Part shown: piece after piece, positions 1-64,000 of the stretch
Layout of the letters: each line of letters starts with the position of its first letter
Position numbering within the stretch: position 1 is the stretch's first letter
Assembly: GCA_012521705.1 (NCBI GenBank)
Contig: JAAYLX010000001.1
Location: 34,156 to 98,155, forward strand
Length of the DNA: 64,000 bases
Reading direction: 5' to 3'
DNA from: Clostridiaceae bacterium
GTDB lineage: Bacteria; Bacillota; Clostridia; DSM-8532
Notes under the pieces: generated by a model
The model's database searches: none
What the model saw: the letters and a program-made list of their open reading frames with translations, nothing else
What the model was told of the DNA's origin: nothing
Position numbers and translations under genes: made by a program

Positions 1-1
1 T

Positions 2-295
2 TTGGAGGAGTTTTTCTTCAGAGGATATGTATTTCTGAATCTTTATAACGAAGGCGCCAAAAAACTTGGATATATTTATTCATCAGTGCTGTTTGCCGTC
101 TATCACATAGCGATATTTAAGACATGGTTTAATCCGGCTCTTATGGGACTGGCTCTGTTAGGACTCATAATTGTAGGTCTTGTTTTCGACTGGCTTGACA
201 CCAAAACGGAGAACTTTATGAACTCCTGGCTTTTGCACATTCTGGCCGACAGCGCCATAATAATCATTGGTCTGAAAATGTTCGATATGATATGA
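2..295 (+). CDS. CPBP-family intramembrane metalloprotease (CAAX protease-like), C-terminal part; truncated by window edge
   Basis: EEFFFRG motif and hydrophobic HILADSAI segment typical of the CPBP/Abi family. Confidence 0.7.
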   Translation: MEEFFFRGYVFLNLYNEGAKKLGYIYSSVLFAVYHIAIFKTWFNPALMGLALLGLIIVGLVFDWLDTKTENFMNSWLLHILADSAIIIIGLKMFDMI

Positions 296-392
296 TTTTA
301 CATTAAATTATTCGTAAGACTATTTGGAATACCTGCTGGTTATACTATTACCTGCCGGACAGATTTTACAACCAGGAGGTAAAGGAAAAAGT

Positions 393-785
393 ATGAAAAA
401 ATTTAAATTTTACAAGTGTTCAGTTTGCAACAGCATCATGGATATTATAGAGGACAGCGATGAAAAACGTGAATGTTGCGGAAAAACCTTGGAGGTACTG
501 GAACCAAATGTTCAGGAAGGTTCGGCAGAAAAGCACCTGCCTGTTGCAGAGATAGATGGGGACACAATTAAAGTACAGGTCGGGGCAGTTGAGCACCCGA
601 TGGTGGATGAGCATTTTATTAAATGGATATGCGTAATAAGCGCAAATCGCGTGCAGAGAGTTGAACTTGCCCCGCACCAAAAACCCGAGGCAGTATTCAC
701 CGTCCCTGAAGAAGGGGATGTTTATATTTATGAATACTGCAACATCCATGGTTTATGGATGACAAAGGTCGAAAAAAAGAAGTAA
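393..785 (+). CDS. Desulfoferrodoxin / superoxide reductase-like protein
   Basis: MKKFKFYKCSVCNSIMDII..CCGK N-terminal Cys centre; HPMVDEHFIKWI and CNIHGLW SOR ligand motifs; RBS aggaggt before ATG 393. Confidence 0.9.
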   Translation: MKKFKFYKCSVCNSIMDIIEDSDEKRECCGKTLEVLEPNVQEGSAEKHLPVAEIDGDTIKVQVGAVEHPMVDEHFIKWICVISANRVQRVELAPHQKPEAVFTVPEEGDVYIYEYCNIHGLWMTKVEKKK

Positions 786-843
786 ATTATCGATTATTTC
801 ATAATTGATGTTATGGTACTGTTATAGTATTCAAAAAAATAAC

Positions 844-877
844 AAGCCTGGCCTGTGTAAAAAGGGCAGGCTTTTTT
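844..877 (+). terminator. Intrinsic terminator
   Basis: aagcctg...caggctt followed by a T tract. Confidence 0.75.
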
Positions 878-1125
878 GATGTGTCTTTCTTTTCATAAGC
901 CATATAATGGTTAAGTGCGTTGCTGATTATGTATAATAATGGTAAGATAGAATAAGTAAACCGAATGATAATCCATAAAGACTTGTTCGATTAATATTCA
1001 AAGATGGAACTTTTTTTAGAAAATGTTATCTATACACGAGAAAGAAATTTGGCATCATCGTCTCCCATGAAGATCATCCAAACAATTTATGAATTATATC
1101 AGGAGAATGTTAAGGGGGCAAGGAT

Positions 1126-2046
1126 ATGAAAAGGATAGTTTGTTTAATATTTGTAATGATTCTTCTTCTGTCAAACACTATTTTTGCAAATGCCGCTAAG
1201 GACGATTATTCAATTCATGATCTTAAGGAAAATCTGGTTACCCTTCAGGAAATTCGAGACAAGATATTTCCGAGTAGTTATATGCAACGGTATTGCGACG
1301 GATTAAGGGGAAGCCATTTTGATGCTGTTTATGCACATTCCAACGAGGGATTGTTCTTATTCCTGTATGAATTAATTTATGAGGATTCAGAAGCATGGTT
1401 AAGTGAAGATATCGTAAGATATGACGGGGATAAGGAAGTTATCTTCCACGACACTCTTGAAGAGAGAAAACTTAGAATTCAGAGACTTCTGAATGATGGA
1501 TATGTTACCTCTGAAGAGGTCAATCAAACAGCAATAACAAAAGAATTGGTGGCCAATATTTTATACAGAATTTATAGAAAGTACATACCTTTCAAAAAGT
1601 CCGTTGATTATACGGATACAGAAAACGAGGCAGTAGAGTGGGCTGCTGAAATAGGTCTGCCTTATTTCATATTTAAAAGCGGGTACAGCATTTATCCTGA
1701 AAAAACTCTCAGCGTGAATGAATACAGTACTATTGTCACTTATGTATATTTATATTTGCCTAAAGCTCAAAAACAGGAATATTACCAGATCGATGAGTTA
1801 TTTAATCCGACTGTAAATGAAAATATATCAATAATCCGTGAAGAAATCAGAAAGCCTCGACTGGGTTATTGGAAGAGAGATGTTATGCTCAACTCCGAAT
1901 TAAAGGACTTGGTTTCAAAATACCTGAAAAACAAGAAGGAAAGTGATTTGAAAACTATTTATGGCAAACTTAAGGAACAGTATAATCTGTTTAATTATCA
2001 GGATCAAATAGGGTATATACGATATATGTTCACTATAGATTGGTAA
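1126..2046 (+). CDS. Hypothetical secreted protein
   Basis: 306-aa ORF with signal peptide-like N-terminus. Confidence 0.65.
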   Translation: MKRIVCLIFVMILLLSNTIFANAAKDDYSIHDLKENLVTLQEIRDKIFPSSYMQRYCDGLRGSHFDAVYAHSNEGLFLFLYELIYEDSEAWLSEDIVRYDGDKEVIFHDTLEERKLRIQRLLNDGYVTSEEVNQTAITKELVANILYRIYRKYIPFKKSVDYTDTENEAVEWAAEIGLPYFIFKSGYSIYPEKTLSVNEYSTIVTYVYLYLPKAQKQEYYQIDELFNPTVNENISIIREEIRKPRLGYWKRDVMLNSELKDLVSKYLKNKKESDLKTIYGKLKEQYNLFNYQDQIGYIRYMFTIDW

Positions 2047-2101
2047 GTCTTCATATATTTATTTAAGAACCGGAAATCAGACTTAAAGAGAGTGAGTAAA
2101 A

Positions 2102-2686
2102 ATGAATATTCCATTGATTATTGCCATAATCGGTTCTATTGGATTTACGGCGTTTTTATTCTCAATGATTTTTTATTTCATAGGAAAGAAATTCAACACG
2201 CTAATACCAAATGAATTGTATATTTTTGTTGCATTCTTAGGTGTACGATTATCGTATTTGCATTTTTATCAGTCATTAACATTGGAAGAGCTGATTTTAA
2301 ATGTAATAGTCATATTCATCATTGCATTAATCATATTTCCAATGCGTGGGTTTTCATTCCGCACAAGGATGTTGAAAGAAGATATTCTCAGCAAATTAAG
2401 AGAATCGATGACTTTTGTATATGACGATACATATTCTTTTAATACCGGAATGCATCAACTGACAACAACCGAAGGTGCTAAAATATTCATTAGATCCTTG
2501 TCCCGTGATAAATCCCGTGAGATTAGTGTTGTTGATGGATTTAATATAAAAAGCGTAATAGAAATCATGAAGAAAGTATTAACAATATTAAATCCATTAA
2601 AGGATATTGAAGAACAAAATAGAAGTCATTTAAAAACTCTGTTGATTGGTGCAGTTTTATTTTTAATTTTCATTTTGTTAAAGTAG
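2102..2686 (+). CDS. Hypothetical membrane protein
   Basis: 194-aa ORF with several hydrophobic segments; RBS-like gagagtgag upstream. Confidence 0.6.
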   Translation: MNIPLIIAIIGSIGFTAFLFSMIFYFIGKKFNTLIPNELYIFVAFLGVRLSYLHFYQSLTLEELILNVIVIFIIALIIFPMRGFSFRTRMLKEDILSKLRESMTFVYDDTYSFNTGMHQLTTTEGAKIFIRSLSRDKSREISVVDGFNIKSVIEIMKKVLTILNPLKDIEEQNRSHLKTLLIGAVLFLIFILLK

Positions 2687-2730
2687 CTGGTTTATAGTAT
2701 TACTTAGCTTATTATTTGAGGTAGTGAGAT

Positions 2731-3252
2731 ATGAGTAGTCATATAAGATATGCAAATATCAATGATTTAGATGCTCTTGCGAATATACATTCCAAGTCCC
2801 TGATTGCTTCCTGTAAAGGAATAGTGCCCGAAGAAATTTTAAATGAGTACTTTACTTTTGAGAGAAGGAAAAATAGTTTATTTCGTGAATTGTCTCAAGG
2901 CTCTCCGGAAACTGCAATAATGTTTTCGGACAATCAACCGGTCGGTATGTTTACCTTTGGAGATAGCCGGTACTCGGAAAAAGAAGAGTCTCTGACAGAA
3001 ATCTGGAGAATCTATATCCTTCCATCCCATTGGCGGCAAGGAATTGGGACAGAGTTAATGAATTGGGGGATTAACGAAATAAGACGAAGAGGCTTCAATA
3101 AAGCTGAGCTCTGGGTTTTAGAGGAGAATTATCGGGCTCGTCATTTCTACGAAAAGTATGGTTTTAAACACGATGGCAAAGTAAGGGTAATTAACTTGGG
3201 GAAGGAAATAAATGAGTATCGATACATAATAGATCTTTTGCCATTATATTGA
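2731..3252 (+). CDS. GNAT family N-acetyltransferase
   Basis: IYILPSHWRQGIGTELMNW and ARHFYEKYGF acetyl-CoA binding motifs. Confidence 0.85.
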   Translation: MSSHIRYANINDLDALANIHSKSLIASCKGIVPEEILNEYFTFERRKNSLFRELSQGSPETAIMFSDNQPVGMFTFGDSRYSEKEESLTEIWRIYILPSHWRQGIGTELMNWGINEIRRRGFNKAELWVLEENYRARHFYEKYGFKHDGKVRVINLGKEINEYRYIIDLLPLY

Positions 3253-3746
3253 ATGACCGAGCCGTTGAAGGGACGCGTGGATTTATGTTTTTCCTGTATT
3301 ATATTACACTTGCAAACTCATCCTGGCATTGGGTAACCGTAAGCCCAATGAAAATTCTGCCTGTTGCAATAATCTCGACACTTATTATTGAGTCTTTATC
3401 AATTGGAAAATCAAGCGGAATCTCAAACAATAAAAAGACATTTATGGTAGTTAGTCTTGCGAATTTATTTTCATTTCTGGCTCCATATTTATTTCGAGCA
3501 TACAGTTTCATTCCTACCAGTGGAAGATTTAGTTTGTCGGCAGCCTTTAATAAAGGGCCTTTTTACATAGTTTTAACCGGATATTTAGTATTGACTCTTG
3601 TAGTGGAATTGCCAATAGTCTATATTCTGTTAAAAAAAGAGGCCAGAAACAAGCTAAAGTTATTTGTATCAATCCTTGCATCAAATATTATAACGACGTT
3701 GTTGGTAGCGTTTTTTGAAAGATTGATTTGTAAAGGATTGTGGTAA
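3249..3746 (+). CDS. Hypothetical membrane protein (start uncertain)
   Basis: Hydrophobic ORF; N-terminal boundary poorly supported (TTG start, no clear RBS). Confidence 0.4.
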   Translation: MNDRAVEGTRGFMFFLYYITLANSSWHWVTVSPMKILPVAIISTLIIESLSIGKSSGISNNKKTFMVVSLANLFSFLAPYLFRAYSFIPTSGRFSLSAAFNKGPFYIVLTGYLVLTLVVELPIVYILLKKEARNKLKLFVSILASNIITTLLVAFFERLICKGLW

Positions 3747-3755
3747 ATTAAGATC

Positions 3756-3778
3756 AAGCTCCTTAAAAGGAGCTTTTC
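3756..3778 (+). terminator. Terminator-like hairpin
   Basis: aagctcctt / aaggagctt followed by tt. Confidence 0.5.
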
Positions 3779-3970
3779 ATTTATACTGAGGTTGAACATG
3801 AGGATGAAAGTGGAATCGAAAACCAGTATGTGAAAGCATTGAAGAAAGCTGCCAAATTGAGAGCATAAAACATCGTTATAATTCGATAAAAAAGTGGTTT
3901 CTATATTATCAAAAGAACTTGGGAAAAGCTTTTCTCCCAATGGGAATGGAAGAAAGCGAGGATACGAAAA

Positions 3971-4540
3971 ATGGACGTAAGAAAATTCTTGGATATAATG
4001 TCTGTCGCAGAACAATTAAAAAATAATACAAGGCACTCCTGGACATCTTCAAACCGCCATGAAAGCGTTGCGGAACACAGTTGGCGTTTATCTTTAATGG
4101 CCTACCTGGTGAAGGATGAATTTCCTGATGCTGATATAAACAAAGTAATCCTTATGTGTATTTGTCATGACCTGGGAGAAGCATTTACCGGTGATATACC
4201 TGCATTTAATAAAACTAAGAGTGATGAGATTAAAGAGAATAGAGAAATTCACCAGTGGATTAATAATCTGCCGGAACCATATAAAGGAGAACTAACTGAG
4301 CTGTTTAGAGAAATGAATGAGCTAAAAACTCTGGAATCAAGGATTTTTAAGGCCCTGGACAAGATGGAAGCATTAATTCAGCATAATGAGGCTGACATAT
4401 CATCATGGCTTCCGCTTGAGTACGAATTAAATCTGACTTATGGAGAAAAAGAAGTGGAGTTTTCAGAATATATGAAGGATTTGAGAGCTGCTATAAATGA
4501 GGATACAATTAATAAAATAAAGTCTTCGAAAACCCAATAA
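3971..4540 (+). CDS. HD domain phosphohydrolase (YfbR/HDDC2-like)
   Basis: RHESVAEHSWR, CHDLGEAFTGDIP HD motifs. Confidence 0.85.
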   Translation: MDVRKFLDIMSVAEQLKNNTRHSWTSSNRHESVAEHSWRLSLMAYLVKDEFPDADINKVILMCICHDLGEAFTGDIPAFNKTKSDEIKENREIHQWINNLPEPYKGELTELFREMNELKTLESRIFKALDKMEALIQHNEADISSWLPLEYELNLTYGEKEVEFSEYMKDLRAAINEDTINKIKSSKTQ

Positions 4541-4611
4541 AGTTCAGAGGTGGCCGGATTGTCAGATTAATTTATGATGCAATTTTTTTAAAGGACGAGG
4601 GGAGTAAATAG

Positions 4612-5151
4612 GTGAGGTTAATGAGTAATTTAAGACTGGTTCTTTCAGATGTAAAGTATAAGAATGAATATTTGGATTTCATTTCAGAATGTCGTGAAGA
4701 TTTGAAAGAGACATTTTTTGATTCTGTAATTCCCATATCCGATGAAGAAACATTTGAAAACGATATTAACAAATTAATTAATATGCGTATAGGTAAAGAC
4801 CTGCCTGATACTTGGGTTCCGCAAAGTACATACTGGCTTTTGGAAAACGGGGGCAGAATCATTGGTGTTGTAATAATCAGACATAAATTAAATGAACGCC
4901 TGAGATTCAGAGGGGGGCATATCGCATACTATATTCGTCCTTCTGAAAGAAACAAAGGATATGGAAATCAAATACTGTCTTTGGCATTGGAGCGTTGCAG
5001 GGATTTGAACCTGCAAAGGGTCCTTTTAACCTGCAGAAAGGATAATATCCCCTCGTCAAGAATCATAAAAAATAATGGTGGTCAATTTGATTCTGAAGAT
5101 ATTGACAATACGCAAGTAATACAAAGGTATTGGATTGAATTGCCGGAGTAA
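4612..5151 (+). CDS. GNAT family N-acetyltransferase
   Basis: GGHIAYYIRPSERNKGYGNQIL motif; paralogous to 6278..6799. Confidence 0.85.
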   Translation: MRLMSNLRLVLSDVKYKNEYLDFISECREDLKETFFDSVIPISDEETFENDINKLINMRIGKDLPDTWVPQSTYWLLENGGRIIGVVIIRHKLNERLRFRGGHIAYYIRPSERNKGYGNQILSLALERCRDLNLQRVLLTCRKDNIPSSRIIKNNGGQFDSEDIDNTQVIQRYWIELPE

Positions 5152-5251
5152 AAAGATATTTTCGGATAGTTACGCTTAGAAAAAACAGGTTGAAATAGAA
5201 ATAAATTGATGGTATCGTAGAATACATTAATCAATATCAACGAGGTTTATT

Positions 5252-6157
5252 ATGAAAAAGAATATTTCTACAGTTTTAATAGTTTTTCTTCTTATTACTC
5301 AAGTTATTTTACTTATTAAAATTTCAAGCCTGGAAAACAGCCTTGAGCATCATTTAGATAGTCTTAAGTGGGCACAGGAGAATATAAATTCGAGCATAGA
5401 CTCTGTATATTCACATGTAAACAATGTTTTCGAAAAAAAGGAAAGTTTGCTTGAGCATGCTGAATTTAAAATTGGAGCGCCTGATAAAGAGAATCTCACT
5501 ATTCCAATAACCTATACTGTAATCCCTAAAGAGGTTGGCAGTAAAACATCGGTAAGTCTTGAGTTGAATGGAGAAATCCATACCATGGAAAGAAACGGAA
5601 CGTCATTTACTGTAACTGTATTTGAGGATATTTTCAGTGCAGAAATATTTCCTAAGATTTTGATTGCAGACGATGATATAGTTAAAACAGAACTAAATGT
5701 AGATCTTAATATTTGGAATATTAAAGAAAAAATATTTCCGCCTTTTTACGTTCGCCTGGATGGAAGAACAACCCAAAAAAATAAGCAGGAATACTTAAGA
5801 CAAGGGACAATCAGTTCAAATATAAACGAATCTAAAGCATCATTAGCTTCTATAGAGTATGTGGAGGCAAGGCTTGTAATAAAAGTTGATGACAAGATAG
5901 TCAAAGATGAACTAATTGATATAAATAAACTGGATGGCTACGAAGTTAATGAGAAAATTCCTTTAAACGATGGCAGGACTGTTACAATGACCATTATTGT
6001 CAAAGACAGTTTTGGCCTGGAACACCATTGCATGATTGACTCATTTTCTCAAGGAATGGATCAAACATTTAAGCCGTTGTTTGAAAGAGACAAAATATAT
6101 TCACCGGAAGGTAAGCTTCTCTGGCAGGAAGAATTCATCGAACTTAATCCTCAATAA
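5252..6157 (+). CDS. Hypothetical secreted/membrane-anchored protein
   Basis: N-terminal hydrophobic anchor, 301-aa ORF. Confidence 0.6.
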   Translation: MKKNISTVLIVFLLITQVILLIKISSLENSLEHHLDSLKWAQENINSSIDSVYSHVNNVFEKKESLLEHAEFKIGAPDKENLTIPITYTVIPKEVGSKTSVSLELNGEIHTMERNGTSFTVTVFEDIFSAEIFPKILIADDDIVKTELNVDLNIWNIKEKIFPPFYVRLDGRTTQKNKQEYLRQGTISSNINESKASLASIEYVEARLVIKVDDKIVKDELIDINKLDGYEVNEKIPLNDGRTVTMTIIVKDSFGLEHHCMIDSFSQGMDQTFKPLFERDKIYSPEGKLLWQEEFIELNPQ

Positions 6158-6277
6158 TTTAAATAAAAACACAGTAAACGCCATTGAAGAGAAAAGTATG
6201 GAAAGTGAAAATCCTCTGCAAATGCAATTTAAATGAAGGTATATTCTTCAGTACAACTTTCTCGGGAGGATATATTT

Positions 6278-6799
6278 GTGGAAGCAATAAAACTGGTTTT
6301 ACCGACAAAAGAGCATGAGACGCAAGTCATGGATTATAAAAGGGAATTTGAAATGAATGGTGACAGTATGGACGGCACCGCAGGTTTGCAGAATGCTCCG
6401 AATTTTGATGAGTGGCTTAAAGCCCTTGAAGACAATTCAAGGGAAGAGACTGTCAGACCTGGGCTTGTCCCTGCATCGACCTTTCTGGCAATAAGGGAGA
6501 TTGATAATCGCCTGGTAGGCATGGTTGATATTCGCCATCGCCTGAATGATCACCTTTTCAGAATCGGCGGGCATATAGGGTACAGTGTCAGAAAATCCGA
6601 GAGAAGAAAGGGATATGCGAAAGAAATGCTGCGCCTGGCTTTGGAATATTGCAGGAGCTTAAATATTCAAAAAGTGCTTGTCACCTGTAATAAAAACAAT
6701 ATTGCTTCAGCAAAGACCATTATAGCCAATGGCGGTGAGCTGGAAAATGAAATACCAAACGGGGAGAAAATCGTACAAAGATATTGGATTACTTTATGA
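6278..6799 (+). CDS. GNAT family N-acetyltransferase
   Basis: GTG start after cgggagga RBS; GGHIGYSVRKSERRKGYAKEML motif. Confidence 0.85.
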   Translation: MEAIKLVLPTKEHETQVMDYKREFEMNGDSMDGTAGLQNAPNFDEWLKALEDNSREETVRPGLVPASTFLAIREIDNRLVGMVDIRHRLNDHLFRIGGHIGYSVRKSERRKGYAKEMLRLALEYCRSLNIQKVLVTCNKNNIASAKTIIANGGELENEIPNGEKIVQRYWITL

Positions 6800-6814
6800 T
6801 GGGAGGTTAAAATA

Positions 6815-7762
6815 GTGGATCAGAACATCATTGCAGTAATATGGGATTTTGACAAAACCCTTGTCAATGGATATATGCAGGAGCCCATATTCAAGAAATA
6901 CAATGTAGACGAGAATACTTTCTGGGATGAAGTAAACAGTCTGGAGGATCAATATAAAAGGCAGGGTATAAGGGTAAACAGGGACACAATCTATTTGAAC
7001 CATTTCATCACCTGCGTCCGGCAGGGAATATTCAAGGGTTTGAATAATGCCATGCTCCGTGAATTCGGAAAGGAACTGACTTTCTACCCCGGAATACCTG
7101 AGATTTTCGAGGAACTATGTAATATCGTAACAAAAAATGAGAAATACAGTCCGTTTAATATTTCTGTTGAGCATTACGTTGTAAGTACCGGTTTATCGGA
7201 AATTATAAAGGGTTCTATCGTGAACAATTATGTAAAAGGAATCTGGGCATGCGAATTTATTGAAAGGCCAATAATGTCATCCCTTGGAACCGGAGAAAGC
7301 GAGAGTGGTTTGGAATTCTCCGGGAACGAGATATCACAAATTGCCTATGCCATAGACAATACTTCAAAGACCCGGGCTCTTTTTGAGATAAACAAGGGCT
7401 CAAACCTTTTTGAAGAAATTGACGTTAACTCTAAGATTGCTCCTGAAAACAGGCGTGTTCCTTTTGAAAACATGATATATATTGCAGACGGTCCAAGCGA
7501 TGTACCTGCATTTTCAGTTATAAAATCCAATGGCGGCAGGACTTTTGCTGTATATCCCAAAGGAAATAACAAGGCATTTAAGCAGGTAAATCAGCTTATC
7601 AGGGATGGAAGAATTGATATGTTCGGTGAAGCTGATTATTCAAAAGATACAACAACTTACCTGTGGTTAAGAAACCAGGTGCTGGATATAGCAGATCGCA
7701 TATATGACAAAAAAAGAGAGCAGATTTCAAAGAGTGCATCAAAGGCTCCCACACATATATAG
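6815..7762 (+). CDS. HAD family hydrolase
   Basis: WDFDKTLV motif I; IADGPSDVPAF motif IV. Confidence 0.85.
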   Translation: MDQNIIAVIWDFDKTLVNGYMQEPIFKKYNVDENTFWDEVNSLEDQYKRQGIRVNRDTIYLNHFITCVRQGIFKGLNNAMLREFGKELTFYPGIPEIFEELCNIVTKNEKYSPFNISVEHYVVSTGLSEIIKGSIVNNYVKGIWACEFIERPIMSSLGTGESESGLEFSGNEISQIAYAIDNTSKTRALFEINKGSNLFEEIDVNSKIAPENRRVPFENMIYIADGPSDVPAFSVIKSNGGRTFAVYPKGNNKAFKQVNQLIRDGRIDMFGEADYSKDTTTYLWLRNQVLDIADRIYDKKREQISKSASKAPTHI

Positions 7763-7837
7763 AAAGGGTTTTTTACATGAATAAAAAATATACGGATTTA
7801 AACTCTGCCATCATTGACAAACGGGTGGTTTAAGGTA

Positions 7838-7912
7838 ATGGCAATATTTAAGAACGATTTTCCTATATTGGAATATGACACTGATAAATTGGCTGTAATA
7901 ATGCCCAACTGA
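7838..7912 (+). pseudogene. Remnant resembling the N-terminus of a nucleoside phosphorylase
   Basis: ATG..MAIFKNDFPILEYDTDKLAVIMPN then TGA; no continuing ORF recognised downstream. Confidence 0.4.
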
Positions 7913-7979
7913 AAAAATGATACTAACTAATAATGGAAAGTTCTATGGATCGTCTATTACAGGATAGGATTCTAAAAAA

Positions 7980-8010
7980 GGGGCTATAGTCAAGCTGCCA
8001 TAGCCCAAAT
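7980..8010. terminator. Hairpin, possible terminator
   Basis: gggctat...atagccc. Confidence 0.4.
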
Positions 8011-8070
8011 ATTATGAAAGATTATATAAAACCCAGTTGAGTGAAGAAGATAATGATGAGTCGGGCAGTA

Positions 8071-8334
8071 TTATGCTACCACCATATTTTCTTCACTAAG
8101 TCTCACTATTTCAGCCTGAATAAGTGTTAATATAATGGTTAGCTCAAGAATAACCTGAGTAACAATAAAGGCATCCTGAATCAAAGCGTCTATTTGTTCC
8201 TGGTTATTATTTTCAGCGCTTAACCGTACTATTTCAGTCTGAATCAGAGAAAGGATAAAATTTAGTTGCAGAATAACTTGCGTAACGGCCAATAAATCTT
8301 CGACCAAAGCTTCAATTTGCTCATTATTATTCAT
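8071..8334 (-). CDS. Small protein made of two 40-aa tandem repeats
   Basis: Strong RBS (ggaggtg, 6 nt from ATG); two copies NxEQIxAL..VTQVIL.L..IL.LIQ.EIVRLS.EN. Confidence 0.75.
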   Translation of the reverse strand: MNNNEQIEALVEDLLAVTQVILQLNFILSLIQTEIVRLSAENNNQEQIDALIQDAFIVTQVILELTIILTLIQAEIVRLSEENMVVA

Positions 8335-8462
8335 TTTTTCACCTCCAGAGGGTTGTCTGTCTTGTACATAATATGAAAATTGCTGCCAACTAGTTCAGAA
8401 AAAGAAACAAAAACAGACAAGAGGAGCGTTGGATGACGCGAATAAACGAGCATACAGAGCTA

Positions 8463-9335
8463 TTAGACATTTCCGAGATGGACATGTTTTAAATGCTTTC
8501 TTGCTGTATTGAACAGTTTTTCCAGTGTTTTTACAGGAGTTGGTTCTTTGTCGGTCATCTTATAGCGGGGGAAGAACCTTGTTAAGTGCAGGGGAATTTC
8601 AGGGGATATATCCGCCAGCCATTGGGCAAGGTCCTCTATTTCCTTTTCATTATCATTGAGACCGGGAATGATAAGGGTGGTTATTTCTACATGACAGGCC
8701 TGCGAAGCGGTTTCAATTGTCTTTTTTACAAATTCCACTTTTCCGCCGCACATCTTCTGGTAGAATTCCTGGCTAAAGCTTTTTAAATCTATGTTCATGG
8801 CGTCAATATAGGGAAGAAGCTCTTTTAAAGGCTCCTGCTGAATATACCCGTTCGTTATCAAGGCATTTTTAAGCCCCTTTTCTTTTGAGAGTTTGCAGCA
8901 GTCCATTACATATTCAAAGTTGATCAAAGGTTCATTATATGTAAAAGCAAGACCAATGTTATTGGCCTTTTTAAGTTCGAGAGCCTTATCTGCCAATTCT
9001 TCAGGAGTAACATAGACTGTACCCGGTTTCTCCATTGAAATTGAATAATTCTGACAGAAAGAGCACCTGAAGTTGCAGCCATAGCTTCCCACAGACAGAA
9101 TCCGGGAACCCGGATAAAAGTGATAAAGAGGCTTTTTCTCTACAGGATCAAGAGCAAGGGATGAAATAAGTCCGTAGCTTTCCGCATACAGATCGCCATC
9201 TGTATTTTTCCGCACGCCACAGATTCCTCTTTGGCCATTTTTAATATGACAATCATGAGGGCAGAGAAGGCAGTGGACTGTGTCATCCTTCAGTTTTTCA
9301 TAGTACCTTGCCATAGTACTACTCAAAGGCTTCAC
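8463..9335 (-). CDS. amrS: AmmeMemoRadiSam system radical SAM enzyme
   Basis: CNFRCSFCQNYSIS CxxxCxxC motif; N-terminal CLLCPHDCHIKNGQRGICGVR; exactly abuts the upstream Memo-AMMECR1 gene. Confidence 0.9.
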   Translation of the reverse strand: MKPLSSTMARYYEKLKDDTVHCLLCPHDCHIKNGQRGICGVRKNTDGDLYAESYGLISSLALDPVEKKPLYHFYPGSRILSVGSYGCNFRCSFCQNYSISMEKPGTVYVTPEELADKALELKKANNIGLAFTYNEPLINFEYVMDCCKLSKEKGLKNALITNGYIQQEPLKELLPYIDAMNIDLKSFSQEFYQKMCGGKVEFVKKTIETASQACHVEITTLIIPGLNDNEKEIEDLAQWLADISPEIPLHLTRFFPRYKMTDKEPTPVKTLEKLFNTARKHLKHVHLGNV

Positions 9336-10724
9336 CTACCTGTGACGTACAACCTCAAAACGTTCCAGAGAATATTCTTCATTTTTGCCAATTCCGGCCT
9401 TGGCGAGCGCTATGTCTACCTGTTGCTGAGGAGTATCAACCCCGTCAAGGTCGGGTAGAAGAAGTCCCCTTCGGTATCCGTTGCTGACTATAACTCCGTA
9501 GCGTTTTACATCCAGTTCATCTATACTTTTTATGGGTTCGGGTTCTCCCAATACATCCACGCTGTAGATAAGATCTTTCAGTTCGTAATCTTTAACAGGA
9601 TTGAACCTGGGATCACGAGTTCCCGAGCTTATGGCATTTTGGATAATCTCCTCTGCAATGCTGTCGGTAACAGGGCTTATTGTTCCTATACAACCACGAA
9701 GCTGCCCGTGCTTGGTTATTGAAACAAAAACACCTGCCTTGCGGTTAAGCATTTCCTCAGGCAAATAATCAGGAACCGGGATTACCTTGCCTTTTTTCAC
9801 GAAGTTTTCAAGAGCGGTTCTGGCTAAAGTGACATAGGGGTCTTCGGCTTTTCTGGTGGCTTCGATTTCATGCTTATGGCTTTCTTCGTAAAAAGAGATC
9901 AGATCCCTGGAAAGATCGCGCCCGTCCAGAGTAAGTTCGGCAATCATATAGCCAACCCCGAAGGGGCCCTCATATGACAATACTTTTGATTTTACCCTGT
10001 AGCCATTCAACGCTCCGGCAAGCATGGCAAAGGACCTCAGTCCACATTCTCCTGCCTGCTCGCAAAGTCTTTCGTCAATATCCAACAGCTTTTTGAAATC
10101 AGCGGCTTTTATGTTTTCAACCAAAAACTCATCAAAAGCAGGTCCTTCCTCGGCAAAACCGTAGGGACCATCTTCTTTTAACCTATGGGATAAATCTCCG
10201 CTGCCTATGAAAACAACTTTTTTATCCGAGGAGGTAACAGCTTTTTGGATGCAGCTGCCAAACACATAGAGCTGTTTCAATGGAAGTCCGGCAATAGAAA
10301 TACGGATAAGGGAAAAATCAGTAAAATATTTTGAAATGTAATAAAGAGGAACCAGGGAGCCATGATCCAGTTCTTTTTCCCTTGCCCCCAATGTTCCCGC
10401 TTCTATTCCACAAGTAAGGGCATTTTCCTTTATTGATTCTATAAGCTCCAAATCATTTTCAAATTCAAAGGAGAGTTCGGGTGCGCCAAAGTTTTTGAAA
10501 CTTCCGGAAAGTTTTTTACCCGGCAGGATATGAATATAATCAGCATAAGCCGTACCATGAGGTGTGGTGATTATTATTGTCTGAGGAGACAGTTCTTTTA
10601 TCTGGCGGGCAATTTCTTCGTAAGCATTTATTGTCGCAGAAGCGTTATTTTGCTCGCCCTTTCCTATCTCAGGGATAATAATCGGAGGGTGAGGCACAAT
10701 GTAGGCTTTTAATATTTCTCCCAT
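9336..10724 (-). CDS. AmmeMemoRadiSam fusion protein: Memo-like (AmrB) domain + AMMECR1 (AmrA) domain
   Basis: N-terminal IVPHPPIIIPEIGKGE..TTPHG..GSGDLSHRL Memo/extradiol-dioxygenase-like fold; C-terminal GVFVSITKHGQLRGCIGTI AMMECR1 motif. Confidence 0.88.
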   Translation of the reverse strand: MGEILKAYIVPHPPIIIPEIGKGEQNNASATINAYEEIARQIKELSPQTIIITTPHGTAYADYIHILPGKKLSGSFKNFGAPELSFEFENDLELIESIKENALTCGIEAGTLGAREKELDHGSLVPLYYISKYFTDFSLIRISIAGLPLKQLYVFGSCIQKAVTSSDKKVVFIGSGDLSHRLKEDGPYGFAEEGPAFDEFLVENIKAADFKKLLDIDERLCEQAGECGLRSFAMLAGALNGYRVKSKVLSYEGPFGVGYMIAELTLDGRDLSRDLISFYEESHKHEIEATRKAEDPYVTLARTALENFVKKGKVIPVPDYLPEEMLNRKAGVFVSITKHGQLRGCIGTISPVTDSIAEEIIQNAISSGTRDPRFNPVKDYELKDLIYSVDVLGEPEPIKSIDELDVKRYGVIVSNGYRRGLLLPDLDGVDTPQQQVDIALAKAGIGKNEEYSLERFEVVRHR

Positions 10725-11122
10725 TAGTAACATCTCCCAAAAAGTATTCTCTTTTACCCTTAGTATAAATCCAATATTATCCAATTTGCAACTTTATTTA
10801 TGTAAGGCAAAAAATCACGGGCTCAGAAGCAATTTATTCCGGGATTTTGGATTTTCTGTTACGCAAATGGCTGAATTAGTATACTCTGTGCTGCAGATTT
10901 TATTCATCAGGTAAAAAGAACGTTTTTTGCATAGCCGGATAAGCAGTTTCATATATTCGAATGGCAGAGAACTGAATAAAACAAGGACATTGCCTTTAAG
11001 AGGTTCGACGGTATCTTTTGTTTTCTCTAACTGGTGAACGAACAGATTGTGAGAGGCGTTAAGAATTGGTTAAGAACAGTTCCAAATATTAAAGGATTGA
11101 AGGATTAAGGTGGGAAGAAGCT

Positions 11123-11584
11123 ATGAAAAAAGGAGTACTCCTTTTATCAATAATCATTACTGTAATTTTTCTGACCGGCTGCGGACAAAAATCCGATTAT
11201 TACGGTACATACATATTTGAGAGCGTGGATTATCAATCGCCGGTCCTGTCTACCACCGCAGATTATATTGAAGAAATAATGCGGGGGACAAAATATACTG
11301 TCACGGAAAAAGAATTCAAAATAGAATCGCCTGAGTTAACAGAGGAATTTAAATCACCAAAATATATTAAAGGCGAACTTCCTGCAAATCCGGGGCCTCT
11401 TGCCGATGTTTATTCTTTTCTGGGAGACGAGGTTAAATGGCAGATTGATATTTTAACTGAAGAAGGGGAAAAAACCCGCTACAGACTTTACGCATCAAAG
11501 GACAGTTTGTGGGTTTCATTTTATAATAATACTCCTGATGGTACAGAGATTATCATGTATATCTATAAAATCTCAAAAACATAA
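11123..11584 (+). CDS. Hypothetical lipoprotein
   Basis: Lipobox LTGCG. Confidence 0.65.
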   Translation: MKKGVLLLSIIITVIFLTGCGQKSDYYGTYIFESVDYQSPVLSTTADYIEEIMRGTKYTVTEKEFKIESPELTEEFKSPKYIKGELPANPGPLADVYSFLGDEVKWQIDILTEEGEKTRYRLYASKDSLWVSFYNNTPDGTEIIMYIYKISKT

Positions 11585-11691
11585 ATTCTGTTGAGAAATA
11601 CTTTCGGATGTCTAACTTCTGGTAAAGGTGTGAATAATTTCTTCAGGGAAAAGCTGCTTTAAAAATAAATACCGGGGTTGGACAGTATATC

Positions 11692-12306
11692 ATGAACCAA
11701 AGCAAAATTCAGAAAGTTCTGTCGAAACATTCTGTTCTGGAATCAGAAAGGCTTATTCTAAGACCGTTTTCAATCAGCGATGCACAGGATGTATTTGAAT
11801 ATTCAAGTGATGAACAAGTAACAAGGTTTCTTTCATGGGAACCCCTTAAGCATCCCATACAGGCTGAAAAGCTGGTAAAAGAATTTCTTGCTAACAGGGC
11901 AGGCTCCTATGCAATTGAACTGAAATCGGTGAAGAAATGTATCGGAGGCATAGAGTTATCAGTATATCCTCATCACAAGAAAGCAAGCGTTGGATATATT
12001 CTTAACCGCAAGTACTGGAACAATGGATACATGACCGAAGCCCTGAGTTTAATTCTGGATTTTTGTTTCAGAAAGCTTAAGTTAAGGAGCATAGAAGCGA
12101 ACCATTACGAAGGGAACAATGCTTCCGGCCGTGTCATGAAGAAATGCGGGATGAAATTCCAGGGTATGGAAACGAAAGTAAATTTGAATGGGGAACATTT
12201 CGATGTTCTCATTTATGCTGTCTCAAGAGAGGAATGGAAGTCTCAGTTCATAAACTCTTTTTACAATATTTTGCTTTTAGGATGGAGAAAACTAAATACT
12301 TCATGA
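11692..12306 (+). CDS. GNAT N-acetyltransferase, RimJ/RimL type
   Basis: SERLILRPFSISDAQDVFEY..GYILNRKYWNNGYMTEAL. Confidence 0.85.
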   Translation: MNQSKIQKVLSKHSVLESERLILRPFSISDAQDVFEYSSDEQVTRFLSWEPLKHPIQAEKLVKEFLANRAGSYAIELKSVKKCIGGIELSVYPHHKKASVGYILNRKYWNNGYMTEALSLILDFCFRKLKLRSIEANHYEGNNASGRVMKKCGMKFQGMETKVNLNGEHFDVLIYAVSREEWKSQFINSFYNILLLGWRKLNTS

Positions 12307-12358
12307 TAATATGATAGTATTGAATGTGTAATTGCGCAGTAAAATCAGGAGGATTATA

Positions 12359-12895
12359 ATGAAAAGCTTATTTATCGGCCTAATATTTATCTTTATTGAT
12401 TTTAATCTGACACTAAATGAAACCATGGTAATTAATTTGATTCCGGACTTTGTGGGCTTTATTCTGATGTATCAGGGGCTCACACAATTAACAAATGAGA
12501 GTGAAAGATTTTTCAAAATGAAACCGTATGCTATTGGTATGGCAATTTATTCGGGATTTTTGTTTATCCTGGATTTTTTAGGTTTTCCAAGTTATGTTAG
12601 TATGGTTTTGGGGATTGTTTCTATGGCAGTGACCCTGTATATTTTATATAACATTGTAATGGGAATCCGGGATATCGAAATAATCAGAAATTTCTTCTTA
12701 AATTCGGCTCAATTAATGTCATACTGGCAGTTGTCAGCTATTTTTTCGGGGATAACATATTTTCTTATGCTGTTTTTACCGGCCTTGTCCATTTTTTCAG
12801 CATTGATCGAGCTTGTAGTTATGATATTATTTCTTGTTGCATTTAATAAAAGCAAGAATTTATACATAAGTCAGACCGGAAACTTTGCTGATTAA
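12359..12895 (+). CDS. Hypothetical membrane protein
   Basis: Multiple TM segments; RBS caggagg before ATG 12359. Confidence 0.6.
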   Translation: MKSLFIGLIFIFIDFNLTLNETMVINLIPDFVGFILMYQGLTQLTNESERFFKMKPYAIGMAIYSGFLFILDFLGFPSYVSMVLGIVSMAVTLYILYNIVMGIRDIEIIRNFFLNSAQLMSYWQLSAIFSGITYFLMLFLPALSIFSALIELVVMILFLVAFNKSKNLYISQTGNFAD

Positions 12896-12964
12896 TGAAC
12901 CATAATAGAGAATTATATAATATGATTTATAAACATTGACACGGCTACTGGAATACTATATTAT

Positions 12965-12999
12965 ATAATTGTAATCATTACAGATTACAATTATTATAA
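12965..12999. promoter_or_regulatory. Fur/PerR-type operator upstream of the regulator gene
   Basis: Perfect 12-bp inverted repeat ataattgtaatc-attaca-gattacaattat; overlapping ttacaattattataa is one mismatch from PerR box TTATAATNATTATAA. Confidence 0.8.
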
Positions 13000-13008
13000 A
13001 TTTATTGG

Positions 13009-13434
13009 GTGAAAAAAATGAAACATCATATTGAAAATTTGACAGAAAAATTGTTGAGCAGGAATATTAAACCATCATACCAGAGAATAAAGATACTTGA
13101 GTACCTTACTGACAATTGTACTCATCCAACTGTCGACAAGATTTTTTGTGACCTCCATAAAGAAATACCGACTTTGTCCAAGACGACCATATACAATACA
13201 TTGAATCTTTTTCTTGAAGCAAATCTTGTCAGGGTTATTACGATTGAAGACAACGAAACCAGATACGATATTGATACCACAAACCATGGACATTTCAAAT
13301 GCCAGAATTGCGGTGAGATCTACGACTTCGAGGCTGACATAGAAAATATTAAAGTGGACGGACTGAACAATTTTATCATCAACGACAAGAGTTTATATTT
13401 CAAAGGCATTTGCGGAAAGTGCCAATCGGCATAG
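13009..13434 (+). CDS. perR: Fur family transcriptional regulator, PerR-like
   Basis: RIKILEYLTDNCTHPTVDKIF..LSKTTIYNTL; HGHFKCQNCGEIYDF; terminal CGKCQSA. Confidence 0.85.
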   Translation: MKKMKHHIENLTEKLLSRNIKPSYQRIKILEYLTDNCTHPTVDKIFCDLHKEIPTLSKTTIYNTLNLFLEANLVRVITIEDNETRYDIDTTNHGHFKCQNCGEIYDFEADIENIKVDGLNNFIINDKSLYFKGICGKCQSA

Positions 13435-13470
13435 CAGAAGATTATTTATTAGATCAGGGATATTGTGACC

Positions 13471-13500
13471 GCCCGAAAATATTTTCGGGTGTTTTATTTT
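13471..13500 (+). terminator. Intrinsic terminator
   Basis: cccgaaaatattttcggg palindrome followed by tgttttatttttt. Confidence 0.75.
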
Positions 13501-13513
13501 TTGCTCTTTACTT

Positions 13514-13531
13514 TATCACGATAGCGTGATA
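13514..13531. promoter_or_regulatory. Candidate operator
   Basis: 7-bp inverted repeat tatcacg-atag-cgtgata about 45 bp upstream of the transporter operon start codon. Confidence 0.4.
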
Positions 13532-13576
13532 CAATACCGTTGTGACCTAAAAAGAAGAGTATGTGGAGGAATTAAA

Positions 13577-14368
13577 ATGTTAAAGAGAATTATTGGCCTT
13601 TGTCTTGTGATGATGATGCTTTTTACTGTAGTTGCATGTTCAAATAAAACACAGGATGCCAGCAAAGACGCAAAAGCCACACTCACAGTTGGATTTGACA
13701 AGAACTTTCCGCCTATGGGTTTTGTAGGCGATAACGGAGAATTCACAGGATTTGACCTGGACCTTGCTGCTGAAGTTGCCAAACGTCTTGATATGGAACT
13801 TGTATTGCAGCCAATTGCCTGGGATTCCAAGGATATGGAACTTTCGTCAAAGAATGTTGACTGTATCTGGAACGGCTTCACAATAAACGGCCGTGAAGAA
13901 AGCTATACCTGGACAGAACCTTACATGGAAAACTATCAGGTGTTCGTTGTAAGAGCTAATTCGGACATTAAGACACTGAAAGACCTTGCAGGCAAGACTG
14001 TAATAGTCCAGGCTGACTCCAGTGCCGAAGCAGCACTTAAAGATGCTCCGGAACTTATGAACAGCTTTAAGGAATTATTAAAGACCGGCGATTACAATAC
14101 AGCCCTGATGGACCTTGAAACAGGCGCCGTGGATGCAGTTGCCATGGACGAGATTGTCGCAAGGTTCCACATAGAGGATGAAGGCAAAGACTTTGCTGTC
14201 CTTGAAGAAAAACTTGCTGCTGAAGAATACGGAGTAGGCTTCCTGCTTGGAAATACCGAGCTCAGGGACAAAGTGCAGGGTGCTTTGGAGGAAATGGCCA
14301 AAGACGGAACCATGGCCAAAATATCAGAGAAGTGGTTCGGCAAGGATATTACCACCATCGGAAAATAA
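13577..14368 (+). CDS. Polar amino acid ABC transporter substrate-binding lipoprotein (family 3)
   Basis: Lipobox VVACS; TVGFDKNFPPMGFVGDNGEFTGFDLDLAAEVAKRL. Confidence 0.9.
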   Translation: MLKRIIGLCLVMMMLFTVVACSNKTQDASKDAKATLTVGFDKNFPPMGFVGDNGEFTGFDLDLAAEVAKRLDMELVLQPIAWDSKDMELSSKNVDCIWNGFTINGREESYTWTEPYMENYQVFVVRANSDIKTLKDLAGKTVIVQADSSAEAALKDAPELMNSFKELLKTGDYNTALMDLETGAVDAVAMDEIVARFHIEDEGKDFAVLEEKLAAEEYGVGFLLGNTELRDKVQGALEEMAKDGTMAKISEKWFGKDITTIGK

Positions 14369-14403
14369 GTGCCAACTCCAACAACTTTGTGCAAATAGAT
14401 TGG

Positions 14404-14439
14404 GGCTATCATTACCCGCTGATAGCCTTCTTTTTTTTC
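14404..14439 (+). terminator. Attenuator/terminator between binding protein and permease genes
   Basis: ggctatca...tgatagcc then ttctttttttt. Confidence 0.65.
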
Positions 14440-14537
14440 GTAATGACTTGACTTATGAAGAAGTCTATAATACATTCTTTTTGACATACAGATTTTAAGC
14501 CATATAAATTCAGAACAAATAATTGGGGGATAAATTT

Positions 14538-15194
14538 GTGGAACTGTCGGTAATGCTGTCAATACTGTTAAAAGGCATGTGGATATCGGTAAATATTTTT
14601 ACCCTCACATTGCTTTTTTCACTTCCATTGGGTCTTATAGTAGCATTCGGACGGATGTCCGGTAATTTTGTATTAAGAAATATTGTAAAAATTTATATTT
14701 CCATTATGCGTGGGACGCCGCTTGTTCTTCAGTTGATGGTTGTATATTTTGGCCCGTACTTTATCTTTGGAATGGAGCTGTCAAGCAATTATCGCTATAC
14801 CGCGGTTATTATAGGTTTTGTAATCAATTATGCGGCTTATTTTGCTGAAATATACAGGGGAGGTATTGAATCCATTCCCGTAGGCCAGTATGAAGCGGCC
14901 AAAATACTTGGATACAGTAAAACTCAGACTTTTATGAAAATAATTCTTCCTCAGGTAATTAAGAGAATCCTTCCAGCAGTGACTAATGAGATTATTACCT
15001 TAATCAAAGATACTTCATTGGCTTATGTTATTTCCATACCTGAGATGTTTTCAGAGGCCAAAGCAATCGCCTCTTCCCAGAAGTCTGTCATGCCCTATGT
15101 GGCAGCCGGGGTCTTCTACTATATCTTTAACTATATCGTAGCCACTACCATGGAATGGATTGAGAAGAAATTCAGTTACTATAAAATCAGTTGA
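14538..15194 (+). CDS. Polar amino acid ABC transporter permease
   Basis: SIMRGTPLVLQLMVVYFG; EAAKILGYSKTQTFMKIILPQ EAA loop; GTG start after ggggga. Confidence 0.9.
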   Translation: MELSVMLSILLKGMWISVNIFTLTLLFSLPLGLIVAFGRMSGNFVLRNIVKIYISIMRGTPLVLQLMVVYFGPYFIFGMELSSNYRYTAVIIGFVINYAAYFAEIYRGGIESIPVGQYEAAKILGYSKTQTFMKIILPQVIKRILPAVTNEIITLIKDTSLAYVISIPEMFSEAKAIASSQKSVMPYVAAGVFYYIFNYIVATTMEWIEKKFSYYKIS

Positions 15195-15205
15195 CAGGTG
15201 AAAAT

Positions 15206-15970
15206 ATGAATATTTTAGAGATAAAGAATCTTAGAAAAAGTTTTGATACAGATACTGAGGTCATCAGGAATATATCTTTGGAAGTACAGGAAGGCAAGGT
15301 AGTCGGAATAATTGGTCCTTCAGGCTCAGGAAAGTCTACATTGCTTAGATGCGCAACCATGCTTGAGACCATAGATTCCGGTGAAATTATATACATGGGC
15401 GAGCATGCGGTTAAGACCGACCCTGACGGAAAGGTCATTTACGCCCCTGCAAGCCAGTTGAAGAAGATTCAGGGCATTTTTGGCCTGGTGTTTCAGAATT
15501 TTAACCTTTTTCCTCATTATTCTGTGATTAAAAACATAACAGACCCGCTTATTACCGTTCAGAAAAAGTCAAAGGATGAGGCCTTTGAGATCGCGCGCAA
15601 ATTGCTGGACAAGATGGGGTTGTCCGATAAGGAAGCCGCATATCCCTGCCAGCTTTCGGGAGGGCAGCAGCAGCGTGTATCAATAGCAAGAGCGTTGGCT
15701 CTCAATCCTAAAATATTGTTTTTCGACGAACCCACATCCGCTCTTGACCCTGAATTGACAGGTGAGATTCTGAATGTCATAAGGAATCTGGCTGCAGAAC
15801 ACATGACAATGGTAATTGTTACCCATGAGATGAGTTTTGCACGGGATGTGGCAGACCATATAATTTTTATGGACGATGGGGTAATAGTTGAACAGGGATC
15901 CCCCGAAGAAGTAATAAACAACCCTAAGAATGAAAGGACAATAGCATTCCTGAGCAGGTTTGAAAGATAA
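15206..15970 (+). CDS. Polar amino acid ABC transporter ATP-binding protein
   Basis: Walker A GPSGSGKST, signature LSGGQQQRVSIARAL, Walker B ILFFDEPTSALDPE. Confidence 0.93.
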   Translation: MNILEIKNLRKSFDTDTEVIRNISLEVQEGKVVGIIGPSGSGKSTLLRCATMLETIDSGEIIYMGEHAVKTDPDGKVIYAPASQLKKIQGIFGLVFQNFNLFPHYSVIKNITDPLITVQKKSKDEAFEIARKLLDKMGLSDKEAAYPCQLSGGQQQRVSIARALALNPKILFFDEPTSALDPELTGEILNVIRNLAAEHMTMVIVTHEMSFARDVADHIIFMDDGVIVEQGSPEEVINNPKNERTIAFLSRFER

Positions 15971-15995
15971 TATGATTTAAAGGAGGGGTAATAGG

Positions 15996-17447
15996 ATGGC
16001 AAAAGCAGATATAGGACTTATAGGACTTGCGGTTATGGGAGAAAACCTTGTCATGAACATGGAGAGCAAGGGATTTACTGTTGCAGTATTTAACCGCAGC
16101 ACTGAGAAAGTTACAAGATTTATTGAGGGCAGAGCCAAAGACAAGAATATTATCGGAACCTACTCCATAGAAGAGCTCATAAATAACCTTAAAAAGCCAA
16201 GAAAAGTAATGCTTATGGTCAAAGCCGGACAGCCGGTTGATGATTTTATAGATCTTCTGATACCCCATCTTGAGAAAGGCGACATAATTATTGACGGAGG
16301 AAACTCCCATTTCAGGGACACTATTCGCAGAACCAGGTATGTTGAAGAAAAAGGCTTGTTATTTATAGGCGCTGGAGTTTCCGGCGGTGAAGAAGGTGCT
16401 TTAAAAGGTCCAAGCCTGATGCCCGGTGGTTCCATAGAAGCATGGCAACATATTAAGCCGATTTTTCAGACCATCTGCGCAAAGGTTGAGGATGGAACGC
16501 CCTGCTGTGACTGGGTTGGCTCAGACGGCGCCGGTCATTTTGTAAAAATGGTGCATAACGGCATCGAGTATGGGGATATGCAGCTTATATGCGAAGTTTA
16601 CCATGTAATGAAAGAGCTTCTTGGCATGTCCAATCATGAGATGCATGAAGTTTTCAGGGAATGGAATGAAGGTGAGCTTAACAGCTACCTTATTGAAATA
16701 ACAAGGGATATATTAATTTACAAAGATGATGACGGGGAGTATGTTCTTGACAAAATCCTTGATTCCGCCGGACAAAAAGGTACCGGAAAGTGGACGAGTG
16801 TTGCGTCTTTGGATGAAGGAGTACCGCTTACACTTATAGGGGAAGCTGTTTATGCCAGATATTTATCAGCCATGAAGGACGAAAGGGTGGCTGCGTCAAG
16901 AATTCTGTCAGGGCCGGAACCGAAATTTGAAGGTGACAAGAAAGCCTTTATCCGGGATCTGAAAGATGCCCTCTATGCCGCAAAATTAGTATCCTATGCC
17001 CAGGGGTATGCTTTATTGAAAGCTGCGGCTAAAACCTACGGATGGGATTTGAATTATGGTGATATAGCATTGATGTGGCGTGGAGGATGTATTATAAGAT
17101 CAATATTCCTTGGCAAAATAAAAGAAGCCTTTGATAAAAATCCTGATTTGGACAATCTTTTACTTGATCCTTTCTTTAAAGAAAAGATAGAGAATGCACA
17201 GGCCGGATGGAGAAGAGTTGTTTCACAGGCAATGCTAAATGGAATTCCTGTGCCGGCGCTTTCTTCAGCGCTATGCTACTTTGACGGTTACAGAAGTGAA
17301 AGGCTCCCTGCAAATTTATTGCAGGCACAGCGCGACTTTTTTGGAGCCCATACTTATGAGAGAGCTGACAAAAAGCGGGGAGAATTCTTCCATACCAACT
17401 GGACAGGTAAAGGCGGGGATACCTCGGCATCCACATATAATGTATAA
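15996..17447 (+). CDS. gnd: 6-phosphogluconate dehydrogenase, decarboxylating
   Basis: IGLIGLAVMGENLVMNMESKGF; GAGHFVKMVHNGIEYGDMQLI. Confidence 0.96.
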   Translation: MAKADIGLIGLAVMGENLVMNMESKGFTVAVFNRSTEKVTRFIEGRAKDKNIIGTYSIEELINNLKKPRKVMLMVKAGQPVDDFIDLLIPHLEKGDIIIDGGNSHFRDTIRRTRYVEEKGLLFIGAGVSGGEEGALKGPSLMPGGSIEAWQHIKPIFQTICAKVEDGTPCCDWVGSDGAGHFVKMVHNGIEYGDMQLICEVYHVMKELLGMSNHEMHEVFREWNEGELNSYLIEITRDILIYKDDDGEYVLDKILDSAGQKGTGKWTSVASLDEGVPLTLIGEAVYARYLSAMKDERVAASRILSGPEPKFEGDKKAFIRDLKDALYAAKLVSYAQGYALLKAAAKTYGWDLNYGDIALMWRGGCIIRSIFLGKIKEAFDKNPDLDNLLLDPFFKEKIENAQAGWRRVVSQAMLNGIPVPALSSALCYFDGYRSERLPANLLQAQRDFFGAHTYERADKKRGEFFHTNWTGKGGDTSASTYNV

Positions 17448-17525
17448 CCTGTAACTGTTTTATTTATTCAGCTATTTTTACATGTTAATTAGCTTTATGA
17501 TTGATTAATAATTTGTTGATAAATC

Positions 17526-17562
17526 AGAAGAAGACTCGCGGATTTTTATCTGTGAGTCTTTT
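17526..17562 (+). terminator. Intrinsic terminator
   Basis: agactcgcgga...ctgtgagtct tttg. Confidence 0.6.
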
Positions 17563-17751
17563 GAATTGTACTGATTTTGATAGTGTATAAATACTCTTTG
17601 AAGATATTAATATCATTAATTTTTAATCTTTTTAAGATTTTTCTAAGGCCGGACATCCCCGGATATGATAAAATTAAATATGGATAAAAACTATTATTTC
17701 TTTTTTACGATATATAAGATGAAGGATAATATGTTGAAGGGAAATCCATAG

Positions 17752-18429
17752 ATGGAAATAGATTATTCAAAGGCCTCATATATATTTGATGGGATTAAAG
17801 ACGAATTTTTTCCTGCGTCAATGGTTGAGACTATTCGTTCTTTTGTGGCCATAGAAAATATCTATAGAGCCGCTATCAGAGAAATTGTAACAAAGCTTGA
17901 GAATTTTAATGATGAATTCAAATATACTAAGGACCGTAATCCCATTCATCAGATAAAAAGCAGGGTCAAAACTCCTAAAAGTATTATTGAAAAACTTATC
18001 AGAAAAGGTTTTGAGGTAAGTGTGGAATCAGCCAGAAAAAACCTCAACGATATAGCCGGTATCCGTGTGATCTGTTCCTATATTGATGATATTTATACTA
18101 TTGCTGATTTGCTGTCCAGACTTGATAATATTGAGATCATAAAAACATGCGATTATATTAAAAACCCCAAACCAAACGGATACAGAAGCCTTCATCTCAT
18201 TGTCAGAGTTCCCGTCATTTTGACCAAAGTGGTCGAGTATGTCACTGCGGAGATACAGATTCGCACTATTGCCATGGATTTTTGGGCAACCCTCGAACAC
18301 CAGCTTGCATATAAAATCGGAAGGGACCATTCCAACGAGATTTCTGCCGAATTAAAGGCCTGCGCCGACGTCATAGCACAGACGGATTACAGGATGCAGA
18401 AGCTGTTTAATGAGATTCAGAAAAAATAA
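17752..18429 (+). CDS. Small alarmone ((p)ppGpp) synthetase, RelQ/YjbM-like
   Basis: RVKTPKSIIEKLIRKG; DIAGIRVICSYIDDIY; KPNGYRSLHLIV; EIQIRTIAMDFWATLEHQLAYK. Confidence 0.9.
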   Translation: MEIDYSKASYIFDGIKDEFFPASMVETIRSFVAIENIYRAAIREIVTKLENFNDEFKYTKDRNPIHQIKSRVKTPKSIIEKLIRKGFEVSVESARKNLNDIAGIRVICSYIDDIYTIADLLSRLDNIEIIKTCDYIKNPKPNGYRSLHLIVRVPVILTKVVEYVTAEIQIRTIAMDFWATLEHQLAYKIGRDHSNEISAELKACADVIAQTDYRMQKLFNEIQKK

Positions 18430-18434
18430 CTGAA

Positions 18435-19667
18435 TCAAGGCTTTATGCTCTCTTTGCTTTCTCCGTGTTTTACAAAAGCCATGCACAAAATTGCCAGCGC
18501 AAAAGCAATGGCTGCATAGATGAACAACGAGTTGTAATTCCCTACAAAGTCCCTTATCCATCCAAAGAGGACAGGGCTTACTATTGCGGCGCTGAAGGAA
18601 AAGAAGTAATAGTACCCTGTATATTTGCCTATGTCTTTCCATTTCGCCATCTCCACCACCATGGGCAGAGAATTTATGTTAACACAAGCCCAGAATGCTC
18701 CCCCAATCAGAAGCAGTATCCTCAGAATCCAAACATTTTCGGTAAACAGCATGGCCGGAAATAAAACCATGACTCCTGTCAGACCAGTCAGTATAGTTTT
18801 TCTTCTTCCTGCTTTTGAACCAATTATTCCTGCGGGGATGGAGAAGAACAGGAAAGTAATTGAAAACATCCCCAGCAAGAGTGAAGCATCACCGGCGGTC
18901 AGGTAATTTCCTGACGCATCTTTCAGAGTATTGGTAACATAGAGGCTGAAAAATGTCTCAACCGCATTATATCCGCAGAACCAAAAGAATATGGCAAACA
19001 GAATTAATATAAGGCTCACTTTTTTTGCGCCTTTTTCAGGGGAATCTTTCTTTTCTGTTTTTTCGGCGCCTTCTTCATTCGTTGCTTCTATTCTGTATTT
19101 GTTTTCATTTACAAAGAGTTTTAGAATCAATAACGATATGAGCATGACGGCGGCACTTGTGATGAAGGGTAGAGGCATGCCCCCTATTTTGAAAAGCATT
19201 CCTCCCATAAAGAATGAAAAAAGGCTTCCCGCTCCACCCATGAAATTGATAATGCCGTTTGCCTGGCTTCGCAGAGGTGGAGGTGTTATATCAGGCATCA
19301 GTGCCACCACCGGAGCTCGCCATGTGGACATTACAAAATTGAAAATTATAACTACCACCATTAAGGTTGCTAAAGATCCTGTAAAAGGGATCAATGCGAA
19401 GGCAACCGCGCAAATGGGAATTCCTGCCAGTATATAGGGCATTCTTCGTCCTAATCTTGTAACGGTTTTATCAGAGAGTGCCCCGAAAATTGGCTGAAAT
19501 ACCACGCCAAATATATTGTCAAAGGTCATTACAAATCCTATCAGCAGAGTACTTGTTAAATACCTCTCCAACAAAATGGGAACATAAGTGTTGTACATGG
19601 ACCATGCAAGGGAACTTGCAAAGAACCCGAAGCCGATTAAAAATGTGTGTTTGTAATTTAATTTCAT
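18435..19667 (-). CDS. MFS transporter
   Basis: 12-TM-like ORF, GALSDKTVTRLGRRMPYI MFS motif; ATG overlaps the gdpd stop (TAATG). Confidence 0.85.
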   Translation of the reverse strand: MKLNYKHTFLIGFGFFASSLAWSMYNTYVPILLERYLTSTLLIGFVMTFDNIFGVVFQPIFGALSDKTVTRLGRRMPYILAGIPICAVAFALIPFTGSLATLMVVVIIFNFVMSTWRAPVVALMPDITPPPLRSQANGIINFMGGAGSLFSFFMGGMLFKIGGMPLPFITSAAVMLISLLILKLFVNENKYRIEATNEEGAEKTEKKDSPEKGAKKVSLILILFAIFFWFCGYNAVETFFSLYVTNTLKDASGNYLTAGDASLLLGMFSITFLFFSIPAGIIGSKAGRRKTILTGLTGVMVLFPAMLFTENVWILRILLLIGGAFWACVNINSLPMVVEMAKWKDIGKYTGYYYFFSFSAAIVSPVLFGWIRDFVGNYNSLFIYAAIAFALAILCMAFVKHGESKESIKP

Positions 19668-20419
19668 TAATTTTTCCTCCTGCGTTTGTTTTGAAGCATA
19701 TTCCTGGTCCTCACTGCGGCATCCGGACAATCGGTAATAATCGCGTCCACACCTTCTTTTACCAGCCATGCAATATGCTCTTTATCGTTTACAGTCCAGG
19801 TATGTATTTTCACATTGTGTTTTTTGCATCCCTCCACAGTTTCAGGGACCATCAGAGTGAGGTAGTAGGGATGTATAGCCTCAGCTTTCAAATGACATGC
19901 GTAAAGGCAGGGATCAATCATTGCCTCCGTATAAAGTATTCCTATATTCGCCCTTGGCTCTATCTGTTTGACAAGTTTTATGCTATAGTGATTAAAGGAC
20001 GAAAAAATGACTTTGTCTCTCATATTCAGACTGTTGACAAGTTCAATTGCCTTTTTTTCAATATTCCGGTACATTATCCTGTCTGTTTTAAGTTCGATAT
20101 TGACAGTCAGATCATAATCCTGGGCATATTCCAAAACTTGCAACAGAGTAGGAATTCTGGCAGGGGAAAATCTGCTGAACCCTTTGGAGAAGTCAAGTTC
20201 TGACAATTGCTTGAGGGTTTTATCAATTATGCGGCCGGTTCCGTCGGAGCACCTGTCCACAGTTTCGTCATGAGCAACCACCAAGTGACCGTCCTTTGTA
20301 AGATGGACATCCAGTTCAAAGCCATCCGCTCCCATTTCCCGAGCGAGCTGGAATGCCTGCATTGTGTTTTCAGGAGCGTAGGCGGAAGCGCCTCTGTGGG
20401 CCCAAATTTTGGTCTTCAT
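19667..20419 (-). CDS. Glycerophosphodiester phosphodiesterase
   Basis: WAHRGASAYAPENTMQAFQLAREMGADGFELDVHLTKDGHLVVAHDETVDR. Confidence 0.93.
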   Translation of the reverse strand: MKTKIWAHRGASAYAPENTMQAFQLAREMGADGFELDVHLTKDGHLVVAHDETVDRCSDGTGRIIDKTLKQLSELDFSKGFSRFSPARIPTLLQVLEYAQDYDLTVNIELKTDRIMYRNIEKKAIELVNSLNMRDKVIFSSFNHYSIKLVKQIEPRANIGILYTEAMIDPCLYACHLKAEAIHPYYLTLMVPETVEGCKKHNVKIHTWTVNDKEHIAWLVKEGVDAIITDCPDAAVRTRNMLQNKRRRKN

Positions 20420-20598
20420 AAGCCAAGCTTCACCTGCTTTATGTTTGAACCTTTTTATATATTTTTTTATGCTTAATAAATTATATTTACCTTTTAGCGC
20501 AATGTGAAAACAATTATTATTTTGAAGTTATGTCTCAGAAATGAAATAAACCGTCCGTCATTTGCGCAACTTAGAACTGCAACCAAGGAGGCTTCTTT

Positions 20599-21951
20599 AT
20601 GAACAATACTGACAAATTGGGACATGAAAGTGTCGGAAAGTTAATTATGTCACTGTCTGTACCTGCTATTGCAGGACAGATTGTAAATATGCTCTATAAC
20701 ATCGTTGACAGGATATATATAGGCCACATGCCCCGTGTAGGGGGAATTGCCCTCACAGGTGTCGGTATTACCTTCCCGATAATAATGCTTATTACTGCAT
20801 TTAGTTCACTGATAGGAATGGGCGGCGCCCCGAGAGCAGCCATCAAACTTGGGGAAAACAGAAAAAACGAGGCTGAGAATATTTTAGGTAATTGCATCAC
20901 TGCCCTGCTTTTAGTGTCTGTCGTTCTGACCGCAGTTTTTTTATATTTTGGAGAAAGTCTTTTGTGGTTCTTCGGGGCAAGCGGAGAGACAATTTCCTAT
21001 GCTCTGGATTACCTTAATGTATACGTTATTGGCACTGTTTTTGTCCAGTTGTCATTGGGGCTTAATCCTTTTATTACAACCCAGGGACATGCCAAAACAA
21101 GTATGTTTACTGTTGTGATAGGAGCGGTTGTCAATATAATTTTAGACCCTGTTTTTATTTTCACCCTGGACATGGGGGTTAAAGGGGCGGCTCTTGCTAC
21201 GATAATTTCCCAGGCTGTTTCGGCGGTTTGGGTTACAATGTTTCTTACCAGTAAGAAGTCGGTTCTGAAAATAAGAAAGTGCAATATGAAGCTGGATAAT
21301 AAAATAATGACCCCGGTATTGTTTCTGGGAATGTCTCCGTTCATTATGGGAAGTACCGACAGCCTATTGAATATTACTTTTAATACTTCCCTGCAAAAAT
21401 ACGGAGGGGATATGGCTGTGGGAGCCATGACTATTATGGGCAGCTTAAAGCAGATTCTGTATCTTCCGGTCGTAGGCCTTACACAAGGCGCGCAGCCGAT
21501 AATAAGCTATAATTACGGTGCAAAAAACAATCATCGTGTAAGGAAAGCTATAAAAATACTTCTTGTATCCAGCATGAGCTATGCGATCATATTCTGGCTT
21601 CTTATGATGCTTGCACCAAGGACTTTTGTTTCTGTGTTCAATAAAGAAGACCCTCAATTGATAGAGTTAACTGTTTGGGCAATGAGGATTTTTATGTCAT
21701 CCGCTTTTTTGATAGCAGCCCAGATTGCATGTCAGCAGACGTTTATAGCCATAGGGCAGGCGAAAATCTCAGTTTTCCTTGCACTATTGAGAAAAATGGT
21801 CCTCCTGATTCCTTCCATACTTATACTGCCTGTATTTTTCGCGGATAAAACCTTTGCCGTATTTCTCGCAGAGCCTGTTTCGGATGTAATCGCAGTAACT
21901 GTGACTGTGAGCCTGTTTGCAATCCGGTATAAACAGCTATTGACCGATTAA
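20599..21951 (+). CDS. MATE family efflux transporter
   Basis: VPAIAGQIVNMLYNIVDRIYIGH..; 450-aa polytopic protein. Confidence 0.92.
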   Translation: MNNTDKLGHESVGKLIMSLSVPAIAGQIVNMLYNIVDRIYIGHMPRVGGIALTGVGITFPIIMLITAFSSLIGMGGAPRAAIKLGENRKNEAENILGNCITALLLVSVVLTAVFLYFGESLLWFFGASGETISYALDYLNVYVIGTVFVQLSLGLNPFITTQGHAKTSMFTVVIGAVVNIILDPVFIFTLDMGVKGAALATIISQAVSAVWVTMFLTSKKSVLKIRKCNMKLDNKIMTPVLFLGMSPFIMGSTDSLLNITFNTSLQKYGGDMAVGAMTIMGSLKQILYLPVVGLTQGAQPIISYNYGAKNNHRVRKAIKILLVSSMSYAIIFWLLMMLAPRTFVSVFNKEDPQLIELTVWAMRIFMSSAFLIAAQIACQQTFIAIGQAKISVFLALLRKMVLLIPSILILPVFFADKTFAVFLAEPVSDVIAVTVTVSLFAIRYKQLLTD

Positions 21952-22078
21952 GAGAACGGTGACAAAATATGAACTGTGCCCTGGGCTGATTTGCCAAGTA
22001 CAGCGGTCTGGGGTAAAATTAAGAAAAAATTGGTTTAAGAACGGCAAGATATTGTGACTTTTAAAGGCAGGGATATTT

Positions 22079-23002
22079 ATGGATAAACCGGTACTGGTAA
22101 TAATGGCTGCAGGAATGGGGAGCAGGTATGGAGGCCTGAAGCAGATAGACCCCATAGATGACCAGGGCCATATTATTATGGACTTTTCTGTCTATGACGC
22201 AATCAGAGCAGGATTCCAAAAAGTTGTTTTTATTATTAAGAGAGAGAACCTTGAAATCTTCAAAGAAAAAATTGGCGACAGAATAAAAGATCATATTGAA
22301 GTTGAGTATGTTTTCCAGGATATTGACAATATTCCGGAAGGCTTTAGCGTTCCTGAGGGAAGGACAAAGCCCTGGGGCACCGGTCACGCCGTAGTGAGCT
22401 GTCATGGGAAAATTAAGGGGCCCTTTGCAGTTATTAATGCTGACGATTTTTACGGAAGGCATGCCTTCTCTATGATATATGATTTTCTTTCCAACAACAA
22501 AGACCAGGATAAATACAGCTATGCCATGGTGGGGTATATACTTGAGAATACCCTTACTGAATACGGTTATGTTTCAAGAGGGGTCTGCACAACAAACAGT
22601 GAGGGAAAGCTGATTGGTATAACCGAAAGAATCAGGATTGAGAAAAAAGAAGGCGGCAAGGCTTATTACACTGAAGATAACGGATTAAGCTGGGTACCCG
22701 TCGATAATGACAGTATAGTTTCAATGAATATGTGGGGGTTTACTCAAAGTATGCTGGATGAACTCAAAAACAGGTTCAGAACATTTTTTGAGGTAATTGT
22801 TCCCCAAAATCCGCTTAAAGCTGAATACTATCTGCCCGAAGTTGTGGGACAACTTCTGAAAGAGGAAAAAGCCGAGGTCCAGGTGCTCAAATCACTGGAC
22901 AGATGGTATGGCGTGACCTACAAGGAAGACAAGGAAATGGTGGTAAGCGCCATTGAAAAAATGAAAAGAAATGGAATATACCCTGATAAACTGTGGGATT
23001 AG
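22079..23002 (+). CDS. Sugar nucleotidyltransferase-like protein
   Basis: VIMAAGMGSRYGGLKQIDPID nucleotide-binding motif; INADDFYG. Confidence 0.85.
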   Translation: MDKPVLVIMAAGMGSRYGGLKQIDPIDDQGHIIMDFSVYDAIRAGFQKVVFIIKRENLEIFKEKIGDRIKDHIEVEYVFQDIDNIPEGFSVPEGRTKPWGTGHAVVSCHGKIKGPFAVINADDFYGRHAFSMIYDFLSNNKDQDKYSYAMVGYILENTLTEYGYVSRGVCTTNSEGKLIGITERIRIEKKEGGKAYYTEDNGLSWVPVDNDSIVSMNMWGFTQSMLDELKNRFRTFFEVIVPQNPLKAEYYLPEVVGQLLKEEKAEVQVLKSLDRWYGVTYKEDKEMVVSAIEKMKRNGIYPDKLWD

Positions 23003-23070
23003 CACCTTAAATATAAAGGTATCAGGGTATCTCCTGCGGTTTTACTTCTGTGATGAAATCAGTATTATAG

Positions 23071-23100
23071 GGCTGCAACATTTTATTATTGTTTGCAGCC
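23071..23100. terminator. Bidirectional terminator between convergent genes
   Basis: ggctgcaa...ttgcagcc flanked by A/T-rich runs. Confidence 0.6.
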
Positions 23101-23105
23101 TTTAA

Positions 23106-23587
23106 TTATTGGGCTACTGCATTCAAATGACAATTTGAAATGCATACTGCACAATCCTTGATATAGACAGGTATCACCCTCACAAAATAGTGGCAGAAGC
23201 ATGGAAAACTGTTCTTGCAGCAGAAACTCAGCCTGAACATATGAGAGAGTTTTTCTTTCCTGTCAATGATGTCATAAACCCAGTTGCCCATAAGGCTTTC
23301 AAAGTTGCCGTTGCATGAGCGGTAAAGGACAAACTCCAGCTGAGCTGTTCCTTTCTCGTTTTTGGGCACAAAGAAAAGGTTGCAGGTAAACAAGATTCTT
23401 GTTGTCGGCCTATTAAGACATGTGGTGTCTATGGATATTATCCCAAGGGTTTTTGGGAGACATGTTCGGTGAGAGGTATATGCCAACGGTCTACTGTCGG
23501 GCACAGTAAAAGCAAACCCCTGTCCTGTACTGCATTCCATAATTATTTTGTCTGTCTTGCATGAACTTGTTCCACATTCAGTTAAAT
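23106..23587 (-). CDS. Cysteine-rich domain (possibly DUF4489-like), likely translated as a fusion with the upstream ORF; ATG at 23540 lies inside the homologous domain
   Basis: Aligns with 24193..24762 product along its length (RPTTRILF..PKNEKGTAQLEFVLYRSC..GNWVYDI..ISNCHL.AVAQ); open frame begins at the A10 run. Confidence 0.6.
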
Positions 23588-24088
23588 GTTTTTTTTTTCA
23601 ATTTCGACGGTAATATGTTGTTGTTCCTCAAAGTCATTAACTTCCTCTTCATCATGTTTTTCAAATTCTGTTTCTTTTTCTGCATCTGTTACGGATTCAT
23701 CTATTTCGCTTCCCATGTATTCATCGGCCGGATAATATTTTTCGGAGGTATCATAAATAGGGGCATTCAGAAAGCTGTTAATATCATAATCTTCCACCGG
23801 AAGTATATCTTTTTTTCTGATTTTCTCTTCTTCCTTTGCGGTAAGTATTTCAGGTTCATGCACATAGTATAATTCCCCGGAAACTTCATTGACGGGCTCA
23901 TCTATAACGGTTTTTGTTTCGGTTTTACTATTAGTTGAAATATTGGTTGTAATATTTGTTGTTATATTATTTTCAGTTTGAATGGAAGAGGAGCTGGAAC
24001 TTTTACCACACACCATTGTGGTCCAGCCTACATAGTTTTCGAAATACTTTTCCCACATTTCTTCCCATTTTATTCTCTTCGCTTTCAT
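23582..24088 (-). CDS. Hypothetical acidic protein with Ser/Thr/Asn-rich segment; candidate 5' part of a frameshift fusion
   Basis: RBS ggaggt before ATG 24088; ends VEIEKKNI* at an A10 run. Confidence 0.6.
   Translation of the reverse strand: MKAKRIKWEEMWEKYFENYVGWTTMVCGKSSSSSSIQTENNITTNITTNISTNSKTETKTVIDEPVNEVSGELYYVHEPEILTAKEEEKIRKKDILPVEDYDINSFLNAPIYDTSEKYYPADEYMGSEIDESVTDAEKETEFEKHDEEEVNDFEEQQHITVEIEKKNI
23588..23598 (-). other. Slippery A10-C run containing A_AAA_AAC heptamer
   Basis: Minus strand reads GAA AAA AAA AAC ATT TAA; -1 frame is open only from this run onward. Confidence 0.6.
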
Positions 24089-24156
24089 GATAAGGCACCT
24101 CCGGCATTCTTTACTAATCATTTTATGCCGTGGTGGCAGAAAGGTTATATATTAAG

Positions 24157-24185
24157 TGACGGCTAATCAGAAAGATTAGCCGTCA
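24157..24185 (-). terminator. 12-bp perfect hairpin downstream of cysteine-rich gene
   Basis: tgacggctaatc-agaaa-gattagccgtca. Confidence 0.55.
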
Positions 24186-24192
24186 GAACCCC

Positions 24193-24762
24193 TTAATGAC
24201 CCTGAGCAAAAACAGCAAGCTGGCAATTTGTCACGCAGATAGTGGCATCCTTAACGAATACCGGTCTGCATTTAACTATGTAGGTACAGCATCCCGGGCA
24301 AGTGCTGCAGTCACAATAGTCAAAGCAGAAGGATTTAGCAAATTTGTCGTCGTCCTCAATTTCGTAATTCCATGTGCCAATTACGCATTCAGGGAAGTCC
24401 TTGCAGCATCTTACAAGGTCGAATTCCAACTGAGCATGACCGTCATTGTCAGGGATAAAGTGGATTATGCTCGAGAATTCAATCTTGACTTTAGGTCTGC
24501 ACAGACATGAGGTGTCCACTGTTACGTTGGCAACTGTTTTGGGAGTGCAGATACATGTTGCGTTTTCTTCCTTGCTGTTGCTGCAGTTTGCTGAGAAAGT
24601 AAATCCTCCGCCGTTTCCACATTCAAAGAGTATGGGCTTCGGAAGAGGATGGCCCGGCTCGCAGCATTTTGCACATCCGCAGTCATGATCGTCCTTTTTG
24701 TAATCATCTTTCCTGTCGTCTTTCTTGTAATCGTCTTTTTCGTACTTATCGTATTCTGGCAT
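24193..24762 (-). CDS. Cysteine-rich protein with Lys/Asp-repeat N-terminus (possibly DUF4489 family)
   Basis: MPEYDKYEKDDYKKDDRKDDYKKDDHDCGCAKCCEPG; paralogous to 23106 product; RBS gaggt. Confidence 0.7.
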   Translation of the reverse strand: MPEYDKYEKDDYKKDDRKDDYKKDDHDCGCAKCCEPGHPLPKPILFECGNGGGFTFSANCSNSKEENATCICTPKTVANVTVDTSCLCRPKVKIEFSSIIHFIPDNDGHAQLEFDLVRCCKDFPECVIGTWNYEIEDDDKFAKSFCFDYCDCSTCPGCCTYIVKCRPVFVKDATICVTNCQLAVFAQGH

Positions 24763-25065
24763 TATATTTAACCTCATTATGTTTGTCCTAATTTCATAAT
24801 ATTCTTTGGTAAATTTTTGGTTACATCATCCTGATAATTACAGACAAGTTTAATTCTAAAAAATTTTTTAAAATAGTTGGGAATACCTTAGTATTTTATG
24901 TTGAAAATAAACAGGTAAGATGTTATTATGATGCTGCTGTATTTTTTTTTAATAGTATCTGGACGTGGGCGGTCGGCTGCACGTTCTTCTTATGTCCGAA
25001 ACAAATAAGCCTTTTTTTCTTGCTGGTGACAGCGGTTTATTATTGGTTAGGAAGGAAGGTAATAA

Positions 25066-26985
25066 ATGAATAGAGGAGAACTCTTGAGAAGATGGACTAT
25101 TGAGAAGTCCGAAGAATTATATGGTATAAAGAACTGGGGGGCCGGTTATTTTTCAATTTCCGAAAACGGCGAGGTTATGATTAACCCTTATAAAGAGAAT
25201 AATAAAGCTGCCATTAGCATTATGGATATCATTTCCGGCATAAGGGAACGTGGCATGGATATGCCTGTTCTGTTACGTATAGAAAATCTACTGGACGCTC
25301 AGATTTCATATCTTAACAATTCCTTTGCGGATGCTATGAAAAAGCTGAATTACAAAGGTGTATACCGTGGAGTTTACCCAATCAAGGTAAATCAGCAGCA
25401 GCAGGTTGTTGAAGAAGTGACAAAATTTGGCCAGAGATATCATCATGGTCTTGAAGTGGGCAGTAAAGCCGAACTCATCGCTGCTCTTGCGGTTATGAAG
25501 GATAAGGAAGCCTGCCTTATATGTAATGGATATAAAGACGAAGAGTTTATAGACCTTGGCCTGTATGCTGTAAAAATGGGATTCAAGCTCTTCTTTGTGA
25601 TAGAGATGCCCGGTGAGGCTGATATAATACTTGAACGTTCACGCGCATTGGGGATTGAACCAAATATCGGGATACGAATCAAACTGGCGGCAAGAGCCGG
25701 TGGCCACTGGACCGAATCAGGCGGAGACAGAAGTATCTTTGGCCTGAGCATGTCTGAAGTCATATCCCTTGTGGATATGCTCAAAGAAAACAATATGCTC
25801 AACTGCGTTAAATTGCTGCATTATCATTTGGGATCCCAGATACCGAATATTCGGGATATTCGTGCTGCAGTAATTGAGGCTGCCCGTGTTTATGCCGAAC
25901 TGGTCAGGGAAGGTGCCCCCATGGGTTATCTTGATCTGGGTGGCGGACTTGCAGTGGACTATGACGGTTCAAATACCAATTACACAAACAGCCGCAACTA
26001 TACTGTTGAAGAATATTGTACAGACATAGTGGAAGCGGTAATGGCAACGCTTGATCCCTTTGAAATACCCCATCCTGTAATTATTACTGAATCGGGAAGA
26101 ACTACTGTCGCTTACCATTCTGTTTTGATTTTCAATGTTCTTGATGTGGCAAGATTTGAGGAATACGAAATTCCGGCAACGTTGGATGAGGATATGCCTG
26201 AACAGATAAAGAATCTGTTTGATGTATGGAAAAGCCTGACGCTTAAGAATATACAGGAATGCTACAACGACGCGCTGTATTACAGGGATGTTATCCGTGA
26301 AATGTTTAAGCATGGAACCATAAGTCTCAGAGACAGGGCATTTTCAGAAAAGATTTTCTGGAATATTATCCATAAGATAGCCAAGGAGAAATCCAAGCTT
26401 AAAAATCCTCCTCCGGATCTGGGTGAAATTGAAAGCGCAATTGCGGATATTTACTACTGCAATTTCTCCGTATTCCAGTCCATTCCGGACAGTTGGGCAA
26501 TCGATCAGCTCTTTCCCATCATGCCGCTGCACCGTTTGCTTGAGGAACCTAAGAACAATGCAGTAATTGCTGATATCACCTGCGATTGTGACGGTAAGAT
26601 AGATCATTTCATAGATCTTCACGATGTACGTAATACCTTGCCGCTGCATGATGTAAACAATGGGGATGATTATTACCTTGGAGTATTCCTGGTTGGAGCA
26701 TATCAGGAAACTTTGGGTGACCTCCATAACCTGTTTGGCGATACAAATGTGGTGAGTGTAAAAATAAGCCCGGATGGCAGTTTTGATTTCGTCAGAGAAA
26801 TTCACGGTGACAGTGTGGCGGATGTGTTGGCATATTCTGAATATGAACCCAGTTATATGCTTGTAAAGTTCAGAGAAAAAGCTGAGCAAGCAGTACGTGA
26901 AGGATTAATTACAGCAAGCGAGAGAAAGAATATCGTGCAGGCTTATGATGAAGGCATGCGCGGATATACTTATTACGAACGCTAA
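25066..26985 (+). CDS. speA: Biosynthetic arginine decarboxylase
   Basis: GVYRGVYPIKVNQQQQVVEEV (PLP lysine region), LGSQIPNIRDI, YLDLGGGLAVDYDG. Confidence 0.95.
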   Translation: MNRGELLRRWTIEKSEELYGIKNWGAGYFSISENGEVMINPYKENNKAAISIMDIISGIRERGMDMPVLLRIENLLDAQISYLNNSFADAMKKLNYKGVYRGVYPIKVNQQQQVVEEVTKFGQRYHHGLEVGSKAELIAALAVMKDKEACLICNGYKDEEFIDLGLYAVKMGFKLFFVIEMPGEADIILERSRALGIEPNIGIRIKLAARAGGHWTESGGDRSIFGLSMSEVISLVDMLKENNMLNCVKLLHYHLGSQIPNIRDIRAAVIEAARVYAELVREGAPMGYLDLGGGLAVDYDGSNTNYTNSRNYTVEEYCTDIVEAVMATLDPFEIPHPVIITESGRTTVAYHSVLIFNVLDVARFEEYEIPATLDEDMPEQIKNLFDVWKSLTLKNIQECYNDALYYRDVIREMFKHGTISLRDRAFSEKIFWNIIHKIAKEKSKLKNPPPDLGEIESAIADIYYCNFSVFQSIPDSWAIDQLFPIMPLHRLLEEPKNNAVIADITCDCDGKIDHFIDLHDVRNTLPLHDVNNGDDYYLGVFLVGAYQETLGDLHNLFGDTNVVSVKISPDGSFDFVREIHGDSVADVLAYSEYEPSYMLVKFREKAEQAVREGLITASERKNIVQAYDEGMRGYTYYER

Positions 26986-27017
26986 ACAGAGGAACTAAAA
27001 ATTATATTGTTATTTTT

Positions 27018-27058
27018 GGCCGGCAATGACATAAGCTATATGTTGATTGCCGGTTTTA
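27018..27058 (+). terminator. Intrinsic terminator
   Basis: ccggcaat...attgccgg followed by ttttattt. Confidence 0.65.
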
Positions 27059-27158
27059 TTTATTTAACTTTCAATTGGAATACATTGGAAGAAAAGTACA
27101 GGATTTTTAATGTATGTGATATAATTTTATAAGTAATAACTAAGAAAAGGGTGATCGT

Positions 27159-27881
27159 GTGGATATTCAGAAATTGAGAGAGATTATCGACTCGTCCGAC
27201 AACATAGTTTTTTTTGGTGGGGCAGGAGTATCTACAGCAAGTAACATTCCCGATTTCAGAAGTGCCGACGGACTTTACAGCGAAAAGACAAACACCCATT
27301 ATTCACCCGAAGAAATGCTTTCTCATGACTTCTTTATTTCTCATACAAAGGAATTCTTTAATTTTTACAGATCCAAAATGATATACCGGGACGCAAAACC
27401 AAATGATGCCCATATTACACTGGCCAAATTAGAAAAAGCCGGAAAACTGAAAGCGGTTATTACCCAGAATATTGACGGACTTCATCAAATGGCGGGAAGC
27501 CAGAACGTTCTTGAGCTTCATGGCTCTGTACACAGAAATTACTGCATGAAATGCGGAAAGTTTTTTGATTTGGATTATATCTTAAGTACTGATGATATTC
27601 CCAAATGTGATAATTGTGGAGGAACAGTCAAACCAGATGTTGTGTTGTATCAGGAAAGCCTTGACTACGATGTACTGGAATCCTCCATTAATTATATATC
27701 CAAAGCTGATGTTTTCATTGTCGGAGGAACTTCCCTGTCGGTATATCCGGCAGCCGGTCTTGTAAACTACTACAGTGGTAATAAAATGATATTGGTTAAC
27801 AAAACTCCGACAGCCTATGACAACAGAGCTGACCTTATTTATTATGGCAATATTGCTGAAATATTCAAAGACATAGGATAA
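27159..27881 (+). CDS. NAD-dependent protein deacylase (sirtuin)
   Basis: GGAGVSTASNIPDFRSADGLY; TQNIDGLHQMAGSQNVLELHGSV; CMKC..CDNCGG zinc site. Confidence 0.95.
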   Translation: MDIQKLREIIDSSDNIVFFGGAGVSTASNIPDFRSADGLYSEKTNTHYSPEEMLSHDFFISHTKEFFNFYRSKMIYRDAKPNDAHITLAKLEKAGKLKAVITQNIDGLHQMAGSQNVLELHGSVHRNYCMKCGKFFDLDYILSTDDIPKCDNCGGTVKPDVVLYQESLDYDVLESSINYISKADVFIVGGTSLSVYPAAGLVNYYSGNKMILVNKTPTAYDNRADLIYYGNIAEIFKDIG

Positions 27882-27942
27882 TAACAAAGACTAACATCAT
27901 AAGGATTTTAATTTCATCTTCATTACTGCGGGGGACAGATCA

Positions 27943-28671
27943 GTGAGGGCAATAGCGAAAATAAGGAAAAAGTATAACTGGAAGAATATCGCAGGTTGGA
28001 TTCTTCTGATTACACTGATATTATCCATTATTTATTCTGTTGTACAAATAGTTCGTTCACCGGCAGAGCCCCATGGGGACGAATATGAGAAACTTAAAAG
28101 TGATTATGTGCTTATGCTGACCCAGTGTATCCTGGGTCTTATAGTAATGTTTATACCTTCTATTATTGAGCGCAGATGGTCCATTGACATTCCAAATTAT
28201 ATGGAAATTCTGTACTTTATCTTTTTGTATTGCGCCATATACCTGGGTGAGGTGCGGAATTTCTATTATCTGATACCCTATTGGGATACCATACTTCATG
28301 CTTTCAGTGGTGCAATGCTGGGTGCTCTGGGTTTTACATTGGTGAGCATACTCAATGATTCAGCAAAAATAAAAATTGTTTTGAGCCCCTTTTTTGTTTC
28401 TTTGTTCTCTTTTTCATTTGCGTTGGCATCAGGCGCCATCTGGGAGATTTATGAATATGCTTTTGACGGTTTTTTATCTTTAAATATGCAAAAATTTGCC
28501 CTGGAAGATGGTACTTTGCTTATAGGACGTGCGGCTCTTTCAGATACCATGCAGGATCTTATTGTAGATGCAATAAGTGCATTGGCAGTTGTTACCGTCG
28601 GTCATTTTACCATAAAAAAGAAGTACGCTAATAAAAAGATCGAAATACAGGAACCGCAGGATGTAGGTTAA
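27943..28671 (+). CDS. Membrane protein, DUF2238/YjdF-like
   Basis: YWDTILHAFSGAMLGALGF..ASGAIWEIYEYAFDGF. Confidence 0.6.
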   Translation: MRAIAKIRKKYNWKNIAGWILLITLILSIIYSVVQIVRSPAEPHGDEYEKLKSDYVLMLTQCILGLIVMFIPSIIERRWSIDIPNYMEILYFIFLYCAIYLGEVRNFYYLIPYWDTILHAFSGAMLGALGFTLVSILNDSAKIKIVLSPFFVSLFSFSFALASGAIWEIYEYAFDGFLSLNMQKFALEDGTLLIGRAALSDTMQDLIVDAISALAVVTVGHFTIKKKYANKKIEIQEPQDVG

Positions 28672-28781
28672 CCTGGTCAGGCTAAATTTAGAAAAATGGA
28701 TTTTTATACGGTATTCTGTCGTGAATAACCGACCCTTGTCTGAAAGATAATAAAGAAAAAAGAGAAAAGGAGTCGATTTGA

Positions 28782-29015
28782 ATGGGTAAAAGACCAAAAC
28801 CGGACGACAGAAGAGATAATGTGGAGAAAATCCAGAGAAATATTAATAATACCATTGAAAACATTGAGGCTGCCGAGGATATGATGGCAAAAACCGATAA
28901 TCCCGAACAAAGACGCCAGATTCAGGAAAAGAATGAGAGAAGGAGAGAGGCACTGAAAGGCATGCGGGAAGAAATCAGGGATGAAGCTCTCGCAAGGGAA
29001 AGGGATTACCAATAA
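28782..29015 (+). CDS. tlp: Small acid-soluble spore protein Tlp
   Basis: MGKRPKPDDRRDNVEKIQRNINNTIENIEAAEDMM. Confidence 0.92.
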   Translation: MGKRPKPDDRRDNVEKIQRNINNTIENIEAAEDMMAKTDNPEQRRQIQEKNERRREALKGMREEIRDEALARERDYQ

Positions 29016-29060
29016 ACTATAACGACAAGCAAAGTGACTAATGAAATTTGTAACTTTATG

Positions 29061-29090
29061 GAGTGCAGAGAAATCTGCACTCTTTTTAAT
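29061..29090 (+). terminator. Intrinsic terminator
   Basis: gagtgcaga-gaaa-tctgcactc followed by T tract. Confidence 0.75.
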
Positions 29091-29252
29091 ATTTCCATTA
29101 AGAAATTAACTATGCACAATCAGTAATTACCCCCTATAAAGAATTGACTATAACCTCTTAAGAATTTGCACTTTTTTGTTGCATAACTTCATTGTGTTAA
29201 CGTGATTGTTTTAGTATAATTATTAATTATTTACGCTCACAGGAGGAGACAT

Positions 29253-30808
29253 ATGTTTGGTGACAAAATGCAGATTATAGTAGCCATGACAGTATATATG
29301 GCAGTAGTTATCGGTATAGGTTTGTATTATGCAAGGCGTGCCAGTGAGAGCAGCAGCAATTATCTGATAGGAGGAAGATCTTTAGGCCCATGGGTTACAG
29401 CTATGGGGGCCGAGGCATCGGATATGAGCGGATGGTTATTGATGGGTCTTCCCGGTGTCGCTTATTGGGTAGGATTAAGCGATGCAATCTGGACTGCAAT
29501 AGGACTGTTTATTGGTACATATCTCAATTGGCTCCTTGTGGCTAAAAGACTTCGCGGCTATTCCGCACTTGCCGGAGATTCTATCACCATACCTGATTTC
29601 TTCAGTAACAGGTTTAAGGAAAAGAAAAAAATAATTATGACAATAGCGGCGCTGTTTATACTCATATTTTTCGCAGTATATGCAAGCAGTTGCTTTGTTA
29701 CGGTCGGAAGACTGTTCAGTACTCTGTTTGGCATAAAATATCACTATATGATGGTTCTGGGCGCTGTGTTTGTTGTGTTCTACACCTTTATCGGAGGATT
29801 TCTGGCTGAGAGTGCATCCGACTTCATGCAGGGTGTAGTAATGGTTATTTCGCTTACTGTAGTATTGGTTTTTGGTATTAAATATTCCGAGGTATCCAGG
29901 CTGTAGTCGAAAACGCCAAATCCATACCCGGATTTTTTGATTTCTTCGGAATAGCACAGCCCGAACTTGCAGACGGCGTTCAAAAAGTAACCGAAGCGGG
30001 TAAACCGGTCTTTGGTGAAGCAGGAGAATATGGTTTTCTTACTATAATTTCAACGCTTTCATGGGGCCTGGGCTACTTCGGAATGCCACAGGTATTGTTG
30101 AAATTCATGGCTATTCGTGACGGCAATGAGCTTAAACTGTCAAGAAGAATTGCAACCGTATGGTGTGCCATTTCTCTTCTGGCTGCCGTTGCCATAGGAA
30201 TTATAGGAAGGTCATTGTATCCCGATACTTTCTTAAGACAGAGCGATGCGGAAAATATCTTTGTGCTTCTGTCAACCACATTTTTCCCGCCACTTCTTGC
30301 AGGTGTTGTAATGGCAGGAATTCTGGCGGCAACCATAAGCTCTTCTGATTCTTACTTGCTTATTTCAGCGTCGGCTTTTTCCAAAAATATTTATCACGGC
30401 CTTATGAAAAAGGATGCCGACGACAAGACTCTGTTGCGTGTCACAAGAATTACCCTTCTTGTTATATCATTGATAGCAATCCTTATTGCTCTTGATGAAA
30501 ACAGCATTATTTTCAAGGTGGTTGCATTTGCCTGGGCAGGATTCGGCGCAACTTTCGGTCCAATCATGCTGTTTTCATTATTCTGGAAGAGGACTACAAG
30601 GGCGGGAGCTATTGCAGGCATGGTGACAGGAGGAAGTATGGTGTTTATATGGTACTTCCTGATAAAACCCCTGGGCGGAGTCTTTGGAATATATGAATTG
30701 CTCCCGGCATTTGTGCTTTCCTGTATAGCAATTCTTGTCGTTTCATTGCTGACAGAAGAACCGTCCGAAGAAATTATTAAGGAATTTGAAGCGGTGAAAA
30801 ATCTTTAA
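29253..30808 (+). pseudogene. Sodium/solute symporter (PutP-like), disrupted by a 1-nt frameshift near 29889
   Basis: ORF1 ends KYSEVSRL*; adding one G in tccg^aggtatcc restores YSGGIQAVVENAKSIPGFFDFFG and joins the frame of 30083..30808. Confidence 0.85.
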
Positions 30809-30853
30809 GGCGAATGAGACAAATATTTTCATGTTAAGTGCAAAGGCTCTGCT

Positions 30854-31092
30854 TTTTACGCGTCCTCGGCTCAGGAAAATCTAAACAGTACAAGTGGCAC
30901 AGTCTTTAAGCAATCCGCAGGCGAAGGCAAAAAGCTGTTGGCGAAATGCGAAGTTCGATTGGGGGCGAACGACAGGACGTCGATCGAGCGGCGCTTGCCC
31001 GGACGGCAAGTTCGCCCGCGTACCCCAAGAGAGCAAGTATTGAGCCTTACAGCTTTCCTGAGCTGAGGACGCGTAAAAGACTGTGCCACTTG
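30854..31092. ncRNA. Candidate structured RNA or palindromic element
   Basis: Interleaved inverted repeats 30854-30878/31054-31078 and 30891-30907/31076-31092, plus nested internal stems; no supported protein. Confidence 0.6.
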
Positions 31093-31114
31093 CACATATA
31101 CATTGCTTTTTGCC

Positions 31115-34100
31115 TTACGCCAAATTTCCCATTGCCTTTTCCAGCATCAGCCGTATCCGGTTAATCTGGTTGACTTCGCTTGCACCCGGATCATAGTCAA
31201 CTGCCACAATATTTGCCTGGGGATAAATATCCTTGAGCTTTTTCAACATTCCTTTTCCTGTAATATGATTGGGAAGGCAGGCAAAGGGCTGCATGCAGAT
31301 GATATTGTGAGCGCCGTCCTCTATTAACTCCACCATTTCAGCGGTCAAAAGCCACCCTTCTCCAGAATGATTGCACAGTGAAACAATGTTTTTGACACTT
31401 TCAGAAAGCTGGTGAATGGTAAGTGGCGTTTTAAATCTTTTGCTGTCCTTAAGAGCCATGCGCATATCATCCCTGTAGCTTTCAACCCAGTTTATGAACA
31501 TGTTTCCCAGCAACCGCTGAGTTTTTGTTCCGGAAAGATAGCGGTAGTTGAATTCCCTTCCGTATGCGCAGTAAAGGAAGAAATCGGTCAAACCCGGGAC
31601 AACCATTTCTGCGCCAGCCTTTTCAATAAAATCTACCATATTGTTGTTGGCTGTCGGATGATACTTGACCAGTATTTCTCCGACCAATCCCACTTTTGGC
31701 TTCCATTCGTTTCGCATTTTTATATTTTCAAAGCTCAATACTATCTCTTTCAGGTTCTCCCGGAAAGTTTCACGGTCGCCGTCCCGCAAATTGCTTTTGA
31801 TTCTTTCCATCCACATTCTGAACACGAGGTCTGACTGCCCTTTTATCTTTTCATAGGGCCGTACCCGCAAGAGAAGTTTCATCAGCAAGTCTCCGTAAAT
31901 CATTCCCATTATGGCTTTTTTGACCAGTCGGGGAGTCAATTTAAAGCCGGGGCTTTTTTCCAGACCGGACACATTCAAAGATATTACAGGTATATCCTGA
32001 AATCCGGCAGAATGAAGGGCTTTTCTTAATAGCGCAAGGTAATTGCTGGCTCTGCATGGCCCACCGGTCTGGCTGATAATTACAGCGGTCTTTTCTCTTT
32101 CATATTTTCCTGATTTCAAAGCCTTCAGTATCTGCCCAATAACTATAATGGCAGGATAGCATGAGTCGTTATTTACATATTTCAGACCTTCATCAATATC
32201 GTCCTTCTCAAACGAGGAAAGAATCTCAAAATTGTATCCTTCAGACCTTGCAGCTTCCTGTATAAGTTCAAAATGTATGGGAGCCATTTGAGGGGCGAGG
32301 ATGGTGTACCCTTTCTTTCGCATTTCTTTTGTAAATACAGGTTTTTTCTGCTTTTCGGAATCCTTTATAATTTGCTTAATTTCCGCTCTTTTCTCCATGG
32401 CCGCTTTAAGTGACCTTAACCTGATTCTCACAGCCCCAAGATTGTTTACTTCATCAATTTTAAGCATGGTATAGATCTTTCCGGCTGAATCAAGTATTTC
32501 CTTTGCCTGCTCTGCCGCAACCGAATCAGGGCCGCAACCGAATGAGTTGAGTTGTACAAGTTCCAGATTATGCTGCCTTGAAACAAAATCTGAGGCTTCG
32601 TACAACCGTGAATGATACATCCATTGGTCCAGAACGCGCAACGGCCTCTTCACCCTACCCAGATGGGCTACCGAATCCTCGGTAAAAACAGCAAGCCCAA
32701 GGGATGTCAGAAGTTCAGGTATGCCATGGTTTACTTCCGGATCAAGGTGATAGGGCCTTCCTGAAAGCACAATTCCCTTCAACCCCTTTTTATTGATATA
32801 ATCCAAAGTTTCTTCGCCCTTTTTCCTAATATCTTCCTTGAATCTTTGATCTTCCTGCCATGCCTTTTCAACAGCCCGTTCTATTTCCGTTAAAGTAATC
32901 CCCATGTCCTGGAATTCTTCAAAGAGCCTCTGGGTAAGTCTTTTTTTATTGTCATAGGGAAGAAAGGGATTGCGGAACTTTACGCCGTTTTCATAGAGTG
33001 TATCCATATTTGCTTTTATAACCTCGGGATAGCCCGTTACCATGGGGCAATTATATGAATTGTCGGCATTTTTGTATTCCCTTCTTTCCATGGGGATGCA
33101 CGGGTAAAATATATGCCTGATTCCCTGGTTGATGAGGGAGGCAATATGTCCGTGGACAAGCTTGGCAGGATAGCAGGCTGTATCTGAAGATATGGTATCC
33201 ATACCAATTTCATAAATTTTTCTTGTAGAAGCGGGAGACAGTATTACCCTGAAACCAAGCTCTGTAAAGAAAGTGAACCAGAAAGGGTAGTTCTCGTACA
33301 TGTTAAGCGCTCGGGGAATTCCGATAACCCCGCGGCAGGCTTTATCCTCGGGCAACGGTTTATATCCGAACAACCTTTTCAGCTTATAATCATACAAGTT
33401 CGGAATGTTTCGTGATATATCGTTACCTGCACCTTTTTCGCACCGGTTGCCAGTTATGAATTTCCTGCCGTCACCAAATATATTTATTGTAAGAAGACAG
33501 TTGTTGGTGCATTTGCCGCATCTTGAAGCCCTGGTCTCCCAGGAAAAACTCTTTAAGGATTCAGGGCCAATCAAAGATGATTTCTGCTCATTTTTGCACT
33601 TTTTTCTTGCCAGAAGGGCAGCCCCGAAAGCACCCATAAGTCCGGCAATATCAGGCCTTACCACTTCTTTTCCGGTAGTAAGCTCAAAACACCTTAGAAT
33701 TGCATCATTCAAAAATGTACCGCCCTGAACTATTATTTTATCGCCCAAATCAGAAGGATCTTTTATTTTGATGACTTTATGGAGGGCATTTTTAATGACC
33801 GAATAACACAGACCGGCAGAGATATCGTCCACCGATACGCCTTCCTTTTGGGCTTGCTTCACCTTGGAATTCATAAATACGGTGCATCTTGAACCAAGAT
33901 CGGCAGGTGTTTTGGCATTGATGCCCCTTTTTACGAAATCCTCAATATCCATATCCAGAGTTTTTGCAAAAGTTTCTATGAAAGAGCCGCAGCCCGATGA
34001 ACAGGCTTCATTGAGCATGACATTGTCAATAATCCCATCCCTGACCTTCATGCATTTCATGTCCTGACCGCCGATATCCAGAATGAGCTCTACTCCGGGC

Positions 34101-35398
34101 AGGAAATGTTCTGCAGCAGTATAATGGGCGACTGTTTCAACTTCTCCCATGTCACAGGATAAAGCAGCCTTAACAAGCTGCTCTCCATAGCCTGTAACTG
34201 CTGACCAGGCAATTTCCGCTCCATCAGGAAGAACTGAATAGATTTCATTTAAAATCTCGACAGCAGAGGAAAGAGGGCTACCTTCATTGTTCATATAACG
34301 GCAGTACAAAAGATTTGCATTTTCATCAATCAAGACGGCTTTGGTGGTTGTTGAGCCTATATCAAGACCAAGGAAGCATTTTCCCTTATATTTGCCCAGT
34401 TCGTTCCTTGAAACTTTGTTTTTTCTGTGCCTGTCAATAAACTGCCGGTATTCGCTCTCATCCTTGAACAGGGGCTCAAGTTGTCCCACTTCGAAGTCAA
34501 AATTGTTTTTTTTCGCGCATAATCTTCTATAGAGTGATTCAAAAGTAAACTTTACGTTACTTTCTCCTGCGGTAGAAGAATTCTGGGTTGTGCCAGGATT
34601 TTTTCCCGATTTTGACTCAAGCGCCGCTCCAATGGCCATGTATACCTGGGCTTTGTCAGGTACAATAACTTCCTCGTCTTTAAGACCTAAAGTCTCTTTA
34701 AATCTCAGCCTGAGCTGGGGAAGAAAATAAAGAGGACCTCCCAGAAAACCAACCTTTCCCTTTATTTTTCTCCCGCAGGCAAGTCCTCCGATGGTTTGAT
34801 TGACAACCGCCTGGAATATGGAGGCTGCGATATCCTCTTTCTTTGCCCCTTCATTGAGGAGGGGTTGTATGTCGGTCTTTGCGAAAACTCCACATCTTGC
34901 AGCAATAGGATAGATTTCTTTGAAATTTTCAGCAAGGCTGTCAAGCCCTTTGGCGTCTGTTTTCAGCAGAGCAGCCATCTGGTCTATGAATGCGCCGGTA
35001 CCACCGGCACAGATGCCGTTCATTCTTTGATCCACCTGCTTGCTGAAAAAAGTGATCTTAGCGTCCTCTCCGCCTAATTCTATGATGACGTCAACCTCAG
35101 GTAAAAATCTTTTAACTGCCTTGCTTCCTGCGATAACCTCCTGAACAAATGGAAGGCCGAAGTGTTCGGCCACTGCAAGGCCACCCGATCCTGTAACCGC
35201 AACTGTGGTTCTGGCGTCCTGAAATTTATCCTTAAGTTCCAGGCAGATTTCTTTCAGGGTTCTGAATAAATCCGAATAGTGCCTGCGATAGCTGTCAAAT
35301 ACCAGATTGTCGTTTTCATCCAATACTGCAATTTTAACTGTTGTAGAGCCAACATCTATACCAAGATGATATTCGCGTCTGCAATCTTTCTCTTTCAT
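31115..35398 (-). CDS. Acyl-CoA dehydratase activase-like giant protein (two BadF/BcrA-type ASKHA ATPase domains + DUF2229-like region)
   Basis: [18 protein letters not shown] and [18 protein letters not shown] repeats; [10 protein letters not shown] and [10 protein letters not shown] motifs; large C-terminal Cys-containing region. Confidence 0.9.
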
Positions 35399-35623
35399 AT
35401 CAGAAAAAGTGCTTTCCTCCTTAACAAAATATGTTGAAAAGGACCAAACTTTAAGTAGTATAACCATGTTGTTGAGGATAAAACCTATAAGACCGGCAAG
35501 CGGGAAATTGAGCCATATATTATTAACAACTCCAAAACCATTAAAACGACAAAGAAGTTCATCGTGGAAAGAGATAGTGAACCGTGCTATAATAGCTTAA
35601 TAGGGGGATAAGAGGGATGAATT

Positions 35624-36751
35624 ATGAACAGGATTGACAGACATCAAAAATTCAGGAAGTACCCGATTTACATATTGATATTTGTTTTGATTTTTTCAGT
35701 ATTTTCTCCTGTTCTCAGCCGTGGGCAGGCAGAGTCCTCCACGTCCTTTGAAGAGACTTTGGAGCAAATCTCTGAAGATGAAAAGGCCATTGTAGAAGAC
35801 CTCTTTATCTTATCCCAGGAAATTGAAGGTATGAAAGCGGAAGAAGAAAAAGCAGGCAGGGAGATTGAATTGCTCAGTAAAGAAATATCTGAGCTTGACA
35901 AGTCCATTAATGCCCGCCAGAAACAATTCGACGAACAGTTAAGTATACTTGAACAGGTTCTTGTCGCTTATCAGAGGCGGGGCCCCGCTACCTTTATTGA
36001 GACCCTCCTTAATTCCAAAAACCTTTCCGATTTTATTAAAAATATCAATGTCATCAGGGAATTGGCCCACAATACCGATAAGCTTCTTTCCGACCTTCAG
36101 GAAGAGAAGAATCTCCTTACAGCAGAAAAGAACAAGCTGAATGAAAATATGAATATGCTTGCTGAAAAACGAAAAGAGCTTAAAGCAGCAATTGAAAGCA
36201 AAACAAGGCTCAAAGAGGAACAGGAAGCATACTTAAACTCGCTGAAAGAGAAACGGGAATACTTTGAACAACACCTCCACAGTATGGAGAAGATGTGGGA
36301 AGATATAAAAATCCTGTTTTCCAAGGTTGTCGAAGAATATACCATGATAATTTCCAACGGGTATTTTCCGCTGGAAGACTTTAATATAAGATACGGGCTC
36401 ACTTCCATCAAAGGTGCAATATATGACCACAGAATAAATGCCGTATTGGAAGTGTATTCAAAACTGCCGAAGCTGAAGTTTGATTTTTCACCCGGGGAAG
36501 TGTTGGTGGAAATCCCCGAAAAGAAACTAAGCCTGAAAGGCACCTTTGAAATAGCAAATGAAAGTTCCCTGAATTTTGTACCCAGCCAGGGAACCTTCCA
36601 TGGGATGGAACTTAAGGATTCATCATTAAAGGAATTGTTCCGGGACGGTTACCTTGCGATTGATTTCTCAGGTTTGGTTGGATCAGTAAAAATTAAGTCT
36701 ATCGAAATAAAAGACGGGTATATAGAATTTGAGACTTCTTCATTCTTCTGA
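35624..36751 (+). CDS. Coiled-coil exported protein, likely FtsEX partner (CwlO/PcsB N-terminal-like)
   Basis: N-terminal TM/signal then long coiled coil; directly upstream of ftsEX; no recognisable hydrolase domain. Confidence 0.65.
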   Translation: MNRIDRHQKFRKYPIYILIFVLIFSVFSPVLSRGQAESSTSFEETLEQISEDEKAIVEDLFILSQEIEGMKAEEEKAGREIELLSKEISELDKSINARQKQFDEQLSILEQVLVAYQRRGPATFIETLLNSKNLSDFIKNINVIRELAHNTDKLLSDLQEEKNLLTAEKNKLNENMNMLAEKRKELKAAIESKTRLKEEQEAYLNSLKEKREYFEQHLHSMEKMWEDIKILFSKVVEEYTMIISNGYFPLEDFNIRYGLTSIKGAIYDHRINAVLEVYSKLPKLKFDFSPGEVLVEIPEKKLSLKGTFEIANESSLNFVPSQGTFHGMELKDSSLKELFRDGYLAIDFSGLVGSVKIKSIEIKDGYIEFETSSFF

Positions 36752-36775
36752 TGCATCATAAATGGAGGAAGAAAC

Positions 36776-37444
36776 ATGATTTTGGCGAAAGACGTATCTC
36801 TAACTTACATAGACGGGACAAAGGCTCTGAATAATATCAGCCTGAGTATTGGAATGGGGGAACTTGTATATATTACAGGCCCCAGTGGTTCAGGAAAGAC
36901 AAGCCTTCTAAAATTATTGATGGGCGTTGAATACCCGACTTCGGGTTTAATTTCCGTTCTGGGGCAGGAGATAAGGAGGGAACAGAGCCGGAATATCAGA
37001 AAAATGAGGAAGGCTGTTGGCCCGGTTTTTCAGGATTTCAGGCTTATTAAAGGCAGAACGGCTTTGGATAATGTAATGATGGGACTCAGGTTTTTGGGCT
37101 TTTCTCACAAAGAAATGAAGGAAGAAGCCGTAAAAGCTCTTACCGAAGTAGGGCTTGAACACAAAATAACTTCCCCCGTTGAAAACCTGTCATGGGGCGA
37201 GGCTCAGAGGGTTGCCATAGCGAGGGCGGTTGCCAGAAAACCCGCTTTAATTCTGGCTGATGAGCCTACAGGAAACCTTGATTCATCAAATGCAATCAAT
37301 ATTCTGAATCTGCTGACATCCCTTAAGAAAGAGAACACCACAGTTATCATAACCACCCATGCCACGCATCTTATAGAAAGCCAGAAGAACGCTGTGTTTA
37401 TAAAACTGAAGGATGGCGACATTCTTGACGTGATACGGGGGTAA
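36776..37444 (+). CDS. ftsE: Cell division ATP-binding protein FtsE
   Basis: GPSGSGKTSLLKLLMG; LSWGEAQRVAIARAVARKPALILADEPTGNLD. Confidence 0.92.
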   Translation: MILAKDVSLTYIDGTKALNNISLSIGMGELVYITGPSGSGKTSLLKLLMGVEYPTSGLISVLGQEIRREQSRNIRKMRKAVGPVFQDFRLIKGRTALDNVMMGLRFLGFSHKEMKEEAVKALTEVGLEHKITSPVENLSWGEAQRVAIARAVARKPALILADEPTGNLDSSNAINILNLLTSLKKENTTVIITTHATHLIESQKNAVFIKLKDGDILDVIRG

Positions 37445-37450
37445 TATTCA

Positions 37451-38356
37451 ATGAGGTTGATTTTATCCAATACAGGCTACTTTTTTAAGGAAATTAAAAA
37501 CATAATCAAGACAAACCTTCTGTCCAATATATTCTCTTTTGTGGGCACTTTTCTTATACTTTTTATTCTTGCCATGGTTGTGGCAGGCTGGAATATCAGT
37601 AACAGCCTGGTTCAGATGCTGAAAGACGAGGCTGAAATCAGTGCTTATTTTGATGAAAGTATCAGCCTCAGCGACTATGATAAACTTTCAGCCCAGTTAA
37701 GAGAGCTTGAAGGAGTTCTTAATGTACGAGTAGTTGATGAATCTGAAGCATACGAAAAAATGAAAAATGTATTGGGCAATGAAGCAGAAATTCTTGGCCT
37801 TTTTGAGGACAATCCCTTTGAAGCATATTTGGAAGTAAGAATTGAGCTTGATGAGGCAGGCAGACTAACTGAGGAGATACAGGGCATAAGGGGCATCCGG
37901 TATGTCAGGGATAACAGGGAAGTCCTGAAACAAATAGAAGGTATAGTAAGCACTTTGAACTCAATTGGTTTTCTGATTATTGCCGCAGTTGGGATAACAA
38001 CGCTTGTTATCATATCCCATCTGATAAGACAGGGAATATACAACAATATGCATCAAATCCAGACTCTGAAGCTCTTAGGAGCATCGGATACTTTTATCGG
38101 ATTTCCCTTTTTTATGGTCGGGCTTTTAATAACCCTCGGAGGGGGGTTACTTGCAAGCATTATTATGGTACTGCTTATCAATACCGGGTTTGCCCAAATG
38201 TCGGGCTCCATTCGCTTTATTCCGCTTCCGCCTGAGGCAGAGCTTGTTCAGACTGTGGTTGCTGTAATTTTGTCAGTAAGCGCAGTTCTTGGAGTTTTAG
38301 GCAGTCTTTTTGGCCTTACTTCCATAAAGGAGGATACAAGTTCGGCAAAGAATTAG
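37451..38356 (+). CDS. ftsX: Cell division permease FtsX
   Basis: Adjacent to ftsE; 4-TM topology; LKLLGASDTFIGFPFF motif. Confidence 0.92.
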   Translation: MRLILSNTGYFFKEIKNIIKTNLLSNIFSFVGTFLILFILAMVVAGWNISNSLVQMLKDEAEISAYFDESISLSDYDKLSAQLRELEGVLNVRVVDESEAYEKMKNVLGNEAEILGLFEDNPFEAYLEVRIELDEAGRLTEEIQGIRGIRYVRDNREVLKQIEGIVSTLNSIGFLIIAAVGITTLVIISHLIRQGIYNNMHQIQTLKLLGASDTFIGFPFFMVGLLITLGGGLLASIIMVLLINTGFAQMSGSIRFIPLPPEAELVQTVVAVILSVSAVLGVLGSLFGLTSIKEDTSSAKN

Positions 38357-38434
38357 TTTTATTTGTAAGAATCTGAAATATTCTTTTACCATTATCAATA
38401 GGTTTCCATAGTTAAATTTCCTGTTTGAATTTCG

Positions 38435-38465
38435 AAATCACTGCTTGAGGCAGTGATTTTTTTGC
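38435..38465 (+). terminator. Intrinsic terminator
   Basis: aaatcactgc-ttgag-gcagtgattt followed by T tract. Confidence 0.8.
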
Positions 38466-38517
38466 ATTTTAGTGGAACTATAAGTTAAAAATAATTCTGT
38501 TTAAGAGGTATCATCAG

Positions 38518-39909
38518 GTGATTTTTCATAAAGGTATATTCGACAGTCTAAGCTTTATAGACAAACTGAGCCATGAGGAAAAGCAGGAGCTAAATGAAGC
38601 AATTAAAAGAGGGTTTGAAGCTCTACTTCCCAACCAAAATTATTTCACATTAAAGCTTATGGAATTGTGCGAGAGGTACGGGGAGGAAGATTCGTCCTTT
38701 GCGATAATGCTTATAGACATAAATGACCTGAAATATATAAATGACACACTTGGTTTTGAGACAGGAAACCAACTGATGATTGAAATTAGCCGGAGAATTA
38801 ATGATTTTTTCGGGAAGGAAGCATTTATTTGCCGCTATTCATGGGATCAGTTCGGAGTTGCGCTTAAATCAGGTTCCATGAAGGAATGGGAGGGCCAGGC
38901 AGAAGGTTTAATTAACCTTTTTAAAAATGATTTTAGGATTGGAAAATACAATTTAATCGTTGGAATCAATGTAGGGATGAGCATTTATACCCAAGACGCA
39001 GATAATGCGGAATCCCTGCTGAAATGCTCCAACATCGCACTCTTAAGGTCCAAACGTGAAGGGAAGAACAGGTATGTCTTTTATTCATCGAACATAGGAG
39101 TCATTGACTACAAGCATTTTGCCCTGAGAAATGACCTTCATAAATCAGTAGAAAACATTGAGCTGAGAGTATATTACCAGCCGTTGGTAAATCTGAGCAA
39201 CAACGATATTCTCGGAGCAGAGGCATTAATAAGGTGGCAGCATCCGAACTGGGGTATGATACCACCTGCAGAGTTTATTCCCATAGCGGAAGAAACCGGA
39301 TTTATCATTAATATGGGGAAATGGCTTTTAAGGGAAGTATGTAGAGATTACAGCCATTGGATGGCCAGGCGATTAAAGCCCATAAAAGTGGCTGTCAACT
39401 ATTCACCGGTCCAGTTTTTTGAAGAAAATTTTGTGGATAATATACTTGAAATTACGGAAGAGTTTGGCCTTAATCCGCGCTTTCTGATAGTCGAGCTCAC
39501 AGAAAATGTGCTTTTGAAATACCCCGAAAAGACAATAGCCGATATTAATAAACTCCATGAATCGGGAATACAAGTGGCGCTTGATGATTTCGGGACCGGT
39601 TATTCATCCCTCTCTTATCTGGGGTCACTCAATATTGACATTGTCAAGATTGACAGATCCTTTATTAAAAACGCCATTTCACACCCAACATCAGAAATCA
39701 TAACCAGGAATGTCATAAGACTTGTGCGGGAGCTCAAACTTAAAATTTGCGCGGAAGGAATCGAGAATTATGAACAATTGGTTTATTTGCGCAGTCTCAA
39801 CTGCTATACCGGCCAGGGTTATTTATTCAGCAAGCCGGTACCTTCGGAAAAATTCGATATGATTCTTGAAGAAGGAAAATGTACCCCCGCAGAATTGTCA
39901 AATCGCTAA
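38518..39909 (+). CDS. GGDEF (degenerate)-EAL c-di-GMP protein
   Basis: RYSWDQFGV at the GGDEF site; EALIRWQHP, ELTENV, LDDFGTGYSS, VKIDRSF, CAEGIE, GQGYLFSKP intact. Confidence 0.9.
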   Translation: MIFHKGIFDSLSFIDKLSHEEKQELNEAIKRGFEALLPNQNYFTLKLMELCERYGEEDSSFAIMLIDINDLKYINDTLGFETGNQLMIEISRRINDFFGKEAFICRYSWDQFGVALKSGSMKEWEGQAEGLINLFKNDFRIGKYNLIVGINVGMSIYTQDADNAESLLKCSNIALLRSKREGKNRYVFYSSNIGVIDYKHFALRNDLHKSVENIELRVYYQPLVNLSNNDILGAEALIRWQHPNWGMIPPAEFIPIAEETGFIINMGKWLLREVCRDYSHWMARRLKPIKVAVNYSPVQFFEENFVDNILEITEEFGLNPRFLIVELTENVLLKYPEKTIADINKLHESGIQVALDDFGTGYSSLSYLGSLNIDIVKIDRSFIKNAISHPTSEIITRNVIRLVRELKLKICAEGIENYEQLVYLRSLNCYTGQGYLFSKPVPSEKFDMILEEGKCTPAELSNR

Positions 39910-39929
39910 TTCAACGGAGAGGAAGCTGA

Positions 39930-41891
39930 ATGAACAGAAATACGGCTCATAACAAGGAGAATATTAATTATAACGAACTGTTCCGGATTTTTATCGATGC
40001 GGTGGACGACTTTGTTTTTTTGAAGGACGAGAACTTACGGTATGTTTTTGTCAATGAAAAACTTGAGAAACTCTTCGGCAAACCACAAAACGAGATTATA
40101 GGGAAAAGTGATGATGAACTTGAAGAAAATGAGTTAATTAAAGCAATCCGGAGTACTGACGTTACAGTTCAGCAAGAGGGGATTTCAGTTTCCGAGGCAA
40201 TAAAATTTGGGGATAAAATCTATCAGTCAAAGAAGTTCCCGGTCAGGTTCCTTAACGGAAAATTTGGAGTAGGAGGTTTTATTGAGGATATAACCAAAAA
40301 ATACCGAAACGAACGAAAGAGCAGGAAGGCCCTCGAAAGGAACATGATTCTTGTTGATATAATGAGCAGAAAATATGATTCCATTGAGGAACACTTTGAC
40401 TACGCATTAAACAAGCTTATAAGGCTTACTGACAGCAAGTATGGATATATTTTTCTTTACAGCGAGGAAGATAAGGAGTTTACCTTGCAATCCTGGTCTG
40501 AAGGAGTAATGGCCGAGTGTGCGTTAATAGAAAAACTATCCAGGTACCAGCTTTCCAAAATGGGACTTTGGGGGGAAGTGGTACGTCAGAGAAGGCCAAT
40601 TGTCATAAACGATTTCCAGAGCCCCAACCCTCTGAAAAGGGGTTATCCTGAAGGACATGTGCCATTAACCAAATTCATGTCGGTACCAATTTTCATAGAT
40701 AACAGGATAGTTGCCACTGTAGGCCTTGCCAACAAGGAAGAAGACTATGACGATGATGATATTTACCATGTCACTGCCCTGATGCACGGGGTGTGGAACC
40801 ACAAGGAAAGACAGGAAGCCTTCATGCAAATGAAAAAATACAATGACGAGGTTATACACCTGAGTTATCATGATGCCCTCACAGGCCTGTATAACAGAAG
40901 GTTCTTTGAGGAGGAGGTAAAGAGGCTGGACACTCAAAGGAATCTTCCTTTATCGATAGTTATGGGGGATGTAAATGGCCTTAAAATGGCCAATGACATA
41001 TTCGGCCATGAAGCCGGAGATATGTTGTTGAAAACTGCTGCCCAAATTATGAAAAAATGCTGCAGGGCAGATGATATTATTGCAAGATGGGGTGGCGATG
41101 AATACATCATCTTGCTGCCTAAAACAACCACAGAAGAAGCCGAAAAAATTGCCCGAAGAATTAAAACCTCACTTGCAGAAACTAAAATTTATGCCATTTA
41201 TGGCAGCATCTCAATCGGCTGCGGGACAAAACATTTTGCTCATGAAGATATTCAGAGGGTGATAGAGGCTGCCGAAGAAAAAATGTATCTGGAAAAAACG
41301 CTGGGTAGTAAAAAATTCAATAAACAGATTATAAAAGAAATAATGGACACCCTCATTACAATCCTGCCCGGAGCCGAAGACCATTTCAGACGGGTGAGCA
41401 TATTGTCCGGAAAAATTGGTGAGAGATTGGGTCTTCCCGAACACGAGCTCAATAAACTCAAAAGCGCAGCACTGTTACATGATATAGGATTAATAGCCAT
41501 AGACAGAAAAATTCTTGGAAAGAAAGGAAACTTTACTGAAAATGATATGGAAAAGTTCAGACAATGCCCTGTAATTGGCTTTAGAATCCTGAACTCCTCT
41601 CCTGATGCTTTAGAGCTTGCGGAGTATGTATTGAGCCATCAGGAAAGGTGGGATGGAACAGGTTACCCCAAGGGTTTAAAGGGTGAAGAAATTCCTTTCC
41701 TGTCACGAATAATTGCTCTGGCGAAAAAATATGACCAGAGCCGGCACGGTTTTATGTGCAATGAAAAAATGAGTGTGAATGAAGCCGTAAAATATATCCG
41801 GGACAATTCAGGAATCCTGTTTGACCCTAAGGTAGTAAGCGCATTTATAGATGTTATTTCGAACTTATCTTTCGACGATTCCGGTCTTTAA
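39930..41891 (+). CDS. PAS-GAF-GGDEF-HD-GYP-like c-di-GMP protein
   Basis: RADDIIARWGGDEYIILLP (I-site and active GGDEY); HD-GYP-like HDIGL..HQERWDGTGYPKGLKGEEIP. Confidence 0.88.
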   Translation: MNRNTAHNKENINYNELFRIFIDAVDDFVFLKDENLRYVFVNEKLEKLFGKPQNEIIGKSDDELEENELIKAIRSTDVTVQQEGISVSEAIKFGDKIYQSKKFPVRFLNGKFGVGGFIEDITKKYRNERKSRKALERNMILVDIMSRKYDSIEEHFDYALNKLIRLTDSKYGYIFLYSEEDKEFTLQSWSEGVMAECALIEKLSRYQLSKMGLWGEVVRQRRPIVINDFQSPNPLKRGYPEGHVPLTKFMSVPIFIDNRIVATVGLANKEEDYDDDDIYHVTALMHGVWNHKERQEAFMQMKKYNDEVIHLSYHDALTGLYNRRFFEEEVKRLDTQRNLPLSIVMGDVNGLKMANDIFGHEAGDMLLKTAAQIMKKCCRADDIIARWGGDEYIILLPKTTTEEAEKIARRIKTSLAETKIYAIYGSISIGCGTKHFAHEDIQRVIEAAEEKMYLEKTLGSKKFNKQIIKEIMDTLITILPGAEDHFRRVSILSGKIGERLGLPEHELNKLKSAALLHDIGLIAIDRKILGKKGNFTENDMEKFRQCPVIGFRILNSSPDALELAEYVLSHQERWDGTGYPKGLKGEEIPFLSRIIALAKKYDQSRHGFMCNEKMSVNEAVKYIRDNSGILFDPKVVSAFIDVISNLSFDDSGL

Positions 41892-42093
41892 GACCTGGAT
41901 GTGATTAATTTATTAACAGTAATTAAGATTAATCAGTTATTCAGCTCAATTACAAATAATTTTTTCAAAATGCGGCATAAGCCGCATAAAAGATATATAA
42001 TAAAGTTGGGACAGAGAAAAGAGTCTGAACCTGTTGTCATATTAAGGTGTCTAATTTGACAGAAAGAATATTTGCAGAATTGGAGGCATCGAT

Positions 42094-42780
42094 ATGAAAA
42101 AAAGTATCAGCATAATTTTATTGGTTTTTGTTTTGATTTTGACCGCAGCATGCGGAAGGCTTGATACCCCTAAGAATAATGAAACAGCTACACCCGACGG
42201 GCAAATCAACAATGGTGAGGCAACTTCCGGGCCTGATGAAAATATGGAAGAAACACCTGCCGTATCTGAAGAAGACAGAGTGCGTATTGTGAAGGAAAGG
42301 GCGGATAAAGCGCTTGAACTTATCAAGGCTTATGATATGGACGGACTTTCTGAGATGGTCCATCCTGAAAAGGGTGTCCGTTTTACTCCTTACGGGTATG
42401 TTGATTTGAAAAATGACCTTGTGTTTACCAAAGAAGAGGTTGCAAAACTTGGAACAGATACAAAGAAATATGTCTGGGGCAGCTATGATGGCACAGGCGA
42501 CCCTATTGGACTTACTTTTGCGGATTATTACAAGCAGTTCATATATGACGTGGATTTTGTAAATGCCGAGAAGACAAGCGTCAACGAAAGGCTGGGAAAG
42601 GGTAATTCAATTGATAACAGCGCTGAAGTATACAAGGATGCTTATGTAGTGGAATATCATTTTTCAGGCTTTGACACGAAATACGAAGGTATGGACTGGA
42701 AAAGCTTAAGGCTGGTATTGTCAGAATATGATGGTACGTGGTATATTGTTGGAATAATCCATGACCAGTGGACAATTTAG
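42094..42780 (+). CDS. Hypothetical lipoprotein
   Basis: Lipobox LTAACG; 228 aa. Confidence 0.7.
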   Translation: MKKSISIILLVFVLILTAACGRLDTPKNNETATPDGQINNGEATSGPDENMEETPAVSEEDRVRIVKERADKALELIKAYDMDGLSEMVHPEKGVRFTPYGYVDLKNDLVFTKEEVAKLGTDTKKYVWGSYDGTGDPIGLTFADYYKQFIYDVDFVNAEKTSVNERLGKGNSIDNSAEVYKDAYVVEYHFSGFDTKYEGMDWKSLRLVLSEYDGTWYIVGIIHDQWTI

Positions 42781-42828
42781 TACTGGGTGCGATTTACGCA
42801 CTCCATAAAAGATATAGAGAGGATTATT

Positions 42829-44280
42829 ATGTCAATCGATCGGAACGAAACAAGAAATCTTATTATGCTCACAGACTTCTATGAGTTTACAATGGCGAAT
42901 GGCTATTATCTCAATGGTTTTGCAGATAAAGTAGCCTGTTTTGACTTGTTTTTCAGGAAGATTCCTGATGGCGGGGGATTTGCTATTTTTGCGGGTCTGG
43001 AACAGGCCATTGAGTTTTTGGACAATTTAAAATTCAGTGATGAAGATATTCAGTATTTAAGAAGCAGGAACCTCTTCACGGAAGATTTTCTGTCCTATCT
43101 TAAGGATTTCAAATTTTCCTGCGACGTATGGGCGGTTCCTGAGGGAACACCTGTATTTCCGGGCGAACCTTTAGTGACTGTAAAGGGTCCAATTATCCAG
43201 GCACAGCTCATTGAGACAATGCTTCTTCTTACAATAAACCACCAGAGCCTTATTGCTACCAAGGCCAACAGAATAGTAAGGGCGGCAGACGGAAGGCCGG
43301 TAATGGAATTTGGAGCCAGACGTGCCCACAGCTATGACAGTGCCATTTATGGAAGCAGGGCTGCTTATATAGGTGGCTGCGTAGGAACTTCCTGTACAAT
43401 TTCAGATATAGATATGAACATTCCAGCCGGTGGTACAATGGCCCATAGCTGGATTCAGGTATTCGATGATGAGCTTGAAGCTTTCAGGGCTTATGCCAGG
43501 GCTTACCCTGATGAATGTATTTTGCTTGTTGACACTTATAATGTTCTGAAATCCGGGATTCCCAATGCAATAAAGGTTTTCAATGAAGAAGTCCTCCCGA
43601 GAGGATTTAGGCCAAAAGGCGTCAGGATAGACAGCGGGGATTTGACCTACCTGTCCATAGAGGCAAGGAAGATGCTTGATGAGGCGGGATTCCCCGATTG
43701 CAAGATTATTGCTTCCAACGCCCTCGACGAATATCTGATCAGGGAATTACTCATTCAGGGCGCAAAGATTGATGTCTTTGGGGTTGGTGAAAGGTTAATC
43801 ACCTCCATGAGCGATCCTGTATTTGGCGGTGTCTATAAATTGGCGGGAATTGAGAAGGACGGCGTTTTAATTCCCAAGATAAAAATAAGTGAAAATGTGG
43901 ATAAAATAACGAACCCATCCCTTAAGCAGGTGTTCAGGCTTTATGACAAGAAAAACGGCAAGGCTATCGCCGATGTGGTTGCTCTCTTTGATGAAGAAAT
44001 TGATGAAACAAAGCCATATAAAATATTTGATCCCATCCATACATGGAAGAAGAAAATTCTTACTGATTATTCTGTCCGCAAGTTGATGGTAAAGGTGTTT
44101 GACCAAGGTAAATGTGTCTATAAGAGCCCTTCACTGGATGAAATTCAAAAGTACTGCAAGGAACAGATAAACACCCTGTGGGAGGATATTTCGAGGATTG
44201 AGAACCCACGTAGGTATTTTGTCGATCTGTCCTATAATTTATGGACTCTTAAAAACGAACTTTTGAATGAATTCAGTTGA
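42829..44280 (+). CDS. pncB: Nicotinate phosphoribosyltransferase
   Basis: LIMLTDFYEFTMANGYY; MEFGARRAHSYDSAIYGSRAAYIGGCVGTS; VRIDSGDLTYLS. Confidence 0.95.
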   Translation: MSIDRNETRNLIMLTDFYEFTMANGYYLNGFADKVACFDLFFRKIPDGGGFAIFAGLEQAIEFLDNLKFSDEDIQYLRSRNLFTEDFLSYLKDFKFSCDVWAVPEGTPVFPGEPLVTVKGPIIQAQLIETMLLLTINHQSLIATKANRIVRAADGRPVMEFGARRAHSYDSAIYGSRAAYIGGCVGTSCTISDIDMNIPAGGTMAHSWIQVFDDELEAFRAYARAYPDECILLVDTYNVLKSGIPNAIKVFNEEVLPRGFRPKGVRIDSGDLTYLSIEARKMLDEAGFPDCKIIASNALDEYLIRELLIQGAKIDVFGVGERLITSMSDPVFGGVYKLAGIEKDGVLIPKIKISENVDKITNPSLKQVFRLYDKKNGKAIADVVALFDEEIDETKPYKIFDPIHTWKKKILTDYSVRKLMVKVFDQGKCVYKSPSLDEIQKYCKEQINTLWEDISRIENPRRYFVDLSYNLWTLKNELLNEFS

Positions 44281-44476
44281 GATTTTTGTTTCAGGGTATT
44301 GAATTTCTCCTGAAGTATTGATTTAATATGATAGGCTTTAATACATTTCTGATATTCACTTGAGATTTTTGCTCAAATGAGCTCAGTGAAGTATGTCGGC
44401 ATTACAATCTTGTTTGTGATTAATATGCTTTTGCAAAATGAAGCCCGATATATACATTTCAACTGGGAGAGTAGTC

Positions 44477-45961
44477 ATGAATAAAATTGGATTTGATAAT
44501 GACAAATATCTTCATTTGCAGTCCCAAAAGATTCTGGAACGAATTAATTACTTTGGGGGTAAGCTCTATCTTGAATTCGGAGGAAAATTGTTTGACGACT
44601 ATCATGCGTCAAGGGTTCTTCCCGGATTCAAGCCGGACAGTAAAGTCAAGATGCTGATGCAGCTTAAGGACCAGGCAGAAATAGTTATTACCATCAGCGC
44701 TGACGATATTGAAAAAAACAAGCGCAGGGGAGACCTGGGCATAACTTATGATCTTGATGTACTCAGGCTCATTGACGCATTCCGCGGCATTGGCCTTTTT
44801 GTCGGCAGTGTGGTTATCACCCATTATCGCTCACAGATAGCTGCCGACATGTTTATTAAGAGGCTTTCAAACCTTGGAATAAGTGTTTATAAGCATTATC
44901 CGATTCCCGAATATCCTTCTAATATCCCGCTTATTGTAAGCGATGAAGGCTTCGGAAAAAACGATTATATAGAGACTTCCCGATCTCTGGTAGTAATTAC
45001 TGCGCCCGGGCCGGGAAGCGGAAAAATGGCTACTTGTCTTTCCCAGCTCTATCATGATCATAAACGCGGAATAAAGGCAGGATTTGCGAAATTTGAAACA
45101 TTCCCGGTCTGGAACCTGCCACTTAAACATCCTGTCAACCTTGCTTATGAGGCGGCAACCACAGATCTTAACGACGTCAATATGATAGACCACTACCATC
45201 TTGAAGCTTATGGCACTACTGCTGTCAATTACAACAGGGATATTGAGATATTCCCTGTGCTCAATGCCATATTCGAAAAGATAGCTGGACAATCACCATA
45301 CAAGAGCCCCACGGACATGGGAGTCAACATGGCAGGGTATTGTATTATTGATGACGACGTAGTATGCAGGGCTTCAGAGCAGGAAATCATCAGGAGATAT
45401 TATAATACCCGCTGCGCAGTCCGCCAGGGGCTGGCAGAAAAGTCAGAGGTATATAAGCTGGAACTCTTGATGAATCAGCTTAACATATCGCCCAAAGACC
45501 GTCCTGTGGTTGATGCGGCATTAAAGAGGGCGGAGGAGACAGACGGCCCGGCAGTAGCAATTCAGCTTAACGACGGCCGTATAGTTACCGGAAAGACCAC
45601 TCCTTTATTGGGGGCTTCCGCTGCGGCATTGTTGAACGCTCTAAAAGAACTTGGCGGTATTCAGCATGATATGCACCTTATTTCACCTATAATAATTGAG
45701 CCAATCCAGGTTCTGAAAGTGCAGCATATGGGAAATCACAACCCTCGTCTACATACTGACGAAATATTAATAGCACTTTCAATATGCGCCGCCACCAACC
45801 CGACTGCAGAGCTTGCAATGCAACAGCTTCCTAAACTGAAAGGCTGCGAAGCTCATTCGACTGTTATTCTGTCCAGGGTTGACGAAAACATTTTCCATAA
45901 ACTTGGAGTCAATATTACCTCAGAACCGCAATACCAGACCAAAAAACTGTATCATAAATAG
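44477..45961 (+). CDS. DUF1846 family protein
   Basis: GFDNDKYLHLQSQKILERINYFGGKLYLEFGGKLFDDYHASRVLPGF. Confidence 0.9.
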   Translation: MNKIGFDNDKYLHLQSQKILERINYFGGKLYLEFGGKLFDDYHASRVLPGFKPDSKVKMLMQLKDQAEIVITISADDIEKNKRRGDLGITYDLDVLRLIDAFRGIGLFVGSVVITHYRSQIAADMFIKRLSNLGISVYKHYPIPEYPSNIPLIVSDEGFGKNDYIETSRSLVVITAPGPGSGKMATCLSQLYHDHKRGIKAGFAKFETFPVWNLPLKHPVNLAYEAATTDLNDVNMIDHYHLEAYGTTAVNYNRDIEIFPVLNAIFEKIAGQSPYKSPTDMGVNMAGYCIIDDDVVCRASEQEIIRRYYNTRCAVRQGLAEKSEVYKLELLMNQLNISPKDRPVVDAALKRAEETDGPAVAIQLNDGRIVTGKTTPLLGASAAALLNALKELGGIQHDMHLISPIIIEPIQVLKVQHMGNHNPRLHTDEILIALSICAATNPTAELAMQQLPKLKGCEAHSTVILSRVDENIFHKLGVNITSEPQYQTKKLYHK

Positions 45962-46009
45962 TTTTAGGGACTATTGCTTAAAGACCGGTTCAATAATCAA
46001 GTATATAAT

Positions 46010-46050
46010 AAAAGAGCTGTAATAAGGGTTTTCCCGATACAGCTCTTTTT
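46010..46050 (+). terminator. Intrinsic terminator
   Basis: aagagctgta...tacagctctttttt. Confidence 0.7.
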
Positions 46051-46140
46051 TACAGCTTATTTCAGTGCTCGTTATTGACTCATTTTATTGTTCATTTTCG
46101 CTTAAGGTCCGGTCTGGAAGTAGAAAAAGGTGCTTCCTTT

Positions 46141-46446
46141 TTATAATAAACGAAGTATAAACTCAGACACATAAACAGTAAGACAGGCTGACACTGCCAC
46201 TGTCAGAAGGCTTTTATCCTTTAATGCCAGCACAACAGCCACTACGGTTCCGGCAATGGCCGAATAAAGTGAGGAAGTGGAGTACAGTATTGCCGGAAAG
46301 GTCATTGCGCCAAGCACGGCATAAGGTACATAGAATAAAAATGATTTTATATATACATTTTCAATCTTCTTTCTGAAAAGTACCATGGGGAGCATTCTGA
46401 TCAAATATGTAACTCCGGCCATTACTGCTATATGTAAAAGAGTCAT
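46141..46446 (-). CDS. azlD: Branched-chain amino acid exporter small subunit, AzlD-like
   Basis: YLIRMLPMVLFRKKIENVYIKSFLFYVPYAVLGAMTFPAI; overlaps azlC stop. Confidence 0.85.
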   Translation of the reverse strand: MTLLHIAVMAGVTYLIRMLPMVLFRKKIENVYIKSFLFYVPYAVLGAMTFPAILYSTSSLYSAIAGTVVAVVLALKDKSLLTVAVSACLTVYVSEFILRLL

Positions 46447-47159
46447 TGGGCGACCTCCTTGACAGGGAATAGTAAAGCTCCTGCGGCAGAGGCTGCAACA
46501 GCGCAAATTATTATGGCAAAACCGCCTGAAATAAGGTTTAGAACAGGTGTGTAGCGGAGGATGCAACTTATTGCGACTGCCAGTAAAACAACATACAGGA
46601 CAGGTTTTGAACGCCTTGCAGGAGGTGTTATTATAGCAATAAACATGCCGTAAATGGCGATATTAAGGGCGGAACAAAGTGATTCGGGCAGGATGGTGCT
46701 TGCAGCAGCTCCAAGCAGGGTTCCTGCAGTCCAACCCAGGTAGGGAGCAGTAATAAGCCCGTACATATATTTTGTGCCAATATCCCGGGCTTTTCCGCTG
46801 GCTACGGCAAATACTTCATCAGTAATTCCGAAGGATGTGATAAGCCTATGAATAAGACTAAAAGTAGAGTCAGTCTTTTGGGAAAGTGAAATGGACATCA
46901 GCGCATAGCGCATATTAATAACCATTTGAGTCAGTGCCATTTCTATATAAGGCGCCCCTGCTGCAATAAGGCCAATACCTGCAAACTGGCCAGCCGAAGT
47001 CAGGTTTGTCATTGAGATAAGGACTGCAATCCAGACTGGCAGACCTGTATTTACAGCCATCATTCCAAAAGTGAAGGACACCGACAGATAGCCCAGACCT
47101 ATGGGAATACCGTCTTTAAAGCCTTCCTTATAACTGTTTACAGAGGTATATTCATTCAT
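46443..47159 (-). CDS. azlC: Branched-chain amino acid exporter large subunit, AzlC-like
   Basis: GFKDGIPIGLGYLSVSFTFGMMA; FGITDEVFAVA. Confidence 0.88.
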   Translation of the reverse strand: MNEYTSVNSYKEGFKDGIPIGLGYLSVSFTFGMMAVNTGLPVWIAVLISMTNLTSAGQFAGIGLIAAGAPYIEMALTQMVINMRYALMSISLSQKTDSTFSLIHRLITSFGITDEVFAVASGKARDIGTKYMYGLITAPYLGWTAGTLLGAAASTILPESLCSALNIAIYGMFIAIITPPARRSKPVLYVVLLAVAISCILRYTPVLNLISGGFAIIICAVAASAAGALLFPVKEVAQ

Positions 47160-47179
47160 GGTGAATAAACGCTCCTTTT

Positions 47180-47212
47180 TCAAATAAAAAACCCATCGAT
47201 TAACTCGATGGG
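47180..47212 (-). terminator. Terminator/attenuator between tRNA-Leu and azlC
   Basis: Minus strand cccatcga-gttaa-tcgatggg followed by ttttttatttg. Confidence 0.8.
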
Positions 47213-47222
47213 ATATTATTCC

Positions 47223-47305
47223 TGGTGCGGTCGACCGGACTTGAACCGGTACGGTTGCCCATACGCCCCTCAAACGTACGTGTCTGCCAATTCCACCACG
47301 ACCGC
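47223..47305 (-). tRNA. tRNA-Leu (GAG), CCA encoded
   Basis: GCGGUCG/CGACCGC acceptor, anticodon stem UACGU-UUGAGGG-GCGUA (anticodon GAG), GGUUCAAGUCC T-loop. Confidence 0.95.
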
Positions 47306-47404
47306 GTAATTTGGAGTGCCTCAACAGCAAGATTAATTATACAGGCTGATTTTATGCTTGTCAATAACGAATTTTCAATTCCTGATTATGTTTTTGTGAT
47401 TTTA

Positions 47405-47890
47405 TTATTTATTGTTTTCGTTGTGGAGGCAGTTATCTATAGCGATGGCAATGGCGCAGAAGAAGGGCGCCAGGTTATCGTCATGAATAATCAGCTCGTA
47501 TGAGTCTCCCCAGGTAAACCACTTTTTGTGGAGTTCTCCAATGGGTATCCCATCCTGCAGTATTGTAAAATCCATGGCAAACAGGTTGCCTTCAAAGGTA
47601 AAGTCGCCAAATTGGCTTGTTATATTCAACTTCGGAGTGAAGAATGAGAATTCTTTCTTGACTATGGCGCAAAGCATATCCCCATTGTAAATATGGTATT
47701 CAGGCAGGAATTTGAACAGCTTTTGCTGGATAAAGTAGAGTTCGGTACCCGCAGCATCATACAGATGTATTTTTGCCCCAAAAGTAAAGATTTCGCTTTC
47801 CACTCTGAAAACCGGCTGATTTAATTCATTGGTTATATTATACTTATCACCTATGGAAAATACTTTCTGGCGGATATATAATTTTATCAT
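47405..47890 (-). CDS. LURP-one-related (YxjI-like) family protein
   Basis: LYIRQKVFSIGDKYNITNELNQPVFRVESEIFTFGAKIHLYDAAG. Confidence 0.8.
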   Translation of the reverse strand: MIKLYIRQKVFSIGDKYNITNELNQPVFRVESEIFTFGAKIHLYDAAGTELYFIQQKLFKFLPEYHIYNGDMLCAIVKKEFSFFTPKLNITSQFGDFTFEGNLFAMDFTILQDGIPIGELHKKWFTWGDSYELIIHDDNLAPFFCAIAIAIDNCLHNENNK

Positions 47891-48043
47891 GCTTTCCTCC
47901 TGACTAAAACCGCTGGATCAAAAGTACACGGGAACATAATAAGCGTGTTTTTTATGTTATAATTATATAAATTATATTACCAATAAAAAGATTTAACAAC
48001 CAAAATAAAAAATAGTAAAAAGTAACTACGAGGTCAATACATT

Positions 48044-48916
48044 ATGAATCAGGAAGAAAAATTGTTTGATATGAGCCCCGAAGAAGAGTTTACAGATGAC
48101 AGAAGCAGGCTGAGAGTATTTTTCCAGTCACTGACAGGCAAGTTCTGGAGACTTATCACCGTCAATTTAGTGTATCTTCTGTTCAATATCCCGGCAATCG
48201 TTATTATGCTGGTTGCAGCTATTTATATTACTGAAATAATCCATCCTTCACCGGCTAATGGCGCACTTGATCCGGAAACACTAACCTATCTTTATACCCA
48301 GTTAGGTTTGCCACTTGCGTTTATTCTGATGGCAATACCGGCGATAAGTGTGGGGCCTGCCCAGGCCGGAATGACTTATCTGATGCGCTGTTTTTCCTAT
48401 GAGATTCCCACCTTCACCTGGGCGGACTTCAGGGACAAGATGAAGGATAATCTAAAACAGGGGATCATTGTGTGCTTAATTAACCTTATTATTACCGCTT
48501 TCTTTATACTTGATTTTTATATTTATTCCCGTTTGGATATCCGGTCCGATATGGTGCTTACAATTGCTTTTGGACTGTTATTTATGATGTTCGTACTCTT
48601 TCTGATGATGAATTTCTACATTTATCCCATGATGGTGACCTATGAACTTAAAGTCAGGGATTTGTACAAAAATGCTTTCCTCTTTTCAATTGCCAAGTTT
48701 GTGCCCAATCTTGGGATATTGCTTTTGTGCCTTGTCTTAATTCTTGCTCCCATTATTATCGCACAGCTTACTGGTAATATTATATTTATGTTTGTAGTAT
48801 ACATGTACTATTTTGCATTAGGTTTCACCCTGCCGGGGCTTATCATTAACTTCTGTATAAACCCTATTATAGACAAATATATTAATCCTTCATCAGCGGA
48901 TGATTCAGCGAAATGA
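48044..48916 (+). CDS. DUF624/YesL-like membrane protein
   Basis: FWRLITVNLVYLLFNIPAIV; polytopic. Confidence 0.6.
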   Translation: MNQEEKLFDMSPEEEFTDDRSRLRVFFQSLTGKFWRLITVNLVYLLFNIPAIVIMLVAAIYITEIIHPSPANGALDPETLTYLYTQLGLPLAFILMAIPAISVGPAQAGMTYLMRCFSYEIPTFTWADFRDKMKDNLKQGIIVCLINLIITAFFILDFYIYSRLDIRSDMVLTIAFGLLFMMFVLFLMMNFYIYPMMVTYELKVRDLYKNAFLFSIAKFVPNLGILLLCLVLILAPIIIAQLTGNIIFMFVVYMYYFALGFTLPGLIINFCINPIIDKYINPSSADDSAK

Positions 48917-49056
48917 GTATTAATGAATTTGGTTTTAAGGATACTTCATAATGAAAATTGAGATTGTAATTAAGATAGTATGTAAAGTTGATTATATAAG
49001 TAGATTAAATATATAAATATATTAAATAAAATGATTACAATGGTAATTAAATAGTA

Positions 49057-49082
49057 AAAGGGGGATATTTCCCCCTTTTTAT
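49057..49082. terminator. Terminator between convergent genes
   Basis: aaaaggggga-tat-ttccccctttttatt. Confidence 0.75.
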
Positions 49083-49119
49083 TATTTAAAATATTTATCA
49101 TCGTGCATTAAGAATACAA

Positions 49120-49878
49120 TTATATTTTCTCAAACATATCCTGCATCGTGTAGAATCCGGGGCCTTTACCATAGAGAAAAGCCGCCGCTTTCAGGGCTCC
49201 TGCGGCAAACAGATCCCTGGATATTGCCGTATGTTTAAGCTCAATTATCTCGTCATTTCCCGCAAAGATAATGGAATGCTCTCCGGCAATGGTCCCTCCG
49301 CGTATTGAATGAATACCTATTTCATCCCTTGTTCGTTTTTGCCTTGAGGAATGACGGTCATAAACGAATTTCATCTTGTTGTCCAATGCCGAGTTGACAG
49401 CATCGGCAATTGCAAGGGCTGTACCGCTGGGTGCATCAATTTTTTGGTTATGGTGTTTTTCGATAATTTCTATGTCAAAGGCTCCGTTAAGGGCTTTAGT
49501 TGCCCTTTTAACCAATTCCAACAGCAAGTTGATGCCCAGGGACATATTGGCGGAGAGTAGTACTGGTATTGATTCGGACGCCTCCATAATCAGTTTTTTA
49601 TGCTCGTCATTAAATCCTGTTGTGGCAATAACGACAGGAATTGACTTTTCGACTGCATATTCAAGAATACTTTTTAACGCATTTGGGTGTGAAAAATCAA
49701 TGATAAGATCCACTTCTTCTTTAACATCCCATGGACTTGTATAAACAGGGAATTGGGCAGTATCTCTTTTTGAGGTATCCAGGCCTGCGACAATGTATAA
49801 ATCCTCGTTAAGTGCGCAGGTACGTGCTATTGCCTGCCCCATGTTGCCGTTACAACCATTCAACAGTATACGAATCAT
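49120..49878 (-). CDS. dapB: 4-hydroxy-tetrahydrodipicolinate reductase
   Basis: ILLNGCNGNMGQAIA; EKHHNQKIDAPSGTAL; ggaggt RBS before ATG 49878. Confidence 0.95.
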   Translation of the reverse strand: MIRILLNGCNGNMGQAIARTCALNEDLYIVAGLDTSKRDTAQFPVYTSPWDVKEEVDLIIDFSHPNALKSILEYAVEKSIPVVIATTGFNDEHKKLIMEASESIPVLLSANMSLGINLLLELVKRATKALNGAFDIEIIEKHHNQKIDAPSGTALAIADAVNSALDNKMKFVYDRHSSRQKRTRDEIGIHSIRGGTIAGEHSIIFAGNDEIIELKHTAISRDLFAAGALKAAAFLYGKGPGFYTMQDMFEKI

Positions 49879-49921
49879 CAGTAAAACCTCCAGCAGGATA
49901 TATGTTTCTATGTATGCTCTG

Positions 49922-50806
49922 TTAATCAATCAATCCATAATCTTTCATTGCAGCTTTTAACTGTTCCAGACCTTTTGCAGACATTTCTACAAGCGGTAAT
50001 CTGCATGAACCTACATTGAATCCCATCAAGTTCATTGCCGCCTTGACAGGGATTGGATTGGTTTCGCAGAAAAGCGCTTTTTCAAGCATGACAGATTTAA
50101 TCTGAATCCTGCGGCTTGTTTCAATATCCCCGGAAAGGAATGCACTTACCATGGTATGCATATCCTTAGGAATGATATTTGCTGCCACAGAAATGACGCC
50201 TTTGCCTCCAAGAGAAAGGAGCGGCACTACATTACCGTCTTCACCGGAATATAAATGAAGGTTGTCACCGCATAAATGGATTACTTCGGCTGCCTGCATA
50301 AGATTACATTCTTTGAGCGCCACAATATTCTCAATTTCAGATAAGCGCTTTAAGGTGGAAGGGTTGATATTGAGATTAGTTCTTGATGGAACGTTATAAA
50401 GTACGATAGGGATATTTACACTTTCAGCTATTGTCTTGAAGTGCTGATAGAGCCCTTCCTGTGTTGTTTTGTTGTAATAGGGGGTTACTGAGAGAATTGA
50501 GTCGGCCCCTACGTCTTCACAGAATTTTGATAGCTCAATGGCATGCCTGGTATCATTGCTGCCAGCACCAGCCATGACATGAACACGCTTATTGACTTTT
50601 TCTACAGCAAATTTTACGGTTGCTTTATGTTCTTCATCCGGCATTGTGGATGCTTCGCCGGTTGTTCCACAAATCAGGATTGCGTCGGTACCTTCTTTGA
50701 TGTGCCATTCAATAAGTTCCTCAAGTTTGTCAAAATCTACTCCCGTACTTGTAAATGGGGTGACAAGGGCAACGCAGGAACCGGTAAACAATGTCTTTTT
50801 CATCAT
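49922..50806 (-). CDS. dapA: 4-hydroxy-tetrahydrodipicolinate synthase
   Basis: [41 protein letters not shown]. Confidence 0.96.
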
Positions 50807-50928
50807 CAAGCACTCCTTTCAAATTTAATGCTTAAAATACTCAATTAATGGGCAAAATAGTTACTTATATTTATTATACAGAAAAACTATATGAATACAT
50901 ATAGAAACATCATTACCCCAAAATATAC

Positions 50929-50962
50929 TAAAAAAGCTGCCCTGTAAAAACTACCGGCAGCT
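50929..50962 (-). terminator. Riboswitch-associated terminator
   Basis: Minus strand agctgcc...ggcagct followed by tttttt. Confidence 0.8.
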
Positions 50963-51017
50963 GTTTGTCAGCAACAAATACTACAAAATACGTTGCAGTA
51001 CAACAACTAAATCAAGT

Positions 51018-51190
51018 CCGATAGCTCTCCGCTTGGATAAGCGACAGTTGAAAGGTTATTTACCAGTCAACCAGGCAGCAGACGAAACGGCATCTGCCCC
51101 TTCGGCATTTTCCCCTTTTACTTAGTGACGGCCCGTTTGCCCTTTCCCTAAGCTACTTATGAAAAATGCGCCTCTATCTACTCATTATAT
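51018..51190 (-). promoter_or_regulatory. Lysine riboswitch (L-box) controlling dapAB
   Basis: Minus strand GATAGAGGCGCA..AGTAGC..GCCGAAGGGGCAGATGCC..CTGCCTGGTTGACTG..GGAGAGCTATC matches L-box core. Confidence 0.92.
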
Positions 51191-51332
51191 TCTGTTGTCA
51201 TTAACACTCCACTTTTTTGAGAGTATTAAATTATCATAAATGATATCATTTCTCAGTCACATTGTCAAAGGGCAATTTATTGTGATATAGTAAATTTGCG
51301 ATTAAGTTACTTAACAATTTTTTCATGGAGGT

Positions 51333-53870
51333 ATGGCTGTGGCCTCAAAAAAAGTACAAAAGAAAACCGTCCGTAAGAAAAAAACAACAAGCAAATCATC
51401 CATACGTTTAAAGAGCGAAGTATCGGGTTTGATTCTGGTTGCCTTTGCCATCCTTTTGGGATTGAGCATTTTTTCTGATAATGCGGCAGGGCCTTTGGGA
51501 GAAATCCTGGCAAGGTTTGCGGGAGGGCTTTTTGGCCTTTCAGGTTTCGCAATTCCTTTTTTGATTTTGATTCATGGTTTGTTTAAGATTTTCAGACCCA
51601 GATTTGTATATGAGGACAAACGGTTTTCGCTTATACTGATTCTTTTAATACTTTTTTCAGCCATGTTCCAGGCCGGGCTGCACGATATTTCCTATTATGA
51701 AAATATGACTTTGGACCGGTATATTAAAGTTTTCTACCAGGAAGGCAAAGCCGCACTGGGCAAGAGTGATGCTTTTCTGCCAAGCGGAGGCATTCTTGGC
51801 GGAATTATTGGTGTGCCGCTGTTAATGGTCTTCAGAAAATGGGGGACCATGTTGATTCTAATTACTCTGGCGGTTATTGACGCCATGCTTATTACCAAAT
51901 TTTCAATTGCGGAAGCCGCCCGGAATGTTGCCAAAGGTACAACCGAAGCTATTAACGGAGTTGTCGGGGCAGCAAAAAAGAAGATTGAAGAAAGAAATAT
52001 GCAAAGGGCAATTCTTATAGACAGCACCGACGGGGATTCTACTGAAAGCACCGGTAAAAAGAAAGCTAAAATCATAGATTTCCGTCTTCAGAAAAAACTT
52101 TCAGAGCCTGTGAACAGCGAGGAAAACTTTGAAGATTCTGTTCAAAATGATGATTTCAATTATCAGGGGAATACAGGAAATGAACCGCAGTTGACACTTT
52201 TGACCCCTCATAATAACGGGGATGTTCAGGATGTTAACGAGGTTCAGGACATTCATCCGGTGAAAGTGAGAAGTAAAAAGAAAGTTGAAGTAAATGCTGA
52301 GATTGGCGAAAGTACTTTAGGCCAATCGGATGCTGAAAGTAGTCCGGGTATTGCCGGGGATAACCTGGCGGTTACCAACCAAACCGATGCGGCACATCCG
52401 GACGCGCCAAAATTATCATACACTTATCCGCCTGTAGAGCTGCTTTCCAGATCAAAGGAAAGTGAGACCAATATTAAGCGGATTGAGGCAAATGCGAGTG
52501 TAAATGCAAAAAAACTTGAGGAAACATTGGCCAGTTTCGGCATCGGCGCCAAGGTCATAAATGTTTCGGTGGGTCCCGCATTTACAAGATTTGAACTTCA
52601 GCCGGCACCGGGTGTGAAAGTTAGCCGTATTGTGAATCTCACCGATGATATTGCACTGAACCTTGCTTCAACAGGTATCCGTATTGAGGCTCCCATCCCG
52701 GGGAAGGCTGCCATTGGTATTGAAGTGCCAAATAAAAAAGTTGCCCCCATTAGCCTAAGAAGCGTTCTCGAATCCCGGGAGTTTAAGGAACATCCGTCAA
52801 AACTGGCTGTCGCACTTGGAAAGGACATTTCGGGTGAGAATATGGTTATAGACCTTGCGAAAATGCCCCATGTCCTTATAGCAGGTGCCACAGGTTCAGG
52901 TAAAAGTGTTTTCATTAATTCTATAGTTATAAGTCTCTTATATAAATCCTCCCCTGATGAAGTAAAACTTCTTATGGTGGACCCGAAAGTTGTGGAACTG
53001 GGTGTGTATAATGGTATCCCACACCTTCTGATTCCTGTTGTGACTGACCCTAACAAGGCCGCAGGAGCACTTCGCTGGGCTGTAACAGAAATGACAACCC
53101 GCTATAAGCTTTTTGCGGACAGGGGAGTCAGGGACCTTTTGGGGTACAACGCCGTGGTGGAGGAAACCGGCGAGGGTGAGAAACTTCCCCAAATTGTTAT
53201 TATCATCGATGAGTTGGCAGATTTGATGATGGTTGCGCCCCACGATGTGGAAGATTCAATATGCAGGCTTGCCCAGATGGCAAGAGCCGCGGGCATGCAC
53301 CTGGTTATTGCCACCCAGAGGCCTTCGGTTAATGTCATAACCGGTGTTATCAAGGCAAACATCCCTTCCAGAATATCTTTTGCCGTTTCGTCCCAGGTTG
53401 ACTCCCGAACAATACTTGATATGGCGGGGGCTGAAAAACTTTTGGGCAAGGGCGATATGCTCTATTACCCTGTGGGAGTGCCCAAGCCTGTCAGGGTGAA
53501 AGGAACTTTCGTAAGCGACAAGGAAGTTGAGCTGGTGGTGGATTTTGTTAAGAACCAGCTGCGCGCAAGGTATGACGAAGAGATTATTGAAAATATCAAC
53601 GAAAATATTAATAATGAAAAAGATAACTCCCTGAGTGATGACACGGATGATCTTCTTGAGCAGGCAATTGATGCGGTAATTGACTGCGGACAGGCTTCCG
53701 TATCCTTCATTCAGAGAAAATTCAAAGTTGGATATGCCCGGGCGGGAAGAATCATAGATCAGATGGCTGAACGGAATATAATAAGCGGTTACGAAGGAAG
53801 CAAGCCGAGACGTGTGCTAATCTCGCGGGAGCAATGGGAAGAAATGAAACTATCCAATCCGGGGGAATAA
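51333..53870 (+). CDS. FtsK/SpoIIIE DNA translocase
   Basis: N-terminal TM; LIAGATGSGKSVFINSI; LPQIVIIIDELADLMM; C-terminal gamma winged helix. Confidence 0.95.
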   Translation: MAVASKKVQKKTVRKKKTTSKSSIRLKSEVSGLILVAFAILLGLSIFSDNAAGPLGEILARFAGGLFGLSGFAIPFLILIHGLFKIFRPRFVYEDKRFSLILILLILFSAMFQAGLHDISYYENMTLDRYIKVFYQEGKAALGKSDAFLPSGGILGGIIGVPLLMVFRKWGTMLILITLAVIDAMLITKFSIAEAARNVAKGTTEAINGVVGAAKKKIEERNMQRAILIDSTDGDSTESTGKKKAKIIDFRLQKKLSEPVNSEENFEDSVQNDDFNYQGNTGNEPQLTLLTPHNNGDVQDVNEVQDIHPVKVRSKKKVEVNAEIGESTLGQSDAESSPGIAGDNLAVTNQTDAAHPDAPKLSYTYPPVELLSRSKESETNIKRIEANASVNAKKLEETLASFGIGAKVINVSVGPAFTRFELQPAPGVKVSRIVNLTDDIALNLASTGIRIEAPIPGKAAIGIEVPNKKVAPISLRSVLESREFKEHPSKLAVALGKDISGENMVIDLAKMPHVLIAGATGSGKSVFINSIVISLLYKSSPDEVKLLMVDPKVVELGVYNGIPHLLIPVVTDPNKAAGALRWAVTEMTTRYKLFADRGVRDLLGYNAVVEETGEGEKLPQIVIIIDELADLMMVAPHDVEDSICRLAQMARAAGMHLVIATQRPSVNVITGVIKANIPSRISFAVSSQVDSRTILDMAGAEKLLGKGDMLYYPVGVPKPVRVKGTFVSDKEVELVVDFVKNQLRARYDEEIIENINENINNEKDNSLSDDTDDLLEQAIDAVIDCGQASVSFIQRKFKVGYARAGRIIDQMAERNIISGYEGSKPRRVLISREQWEEMKLSNPGE

Positions 53871-53872
53871 TT

Positions 53873-55708
53873 ATGGGTTTACTCAGCTACAATCCTGCAA
53901 ATTTCAATGTTTCGCTGGCATTTATTGTGCTGCTGGTGGCAGCTCTTTCAGTATATATGGGGATACGCTGCGTAAGGCGGGTCAGTTTTGTTACTGTCGG
54001 CTTTTTTCTCATTCAGATGTGCATGCTTGCAAGCGGGGTTCTGGCAGTAACAAACCGTGTAATGACAATACCTTTATACGAATTGATGCTCATCGTGCCG
54101 GGAGTTATTGTTCCGGCCGTTTTCCTGATAACTGACTATCTGAAGATGAAAAAACGCATTAAAATCGCCAATGCGGATGTACCTCTTATTGAGAAACTTG
54201 AAAAACCGAGTACCAGGGAGTGGTCCTACGAGGACTATATAGAAGTTTCCGAGGAATGGAAGTCTGAGGTTCCCGCAGCTGATGTAGTAAAACATTTGGC
54301 TGTGGAAGACAAAAACCTTAAAACCAATATTACAAGACAGCTTACAAAAGTTCATGAACTCATTGAAGGGAAAGAGTACAAAAGGGCTCTGGACAATTAC
54401 ATTATTCTTTCGGAAATTTTAAGCGGAAACCCCTTTATAGCATATAATACCGGATGGCTTTACTATAAAAACAAACTCTATGACGACGCAGCAGAGTATT
54501 ACAGAGAAGCGCTGGCATTAATAGGGGAACGGCCTGACGGAAAGGGCAAAAAAGTTAAAAATGAAGAAGCAGTTTCTTTTTTGCGTCCAATGATCTATTT
54601 TGGCTACGGCTTGTGTTTGTATGCGAAAAATATGTATGAAATGGCCGCCAATCAGTTTGCCCTTGCCCAAAACTGCATGGGTGAGTTGTGGGAGTCGGAA
54701 ATAAATATTGCCCGCTGTCATATTGCTGTCGGGGAGCTGGATAAGGCCCAGGAGCACATTAATACCGCTCTTAAAACCAGGGATGACAATAAACTTCGTT
54801 TTATTTTGGCAAAAATATGTTATGAGAAGAATCAGGAAATGGAATGCAAATTCCATTTGGAGACCATCGTCTCCAAGGATCCTGAGTTTACCGAAGCCTG
54901 GGTTTTGCTGGGTGAACTCTACCGGAAATGCGAAGACTGGAATAGTGCCCAGAATGCTTACAAGAATCTTATCCGGCTGGTTCCGGATAATGCCGAATAT
55001 TATTACCTGTTGGGTATAGTGCAGCGTGAACTGGGAAAAACAGAAGAAGCCCTGTCAAGTTTGAAATATGCCACCGGGCTTATGCCGGGGCACAGCAGGG
55101 CACTGTACAGCATGGCATCAATTTATGATGCCCAGGGTAAGACCGAAAATGCTATCGAGTGCCTGTTTAATTCCCTTAACGGGAATGAAAAACTGGAGAT
55201 GGCCTATAACCTCCTTGCAGAAATATATATTGCCAACGACAGAATTAACGAGGCCATCCATGTTTACGAGAAAGCGGCAAGATTGCATACACATTCATAT
55301 ATCGTCCACTATAACCTTGGCATTACTTTGATGATGATGAGGCGCTATGATGAGGCTATTGATGCCTTTAAAAAGGCCCATAAAATCACAAGTGATGATC
55401 CGCCGCTGTACTATAACTGGGCTTCTGCGGCCATAGGCCTTAAGAATTATTCGGAAGCCGCCAGATTATTCAAAGAGGGACTTAAGTTCCGACCTGACGA
55501 TGATGAGATTCTTTACGGCCTGGCAAGGGTTTCTGCTTTGTCGGGAGATGTAGATGCAACCATGGCATTTTTGAAGCAGGCAATTGAAATAAATCCTAAT
55601 CTTAAATTGCGCGCGAAGTCTTCCCATGATTTTGCAGCCTACCGTACTTATCCCGAGTTTATGGAAATTACGCGCCTGCCGCTTAGAGAAGATAGAAAAA
55701 ATGCATAA
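53873..55708 (+). CDS. Membrane-anchored TPR protein
   Basis: Several TPR-like repeats (AYKNLIRLVPDNAEYYYLLGIVQRELG..). Confidence 0.8.
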   Translation: MGLLSYNPANFNVSLAFIVLLVAALSVYMGIRCVRRVSFVTVGFFLIQMCMLASGVLAVTNRVMTIPLYELMLIVPGVIVPAVFLITDYLKMKKRIKIANADVPLIEKLEKPSTREWSYEDYIEVSEEWKSEVPAADVVKHLAVEDKNLKTNITRQLTKVHELIEGKEYKRALDNYIILSEILSGNPFIAYNTGWLYYKNKLYDDAAEYYREALALIGERPDGKGKKVKNEEAVSFLRPMIYFGYGLCLYAKNMYEMAANQFALAQNCMGELWESEINIARCHIAVGELDKAQEHINTALKTRDDNKLRFILAKICYEKNQEMECKFHLETIVSKDPEFTEAWVLLGELYRKCEDWNSAQNAYKNLIRLVPDNAEYYYLLGIVQRELGKTEEALSSLKYATGLMPGHSRALYSMASIYDAQGKTENAIECLFNSLNGNEKLEMAYNLLAEIYIANDRINEAIHVYEKAARLHTHSYIVHYNLGITLMMMRRYDEAIDAFKKAHKITSDDPPLYYNWASAAIGLKNYSEAARLFKEGLKFRPDDDEILYGLARVSALSGDVDATMAFLKQAIEINPNLKLRAKSSHDFAAYRTYPEFMEITRLPLREDRKNA

Positions 55709-55735
55709 AAATTACCAATTTACAGGAGGGATGCT

Positions 55736-56728
55736 ATGTCAGACATTATTAAAATAGGAATACTTGGCTACGGAAATGTTGGAAAAGGAGTGGAACTGGC
55801 TGTTGCACAAAATCCGGATATGAAGTTGACAGCCGTTTTCACAAGAAGGTCGCCTGAAACTGTTAAGACTGTTTCAGACAATGTGAAGGTAGTAAATGTA
55901 AATGAGATTGAGAAATATAAAGATGATGTAGACGTGCTGATATTATGCGGCGGCTCAGCGACCGACCTTCCAGAGCAGGCACCAAAGTTTGCACGCCTTT
56001 TTAACTGCGTGGACTCCTTCGATACCCACGCCAAAATCCCGGAGTATTATGAAAGTGTAAATAATGCCGCCAAATCCGGAGGCAAAACTGCGGCAATATC
56101 TATTGGATGGGACCCGGGCCTTTTCTCCCTGAACCGAATGATTTTAGGAGCGGTTCTCCCCGAAGGAAAGGACTACACATTTTGGGGAAAGGGCGTAAGC
56201 CAGGGCCATTCAGATGCAATCCGCAGGGTTAAAGGTGTTAAGAACGGCATTCAATACACCATACCAGTTGATGAGGCGGTAAACCGCATCAGAAATGGTG
56301 AGACGCCCGAGTTTACCACCAGGGACAAACACCTTCGCGAATGCTTTGTGGTGGCGGAAGAAGGCGCTGACAAGGTGCAAATAGAAAAAGATATAAAAGA
56401 AATGCCCAACTACTTTGCCGATTATAATACCATTGTCCACTTCATTTCCGAAGAGGAGCTTTTGAGAAATCACGGCAAAATGCCCCACGGAGGCTTTGTT
56501 TTAAGATCGGGCAGAACCGGGGAGAAAAATGAAAACCAGCATATTATTGGGTTTTCATTGAAGCTTGACAGCAATCCTGAATTTACAGCAAGTGTTCTTG
56601 TAGCATACGCCAGGGCTGTCGCAAAGCTTAACAGGGAAGGCAAAACCGGTGCCTATACCGTTTTCGATATACCTGTCGGATATCTTTCACCAAAATCACC
56701 TGAAGAATTGCGAAAAGAACTCCTTTAA
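55736..56728 (+). CDS. ddh: meso-diaminopimelate dehydrogenase
   Basis: IGILGYGNVGKGVELAV; CGGSATDLPEQ; SFDTHAKIPEYYESVNNAA; SIGWDPGLFSLNR. Confidence 0.95.
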   Translation: MSDIIKIGILGYGNVGKGVELAVAQNPDMKLTAVFTRRSPETVKTVSDNVKVVNVNEIEKYKDDVDVLILCGGSATDLPEQAPKFARLFNCVDSFDTHAKIPEYYESVNNAAKSGGKTAAISIGWDPGLFSLNRMILGAVLPEGKDYTFWGKGVSQGHSDAIRRVKGVKNGIQYTIPVDEAVNRIRNGETPEFTTRDKHLRECFVVAEEGADKVQIEKDIKEMPNYFADYNTIVHFISEEELLRNHGKMPHGGFVLRSGRTGEKNENQHIIGFSLKLDSNPEFTASVLVAYARAVAKLNREGKTGAYTVFDIPVGYLSPKSPEELRKELL

Positions 56729-56850
56729 TAAGAGTTTCTTTTATATATATATGTTTAAATTAAATATTATCTGTTTGACAGAGGATAATTAAAAGAAAGC
56801 AGTATGAGTATAATTACAGACTCATAAATCCTTTGAGGAGAGAGAAAATT

Positions 56851-57702
56851 ATGGCATATAAACTTTTGAACGGCAAGGATTTGGCCGCCAGAATGAAGGC
56901 TGAAATGTCCGAAGAGGTTAAAAGGCTGGCGGATAATGGCATAACTCCCGGACTTGCTGTAATTATTGTGGGAAATGATCCTGCCTCAAGAATTTATGTC
57001 AACAGCAAGAAGAGGGATTGTGCGGAAGTAGGAATAAGATCATTTGAATATGCTCTTCCGGAAGACACAAAAGAGGAAGAACTGCTTGGCCTTATTGATG
57101 CCCTTAACCAGGACGAAGCAGTGGACGGAATTTTAGTTCAGCTTCCCATTCCCGGTCATCTGGACGAGGCAAAAGTAATTCGCAGAATTGACCCATCCAA
57201 GGACGTAGATGCATTCCATCCATTTAATGTAGGGGAGCTCATGATAGGGAAGCATGCTTTTGCACCCTGTACCCCTGCCGGTATCATGGAGCTCATAAAG
57301 GATGCAGGAATATCTGTTGAAGGCAAGAACTGTGTTGTAGTCGGAAGAAGCAACATTGTCGGCAAACCTATGACGATGCTTATGCTTCACGCAAATGCGA
57401 CTGTCACAGTTTGCCATTCAAGGACCCAAAACCTTAAAGAGATATGTAAAAGTGCGGATATCCTCATTGCAGCAATTGGAAAGTCCAAATTTATAACCAG
57501 CGAATATGTCAAAGAAGGCGCGGTAGTGATTGATGTAGGCATTAATCGTACCCCTGACGGCGGAATGACCGGTGATGTAGACTTCGAACAGGTATGTGAT
57601 ATTGCATCGGCTATTACTCCTGTTCCCGGCGGGGTTGGACCCATGACCAGGGCGATGCTTCTTAAAAATACAATAAAAGCCTGCAATATGCACAAAAGCT
57701 AA
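56851..57702 (+). CDS. folD: Methylenetetrahydrofolate dehydrogenase/cyclohydrolase
   Basis: VDGILVQLPIPGHL; VVVGRSNIVGKPMTMLML; PVPGGVGPMTRAML. Confidence 0.97.
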   Translation: MAYKLLNGKDLAARMKAEMSEEVKRLADNGITPGLAVIIVGNDPASRIYVNSKKRDCAEVGIRSFEYALPEDTKEEELLGLIDALNQDEAVDGILVQLPIPGHLDEAKVIRRIDPSKDVDAFHPFNVGELMIGKHAFAPCTPAGIMELIKDAGISVEGKNCVVVGRSNIVGKPMTMLMLHANATVTVCHSRTQNLKEICKSADILIAAIGKSKFITSEYVKEGAVVIDVGINRTPDGGMTGDVDFEQVCDIASAITPVPGGVGPMTRAMLLKNTIKACNMHKS

Positions 57703-57847
57703 TGCCTTTCTTGACATAAAATTTAAAACTGTATACAATAGTTTCATAATGGCATCTTTGTATGCGTAATTTTTTGATGCCATTTAATTGCTTTATTGAT
57801 TCGTAATTAAAGAAATGGATTATTGAAAAAACAAAAGCGAAAAGGAG

Positions 57848-59413
57848 GTGAGGAGTATACTGGAGTTATTTATCGGACTTGCATTGGGACTAATCGTCGC
57901 AGTAATTAGTTCACTTATATTCTTCCGTAAGGGAGTTGAGCATAGAAAACGTGTGGCTGAAGCGGAATTTGAAAGCGCTGAAAAAGAAAGTCAACGTATT
58001 GTAAGTGAAGCTGAAAAGGTTGCAGAACGTAAAAAACGGGATGCTTTGATAGAAGCCAGGGAGGAAATTCACAAGAGCAGAGTTGAGTTTGAAAGAGAAG
58101 TTCGTGAAAGAAGAATAGAGATTCAACGTACCGAAAGGCGTCTGCAACAGAAAGACGAAACCCTTGAAAAGAAAATGGATGCCCTCGAAAGAAAAGACGA
58201 GGCCCTGAATAAACAGATTCAGGAGATTGAGGCCAGACGTGCTGAGATCGAGGAGCTCTACAAACAGCAGATTGAGAAGTTGGAGAGCATTTCCGGTCTG
58301 ACCTCGGAAGAGGCAAAACAGTATTTGCTGAACAGCATTGAGGGTGAAGTAAGGCACGAAGCGGCTATATTGGTAAAAGATATTTATGAGCGTGCCAAGG
58401 AAGAAGCGAACAGGAAGTCCAAGGAAGTTTTGTCAACGGCTATACAGAGATGCGCAGCCGAACATGCATCTGAAATTACAGTTTCTGTTGTCAATCTGCC
58501 GAATGACGAAATGAAGGGCAGAATAATCGGAAGAGAAGGCAGGAACATTAGAGCCCTTGAAACACTGACAGGAATTGACCTCATTATCGATGATACCCCT
58601 GAGGCGGTTGTATTGTCAGGTTTTGACCCAATTAGGAGAGAAGTTGCGCGTATAGCTCTTGAAAAGCTCATTATTGATGGAAGAATTCATCCTGCACGTA
58701 TCGAGGAAATGGTTGAAAAGGCGCGCAAGGAAGTTGAAAATACTATCCGCGAGGAAGGTGACCGTGCCACATTCGAAACCGGAGTGCATGGGCTTCATCC
58801 GGAGATTGTCAAACTTCTTGGTAAACTTAAGTTCAGAACCAGTTATGGACAAAACGTACTTTCACATTCTATTGAAGTTGCTCATCTGGCAGGCCTTATG
58901 GCAGCCGAACTTGGTGAGGATGTGGCGCTTGCAAAGCGTGCCGGTTTGTTGCATGATATCGGAAAGGCTATAGACCATGAAGTTGAAGGAACCCATGTAA
59001 CAATTGGTGCTGATATATGCAGGAAGTACAAAGAAAGTGAAGAAGTTGTCCATGCAGTAATGGCCCACCATGGAGACGTTGAAGCAAAGAGCGTAATTGA
59101 TGTACTGGTTCAGGCAGCCGATGCCATATCAGGAGCAAGGCCTGGTGCCAGAAGAGAGACACTTGAGACCTACGTTAAACGTCTTCAGAAGTTGGAAGAG
59201 ATCGCTGATTCCTTCCCTGAGGTTGAAAAATCATATGCTGTACAGGCAGGCAGGGAGATCCGCATAATGGTTAAACCAGAAATGGTTAACGATGAAACAA
59301 TGATAATGGTTGCCCGTGACATAGTCAAACGGATTGAAAATGAAATGGACTATCCAGGTCAAATTAAAGTCCATGTCATAAGAGAAACACGGGCTGTTGA
59401 ATATGCAAAATAG
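57848..59413 (+). CDS. rny: Ribonuclease Y
   Basis: N-terminal TM + coiled coil; [31 protein letters not shown]. Confidence 0.96.
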
Positions 59414-59420
59414 TTTGAAG

Positions 59421-59451
59421 CAGGAAGCGTTTAATACGCTTCCTGTGTTTT
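59421..59451 (+). terminator. Hairpin attenuator between rny and ymdB
   Basis: caggaagcgt-ttaat-acgcttcctg followed by tgtttt. Confidence 0.6.
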
Positions 59452-59467
59452 GAGAGGAAGAAATTTT

Positions 59468-60259
59468 TTGAAAATCCTGTTTGTTGGAGATATATTTGGG
59501 GAAATAGGACGAGAGACCCTGAAATCAAAACTGGCTGAACTTAAGGAATTGTACAACCCCGACTTCTGTATCGCCAATGGCGAGAATGCAGCAGGTGGAA
59601 AAGGAATAACTTATAATACAGCCCAGGACATCTTTGAAAGCGGTATTGATGTAATTACTATGGGCAATCATACCTGGTCAAGAAAAGAGATTTTAAACAT
59701 CATAGATTCGGGTATAAAAATAGTAAGACCCGCCAACTACCCAAAGGGCGTACCGGGTAAAGGCAAAATTGTTATTGAAAAAAACGGTGTTCGCCTGGCG
59801 ATTGTAAATTTATTGGGTCGTGTTTACATGGACAATAACGTGGACTGTCCCTTCCAGACCATTGACCGCGAGTTAAATTGCCTGAAGGGTCAGGCCGATT
59901 TAATATTTGTAGATTTCCATGCGGAAGCCACAAGTGAAAAAATCGCAATGGCCTACTATCTTGACGGCCGTGTTACTTGTGTTGTCGGTACTCATACACA
60001 CGTACAAACCGCAGACGAAAGAATATTGGATAAGGGTACTGCCTATATTTCCGACGTTGGAATGACCGGTCCCGCAGATGGCGTAATAGGCGTAGATAAG
60101 GAACTTATTCTGCGCAAATTTACTCTTGGTCTTCCGATAAACCATGAAATAGCTAAGGGGAGAAGCCAGCTGAATGCAGTGCTGATCACCATAGATAAAG
60201 AGAATAAGAGAGCTGTGGACATCAAAAGAATTGCAGAAATTGTGAGAAATAAAGCTTGA
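59468..60259 (+). CDS. ymdB: YmdB-family metallophosphoesterase
   Basis: ILFVGDIFGEIGRE; ANGENAAGGKGI; TMGNHTWSRKEIL; VVGTHTHVQTADE; TTG start. Confidence 0.93.
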   Translation: MKILFVGDIFGEIGRETLKSKLAELKELYNPDFCIANGENAAGGKGITYNTAQDIFESGIDVITMGNHTWSRKEILNIIDSGIKIVRPANYPKGVPGKGKIVIEKNGVRLAIVNLLGRVYMDNNVDCPFQTIDRELNCLKGQADLIFVDFHAEATSEKIAMAYYLDGRVTCVVGTHTHVQTADERILDKGTAYISDVGMTGPADGVIGVDKELILRKFTLGLPINHEIAKGRSQLNAVLITIDKENKRAVDIKRIAEIVRNKA

Positions 60260-60281
60260 TATGTTTTCGGAGGTTGATATA

Positions 60282-60551
60282 ATGGATCTGTTAAAGGTTT
60301 CCTCAAAATCCAACCCTAATTCTGTTGCGGGGGCAATTGCAGGTGTAATTAGGGAGAAAGGCATTGCTGAAGTACAATCTGTTGGAGCCGGGGCCCTTAA
60401 TCAGGCAGTAAAAGCTATAGCCATCGCCAGGGGATTTCTTGCCCCCTTGGGTATTGAACTCGTTTGTAGTCCGGCATTCTCGGAAATTAAGATAGATGGG
60501 GAAATTCGCACGGCAATAAGAATGATAGTCGAACCAAAAAGGTCAATTTAA
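60282..60551 (+). CDS. spoVS: Stage V sporulation protein S
   Basis: LLKVSSKSNPNSVAGAIAGVIREKGIAEVQSVGAGALNQAVKAIAIARGFLAP. Confidence 0.96.
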   Translation: MDLLKVSSKSNPNSVAGAIAGVIREKGIAEVQSVGAGALNQAVKAIAIARGFLAPLGIELVCSPAFSEIKIDGEIRTAIRMIVEPKRSI

Positions 60552-60625
60552 CGTAGTAACATAATTGTAGTAACATAATTGCAATAAACAAAATAAAAAT
60601 CAAAGTGAATGCGGGTGATGGTTCT

Positions 60626-62359
60626 ATGAGTATCAGAGATTTATTCCAGTTATGGACATCCAATGACTACTTTGATGAGAAGACCCGAGCTGAATTGGAA
60701 GCAATTAAGGATAACGAAAAAGAGATTGAAGACCGTTTTTACAGGGAGCTTGAATTCGGGACCGGCGGAATGCGCGGTGTAATAGGAGCCGGAACAAATC
60801 GAATTAACAAGTATACCGTAAGGAAAGCCGCGCAGGGCTTGGCAAATTATATTAAAAAACAGGGAAATGGTCAAAAGAGTGTGGCAATAGCCTATGATTC
60901 CAGAAGATGCTCGGACGAGTTTGCTTTGGAAACAGCATTGGTTATGGCTGGAAACGGCATAAAAGCATATCTTTTTGATGAACTCAGACCTACTCCCGAG
61001 CTTTCTTTTGCCGTAAGATATCTTAAATGCGATGGTGGCGTCGTAATCACCGCAAGCCATAACCCTAAGGAATACAATGGCTTTAAAGCATATGGAAATG
61101 ACGGCTGCCAGCTTCCTCCAAAAGAATCGGACGAAGTAATTGAAGAAGTTAATGCTATCACTGATATCACTTCCATTGTGCCCATGAATTACGATGAGGC
61201 ACTGGCTAAAGGCCTGCTTGCCATAATAGGCAAAGAAGTTGACGATGCTTATATTGAGGAAGTAAAAAAATCACAGGTCAATCCTGAGCTGACTTTGAAA
61301 TACGGCAAGGATACCAAAATTATTTACACACCTTTGCACGGAACAGGCAACAAACCTGTCAGAAGGATTCTCAGAGAAATTGGTTTTGAAAATGTGCTGG
61401 TTGTAAAGGAACAGGAACTTCCCGATCCGGAATTCTCCACAGTAAAATATCCCAACCCGGAAGAGAAGGCAGCTTTTGAAATTGCCATCAACCTGGCAAA
61501 GAAGGAAGATGTTGATTTGATCATCGGTACCGATCCCGATGCCGACCGCATGGGCGTAGTTGTAAGAGATGCCAACGGTGAATATATTACATTAACCGGG
61601 AATCAGTCGGGATGCCTGATGCTCGATTATATCCTCTCCCAGAAAAAAGAAAGAGGGGAGCTTCCTGAAAACGCCTTTGTGGTAAAGACCATAGTTTCCA
61701 GTGAACTGGCAAGAAAAATAGCTGAAAACTATAATGTTGAGATCATTGATGTACTTACCGGCTTCAAATTCATAGGTGAAAAGATAAAACTTCTTGATGA
61801 TACTGGCAAAAAGAAATTCATGTTTGGATTTGAAGAAAGTTATGGGTACCTTTCCGGCACATACGCAAGGGACAAGGATGCTGTAAATGCCACAATGCTG
61901 ATTGCAGAGGTTTTCGCATATTACAAGTCACGTGGCATGAATCTCTATGAAGGACTTATCGAGCTCTTTGAGAAGTACGGATATGTCAAGGAAGGCATAG
62001 AGTCGTTTACATTGAAGGGCAAGGAAGGGCTTGAAAAAATAGCTTCTGCCATGGAGACCCTAAGAAACAACAGTCCTGAGAGCTTTGGGGAATATAAAGT
62101 CAAGAGCATTGCAGATTATGAGAAGAGTTTCACCAGAGACTTAACCACTGGCAGCACCGAAGCTATAGACATGCCCAAATCAAACGTCCTCTATTACCGT
62201 ATGACTACAGGGCACTGGTTCTGCATAAGGCCTTCGGGTACAGAGCCTAAAATTAAAATTTACTTTGGCATTTCGTCCGACTCGCTGGAAAATGCAGAAA
62301 AAGAACTTTCTAAATTTAAAAATGAAATACTGAACGTTATCAGGCCGCTTCTTTCCTAA
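60626..62359 (+). CDS. Phosphoglucomutase/phosphomannomutase
   Basis: FGTGGMRGVIGAGTNR; ITASHNPKEYNGFKAY; GTDPDADRMG; RPSGTEPKIKIYF. Confidence 0.95.
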   Translation: MSIRDLFQLWTSNDYFDEKTRAELEAIKDNEKEIEDRFYRELEFGTGGMRGVIGAGTNRINKYTVRKAAQGLANYIKKQGNGQKSVAIAYDSRRCSDEFALETALVMAGNGIKAYLFDELRPTPELSFAVRYLKCDGGVVITASHNPKEYNGFKAYGNDGCQLPPKESDEVIEEVNAITDITSIVPMNYDEALAKGLLAIIGKEVDDAYIEEVKKSQVNPELTLKYGKDTKIIYTPLHGTGNKPVRRILREIGFENVLVVKEQELPDPEFSTVKYPNPEEKAAFEIAINLAKKEDVDLIIGTDPDADRMGVVVRDANGEYITLTGNQSGCLMLDYILSQKKERGELPENAFVVKTIVSSELARKIAENYNVEIIDVLTGFKFIGEKIKLLDDTGKKKFMFGFEESYGYLSGTYARDKDAVNATMLIAEVFAYYKSRGMNLYEGLIELFEKYGYVKEGIESFTLKGKEGLEKIASAMETLRNNSPESFGEYKVKSIADYEKSFTRDLTTGSTEAIDMPKSNVLYYRMTTGHWFCIRPSGTEPKIKIYFGISSDSLENAEKELSKFKNEILNVIRPLLS

Positions 62360-62370
62360 GCGGCCTTTTC
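62343..62370 (+). terminator. Intrinsic terminator overlapping the CDS end
   Basis: ggccgctt-ctttcct-aagcggcc followed by tttt. Confidence 0.75.
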
Positions 62371-62536
62371 AAATATTTTCCTTCACATCTCTGTAAAGAT
62401 TTTTCCGGCGAATTCCGATATATTAATTTGATGAAGTACCAAATTTGTTAATTAATTTTTATGTTTAGGAGAAGGCAACAAATTTTTACCAATTATGATT
62501 TACAAAAGATAAATGTTGGCAGGAGGATAATTCTCT

Positions 62537-63598
62537 GTGAGAAAAGTGAGTCTCGATGAAACCAGAGCTGGCAGCATAATTGCACGAACAATATTTTCTT
62601 TGAACGGCATGGTCTTATTGTCCGCTGGTTCTGAACTCACCCTCGAAAGAATTAGGTACCTGGTTCATCACGGTATTACAGAAGTTTATATAAATGATGA
62701 TATCTCCAAAGACATTACCATCCCTGAAACAGTAAGAGAAGAAATTCTCATTCAGACCAAATCCCAACTGAAAAAATTAATGACCGTTCCCTCTATCAAG
62801 ACAGTTGATGGGGAGAAGGCTTTGGAACTTGTCGACAGACTGATGGAAGAAATACTGAAGAATGATCAGATTATCATCAGCCTGTCAGATATTCGTTCAA
62901 TAGATGATTACACTTTCTCTCACAGTGTCAATGTTGCGATTTTCTCCATGATGACAGGCATCACCCTTGAATATAAAAGTGATGACCTGAGGAATCTGGG
63001 TGTTGGTGCTTTGCTTCATGATATTGGAAAGATGAGGATAAGTGACGATGTTCTCAAAAAACCGTCCTCACTTACAATTGATGAGTATAATGAAGTAAAG
63101 AAACATACAGTTTTCGGCTATGAAATTCTGAAAAATTCAAGGAATATAAATACAACTGCTCAACTGGTCGCTTTGTACCATCATGAGCGCATAGACGGAA
63201 GCGGGTATCCATACAACCTCAAGGGTAATGAGATACCTTTACCGGCAAAAATAGTAGCGGTATCCGATGTTTTTGATGCATTGACCACTGACAGGGTATA
63301 CCGTCATAAAATGCATCCCTCAAAAGTCGTGGACTATATGTATTCCCTTTCTAATAAACATTTTGACAAAACCGTTCTTAATGCTTTCTTCATGCATATT
63401 GCCAATTATCCGGTAGGAACTGGTGTGCTTCTCAATACCGGTGAAAAAGGCCTTGTCTCCAAATATAATCCTGTCTGGCCCAACAGGCCTGTAGTGCGCA
63501 TCCTCATGAATGAAAAAGGGATGATGCTCAGACAGTACAGTGAAATGGATCTTTCCAGGAACCCTGAATATTATATTGTTGATATCTGGGATGTATAA
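62537..63598 (+). CDS. HD-GYP domain protein (predicted c-di-GMP phosphodiesterase)
   Basis: LLHDIGKM; KKHTVFGYEIL; YHHERIDGSGYP; SDVFDALTTDR all intact. Confidence 0.92.
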   Translation: MRKVSLDETRAGSIIARTIFSLNGMVLLSAGSELTLERIRYLVHHGITEVYINDDISKDITIPETVREEILIQTKSQLKKLMTVPSIKTVDGEKALELVDRLMEEILKNDQIIISLSDIRSIDDYTFSHSVNVAIFSMMTGITLEYKSDDLRNLGVGALLHDIGKMRISDDVLKKPSSLTIDEYNEVKKHTVFGYEILKNSRNINTTAQLVALYHHERIDGSGYPYNLKGNEIPLPAKIVAVSDVFDALTTDRVYRHKMHPSKVVDYMYSLSNKHFDKTVLNAFFMHIANYPVGTGVLLNTGEKGLVSKYNPVWPNRPVVRILMNEKGMMLRQYSEMDLSRNPEYYIVDIWDV

Positions 63599-63683
63599 TC
63601 CCTGTGGCTTTGATTTTTTCATGTCTATAAGATACAATGGATTTATAAAGATTTATTAATCTGTAATATTCAAGGGGTTTTAT

Positions 63684-64000
63684 ATGAAATTTGAAGGAAT
63701 TAAAATTTCCGACCTCAGAAGCGGAGATACAATCAACGGAATATACATACTAAAGAACGTTGAACTCAAAGTTGCCGTCAATAAAAAAACATATCTTGAT
63801 ATAATCTTTTGCGACAATACCGGAGATATATCCGCAAAATTGTGGGATGCGGATTAGGAAATCTTCAAGTCCCTCAAAACTGACAAGCTGTATTATGTAA
63901 ATGCCCGGGTTGATACCTGGAGGGACAGCATGCAGTTGTCGATCAATAAAATCCAGCTTGCCGATGAAGAAGACCAGAAACGCATAAGTGAATTTGTTCC
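63684..64000 (+). pseudogene. YhaM-like 3'-5' exonuclease N-terminus (OB-fold), interrupted by in-frame TAG; truncated by window edge
   Basis: MKFEGIKISDLRSGDTINGIYILKNVELKVAVNKKTYLDIIFCDNTGDISAKLWDAD*EIFKSLKTDKLYYVNARVDTWRDSMQLSINKIQLADEED in one frame. Confidence 0.65.

Follow-up and report, generated by a model that had tools for sequence, protein, structure and literature searches.

A DUF4489 gene split at an A10 homopolymer in a Clostridiaceae bacterium

Two minus-strand frames meeting at a run of ten adenines

The 64,000-nucleotide stretch of Clostridiaceae DNA that we analyzed (the window; positions are counted from its first letter) carries on its minus strand two adjacent open reading frames, in different frames, that meet at a homopolymer of ten adenines, and beside them a second gene of the same family. 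The features of the locus are listed here.

23582..24088, minus strand: 5' half of the gene, with an MKxxxxxWxxMWxxYFxNYxGW motif and an acidic low-complexity linker, up to the frameshift; matches the start of single 291-444 aa open reading frames in relatives
23589..23598, minus strand: A10 homopolymer, the point of frame loss, with A_AAA_AAC in phase; the sole stop-free window common to both frames
23106..23597, minus strand: 3' half of the gene, a DUF4489 domain (PF14879) in the -1 frame, open from the A run; Pfam E=2.8e-9, 46-58% identity to eight relatives
24193..24777, minus strand: intact DUF4489 paralog adjoining the split gene; Pfam E=3.9e-17, the pair being kept together in seven other genomes

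The upstream frame (24088-23582) is an acidic ORF of 168 codons. It starts at an ATG at 24088, preceded by GGAGGTG, a good ribosome binding site, runs into the A10 tract, and terminates at a TAA at 23584-23582. Frame 0 at the junction reads GAA ATT GAA AAA AAA AAC ATT TAA on the minus strand, and the -1 frame reads TGA AAA AAA AAA CAT TTA ACT GAA TGT GGA and is open on to 23106. The last upstream stop in the -1 frame is the TGA at 23600-23598, which overlaps the first A of the run. Because this TGA and the TAA bracket the junction, the two frames can be joined only within the A10 tract plus CATT. The first-pass annotation of this DNA had described both ORFs, the TGA and the A10 run with the same sequence and coordinates that we obtained on re-reading the minus strand, and its statement that a -1 join is possible only at the run agrees with the positions of the stops in both frames.

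A single open frame in relatives

A Pfam profile search assigned the downstream half to DUF4489 at 37.7 bits against a gathering cutoff of 27 (E=2.8e-9), and the neighboring paralog (24777-24193) also scored above the gathering threshold, at 63.2 bits (E=3.9e-17). In a search of 99 related genomes, the long matches to the downstream half comprised eight orthologs outside its own genome, to which it is 46-58% identical. Each of the eight is encoded in one open frame (291-444 aa) that spans both halves without interruption and has no internal stops. The upstream half alone matches the N-terminal part of these frames, most clearly in G012 (E=3e-10), followed by G013 (2e-5), G002 (7e-5), and G001 (2e-4), and more weakly in G006, G011, and G004. 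Since every ortholog is a single frame and each half finds its match there, the comparison indicates that the two ORFs are halves of one gene whose normal state is the fusion. The earlier claim that both ORFs form one protein is thus borne out by single-frame orthologs in eight genomes.

From N to C terminus, the orthologs share the motif MKxxxxxWxxMWxxYFxNYxGW, a linker that varies, and the domain. The linker is acidic in every ortholog except one and is not conserved, so the ancestral run length is not readable from the relatives. The downstream half and the neighboring paralog resemble DUF4489 (PF14879) proteins in that both exceed the Pfam gathering threshold, whereas this ortholog group differs in having the MW..NY.GW motif and the acidic linker N-terminal to the domain. 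A search for a solved structure related to the downstream domain gave no related entry (best E 0.66), and there was no mention of DUF4489 in the literature searched.

In seven genomes (G001, G002, G006, G011, G012, G013, and G026), a DUF4489 paralog lies about 1 kb from the ortholog on the same contig. The two-gene cluster of paralog and long ortholog (23106-24777 of the window, minus strand) is conserved across the genus and in G026, which belongs to another genus.

The downstream half departs from the other sequences at 3 of the 34 columns that are invariant among them; because intact orthologs range from 0 to 6 such departures, this half shows no sign of decay at the sequence level. Beyond the break at A10 we found no independent lesion in the gene, of the kind that a gene dead for long should have acquired. 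The gene nevertheless appears to be dispensable in the genus. No match was found in genus members G003, G005, G008, G009, and G010, and the ortholog in G007 is a truncated remnant consisting of the last ~65 residues of DUF4489 beside an unrelated gene (L042:2900-3200). Absence or truncation in 6 of the 13 other genus members, some of these six assemblies being incomplete, suggests that loss of the gene is tolerated in the genus. The minus-strand interval from about 24088 to 23106 very probably holds one DUF4489 gene that loses its frame once, through the length of the A10 run within the nonconserved acidic linker.

The A10 tract and the A_AAA_AAC heptamer

The A10 tract is the sole A/T run of 10 in the 64-kb window. 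Its presence by itself is unremarkable, since shuffled sequences lead one to expect 2.7 such runs. It had been suggested that homologs in related genomes be examined for the A run; the gene is single there, and the A10 is not kept. The longest A/T run in the eight orthologs is 8, none occurs at the position of the A10, and nothing like a slippery run lies 5' of the domain. The frame break is a singleton, found in no ortholog.

The headline of the first-pass annotation was that a canonical -1 slippery site joins a Cys-rich domain to an acidic protein. If ribosomes were programmed to shift by -1 at A_AAA_AAC, they would make a short acidic protein together with the long fusion, and the heptamer does lie in the correct phase where the two frames overlap, tightly bracketed by stops. 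IS elements likely use A_AAA_AAC (PMC4066793). With their programmed -1 frameshifting at A_AAA_AAR/C the DUF4489 gene shares the in-phase heptamer, but it is not a mobile element, and the motif has low efficiency in E. coli (PMC4066793). Against this reading, none of the eight orthologs has the site or a change of frame, and they encode the fusion in one frame. In window ORFs of 150 aa or more, AAAAAAC occurs 25 times and is in the slippery phase in 9 of these, or about one third, so the in-phase heptamer is no commoner than chance. For pseudoknot-free folds, the 121-nt region around the site is no more stable than its dinucleotide shuffles (z=0.11), and inspection by eye of the upstream sequence revealed no Shine-Dalgarno-like purine tract that might act as a stimulator. 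In the GeneTack classification, a programmed frameshift requires a conserved site, and singleton frameshifted genes are likely the product of an indel mutation or a sequencing error (PMC3711429). We rejected programmed frameshifting on the grounds of nonconservation, chance motif frequency, and lack of a stimulatory structure, and we regard it as highly improbable; the headline is weakened further by the like breaks at other runs in unrelated genes that are described below. Two separate genes, the second with its own start codon, might be read from the adjacency of the ORFs and their different frames, but this is scarcely credible. The orthologs are single proteins, and the sole candidate start of the downstream ORF, the ATG at 23540, coincides with the F of IIFEC, a conserved motif of the domain (IIMEC here), with no Shine-Dalgarno sequence ahead of it in the upstream sequence that we inspected. 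This ATG is therefore not plausible as a natural start, and we rejected it as such.

Long A/T runs in the assembly and the origin of the break

The assembly comprises 2.25 Mb in 59 contigs, and the related records are metagenome-assembled genomes. It contains 21 A/T runs of 9 or more, eight of them of 10 or more and thirteen of exactly 9. The genes at these runs were named from reading their translations, not from profile searches. Among the seven runs judged to be coding, the frame is broken at three (the A10 of the DUF4489 gene, a T10 in a dacF-like gene, and a T9 in an rsmF-like gene) and maintained at four (an A10 in a PRC-barrel-like gene, an A9 in a GGDEF gene, an A9 in a lipoprotein gene, and a run of 9 in a second carboxypeptidase gene). 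None of the 18 open frames judged coding at runs of 8 is broken, a count that covers the first 30 listed places. The contrast of 3/7 with 0/18 (Fisher p=0.015) is no more than indicative, as we judged coding status visually, on the basis of open frames, and had set out from the case in the window itself.

The dacF-like gene, for a D-Ala-D-Ala carboxypeptidase, is split at its T10 run (G000 C15:62031-62040; L044:1501-1510). In 12 genus members it is read in one frame, and the T run is absent from all those that hold the site. The rsmF-like methyltransferase gene has a ribosome binding site and an ATG and loses its frame after seven codons (MKLPVFF*) at the T9 run (G000 C4:8431-8441; L052:1501-1511); in 10 relatives it begins MKLP or MNLP in frame. 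Unrelated conserved genes are broken at other long A/T runs as well, so the DUF4489 gene is not alone in showing the effect. Repair of the frame needs -1 (or +2) at the dacF-like and rsmF-like runs and +1 (or -2) at the A10. Such a mixture of directions is in keeping with noise in run length or with slipped-strand mutation, not with a directed -1 program.

Rather than a programmed frameshift, the break is most likely a singleton homopolymer indel, reflecting either a run length that is miscounted or mixed or a mutation of recent date. The first-pass annotation had also listed an indel, an assembly error, and transcriptional slippage as alternatives, and that list is supported. Either the consensus run length would be wrong, through sequencing error, assembly error, or a mixed population, or a real slipped-strand indel would have arisen recently. 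We see about an even chance that the A10 in the consensus is an artefact, a miscalled homopolymer or one length of a mixed population, and that the gene is intact in the organism. The fragmentation of the assembly, the metagenomic origin of the related records, the excess of breaks at coding runs of 9 or more over runs of 8, and the presence among the broken genes of the conserved dacF-like one, which 12 relatives have intact, all point this way, although the PRC-barrel A10, the GGDEF A9, and the lipoprotein A9 are in frame. Somewhat less probable, but a serious contender, is a real recent slipped-strand indel in the A10, which would leave a newly formed pseudogene, or a gene that is leaky or happens to be phase-variable, with some full-length protein made by transcriptional slippage. 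A-tract indels are documented, and insertions during transcription grow exponentially with the length of the A/T run (PMC5574713); Blochmannia has such frameshifts in otherwise intact genes (PMC3017870), and the DUF4489 gene is itself absent or truncated in six genus members. The tract is absent from the orthologs, all of them from other species, and thus gives no sign of a selected phase-variation switch. When we looked for another assembly of this species, the search returned other species only, at 48-59% identity, and very near records may be left out of that result.

If the A10 is real, slippage of RNA polymerase on it should make a small share of the transcripts full-length, which would be a by-product rather than a programmed device. 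The break is compatible with leaky expression, and the gene is possibly leaky through such transcriptional slippage. A broader proposal, that the organism uses leaky slippage of RNA polymerase or the ribosome on its rare A10 and T10 runs to make truncated and full-length forms of several proteins, including those of the DUF4489 gene and the dacF-like carboxypeptidase gene, strikes us as very unlikely.

The main value of these observations is a caution for annotation. The interval 24088-23106 is best annotated as a single, frameshifted DUF4489 gene, and long A/T runs in this assembly are to be distrusted, because the conserved dacF-like gene and the rsmF-like gene are broken likewise.

The splitting of a gene by a homopolymer indel is an ordinary kind of event. 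As in the tract frameshifts of Blochmannia and Buchnera, one indel within a long A/T run divides an otherwise intact conserved gene, and a genome holds several genes of this kind. Slippage may bring back the frame in part, and in Blochmannia it may rescue homopolymer frameshifts in otherwise intact genes (PMC3017870). The present genome, known from one assembly, has A/T runs of 9 or more at about seven coding places, whereas that of Blochmannia is extremely AT-rich and contains more than 100 coding poly(A) runs of 9 or more (PMC3017870).
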